A stretch of DNA of 13,730 bases from an archaeon (lineage in GTDB: Archaea > Iainarchaeota > Iainarchaeia > CSSED10-239), in NCBI GenBank assembly GCA_029563035.1, contig JAKQTP010000059.1:1-13730 (forward strand), read 5' to 3'. Numbering within the stretch: position 1 is the first letter of the stretch; each line of letters opens with the position of its first letter. Position numbers and translations under genes: made by a program. Below, one piece after another: positions 1 to 13,730 of the stretch. The notes below the pieces were generated by a model. It was not told the DNA's origin and ran no database searches. It was given only the letters and a program-made list of their open reading frames with translations.

Positions 1-3000
1 TGTGTCAACCCCATCAGAAAAATCTAAAGATAATAAAGCCGCCAAAGATTGTTCGTTTAAGTCTATATTGTTTATAAAGCCATTTAGCCCCTCTAAAAAG
101 TTCATTTGTTGTTCTGGTTTTACTGTAGAAAGTGAGTCCCAAAACACATCTTGCACTCCTAAACCTAAATTTCTAAACACTCTTTTTATATTATTTCCAA
201 AGGCTTTTCCCATTGCATTTTTAGATATTAGACTATCTAATTGTTGAATTTTTTCACTAGAACCTTCAAATGCTTCAGAAAATTGTTGATTTAAAGAGTT
301 TTCAACATCTCTAGAAAAATTACCATTACTTATTAAATCTTTTGTTGCTTGTAATGAGCGTTTTGTAATTCCTGAAAAAATTTCATCTATTAAGTTACTT
401 TGTTGAGTTGATAGACCACTAAAAACTTGAACATATGAATTAGCAAAATCACGAAGCTCCAGCTCTTGAAATTTTGCCCACTCCTCGGCAACCTTTGTTT
501 CGTCAATATTTGGTAAAATAAATCCATCTGCTCCAAAATAAGAAGGGTTTAAGCTTTTAAATTTGCTTAGCGTTTTATTAAATTCATCTTTTGATTTTGC
601 GTAAGAACCTAATAAAAGTCTTAAATTTTCTGACATATCTAAGAAATCATCATCTTGCTTTACGTAGCTTTCTAGTGCTGAAATAAAATTACCTTCTGCT
701 TTACTTTCTTCCTTAAAAAGCTCTTTTTGACTTTTTGAAATTTCCCCCTCCGAAGGTCCTTTAGAAAAGTCTTTTTTGATAATTTCAACCACTTCTTGAT
801 ATCTTTTTTCTACTTCTTTTTTTGTTCCTGCATCATTTATTGCTGTTTTTAATTCTTCAAATGTTTTAACTTCGGTCGCCCAATTAAAATTTTCCTTCAC
901 AACTGCCAACATTTCATTAGAAATTGTTTCCATTTCAGACTCATAGAACATATCTTCAATAAATCTACCATTATATATAGAATTTTTCATTGATTTTGGT
1001 GGAGAAATTTTTTTCCTTTCTAAGAATTGTGCAATATTACTTTCCGTAGAGGCTGCTTTGAATAATGAGTCTTCTCTATTTACCCTTTTTGCACTGGCTT
1101 GTGCTATTTGTAAAGATAATAAATCGGATTGTGCTTTTTGATAAATTTCTTGCCGTCTCAACTCATTTGTATATTCTTTTGCAGTTTTTAAAACTTCATC
1201 CCAAGCATCACCTGTTTTTAATATTGGATTACCCAAATCATCATATGCTCCAACTAATTCTGGTAATATTTTTGACAGTTCAGTAGAAATTTCTTTTAGT
1301 CTTTCATTTTCATCAGCCGATTTAACTATTTTTCCAGCCAATTCTTCATACTCTTTTGCTAAAGAAGTTATCTTATTATAAGACTCCACTTGTTTATCTG
1401 CTGCATCACTTGCTGCTACAACTTCATTATTTACTTTTTTTAATGTTTCACCATATTTTTCTACAATATTCTTAACTTTAGCATATGAGTCAACCAATAA
1501 CTTATTTGTTTCTCTACTCTTTTCTAGGCTTTTTATATGCTTGGATATTACTAATGTTAAAGCGGCAAGCGCTGCAGTAACTGCTGCTATAATTAATCCA
1601 ATACCACCACTACCTGTAATAAAAGCCTTTAGAAAACTTACCCCTGCAGTAGTTCCCATTGTAGTTGCCGCTGCATTTATCAACGTTCCAACTTGAGAAA
1701 CAAGTGAAGTTAAGAGTGTAATTCCAACAGTTTTTAATACGGAACTTACTTCCCCACCACCAACTGCTGTAACAATTCCTGTAACCATAGCAGTACCAAG
1801 AGAACTTCCAATTGTTTTTAATGTCATTGCTAAAGTTTGACCCTGCATTTGAAGTGCCCTTTGTGCCGATGTTAATTGTTGCGTAATTGTTGTACCAAGA
1901 TTTGCATTCCCTTGAAATTGTGCTCTTAGATTTACAAATTCTTGCAGGGTACTTGCTGTAAATTGTTTTAGTGTGTTTTTAAACGGACTGTTTAATAGTG
2001 CTCTGTTCGCTGAGTCAGCGCTGGTTAAAACACTGTCTGAAAATGTATTAAAAATTTGACTCATTTGAGTATTGTCTATTTGAGTTCCTCGTGGTAAAAA
2101 TGCATTTGTTAAACGTTGTTGAATACCTGAATTAATTGTAGAAATATTTCCTTGTTTTTTATTTAACTCATTTATATATTGTTGAATAAAATCAGTTCTA
2201 TTTGCACTAGTTCTTAATGCTTTTGATACATCATTAGAAAAGGCAACTGAGAAAGGCGTAACATTTAACCCAGTTCCCATTGTATTAATCATATTTTGTA
2301 ATATTGCGGTGTATTGAGCACCAGTACCCACATTAGATTTAAACCCTTCTTTTATCTTTTCTGCTAAATTAAAACCAATAGTTCTAAGTCCATTTGAGCT
2401 TGCTCTTATACCTTCAACTATACTTAAAACTAATCTTTTTCCAACACTAATTCCAAAGAAAGCTAATACCGCCATTTGTGGCATAGAAAGTTTTGTTATT
2501 TTATCTAAAATATCTGACATAAAATCTAAAGAAAAACCAGCAACTTGTTTAATTGGCAAGTTCATCTTAAATTCTTCCCAAGATGTATTTAATCTATTTA
2601 TCTTAAAATATAAGGTGTCTTGATATTTGTCAAACTGATAACTAGCTTTTCCTGCTGAGGAATACGCTGCACCAATTAACTGTGTTAATCTTTCATGATT
2701 TGATAGTAATGCTAAAAATCTACTTTGTTGTCTACTACCTGCCGCTATTGTTGCAATATAACGTTTGGTCATAATGTCTAAATTACCCCATTTTGAGGAT
2801 AATTCAATAAATACATCATCTAAATCTCTAAACTCACCATTTGCATTCCTTAATGCAACATTTGCCGATTTTAAAGCATCTTCTATTCTATTTATAGATA
2901 TAGCCTCACCCTCTGAATCAACAGTTATTGATGGGTCTTTTGAAACTTCTTGAAAACGTGCTATAACGGCTTTCATAGCTGAACCTAAGTTTTCAGGCGA

Positions 3001-4647
3001 CTCTCTAGTTGTTTCTATCATTTGCGTTAAGAATGCAGATGTTGTTTCAAATTCCATTCCACTTTCTTTAGCAATTGAGGCTGTTTTTGACATAGCATAA
3101 GAAATTTCTCTTACGTCAGCAGCTGCTTTTGCGGCAAGTTCTGAATAAACGTCTGTTACTCTTCCTGCATCCGCCATTTCTAGCTTAAATCCACGAATTG
3201 CCCCTGTCATCAAGTCAGTTGTTTGTTGGAAACCTAAACCTGATAATGTTGCCAATTTCATAGTCTCGGCTGTTACTTCCATAACCTCATTCGTGTCTAA
3301 GCCTTGCTGATAGAATAAAGCAGAACTTTCTATTACAGATAGAGTGGATGCACCATATTTTTTAGACATTTCCGCATATTCTGAATACTGTTGCCACATA
3401 CTTTCAAGACTTCTTGAAGTAACCATTGCTATACTTGCAAAACCTTCATCAAGTTTTTTAATAGTTTCCCATGTTTCTTCAATTTGTTTTCTACCAAAAG
3501 TCCAAAGTGTAAAAACAGAAGCAAATGTTTTTAGCCTGTTACCTAAATCATTAAATACCGCATTCATTCTTTCAGTCTTTTTAATATGTTCATCCGCCGC
3601 TTTGGTCTGCGAATTTAATTCTCTAGTTAAAGACTCAAAAGAACCAGTAGCAATATCAACCGAACTAACTATTTGACTATGAGTCGCCCCAGTCATTGTA
3701 TCAGCCATATCTTGGAAAGCTTGTCTATTGTTATTTATCGCAACTTCTTGTTGCTGAATTTCTTCTGTAATGGTATTTGGCAAATTAACTATCCTTTGAA
3801 AAGCTTCTAATTGTCCTTCCATGTTTGTAAAAGAACCAACGAAACTTTGTAAATTACCAACTCTTGTTGTTAAATCTCCACCACTTAATATATTAGATGG
3901 TAAAGCACCTGTATTTTCCCTTTCGTATTGCTGTATTAATTTACCAGCTTTATTTTTCCAGCCAGCCATTCCAGAATTTTGAATTTGAGCAATTTCTTCA
4001 GTTAGTTTTTTTATTTTTTCAAATTCCTGTTTAGCTTTTAATAGCCCTTCTGGGGTATCAATATCTATATTGAGTCTTTGCCCCAAATCACTAAATTCCT
4101 TAGAAACTGGAATAGTTTTTATCATTTCCTTTAATTTTACTGCATAAACTGTAGGGTCAAATAAAGACCTTGCCAATTCTGATGCCATTGATTTAGATAC
4201 ATTTAATTTTGTCCCACCTGTATCAATAATTCTACTTTTTAATACATCTTTATTTCTAAGTTTATCTATTTCTTTATTAGCATCTTCTATTTGTCTTGTT
4301 AGTCCGTCTAAACCTGCTCTTTTGCCAATATCAGAAACTTCAATATCTTCTAAATTAACTTTTGTTCTTTTTATACTTTCAGTTAAATTATTAAAATTAT
4401 TTAATAAGCTTTTTATTTCCGCATTAAATCTTGCTGTATCTTCTGAACTTTTGAAGCCTTTTGAGATACTTTTTTCAATGGTTTCAGCACTTCTTTCTAC
4501 ACGTTCCATTTCACGTCTAAATTTTTGAGCAAAACCATCTTTTATATCTTGTCCTTTTAGGGCGTTTTTTATAAGGTCAAGACTTTTTAGTATGTCTTTG
4601 ACATCAAATTTTCCTTCTAAACTTATCTGTTGTACTTTTTTCTTCAT
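1..4647 (-). CDS. Phage tail tape measure protein (C-terminus beyond left edge)
   Basis: This protein sets tail length, occupies the tail tube lumen and usually helps pass DNA through the host membrane. The frame is open from an ATG at 4647 to base 1 with no stop, giving 1549 codons so far; the C-terminus lies outside the window. GGGAGG sits 5 bases before the ATG, which fixes the start. Residues 1-370 are charged and helix-rich with coiled-coil character. Residues about 370-570 look like the TP901-type tape measure core: a 'YGAS..SVIESSALFYQQGL' stretch near 431-450, then 'GLGFQQTTDLMTGAIRGF', 'YAMSKTASIAKESGMEF' and 'SAMKAVIARFQEV'. Hydrophobic stretches lie at about 721-745 and 950-1035; the latter is rich in Gly, Ala, Thr and Val and could cross a membrane. 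A Lys/Glu-rich coiled coil follows at about 1035-1110. The length is typical of long-tailed phages. It is the last gene of the visible operon, 10 bases after the nuclease-like gene. The family call is firm; whether the missing end carries a lytic domain is unknown. Confidence 0.93.
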   Translation of the reverse strand, partial: MKKKVQQISLEGKFDVKDILKSLDLIKNALKGQDIKDGFAQKFRREMERVERSAETIEKSISKGFKSSEDTARFNAEIKSLLNNFNNLTESIKRTKVNLEDIEVSDIGKRAGLDGLTRQIEDANKEIDKLRNKDVLKSRIIDTGGTKLNVSKSMASELARSLFDPTVYAVKLKEMIKTIPVSKEFSDLGQRLNIDIDTPEGLLKAKQEFEKIKKLTEEIAQIQNSGMAGWKNKAGKLIQQYERENTGALPSNILSGGDLTTRVGNLQSFVGSFTNMEGQLEAFQRIVNLPNTITEEIQQQEVAINNNRQAFQDMADTMTGATHSQIVSSVDIATGSFESLTRELNSQTKAADEHIKKTERMNAVFNDLGNRLKTFASVFTLWTFGRKQIEETWETIKKLDEGFASIAMVTSRSLESMWQQYSEYAEMSKKYGASTLSVIESSALFYQQGLDTNEVMEVTAETMKLATLSGLGFQQTTDLMTGAIRGFKLEMADAGRVTDVYSELAAKAAADVREISYAMSKTASIAKESGMEFETTSAFLTQMIETTRESPENLGSAMKAVIARFQEVSKDPSITVDSEGEAISINRIEDALKSANVALRNANGEFRDLDDVFIELSSKWGNLDIMTKRYIATIAAGSRQQSRFLALLSNHERLTQLIGAAYSSAGKASYQFDKYQDTLYFKINRLNTSWEEFKMNLPIKQVAGFSLDFMSDILDKITKLSMPQMAVLAFFGISVGKRLVLSIVEGIRASSNGLRTIGFNLAEKIKEGFKSNVGTGAQYTAILQNMINTMGTGLNVTPFSVAFSNDVSKALRTSANRTDFIQQYINELNKKQGNISTINSGIQQRLTNAFLPRGTQIDNTQMSQIFNTFSDSVLTSADSANRALLNSPFKNTLKQFTASTLQEFVNLRAQFQGNANLGTTITQQLTSAQRALQMQGQTLAMTLKTIGSSLGTAMVTGIVTAVGGGEVSSVLKTVGITLLTSLVSQVGTLINAAATTMGTTAGVSFLKAFITGSGGIGLIIAAVTAALAALTLVISKHIKSLEKSRETNKLLVDSYAKVKNIVEKYGETLKKVNNEVVAASDAADKQVESYNKITSLAKEYEELAGKIVKSADENERLKEISTELSKILPELVGAYDDLGNPILKTGDAWDEVLKTAKEYTNELRRQEIYQKAQSDLLSLQIAQASAKRVNREDSLFKAASTESNIAQFLERKKISPPKSMKNSIYNGRFIEDMFYESEMETISNEMLAVVKENFNWATEVKTFEELKTAINDAGTKKEVEKRYQEVVEIIKKDFSKGPSEGEISKSQKELFKEESKAEGNFISALESYVKQDDDFLDMSENLRLLLGSYAKSKDEFNKTLSKFKSLNPSYFGADGFILPNIDETKVAEEWAKFQELELRDFANSYVQVFSGLSTQQSNLIDEIFSGITKRSLQATKDLISNGNFSRDVENSLNQQFSEAFEGSSEKIQQLDSLISKNAMGKAFGNNIKRVFRNLGLGVQDVFWDSLSTVKPEQQMNFLEGLNGFINNIDLNEQSLAALLSLDFSDGVDT

Positions 4648-4660
4648 ATTTACCTCCCTA
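4648..4660 (-). promoter_or_regulatory. Stop codon fused to Shine-Dalgarno of the tape measure gene
   Basis: On the minus strand this reads TAGGGAGGTAAAT followed by ATG. The TAG stop of the upstream gene supplies the first base of the GGGAGG ribosome binding site, and the spacing to the start is 5 bases. This settles the tape measure start at 4647 and implies that ribosomes finishing the upstream gene can restart here. Confidence 0.75.
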
Positions 4661-6232
4661 AACTAGACTTAAGATTTTATTCATCGCCGCCTGAGCGGTT
4701 CTAAAAGAAAAGTTAGCCTTTTTATAAATTGTTTTACCAATATTGATACCTTCTGGGAATAGTCTATCATTTAACTGTTGTGTTCGATTTGCCTTTAAAA
4801 GATTATTGGAAAAGTTATTTCTATTATTTATTACAATGGCATTTTGATATCTTTCTAATATTAATGATAAAGGAACTATTTTATCTTGTACAAATAGAAA
4901 GTCTACTTCATCCTGTTTTGAACGTCCACCTAAAAATAATGCCGACATTCTTTTTAAATCTTCTAAAAAAGCTTCCATTTCTAAAAAGCTTTCATTAGAT
5001 GAAATCATTTGAAAAACGGTATTTGAATACCAATATTTAAATGCAGGTGATTGTAGATACTTAGCAAAATTTGCCGAACCACTTTGTTTTCCTAACCAGT
5101 CTTTATTGGTTAATGCGGAAAACCCACCTTTATGAAATTCTAAATTTGTTGTTGTATAATTTTTTGCCGAAAAGTTTATTTGCTTTTGCACTTTGTTTTT
5201 TCCTGTACCAAAAGAATAGTCCCAAACAAAGTCAATCTTTTGTTGCTTACCCCTTATTCTTTTTGTTCCAATAGTTTTACCTTTTATCTTTAAACTACTA
5301 CTTGAAGTTCCTTTCTCAAGTGCTTTTGTTAACTCATAAGATAAATTATCTGCTAAATTATCACCAAGTTGTTGTTCGTAAGCATCACCTTTTTCTTTTG
5401 ATGATAAGCCCTCCTTAGAAGCTTTGAAGTCAAATAAGTTAACCAATCCACTATCTAAATATTTATCTTTAAATAGTTTACGTTCTTTAAAAATTATTCC
5501 TATTTCATTAAAAGAATTTTTTATTTCCTTTTCAATTTTTGATTTAGCATTATATTGACCTTTGTTAGTCTGTGCTAAGTAAGTTATAGCACCTGATAAA
5601 CGTTTTATATATGTTTTTAATAATGTTTGTTCAATTTCTGCGTTTGCAGAACCTACTTGACTTTGTATTTGAGATAAAACTTTTGTTAATCCTTGTATAA
5701 TAAGTTCTAAATCCTCAGGGTTCGTTTTTAAAATATTTAACATAGCTATTAAAGATATGCTATTAAAAGAAAAATTCTCATTTAAAAAAACTTGATTAAA
5801 TATATCTTCTATTCCTTTTAAAAGTGTTTGTTCAAAGAGAGTTTCTTCCTCTTTATCTATTGTACTTCCAACTTTTAAATAATTTGATAAAAAACGGCAA
5901 GACTCTTCAAGTGTTTGTGGCTCTTCTGTCTTTAATATTTTAGCAACTTTTTTTGCCAATGGAATTATTTTTCTTTGCTCTTTTTGCTTTTGACCTTGTA
6001 CAGTTGCCATAAATCCAGATTTTGAGAATTTATTTGATAATTTGCTTTGATATGAAATATCATTCTCTTTAAAATGCCTTTCAAATTGTCTATGTACATA
6101 AGTTTCAGGTAAAGCCAGTTTTTTCTTTACTCCATAACTACCATCAGGGTATTTATCAAATAGAAATCTTCGGTATTCTCTCCAGCCACAATTTTTATCC
6201 CAACTATTTGCTATTATTAACTCTTTAGACAT
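4658..6232 (-). CDS. Phage protein with candidate PD-(D/E)XK-like nuclease region
   Basis: This is 524 residues from the ATG at 6232. I do not recognise the full-length protein. Residues about 280-360 have the order expected of a PD-(D/E)XK fold: an acidic helix ('GDAYEQQLGDNL', Glu286), then 'KIDFVWDY' with Asp334, then a strand 'INFSAKNY' with Lys357. In the last motif a Ser stands where Glu or Gln is usual, so catalysis is uncertain. The C-terminal part has 'EVDFLFVQDKIVPLSLIL' near 441-458, a small strand-turn-helix that I believe recurs in related phage proteins. The middle (about 100-250) is mostly helical with a charged, coiled-coil-like character. No signal peptide or membrane segment is seen. 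It overlaps the end of the preceding gene by 8 bases and ends 10 bases before the tape measure gene, so it is probably co-translated with tail genes and may be a virion or tail assembly protein. Alternative in-frame starts are a TTG at 6241, with AGGTGA 5 bases upstream, and a GTG at 6250. The nuclease label is a hypothesis. Confidence 0.85.
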   Translation of the reverse strand: MSKELIIANSWDKNCGWREYRRFLFDKYPDGSYGVKKKLALPETYVHRQFERHFKENDISYQSKLSNKFSKSGFMATVQGQKQKEQRKIIPLAKKVAKILKTEEPQTLEESCRFLSNYLKVGSTIDKEEETLFEQTLLKGIEDIFNQVFLNENFSFNSISLIAMLNILKTNPEDLELIIQGLTKVLSQIQSQVGSANAEIEQTLLKTYIKRLSGAITYLAQTNKGQYNAKSKIEKEIKNSFNEIGIIFKERKLFKDKYLDSGLVNLFDFKASKEGLSSKEKGDAYEQQLGDNLADNLSYELTKALEKGTSSSSLKIKGKTIGTKRIRGKQQKIDFVWDYSFGTGKNKVQKQINFSAKNYTTTNLEFHKGGFSALTNKDWLGKQSGSANFAKYLQSPAFKYWYSNTVFQMISSNESFLEMEAFLEDLKRMSALFLGGRSKQDEVDFLFVQDKIVPLSLILERYQNAIVINNRNNFSNNLLKANRTQQLNDRLFPEGINIGKTIYKKANFSFRTAQAAMNKILSLV

Positions 6233-6252
6233 AAGGTTCAATAGTATCACCT
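6225..6252 (-). promoter_or_regulatory. Overlapping stop/start with ambiguous translation start
   Basis: The end of the upstream gene reads AGGTGA, 14 bases, ATGTCTAA, so its TAA stop overlaps the ATG of the next gene by 8 bases. AGGTGA is too far from the ATG for ideal spacing but is 5 bases from an in-frame TTG at 6241. The start may therefore be the TTG, or the ATG reached through translational coupling. The same AGGTGA word serves as the ribosome binding site of the gene starting at 8257. Confidence 0.5.
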
Positions 6253-7049
6253 ACCAAAAAAGTTAATTTATTAGAATATTTTTTATTATCATTTTCATCA
6301 GCCAATGCAGTAAACTCAAAATCATAACTTGTAAAATTATTATCTGCACCAAGTTGATAACTCAAACTAGGACGAATTATTGCTTTTGGAAATTCAATAA
6401 CACAAGATGATTTAAGTTTGGTTTGTTCATCTATATAAACAATTTCCCCCAAAATTTTAAAAAACATAGTATCACCTTTTGATAGCGTATAAAGAGTTTT
6501 CTTAACATCTTTTTCAAAAGAATAATAAACTATTACATCTAAATTTGCTGTTTCAAATGTTATAACTTTTCCATCTTGACTAATTGGTGATAATCTATTC
6601 ATATCTAAATCATAGCAAAAAACATTTTGATAAAAATTCTTTTCTATTTTTTTTGTTATTGTTTTATCATCATTACCTATATATAAATCACCTATATCTC
6701 CTAAAGGCGTTTCTTTTAGTGTAATTTGAAAAAGCTCATTTGTTTTTAGAACTTCTCTTTTTGCAACTGGAATTTTTTCTATATTGTCTTGTACATTTAG
6801 ATTTTGATGGAATATTTGTAATTCTTTTGTACTTACAATTCCCTTATTTATTCTAAAAGTGGTATCTTTGGTAAAATCCCAATATACGTTTCCACCGTTA
6901 CTATTAGTCGTTTCCAAGTTTTGAAAATTTGGTGTAAGACTTGAAAAATCAGCTTTTTCTAAAAATAGAACAGGTTCTCCTTTTTCATATTTATCTGTTT
7001 TTTGATAAGATAATAAATGTATATTATATATTTCTTTAAAAGTAAACAT
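6225..7049 (-). CDS. Divergent tail-tube-like structural paralog (shortest member)
   Basis: 274 residues, the shortest and one of the most divergent of five related proteins in the window. The N-terminal half (about 26-80) retains 'GEPVLFLEKADF', then 'NGGNVYWDFTKDTTFRI' and an 'INKGIVSTKEL' segment at the place where relatives have 'QDAL.S..S'. The C-terminal half (about 205-252) has 'CVIEFPKAIIRPSLSYQLGA' followed by 'YDFEFTAL', matching the 'FPK...FDF' half of the relatives. The region between the halves is mostly unique. No signal peptide or membrane helix is present. The ATG at 7049 follows AGGAGG with a long 11-base spacer, and a strong hairpin lies just upstream, so this gene may be translated or transcribed less than its neighbours. 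Its last 8 bases overlap the following gene. The role is inferred to be a low-copy tail component such as a tube terminator, completion or hub protein. Family membership is visible in the sequence; the role is not proven. Confidence 0.88.
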   Translation of the reverse strand: MFTFKEIYNIHLLSYQKTDKYEKGEPVLFLEKADFSSLTPNFQNLETTNSNGGNVYWDFTKDTTFRINKGIVSTKELQIFHQNLNVQDNIEKIPVAKREVLKTNELFQITLKETPLGDIGDLYIGNDDKTITKKIEKNFYQNVFCYDLDMNRLSPISQDGKVITFETANLDVIVYYSFEKDVKKTLYTLSKGDTMFFKILGEIVYIDEQTKLKSSCVIEFPKAIIRPSLSYQLGADNNFTSYDFEFTALADENDNKKYSNKLTFLVGDTIEPYV

Positions 7050-7075
7050 AACTATAATACCCTCCTATAAAAATG

Positions 7076-7098
7076 CCCACCATTAGATAAATGGTGGG
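7076..7098 (-). terminator. Intergenic hairpin, possible leaky terminator or processing site
   Basis: In the minus-strand transcript this is CCCACCAUU, loop UAUCU, AAUGGUGGG: a perfect 9-bp stem with a 5-base loop, followed by CA and then five U. It lies in the only intergenic gap longer than about 12 bases, between the gene ending at 7106 and the ribosome binding site at 7061-7066. The U-run is short and offset by two bases, so termination is probably partial at best. RNA processing or 3'-end protection of the upstream message are alternatives. Confidence 0.5.
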
Positions 7099-7105
7099 TT
7101 TAGTT

Positions 7106-8257
7106 TTACAACTCTAAGTTCTCTTCTAATTCTACATTTAGAGTAGAGAATGTGTTGTAATTCTCTATAAGTTTGGTTTTTATTACGTTATCTTTCTGTT
7201 CATAAAATACTATTTTATATAAAGGCGTGTTATTTGCCAAAATTGGCTCTGCTGTAAAAGAAAATAAAGCAGGCTCTTTATTACTAAAAGGAGAGTTCTC
7301 GGCGTATATTTTCATTTCAGGGAAAATAACTTGAAATTGTCGCCCATCTGTTGTTTCACCAGTTCCAATTAAAGAATAAATTTCGTTGTTTGGTTGAATT
7401 GTAAAAGTATACTCATCTGCCAGTTTTTCAAATGGAACAGGTTGATATATTCTTTTCTTTATATAATATTTTTGCCCTTTTGGAACTATTATATTTTCTT
7501 CATCAGATGAATATATATTAAAATTTTTATCTAAATATAAAGTATATTCTAAATCTTCCATTTGTTGTGAAATTAAAAAGTTCTCGTTTTGTTCAGAATT
7601 TTTTATTATTATTTCGTTATTTGAAAAGTTTTGTTCTATTAATTCTAAATATTTTTTTTCCACTTTTTGACTGGTTGTTTCAAAAAGCTTATTTGAAAGT
7701 GGCTCTAAAGCTTGCAATAATTCGCTTTCTATTGCGGAATATTGAACATTAAAATTTACTAATGTTTCTGGTCTATTGTAATATCTTTTTAATAGTGTTC
7801 GAGAATTTTCTTTTGAATAGTCACCTAGAAAATAATTTTCCTCATATACCTGTTCCGCCTTTTGAAATAATATAGATATTTCATCTTGAGTTAATTTTGG
7901 TGAAGGTTTTGCTTTGGTTGTATAATTTTTTTCGCCATATTCATTTGCGGTAAGACACTTTATGTATAGTGATAAATGTGTTGATATTAAATTTTTTTTA
8001 TTTTGAGAGTTATAAAATAAAAAACTTTCATCTGACAATAAGCCCTCCTCAAAAGTTAATTGATAATTTTCGCCAAAAACTTGACTCCCTATTTTTGTGT
8101 TATTATAACTACCAGAATAGACTTTTTTTGTTGAAACTTTTTTTAAATCAGTTACTTTTAAATGGTCTAAGTGTAGATAAGGGATAAAAAATATTTTATC
8201 CCCTATTAATTGTTTTTGTGAAAGTGTTATATTGTATAAATTTTTTAAATTATACAT
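7106..8257 (-). CDS. Divergent tail-tube-like structural paralog
   Basis: 383 residues, related at low similarity to the other A-like proteins. The N-terminal half (about 22-82) has 'FFIPYLHLDHLKVTDLKKV', aligning with 'YVPYLFIETAKAS' and 'YLPFLFLDTLKMY' of its relatives, and 'LTFEEGLLSDESF' where they have 'QDAL.S..S'. The C-terminal half (about 238-340) has 'YTLYLDKNFNIYS' (relatives: 'YLNPDTMQPYN'), a 'KGQKYYIKK' segment, then 'RQFQVIFPEMKIYAENSPF' and 'EPALFSF'. A helical, Lys/Glu-rich insert of about 155 residues separates the halves. No signal peptide or membrane helix is seen. The ATG at 8257 has AGGTGA 4 bases upstream, overlapping the TAG stop of the preceding gene, so translation is probably coupled. 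A long hairpin lies inside codons 18-27. It is probably a minor structural protein of the tail; the exact role is unknown. Confidence 0.88.
   Translation of the reverse strand: MYNLKNLYNITLSQKQLIGDKIFFIPYLHLDHLKVTDLKKVSTKKVYSGSYNNTKIGSQVFGENYQLTFEEGLLSDESFLFYNSQNKKNLISTHLSLYIKCLTANEYGEKNYTTKAKPSPKLTQDEISILFQKAEQVYEENYFLGDYSKENSRTLLKRYYNRPETLVNFNVQYSAIESELLQALEPLSNKLFETTSQKVEKKYLELIEQNFSNNEIIIKNSEQNENFLISQQMEDLEYTLYLDKNFNIYSSDEENIIVPKGQKYYIKKRIYQPVPFEKLADEYTFTIQPNNEIYSLIGTGETTDGRQFQVIFPEMKIYAENSPFSNKEPALFSFTAEPILANNTPLYKIVFYEQKDNVIKTKLIENYNTFSTLNVELEENLEL
8177..8206 (-). other. mRNA hairpin within codons 18-27 of the structural gene
   Basis: The minus-strand RNA can form a 13-bp stem (AUAGGGGAUAAAA with UUUUAUCCCUUAU, one G-U pair) closed by the 4-base loop UAUU. 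It begins 52 bases after the start codon. The arms are in codon register: Ile18 pairs with Tyr27, Gly19 with Pro26, Asp20 with Ile25 and Lys21 with Phe24. Hairpins occur at the equivalent position in two paralogs. The function is unknown; there is no U-tract, so it is not a terminator. Confidence 0.5.
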
Positions 8258-8265
8258 TATATCAC

Positions 8266-9600
8266 CTACTCGTTTGTTAATTCATAAATTATTTTCATAT
8301 TAAAGTCTGAGGTTTTAACTATTGGGGACGATAAATTATTAATTGTTCCCAAATAATAATTTGTTCCCATTAAAGTTAACCCACTATCCCCCTGATAGTG
8401 TCTTTTAGACCACAACATAGGGTGTTTTATTTTAGTTGAATAAGGCGTTATTATTGTCCCTAAGTAGCAACTTTTTCCATCTGACATAAATTTAATATTT
8501 GTTCCATCGCAAATAATAAAAGTGTTTATAGGTCTTGCTGAATCAGCATAATGTCCCCAAATTATTTTATTATTGTAAATTCCAACATCATAATTAACAC
8601 CTATTTTTAAATTTAGATTGGCGTTTAGGCTTCCATCTAAATTTCTTTTTGTAATGTTATATGTACTATCACACAAATAATAAAAACCGTCAAAATATAT
8701 ACAGTTTCTTGCATAAGTAGATATAGTAGAAAGTGTTGCTCCAGTATTTTTTAATGTTTCTGTTACGGTGTAATTTGTTAAATCTAATTCAACGTGTGAA
8801 AAACTAGTTGTTCCTAATACACATATAAAATGTACAATATTTCCAACTCTACTTCCAACATAAGGTATTCTATTGCTTTGCGTTCCTGCAAAAGTAACTG
8901 TTATATCATCACCTTTTTTTGTCGCTCCTATTTCTAAATCTGTGAGTTTGTATCCTTCAGCAGTATTTGGTATTTCTAATTCGTTTAAAATCCATGTGGT
9001 GTTAGTTCCTTTTCTTGCATACAAGGCTTTTGTATCGCTTAACATTGTGACAAAATAAGAATCAGAGTCTTCCAAATCAAAGCAGGGTGAAGCCTGTTGA
9101 AAAAAACAAGGGCTTTCTTTTTCATTTTGCCCACTTAAACTCATCCAACCATTATTGCCTGTGTTTCTATGTGTTAAAGTTAAAGCTTTTATTGTTTGTC
9201 CATTGCATCTTGCTGTGTCGAAATCCCAAACATTTCTATATCCGTTTGTAATTACTCCGCTTTCAGGAGCGTTAAGAGTCCCTCTATATGCGTTGCTGCC
9301 ACTGTAACCTCCGCCTGCTCTACCGATATTATTTACAGTCATAGGAGCATCAACTAAATCTATATCTTCTGTAAGTGTGTTATCCCATAATAAAATTCCA
9401 CCCAATCCTTTTGTAGATAAGGGAGTTAATTCTTTTATATAGTTATTTATTGTTGTCTCTGTGTGGAATTTATTTTTATATAAAACACTTGTTTTAAAAG
9501 CATTTGATATAGCATTTGTTATTAAGTTTTTGTTTTCAAATTGCTCTTCTACTTTTTGAGTAAAAGGATTTATCATTTGTATTATACTTTTTCCTTGCAT
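8266..9600 (-). CDS. Tail appendage / receptor-binding-like virion protein
   Basis: 444 residues, not related to its flanking genes. The N-terminal 45 residues ('INPFTQKVEEQFENKNLITN') look like an anchoring segment. They are followed by 'GGILLWDNTLTED' (67-79), 'NNIGRAGGGYSGSNAYRGTL' (90-109), 'ESGVITNGYRNVWDFDTA' (113-130) and 'IKALTLTHRNTGNNGW' (137-152). I recognise this pattern from phage tail fibre or minor virion proteins of low-GC Gram-positive hosts. Residues about 175-400 are a series of strand-rich repeats ('IYFDGFYYLCDS', 'GIYNNKIIWGHY', 'TFIICDGTNIKFM') consistent with a beta-propeller or similar all-beta domain. The C-terminus 'YLGTINNLSSPIVKTSDFN' (416-434) matches the usual ending of this family. 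No signal peptide is seen. The ATG at 9600 has AGGAAG 7 bases upstream, overlapping the TAG stop of the preceding gene. Its place between two sets of tube-like paralogs suggests it decorates or tips the tail. Receptor binding is inferred. Confidence 0.88.
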   Translation of the reverse strand: MQGKSIIQMINPFTQKVEEQFENKNLITNAISNAFKTSVLYKNKFHTETTINNYIKELTPLSTKGLGGILLWDNTLTEDIDLVDAPMTVNNIGRAGGGYSGSNAYRGTLNAPESGVITNGYRNVWDFDTARCNGQTIKALTLTHRNTGNNGWMSLSGQNEKESPCFFQQASPCFDLEDSDSYFVTMLSDTKALYARKGTNTTWILNELEIPNTAEGYKLTDLEIGATKKGDDITVTFAGTQSNRIPYVGSRVGNIVHFICVLGTTSFSHVELDLTNYTVTETLKNTGATLSTISTYARNCIYFDGFYYLCDSTYNITKRNLDGSLNANLNLKIGVNYDVGIYNNKIIWGHYADSARPINTFIICDGTNIKFMSDGKSCYLGTIITPYSTKIKHPMLWSKRHYQGDSGLTLMGTNYYLGTINNLSSPIVKTSDFNMKIIYELTNE

Positions 9601-9611
9601 TATTTCACTTC

Positions 9612-11330
9612 CTAAATTATAATATTTTCATTTGTTGCCGCTAATGTAAAATCATCTAAATTCTCCAAAGACATATTTAAAATTTCTGATAAATTTTCTT
9701 CATCAACAGTTCCATAGTTTAGCTGATAGGTTTGTATGATATCATCTAAAATTAAATTATCAACACTCTCCAAGTTTAATGTTTTATTTTTTATTTTTAC
9801 TTTAACTCCTTGTGTTAGAGTATTAGAATTGCTAAACCACTGACCGCCCCTATATATCCAATATGGAAGGATTTGAACCAAGTCACCATTTATATACTGA
9901 ATTTGTCTAATTGATAATAGAGTTGTAAAACCTATTCCACTATAAAGATTAGCTTCTTCTAGTCCATCTCTTGTAAAAACAACAATTGTATTATCATAAT
10001 CCTCGTCTGTATCTATTCTATCTAATATATATATCATATCATGAGTTGCATTTCTTTTTAACCAAACACTTCCTTCGGCTATTTGTTTATCTTTGGGTTC
10101 ATTTAATGAAACATAAATATTTAAACCAACTCTTTTTGACGTAAAAACTTCACCTTGTTTGTTTTCATTATAAAAGAAATCTCTGTTTTCTACAACCTCA
10201 AAAGAGCCATTTTCATTTATATTTCCATTAAAAGTATTTATTGTCATATAATTTCCATCTTCACTTTCTAAAACATCAAAATCAAAATCAAACACTACTG
10301 GAGAATTTTCATTTATTTCAAAGTTTTGCCCGAAATTTAAAGAGACTTTTGGAAAGCATATTTGATAAAATTCATCTTTTCCGTTTAGATTTCTTTTTTT
10401 TGTAACACCAGTTAACCTATATTCTCCACTTGATAGTTTAGCATCAATTGTAATTTGTCCACCATAATCAGTAAATTCATCAGCAATTTTTCTTTCAAAT
10501 TTAAAATATTCTTCACCCTTATAGAAAGTTTTAAAATATCCTTGCTTATCTTTCCAACTTTTTACATTATGATTATATGGTTGCATAGTATCTGGGTTTA
10601 AATAAGTTACTATATTTTTTTCTAAGTAATCTGGATTGTTTTTTAGTAAATAGTGTTTTTTGTTTATTTCCGTATCTATAGCAAATATTTTTTTGGCAAT
10701 ACACTTGTTTATAACCTCAATCTTTTTTAGCTTTTTTGCACTTTCAGTTTTTAATAAATCTTGAGGAAATAATTCCGCCATACCGATATAATCTATATCA
10801 CCTTCATCATTTTTAAAACTTAAATTTACATTATCAATTATTTTTTGAATACAATCTAAATAATCTGCTTGTAATAATAATTTTTCCATTTGATACTCAG
10901 AAAAAATTTGTATTGCCATTTTATCATTTTCAGAAAATTTTGTATAAGGAAAGCTAATCTTTCTATATAATTTTTCTGTTAATAAACAACTATCATCTTG
11001 AACATTTAGATATTTTTTTACATATTCTAAAATTGAATTGAAAGTTTCCGTAAACTTTGAACCTTGCAATAGTGCGTAAGAATTATTGGAAACTAAAGCA
11101 TCTTGTACTTTTACATTTACATTTCTATTAAATGAATAACTAATCATGTTAGAATGATTATTTCCACCATTTATTTTTACATTTTCGGCAGTCATTGAAT
11201 GGGAATACATTTTAAGAGTGTCCAAAAATAAGAACGGCAAATATATTTTATTGCCATAATCATCAAATTCTATTCTTTCTATAAGAATGTCCGCCATCTC
11301 ATTTAATCCATATTTTTCAAAGTTTTTCAT
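9612..11330 (-). CDS. Large tail-tube-like structural paralog with C-terminal extension
   Basis: 572 residues, the largest complete paralog. The N-terminal half (31-90) has 'LPFLFLDTLKMYSHSMTAEN', an 'NGG' segment and 'VKVQDALVSNNSYALL'. The C-terminal half (241-363) has 'YLNPDTMQPYN', 'YKGEEYFKF', 'YGGQITIDAKLSSGEYRLTG', 'NGKDEFYQICFPKVSLNFG' and 'PVVFDFDFDVLESEDGNYM'. Of all the paralogs this half is the closest to that of the gene at 12517-13730. A helical insert of about 150 residues separates the halves. After residue 395 comes an added domain: 'EGSVWLKRN' near 419-427 and 'PYWIYRGGQWFS' near 489-500 resemble small accessory repeats found at the ends of phage virion proteins. The start is ATG 11330 with AGGAGG 6 bases upstream; that site lies within the last codons of the preceding gene, one base separates the two genes, and translation must be coupled. 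It is probably a low-copy tail structural protein. Function inferred. Confidence 0.9.
   Translation of the reverse strand: MKNFEKYGLNEMADILIERIEFDDYGNKIYLPFLFLDTLKMYSHSMTAENVKINGGNNHSNMISYSFNRNVNVKVQDALVSNNSYALLQGSKFTETFNSILEYVKKYLNVQDDSCLLTEKLYRKISFPYTKFSENDKMAIQIFSEYQMEKLLLQADYLDCIQKIIDNVNLSFKNDEGDIDYIGMAELFPQDLLKTESAKKLKKIEVINKCIAKKIFAIDTEINKKHYLLKNNPDYLEKNIVTYLNPDTMQPYNHNVKSWKDKQGYFKTFYKGEEYFKFERKIADEFTDYGGQITIDAKLSSGEYRLTGVTKKRNLNGKDEFYQICFPKVSLNFGQNFEINENSPVVFDFDFDVLESEDGNYMTINTFNGNINENGSFEVVENRDFFYNENKQGEVFTSKRVGLNIYVSLNEPKDKQIAEGSVWLKRNATHDMIYILDRIDTDEDYDNTIVVFTRDGLEEANLYSGIGFTTLLSIRQIQYINGDLVQILPYWIYRGGQWFSNSNTLTQGVKVKIKNKTLNLESVDNLILDDIIQTYQLNYGTVDEENLSEILNMSLENLDDFTLAATNENIII
11234..11257 (-). 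other. Small mRNA hairpin at codons 25-33 of the structural gene
   Basis: The minus-strand RNA can pair AUGGCAA with UUGCCGU (7 bp including one U-G pair) across a 10-base loop. Alone it would be unremarkable. It is listed because it falls at the same homologous place, just before the conserved Pro-(Phe/Tyr)-Leu segment, as the stronger hairpins in the two related genes starting at 12504 and 8257. Confidence 0.3.
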
Positions 11331-11331
11331 T

Positions 11332-12504
11332 TTATCCCTCCTGCAAGCTTATTTTATATTCGCTTTTAGAAGGTTCTGCTAGAACTAAAGCCGAAAAATC
11401 CATAACAATAGGTTCTCCATCAGAAGTTGGCGATAAAGAAATTTTCTTTTCAAAGAAAACTTTGGGATATTCAATTTCATAAAAAGTATCTTTTCCTGTT
11501 GATTTATCTCTTTTTACGCCAATACATTTTACTGAGTAAAAGAGGTTATTATCTATCTCTTCTATTTCTTGTATATTCTCTTCAAATACGCCAAATATAA
11601 GATATTTTTCGCCCTCATAAATTATATCATTATCATTTAAAGGCAAAAGAGTTTCTTTATTTAATACACAGAAAAAATTATTAATATCTACATTTTGATA
11701 TTTTGTTAATATTTCATATATTAATTCGTTTAAGTTAGAGAATTGTGTGATTTTTATATTAAAGAAACTATAAAAATCCGTATCTCTTGAATATGTTTTT
11801 TGTACAACATATCTATTTTCTTCTATATCATATTTCATAAAAATTAAATCACTTAATTCATCTTTATAAAATATTGCGTCAATTTTTATACTATTTTCTA
11901 CATTTTTTTCTAAGGTATTACAATAAAACACGATTGTATTTCCTTGTAGTTCATGGTTAAACATTTTTCCAACATGAATGCCATCAAATTTGCTATCATA
12001 TTGTCTTTCTTTCATTTTTCTAAAAACCAACTCTTTATCAAAATAAGTTGGCTTTTCTTCTATTATTGAGTTTGTTGTAGAAAATAAAATTTGTCTTTGT
12101 CTATCCTCTTGTGAGAAAGGGTCGTAATATTTTTCAAAATAACTTCCTGATAAGTTATTATCTTTTTTTATTAATTCACTTACAGTAGTCTTACCATAAG
12201 CAACTTTTTTTCTCAATGTTTTAATTGAGTTTTTTAAATTAGTTGTACCTTTTATTAAAAATTCTATTGACTTATTACTAATTAATGCGTCCTGAAAGTT
12301 TAAAGTGGTTTTACTTTCACCACTCCATGCTATTAAATTTTTTTGTTTCTTTCCACCTTGTGCAATTACGGTATTGCTACTAACAACACTTTCACTTGCC
12401 TTCGCTGTTTCTATAAACAAATAGGGAACGTATGAAACGTTCCCATTATTGTCTACTGTAATAGCGGAAATCAAGATGTCATTGACCTCTTTTATTCCGA
12501 ACAT
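11332..12504 (-). CDS. Tail-tube-like structural paralog with large insert
   Basis: 390 residues. The N-terminal half (24-85) has 'YVPYLFIETAKASESVVSSN', 'QGGKKQKNLIAW' and 'LNFQDALISNKSI'. The C-terminal half (277-376) has 'FFCVLNKETLLPLND', 'YEGEKYLIF', 'CIGVKRDKSTGKDTFYEIEY' with the following 'PKVFFEKK', and 'PIVMDFSALVLAEP'. Between them lies an insert of about 190 residues, the largest in the family, rich in Lys, Asn, Phe and Tyr and without recognisable motifs. There is no signal peptide or transmembrane segment. The ATG at 12504 follows AGGAGG with 8-base spacing, in TAGGAGGAG that also holds the stop of the upstream gene. Its own final codons (Gln-Glu-Gly) encode the AGGAGG used by the next gene. 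It is probably a structural component of the tail made with its paralogs; an exact role such as initiator, hub or decoration cannot be read from the sequence. Confidence 0.9.
   Translation of the reverse strand: MFGIKEVNDILISAITVDNNGNVSYVPYLFIETAKASESVVSSNTVIAQGGKKQKNLIAWSGESKTTLNFQDALISNKSIEFLIKGTTNLKNSIKTLRKKVAYGKTTVSELIKKDNNLSGSYFEKYYDPFSQEDRQRQILFSTTNSIIEEKPTYFDKELVFRKMKERQYDSKFDGIHVGKMFNHELQGNTIVFYCNTLEKNVENSIKIDAIFYKDELSDLIFMKYDIEENRYVVQKTYSRDTDFYSFFNIKITQFSNLNELIYEILTKYQNVDINNFFCVLNKETLLPLNDNDIIYEGEKYLIFGVFEENIQEIEEIDNNLFYSVKCIGVKRDKSTGKDTFYEIEYPKVFFEKKISLSPTSDGEPIVMDFSALVLAEPSKSEYKISLQEG
12424..12444 (-). other. mRNA hairpin within codons 21-27 of the structural gene
   Basis: The minus-strand RNA forms a perfect 8-bp stem GGGAACGU / ACGUUCCC with the 5-base loop UUCAU, 61 bases after the start codon. 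It pairs the Gly21-Asn22 codons with Val26-Pro27. The codons GGG and CCC are GC-rich choices for such an AT-rich gene. It sits at the same homologous position as hairpins in the genes starting at 11330 and 8257. No U-tract follows. Confidence 0.45.
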
Positions 12505-12519
12505 GGATTACTCCTCCTA
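12505..12519 (-). promoter_or_regulatory. Stop codon fused to Shine-Dalgarno
   Basis: The minus strand reads TAGGAGGAGTAATCC and then ATG. The TAG stop of the major structural gene is part of the AGGAGG site, 8 bases from the next start. This fixes the start at 12504 and supports translational re-initiation between the two paralogous genes. Confidence 0.75.
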
Positions 12520-13730
12520 TACAGTTTTATACATTTTTGCACTATCTGGTGTTATTGTTGGTAGTGAGTTTACTACTACTGTTCCGCCTTCACCTGCTAG
12601 ACCAACTTCTTCTATGTCATAAGTTTCTATAATTACTGATTTGCCATCTTCTGGTTTTAAAACTTTTACTGGCATTGAGAATACAGTAGGGTCACCTTCT
12701 GCCTCTAGTGTTATTGTTTGTTCTGTTAGCATTTTAGCTTGTGGAATAACAATAGACATTCTCTTGTCTTTTTGAGTTTCTTGAGACCTTGTGTATGTAG
12801 TCATTGTTATTTTGTAAGTGCCAGGGAATGCATCCTGTGATATTTCGATTTTTCCGCCAAGTGATGTTCCGTCAACTGCTACTGAACGTGTCCATTTTAA
12901 GAATACTTCGCCTTCTGCAATTGGTGTACCATCATCAAATGGTTTCATTGTATTAGGATTAAAGTAAACTGTTGCAGTAGCATCTTTTTCAGCCTCTGTT
13001 GGTTTGCCCAAACTATTACCTGCTGGTATAATGAAAGCTTTTGTGGCTTTAATTTTTTCCATTCTGTCTACTGATTTTAATTCTTTAACAGCGTTTGTCA
13101 AATCTCCATTTTCATCAGAACCCATTTGTAGAGCCATTGATGCTGGTGAATATAGGGCATCTTGTAAGTCAAGAGTAATTTCTTTACCAAAGTCCCAAGT
13201 AATTAGTGAAGAGTTACCTAAACCACCTGTAGCAGAAACACTTTCAGCTGTTTGTTCTAGTGTAGAAACCTTTAGAGTATCCAAGAATAGAACTGGAGTA
13301 TATCTGTTTACTATTTTCATAGTCTTTTTAATTTTTAATGCTGTCATTTCATATGATACTGTTATTGTTCCCAAGTTAGGAACATTTAAGTAACCAGTAT
13401 GAATTATGTGGTTGTCTGCTAAATCAGCACATTCGGCATCAGTTAAGAAGCCTGCAATAGTAACTAGCCAGCCTATTGTATTTACTGATGTTGTACTGTA
13501 GTAAGGTACTTCAAAAATACCAGCTTTTGTTCCAACGATTACTAAAGCGATATATTCTATACCTTTTAATGCATCATCTGTATATACATACTTTGTACCG
13601 CCTATTGTGATACCAAATTCGCCCGCTGTATCAGTTAGTAAAGCAGAACTATTTAAATTACGCATTACATAAATTTTAGCATTTTCTTTTGGTGTTAAGT
13701 TATCTTGTCCATCTACCACACCCACATCTG
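12517..13730 (-). CDS. Probable major tail-tube-like protein (N-terminus beyond right edge)
   Basis: At least 402 residues. The frame runs to the right edge without a stop; the first in-window start candidate (GTG at 13725) has no visible ribosome binding site and is preceded by an in-frame Asp codon, so the true start is probably outside. Numbered from that GTG: residues 1-130 form an extra domain, rich in Val, Ile, Gly and Thr, that I do not recognise and that the paralogs lack. The N-terminal family half is 143-200 ('TPVLFLDTLKVSTLEQTAES', 'ITWDFGKEITLDLQDALYS'). The C-terminal half is 254-360 ('YFNPNTMKPFDDGTPIAEGE', 'GGKIEISQDAFPGTYKITMT', 'IVIPQAKML', 'DPTVFSMPVKVLKPEDGK'). A short Gly-rich tail follows. 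The linker between halves is only about 54 residues, the shortest in the family. Base composition is visibly less AT-rich than the neighbours and the protein is poorer in Asn, Lys and Ile, as in abundant virion proteins. It is probably the main tube or other major tail protein; this is inference. Confidence 0.85.
   Translation of the reverse strand, partial: DVGVVDGQDNLTPKENAKIYVMRNLNSSALLTDTAGEFGITIGGTKYVYTDDALKGIEYIALVIVGTKAGIFEVPYYSTTSVNTIGWLVTIAGFLTDAECADLADNHIIHTGYLNVPNLGTITVSYEMTALKIKKTMKIVNRYTPVLFLDTLKVSTLEQTAESVSATGGLGNSSLITWDFGKEITLDLQDALYSPASMALQMGSDENGDLTNAVKELKSVDRMEKIKATKAFIIPAGNSLGKPTEAEKDATATVYFNPNTMKPFDDGTPIAEGEVFLKWTRSVAVDGTSLGGKIEISQDAFPGTYKITMTTYTRSQETQKDKRMSIVIPQAKMLTEQTITLEAEGDPTVFSMPVKVLKPEDGKSVIIETYDIEEVGLAGEGGTVVVNSLPTITPDSAKMYKTV

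Follow-up and report, generated by a model that had tools for sequence, protein, structure and literature searches.

Long flexible phage tails have been described as stacks of hexameric rings polymerised from a single tube protein (PMC5717097, PMC9022992). The tail-tube protein of Bacillus phage SPR (PDB 8k98, 8xkn, 8ygm), the trigger of DSR2, has the same fold as the proteins analysed here and a detectable sequence kinship with them; the present genes number five and carry other inserts. To the same family belong the phrog_2729 proteins of phages of Lactococcus (949-type), Bacillus (PJN02 and BcoS-136), Brevibacillus (Sundance) and Enterococcus, in which the tube gene follows a chaperone-position gene and precedes the tape measure gene, in one place in 41 of 41 records. 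The contractile system of T4 uses gp19, gp48 and gp54 as tube and tube-initiator proteins; the initiators of contractile machines are tied to the spike and baseplate, whereas all five genes described here precede the tape measure. SPP1 has two major tail proteins and two tube forms in one tail, both being products of one gene and not of paralogous genes as here. SPP1 is cited in passages of PMC8718954 and PMC9022992, and the two mentioned in the relevant passage of PMC11445458 are two subunits.

Several tube genes in one phage are not new, the direct precedents being actinophages with two. Two major tail protein genes are described for the Gordonia cluster DJ actinophages, 43% identical and one of them probably gained by horizontal transfer (PMC12859696, PMC10652937), and the Damascus paper names clusters EL, AM, AU, AW, BI, CC and DJ as having two (PMC11080557). 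These phages share with the present locus the presence of more than one major tail protein gene per phage, but they have two copies whereas five old copies in fixed order are found here. Several tube-fold proteins stacked in one machine are also described for AlgoCIS (Alg1, Alg5 and Alg7; PMC8894135). No report of at least three tube paralogues in a siphophage was found among the papers listed in searches of the open-licence PMC literature.

The window, meaning the whole stretch of 13,730 nucleotides analysed, encodes A, B, C, X, D, E, Y and the tape measure on the minus strand throughout, as one co-directional tail module with intergenic gaps from A to the tape measure of 12, 1, 11, 8, 56, −26 and 10 bases. 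The putative main tail-tube protein A (12517..13728) is cut by the window edge, leaving the C-terminal 403 residues of about 632; it has a long insert after the first strand of the tube domain, and in P0001 (632 aa), the closest relative among the matches listed, an insert of roughly 345 residues parts this strand from the remainder, which starts near residue 374. The predicted tube paralogues B (11332..12504, 390 aa) and C (9612..11330, 572 aa, with a C-terminal extension from about residue 385) follow, and then, after gene X (8266..9600), the most diverged paralogue D (7106..8257, 383 aa) and the compact E on the tape-measure side (6225..7049, 274 aa). The layout given in the first-pass annotation was right about the five genes and has to be amended in that A is incomplete and the unrelated X lies between C and D. 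The tape measure (1..4647; phrog_4211 3.9e-43, Pfam PhageMin_Tail 2.5e-27) is represented by its N-terminal 1549 residues and runs off the window. A, C, X and Y terminate with TAG, so TAG is a stop in the window and recoding was rejected here; many relatives differ in this.

The N-terminal 148 residues of X match proteins from one Coprococcus phage and one Ruminococcus phage, and in the Coprococcus phage the homologue directly precedes the holin gene, in the receptor-binding position. X may thus be a fibre-like gene amid the tube operon and hints at a gut Clostridia host. Y (4658..6250) occupies a place between E and the tape measure that is also filled in five-copy phages, and most rows of an alignment of Y with 15 ORFs from this place in five-copy relatives have the nuclease-like pattern GE ... 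D(I/V) ... (Q/N)xK(N/H)Y, the row of L031 being without it. We take the pattern to resemble a PD-(D/E)XK nuclease core. Neither the window copy of Y nor that of L102 gave a significant Pfam or PHROG match.

A to E had been read from the sequence as five divergent paralogues with two ordered signatures. All 15 quoted motifs are present in the genes named and in the order given, and 43, 43, 43, 43 and 41 residues separate the first signature from the second in A to E. A profile of 46 short A-type relatives, including single-copy phages and built without the window (the short-A profile), recovered all five among the eight window proteins (A 3.2e-65, 209 bits; C 4.7e-34, 107 bits; B 1.7e-21, 66 bits; E 8.1e-15, 44 bits; D 1.5e-8, 24 bits), while X, Y and the tape measure gave no match at E 10, X and Y scoring −0.6 bits. 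Chance similarity is ruled out, as the highest score obtained from each protein's 500 shuffles and its reversal was only 8.0 (A), 7.3 (C), 6.7 (B), 13.5 (E) and 5.6 bits (D), never exceeding 13.5. In pairwise BLAST, similarity was good for A-B (2e-8), A-C (3e-15) and B-C (2e-13), weak for A-D (5e-4), A-E (7e-4) and C-D (0.005), and absent between D and E.

Class profiles built from other phages assigned A to class A (492 bits), C to class C (198 bits), E to class E (65 bits) and D to class D (81.9 bits, next best 24), and it is through these relatives that D is joined to the set. B fits no single class (C5 71.7, short A 66.2, B5 56.8 and D5 52.8 bits) and is therefore named by its position only. 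The all-against-all profile comparison proposed in the first-pass annotation was run with hhalign on sets of 18-42 rows, with short or partial rows filtered out of classes A, B and E. It linked every pair among classes A to D at 100% and class E to A, C and D at 89-98%, but the link of E to B depended on the E set used (92% or 7.9%). Three control families gave at most 3.4%; for these, each set took the initial 30 rows of a class without the window, and tape measures were cut at 900 residues. Window D gave 99.3% to class D, and window sequences compared singly gave 10% for A-D, 12% for A-E and 0.1% for D-E. Taken on these comparisons, A to E share a common ancestry, and the repeated duplication of one structural gene in one co-directional block was borne out.

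The family is identified from both profiles and predicted structures. A, B, C and E match phrog_2729 (6.5e-36, 1.6e-13, 7.4e-22 and 8.5e-16, respectively), and D, which has no such match, is tied to the family by the short-A and class D profiles; profiles also link the family to the SPR tube protein by sequence. The models of E (mean pLDDT 70.7) and C (54.8, poor overall) both match the SPR tube protein best in Foldseek, and E and the core of C have the tail-tube beta-sandwich, in keeping with the proposal of one fold common to the set. A to E are accordingly predicted, with models for E and C, to be tail-tube proteins of the SPR/phrog_2729 family. A PDB search with A as a single sequence gave a best E of 1. 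The metagenome relatives carry the Pfam label PF27173, which was not reported in the Pfam search used here.

In a quick tree of 114 rows without outgroup, in which window B, C and D were left unplaced and long branches meet, the B, D and E proteins of five-copy phages are each set apart from all other rows by a single branch (support 100, 98 and 96) and A groups as one with window A inside (support 99). C does not form a single clade, B emerging from within it, though no starred branch forces this. Hairpin identity within and between loci is the same or nearly so (A-C 0.63/0.63, B-C 0.60/0.60, C-D 0.57/0.57, A-D 0.60/0.58), showing that the copies are old and not homogenised, and gene conversion was rejected for this reason. 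These patterns indicate that the split into A to E predates the divergence of these phages. As the pair found in two-copy phages is A and E, and B to D cluster on the side of A, the likely path is that A and E separated first and A then expanded into A to D.

In tblastn searches of 50,697 phage records, A and likewise a class D protein matched 41 records, at a single place per record, and an E-type query matched eight, also in one place each; the arrangement is thus as unusual among known phages as had been proposed, and with none of the 41 holding several copies the five-copy trait rests so far on metagenome contigs. Protein searches with D and E returned one near-identical protein each, and the B search in viral contigs gave three pattern matches, none a relative. 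For a census, 178 sources (IMG/VR contigs, one metagenome-assembled genome contig, phage records and the window) were reduced by dropping 20 under 4,000 bases to 158, all with a tube gene, representing 93 distinct cassettes. Twenty without a flank were set aside, the five-copy window among them. The remaining 73, with both chaperone and tape measure, comprise five with one copy, 51 with two (A then E), one with three, 15 with five and one with six, and none with four. These counts are biased, as loci were found by A- and C-class queries returning at most 80 matches in each scan, and the five single-copy cases were hand-picked from the phage collection.

The order is chaperone, A-B-C-D-E, tape measure in 15 of 15 five-copy cassettes, and the tube genes lie between chaperone and tape measure in 72 of the 73, the exception being a three-copy cassette with one tube gene ahead of the chaperone. 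The window shows the tape-measure side only, with all five genes upstream of the tape measure, where the single tube gene of cultured relatives likewise lies. The five-copy set is a stable trait that has been kept long-term. Extra copies elsewhere were rejected, all phrog_2729 matches in 19 whole records searched falling within one block of less than 10 kb. The idea that additional tube genes go with a longer tail was likewise rejected, because copy number does not track the size of the unbroken tape measures, which have 2560 and 2641 aa in two phages with five copies, 2266-2989 aa in loci with two copies that contain the end of the frame, and 2532-3276 aa in phages with one copy. A third tube-like copy upstream of the tail chaperone was seen in L086 and L087 (7944-8768), and six tube copies with class D doubled and TAG recoded in L009/L034.

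The suggestion that tube, caps and hub all derive from one ancestor was not sustained. In the five-copy L102 a separate Dit gene lies downstream of the tape measure (phrog_33 3e-14, Pfam Sipho_tail 1.7e-9) and is followed by a large protein of 1875 aa. In L007 two genes lie upstream of the tail chaperone, the smaller matching phrog_6123, and from their usual position we take this pair to be stopper and terminator. The Dit-, terminator- and stopper-position profiles gave 0.1-0.6% in hhalign against seven tube profiles. With Dit separate and all three positions dissimilar, the five genes are better read as tube than as caps and hub. E as the Dit protein was rejected (0.1-0.3% between Dit and E, no Dit family at E 1, and E before the tape measure), as was a tail terminator identity, the terminator-position gene giving 0.1-0.4% against the tube profiles.

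Five tube versions in this uncultured phage of probable gut type, as against one in cultured relatives, suggest a tail of several ring kinds. We consider it probable that a single non-contractile, siphovirus-type tail contains all five as tail-tube proteins, with A forming the bulk, B to D specialised rings or zones, and E a special ring. All would stack as rings round the same tape measure. A, which evolves slowest and corresponds to the one tube protein that cultured relatives possess, would build most of the tube; window A is the most conserved against its counterparts (71% in the hairpin, 56% in the C-terminal part), the hairpin values of B to E being 23-31% and those of the C-terminal part 31% for C and 20% for E (B and D not measurable there). 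B, C and D would dock on A via the shared beta2-beta3 hairpin and bear differing surface modules, and E would be an undecorated ring, perhaps at one tube end. In SPR the hairpin loop is described as part of the tube-forming domain D1, D2 being peripheral (PMC10981675). The hairpin is the more conserved part among counterparts too (e.g. B 0.80 vs 0.65), and its identity among paralogues is therefore weak evidence for docking.

Inserts differ among the classes. Those of A after the first strand are about 420-860 aa in five-copy relatives, those of B, C and D interrupt the variable central part of the sandwich and reach several hundred residues, with C often having a C-terminal one as well, and E has no unaligned stretch of at least 40 residues in 12 of 17 rows and has them at the ends only in the other five. 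The survey covers the rows that aligned past the N-terminus; in five rows of classes B and D, both window proteins included, the alignment failed beyond that point. More tentatively, the shaft may be a position-coded display surface of five ring kinds in set order, each with its own surface module, such as the dockerin of C-like relatives. With the five-tube lineage it becomes testable whether a polymer guided by a tape measure can be assembled in ordered segments, what decides the identity of each ring, and whether binding is a specialisation of the shaft as well as of the tip.

Inserted type I dockerins (PF00404) were seen in the C-like tube proteins P0042 (183-235), P0045 (181-238), P0078, P0081, P0086 and P0117. 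The label stands on 15 of 120 relatives of A among the matches listed, and 6 of 6 labelled proteins chosen for scanning pass the curated cut-off. Displayed on a tail shaft, such a domain could attach to the cohesins of cellulosome-bearing bacteria; the word dockerin did not occur among the 12 papers listed of 298 matched in a literature search.

That A forms the whole tube body and B to E one or two adaptor rings each, at tip or neck, is rather unlikely. It would agree with A being the most conserved, with E closing the series of tube genes on the tape-measure side in each of the 68 cassettes that have both flanks and two, three, five or six copies, and with the common fold described for the AlgoCIS tube protein Alg1 and initiators Alg5 and Alg7 (PMC8894135), but large variable inserts in B, C and D would be odd for adaptor rings, and the Dit gene exists separately. 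The B, C and D copies of the window have diverged so far that one of them may no longer be part of the tube. We judge it unlikely that some paralogues, D or E foremost, have taken up a non-tube role, as could be argued from their scores against the short-A profile, the lowest of the five, and from E being without the hairpin identity of A to D (22-27%). Several paralogues within one hexameric ring would suit five co-encoded subunits of the same family with a similar hairpin; one- and two-copy relatives nevertheless manage without B to D, and conservation and insert sizes are unequal, so that mixed rings are improbable. Least probable is the use of a single tube protein at once, the others serving as a variation cassette or in evasion of host sensors like DSR2, which is described as triggered by the monomeric tail-tube protein of SPR, the best structural match (PMC10981675), for the genes form one co-directional block with short gaps, their class order is invariant in five-copy cassettes, and a host would presumably detect five targets more easily than a single one.

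All five recoded relatives chosen for a gap at the 3′ end of the A frame proved to have a group I intron (RF00028) there, namely L009 (10927-11202), L035 (5911-6242), L036 (5779-6109), L049 (7317-7611) and L101 (6185-6451), with a second in L009 at 11259-11550 and none in the window. Such introns also lie between two tape measure frames, five in L103 (7762-10483) and one in L105 (10927-11256), and the ORFs between these resemble homing endonucleases by eye.
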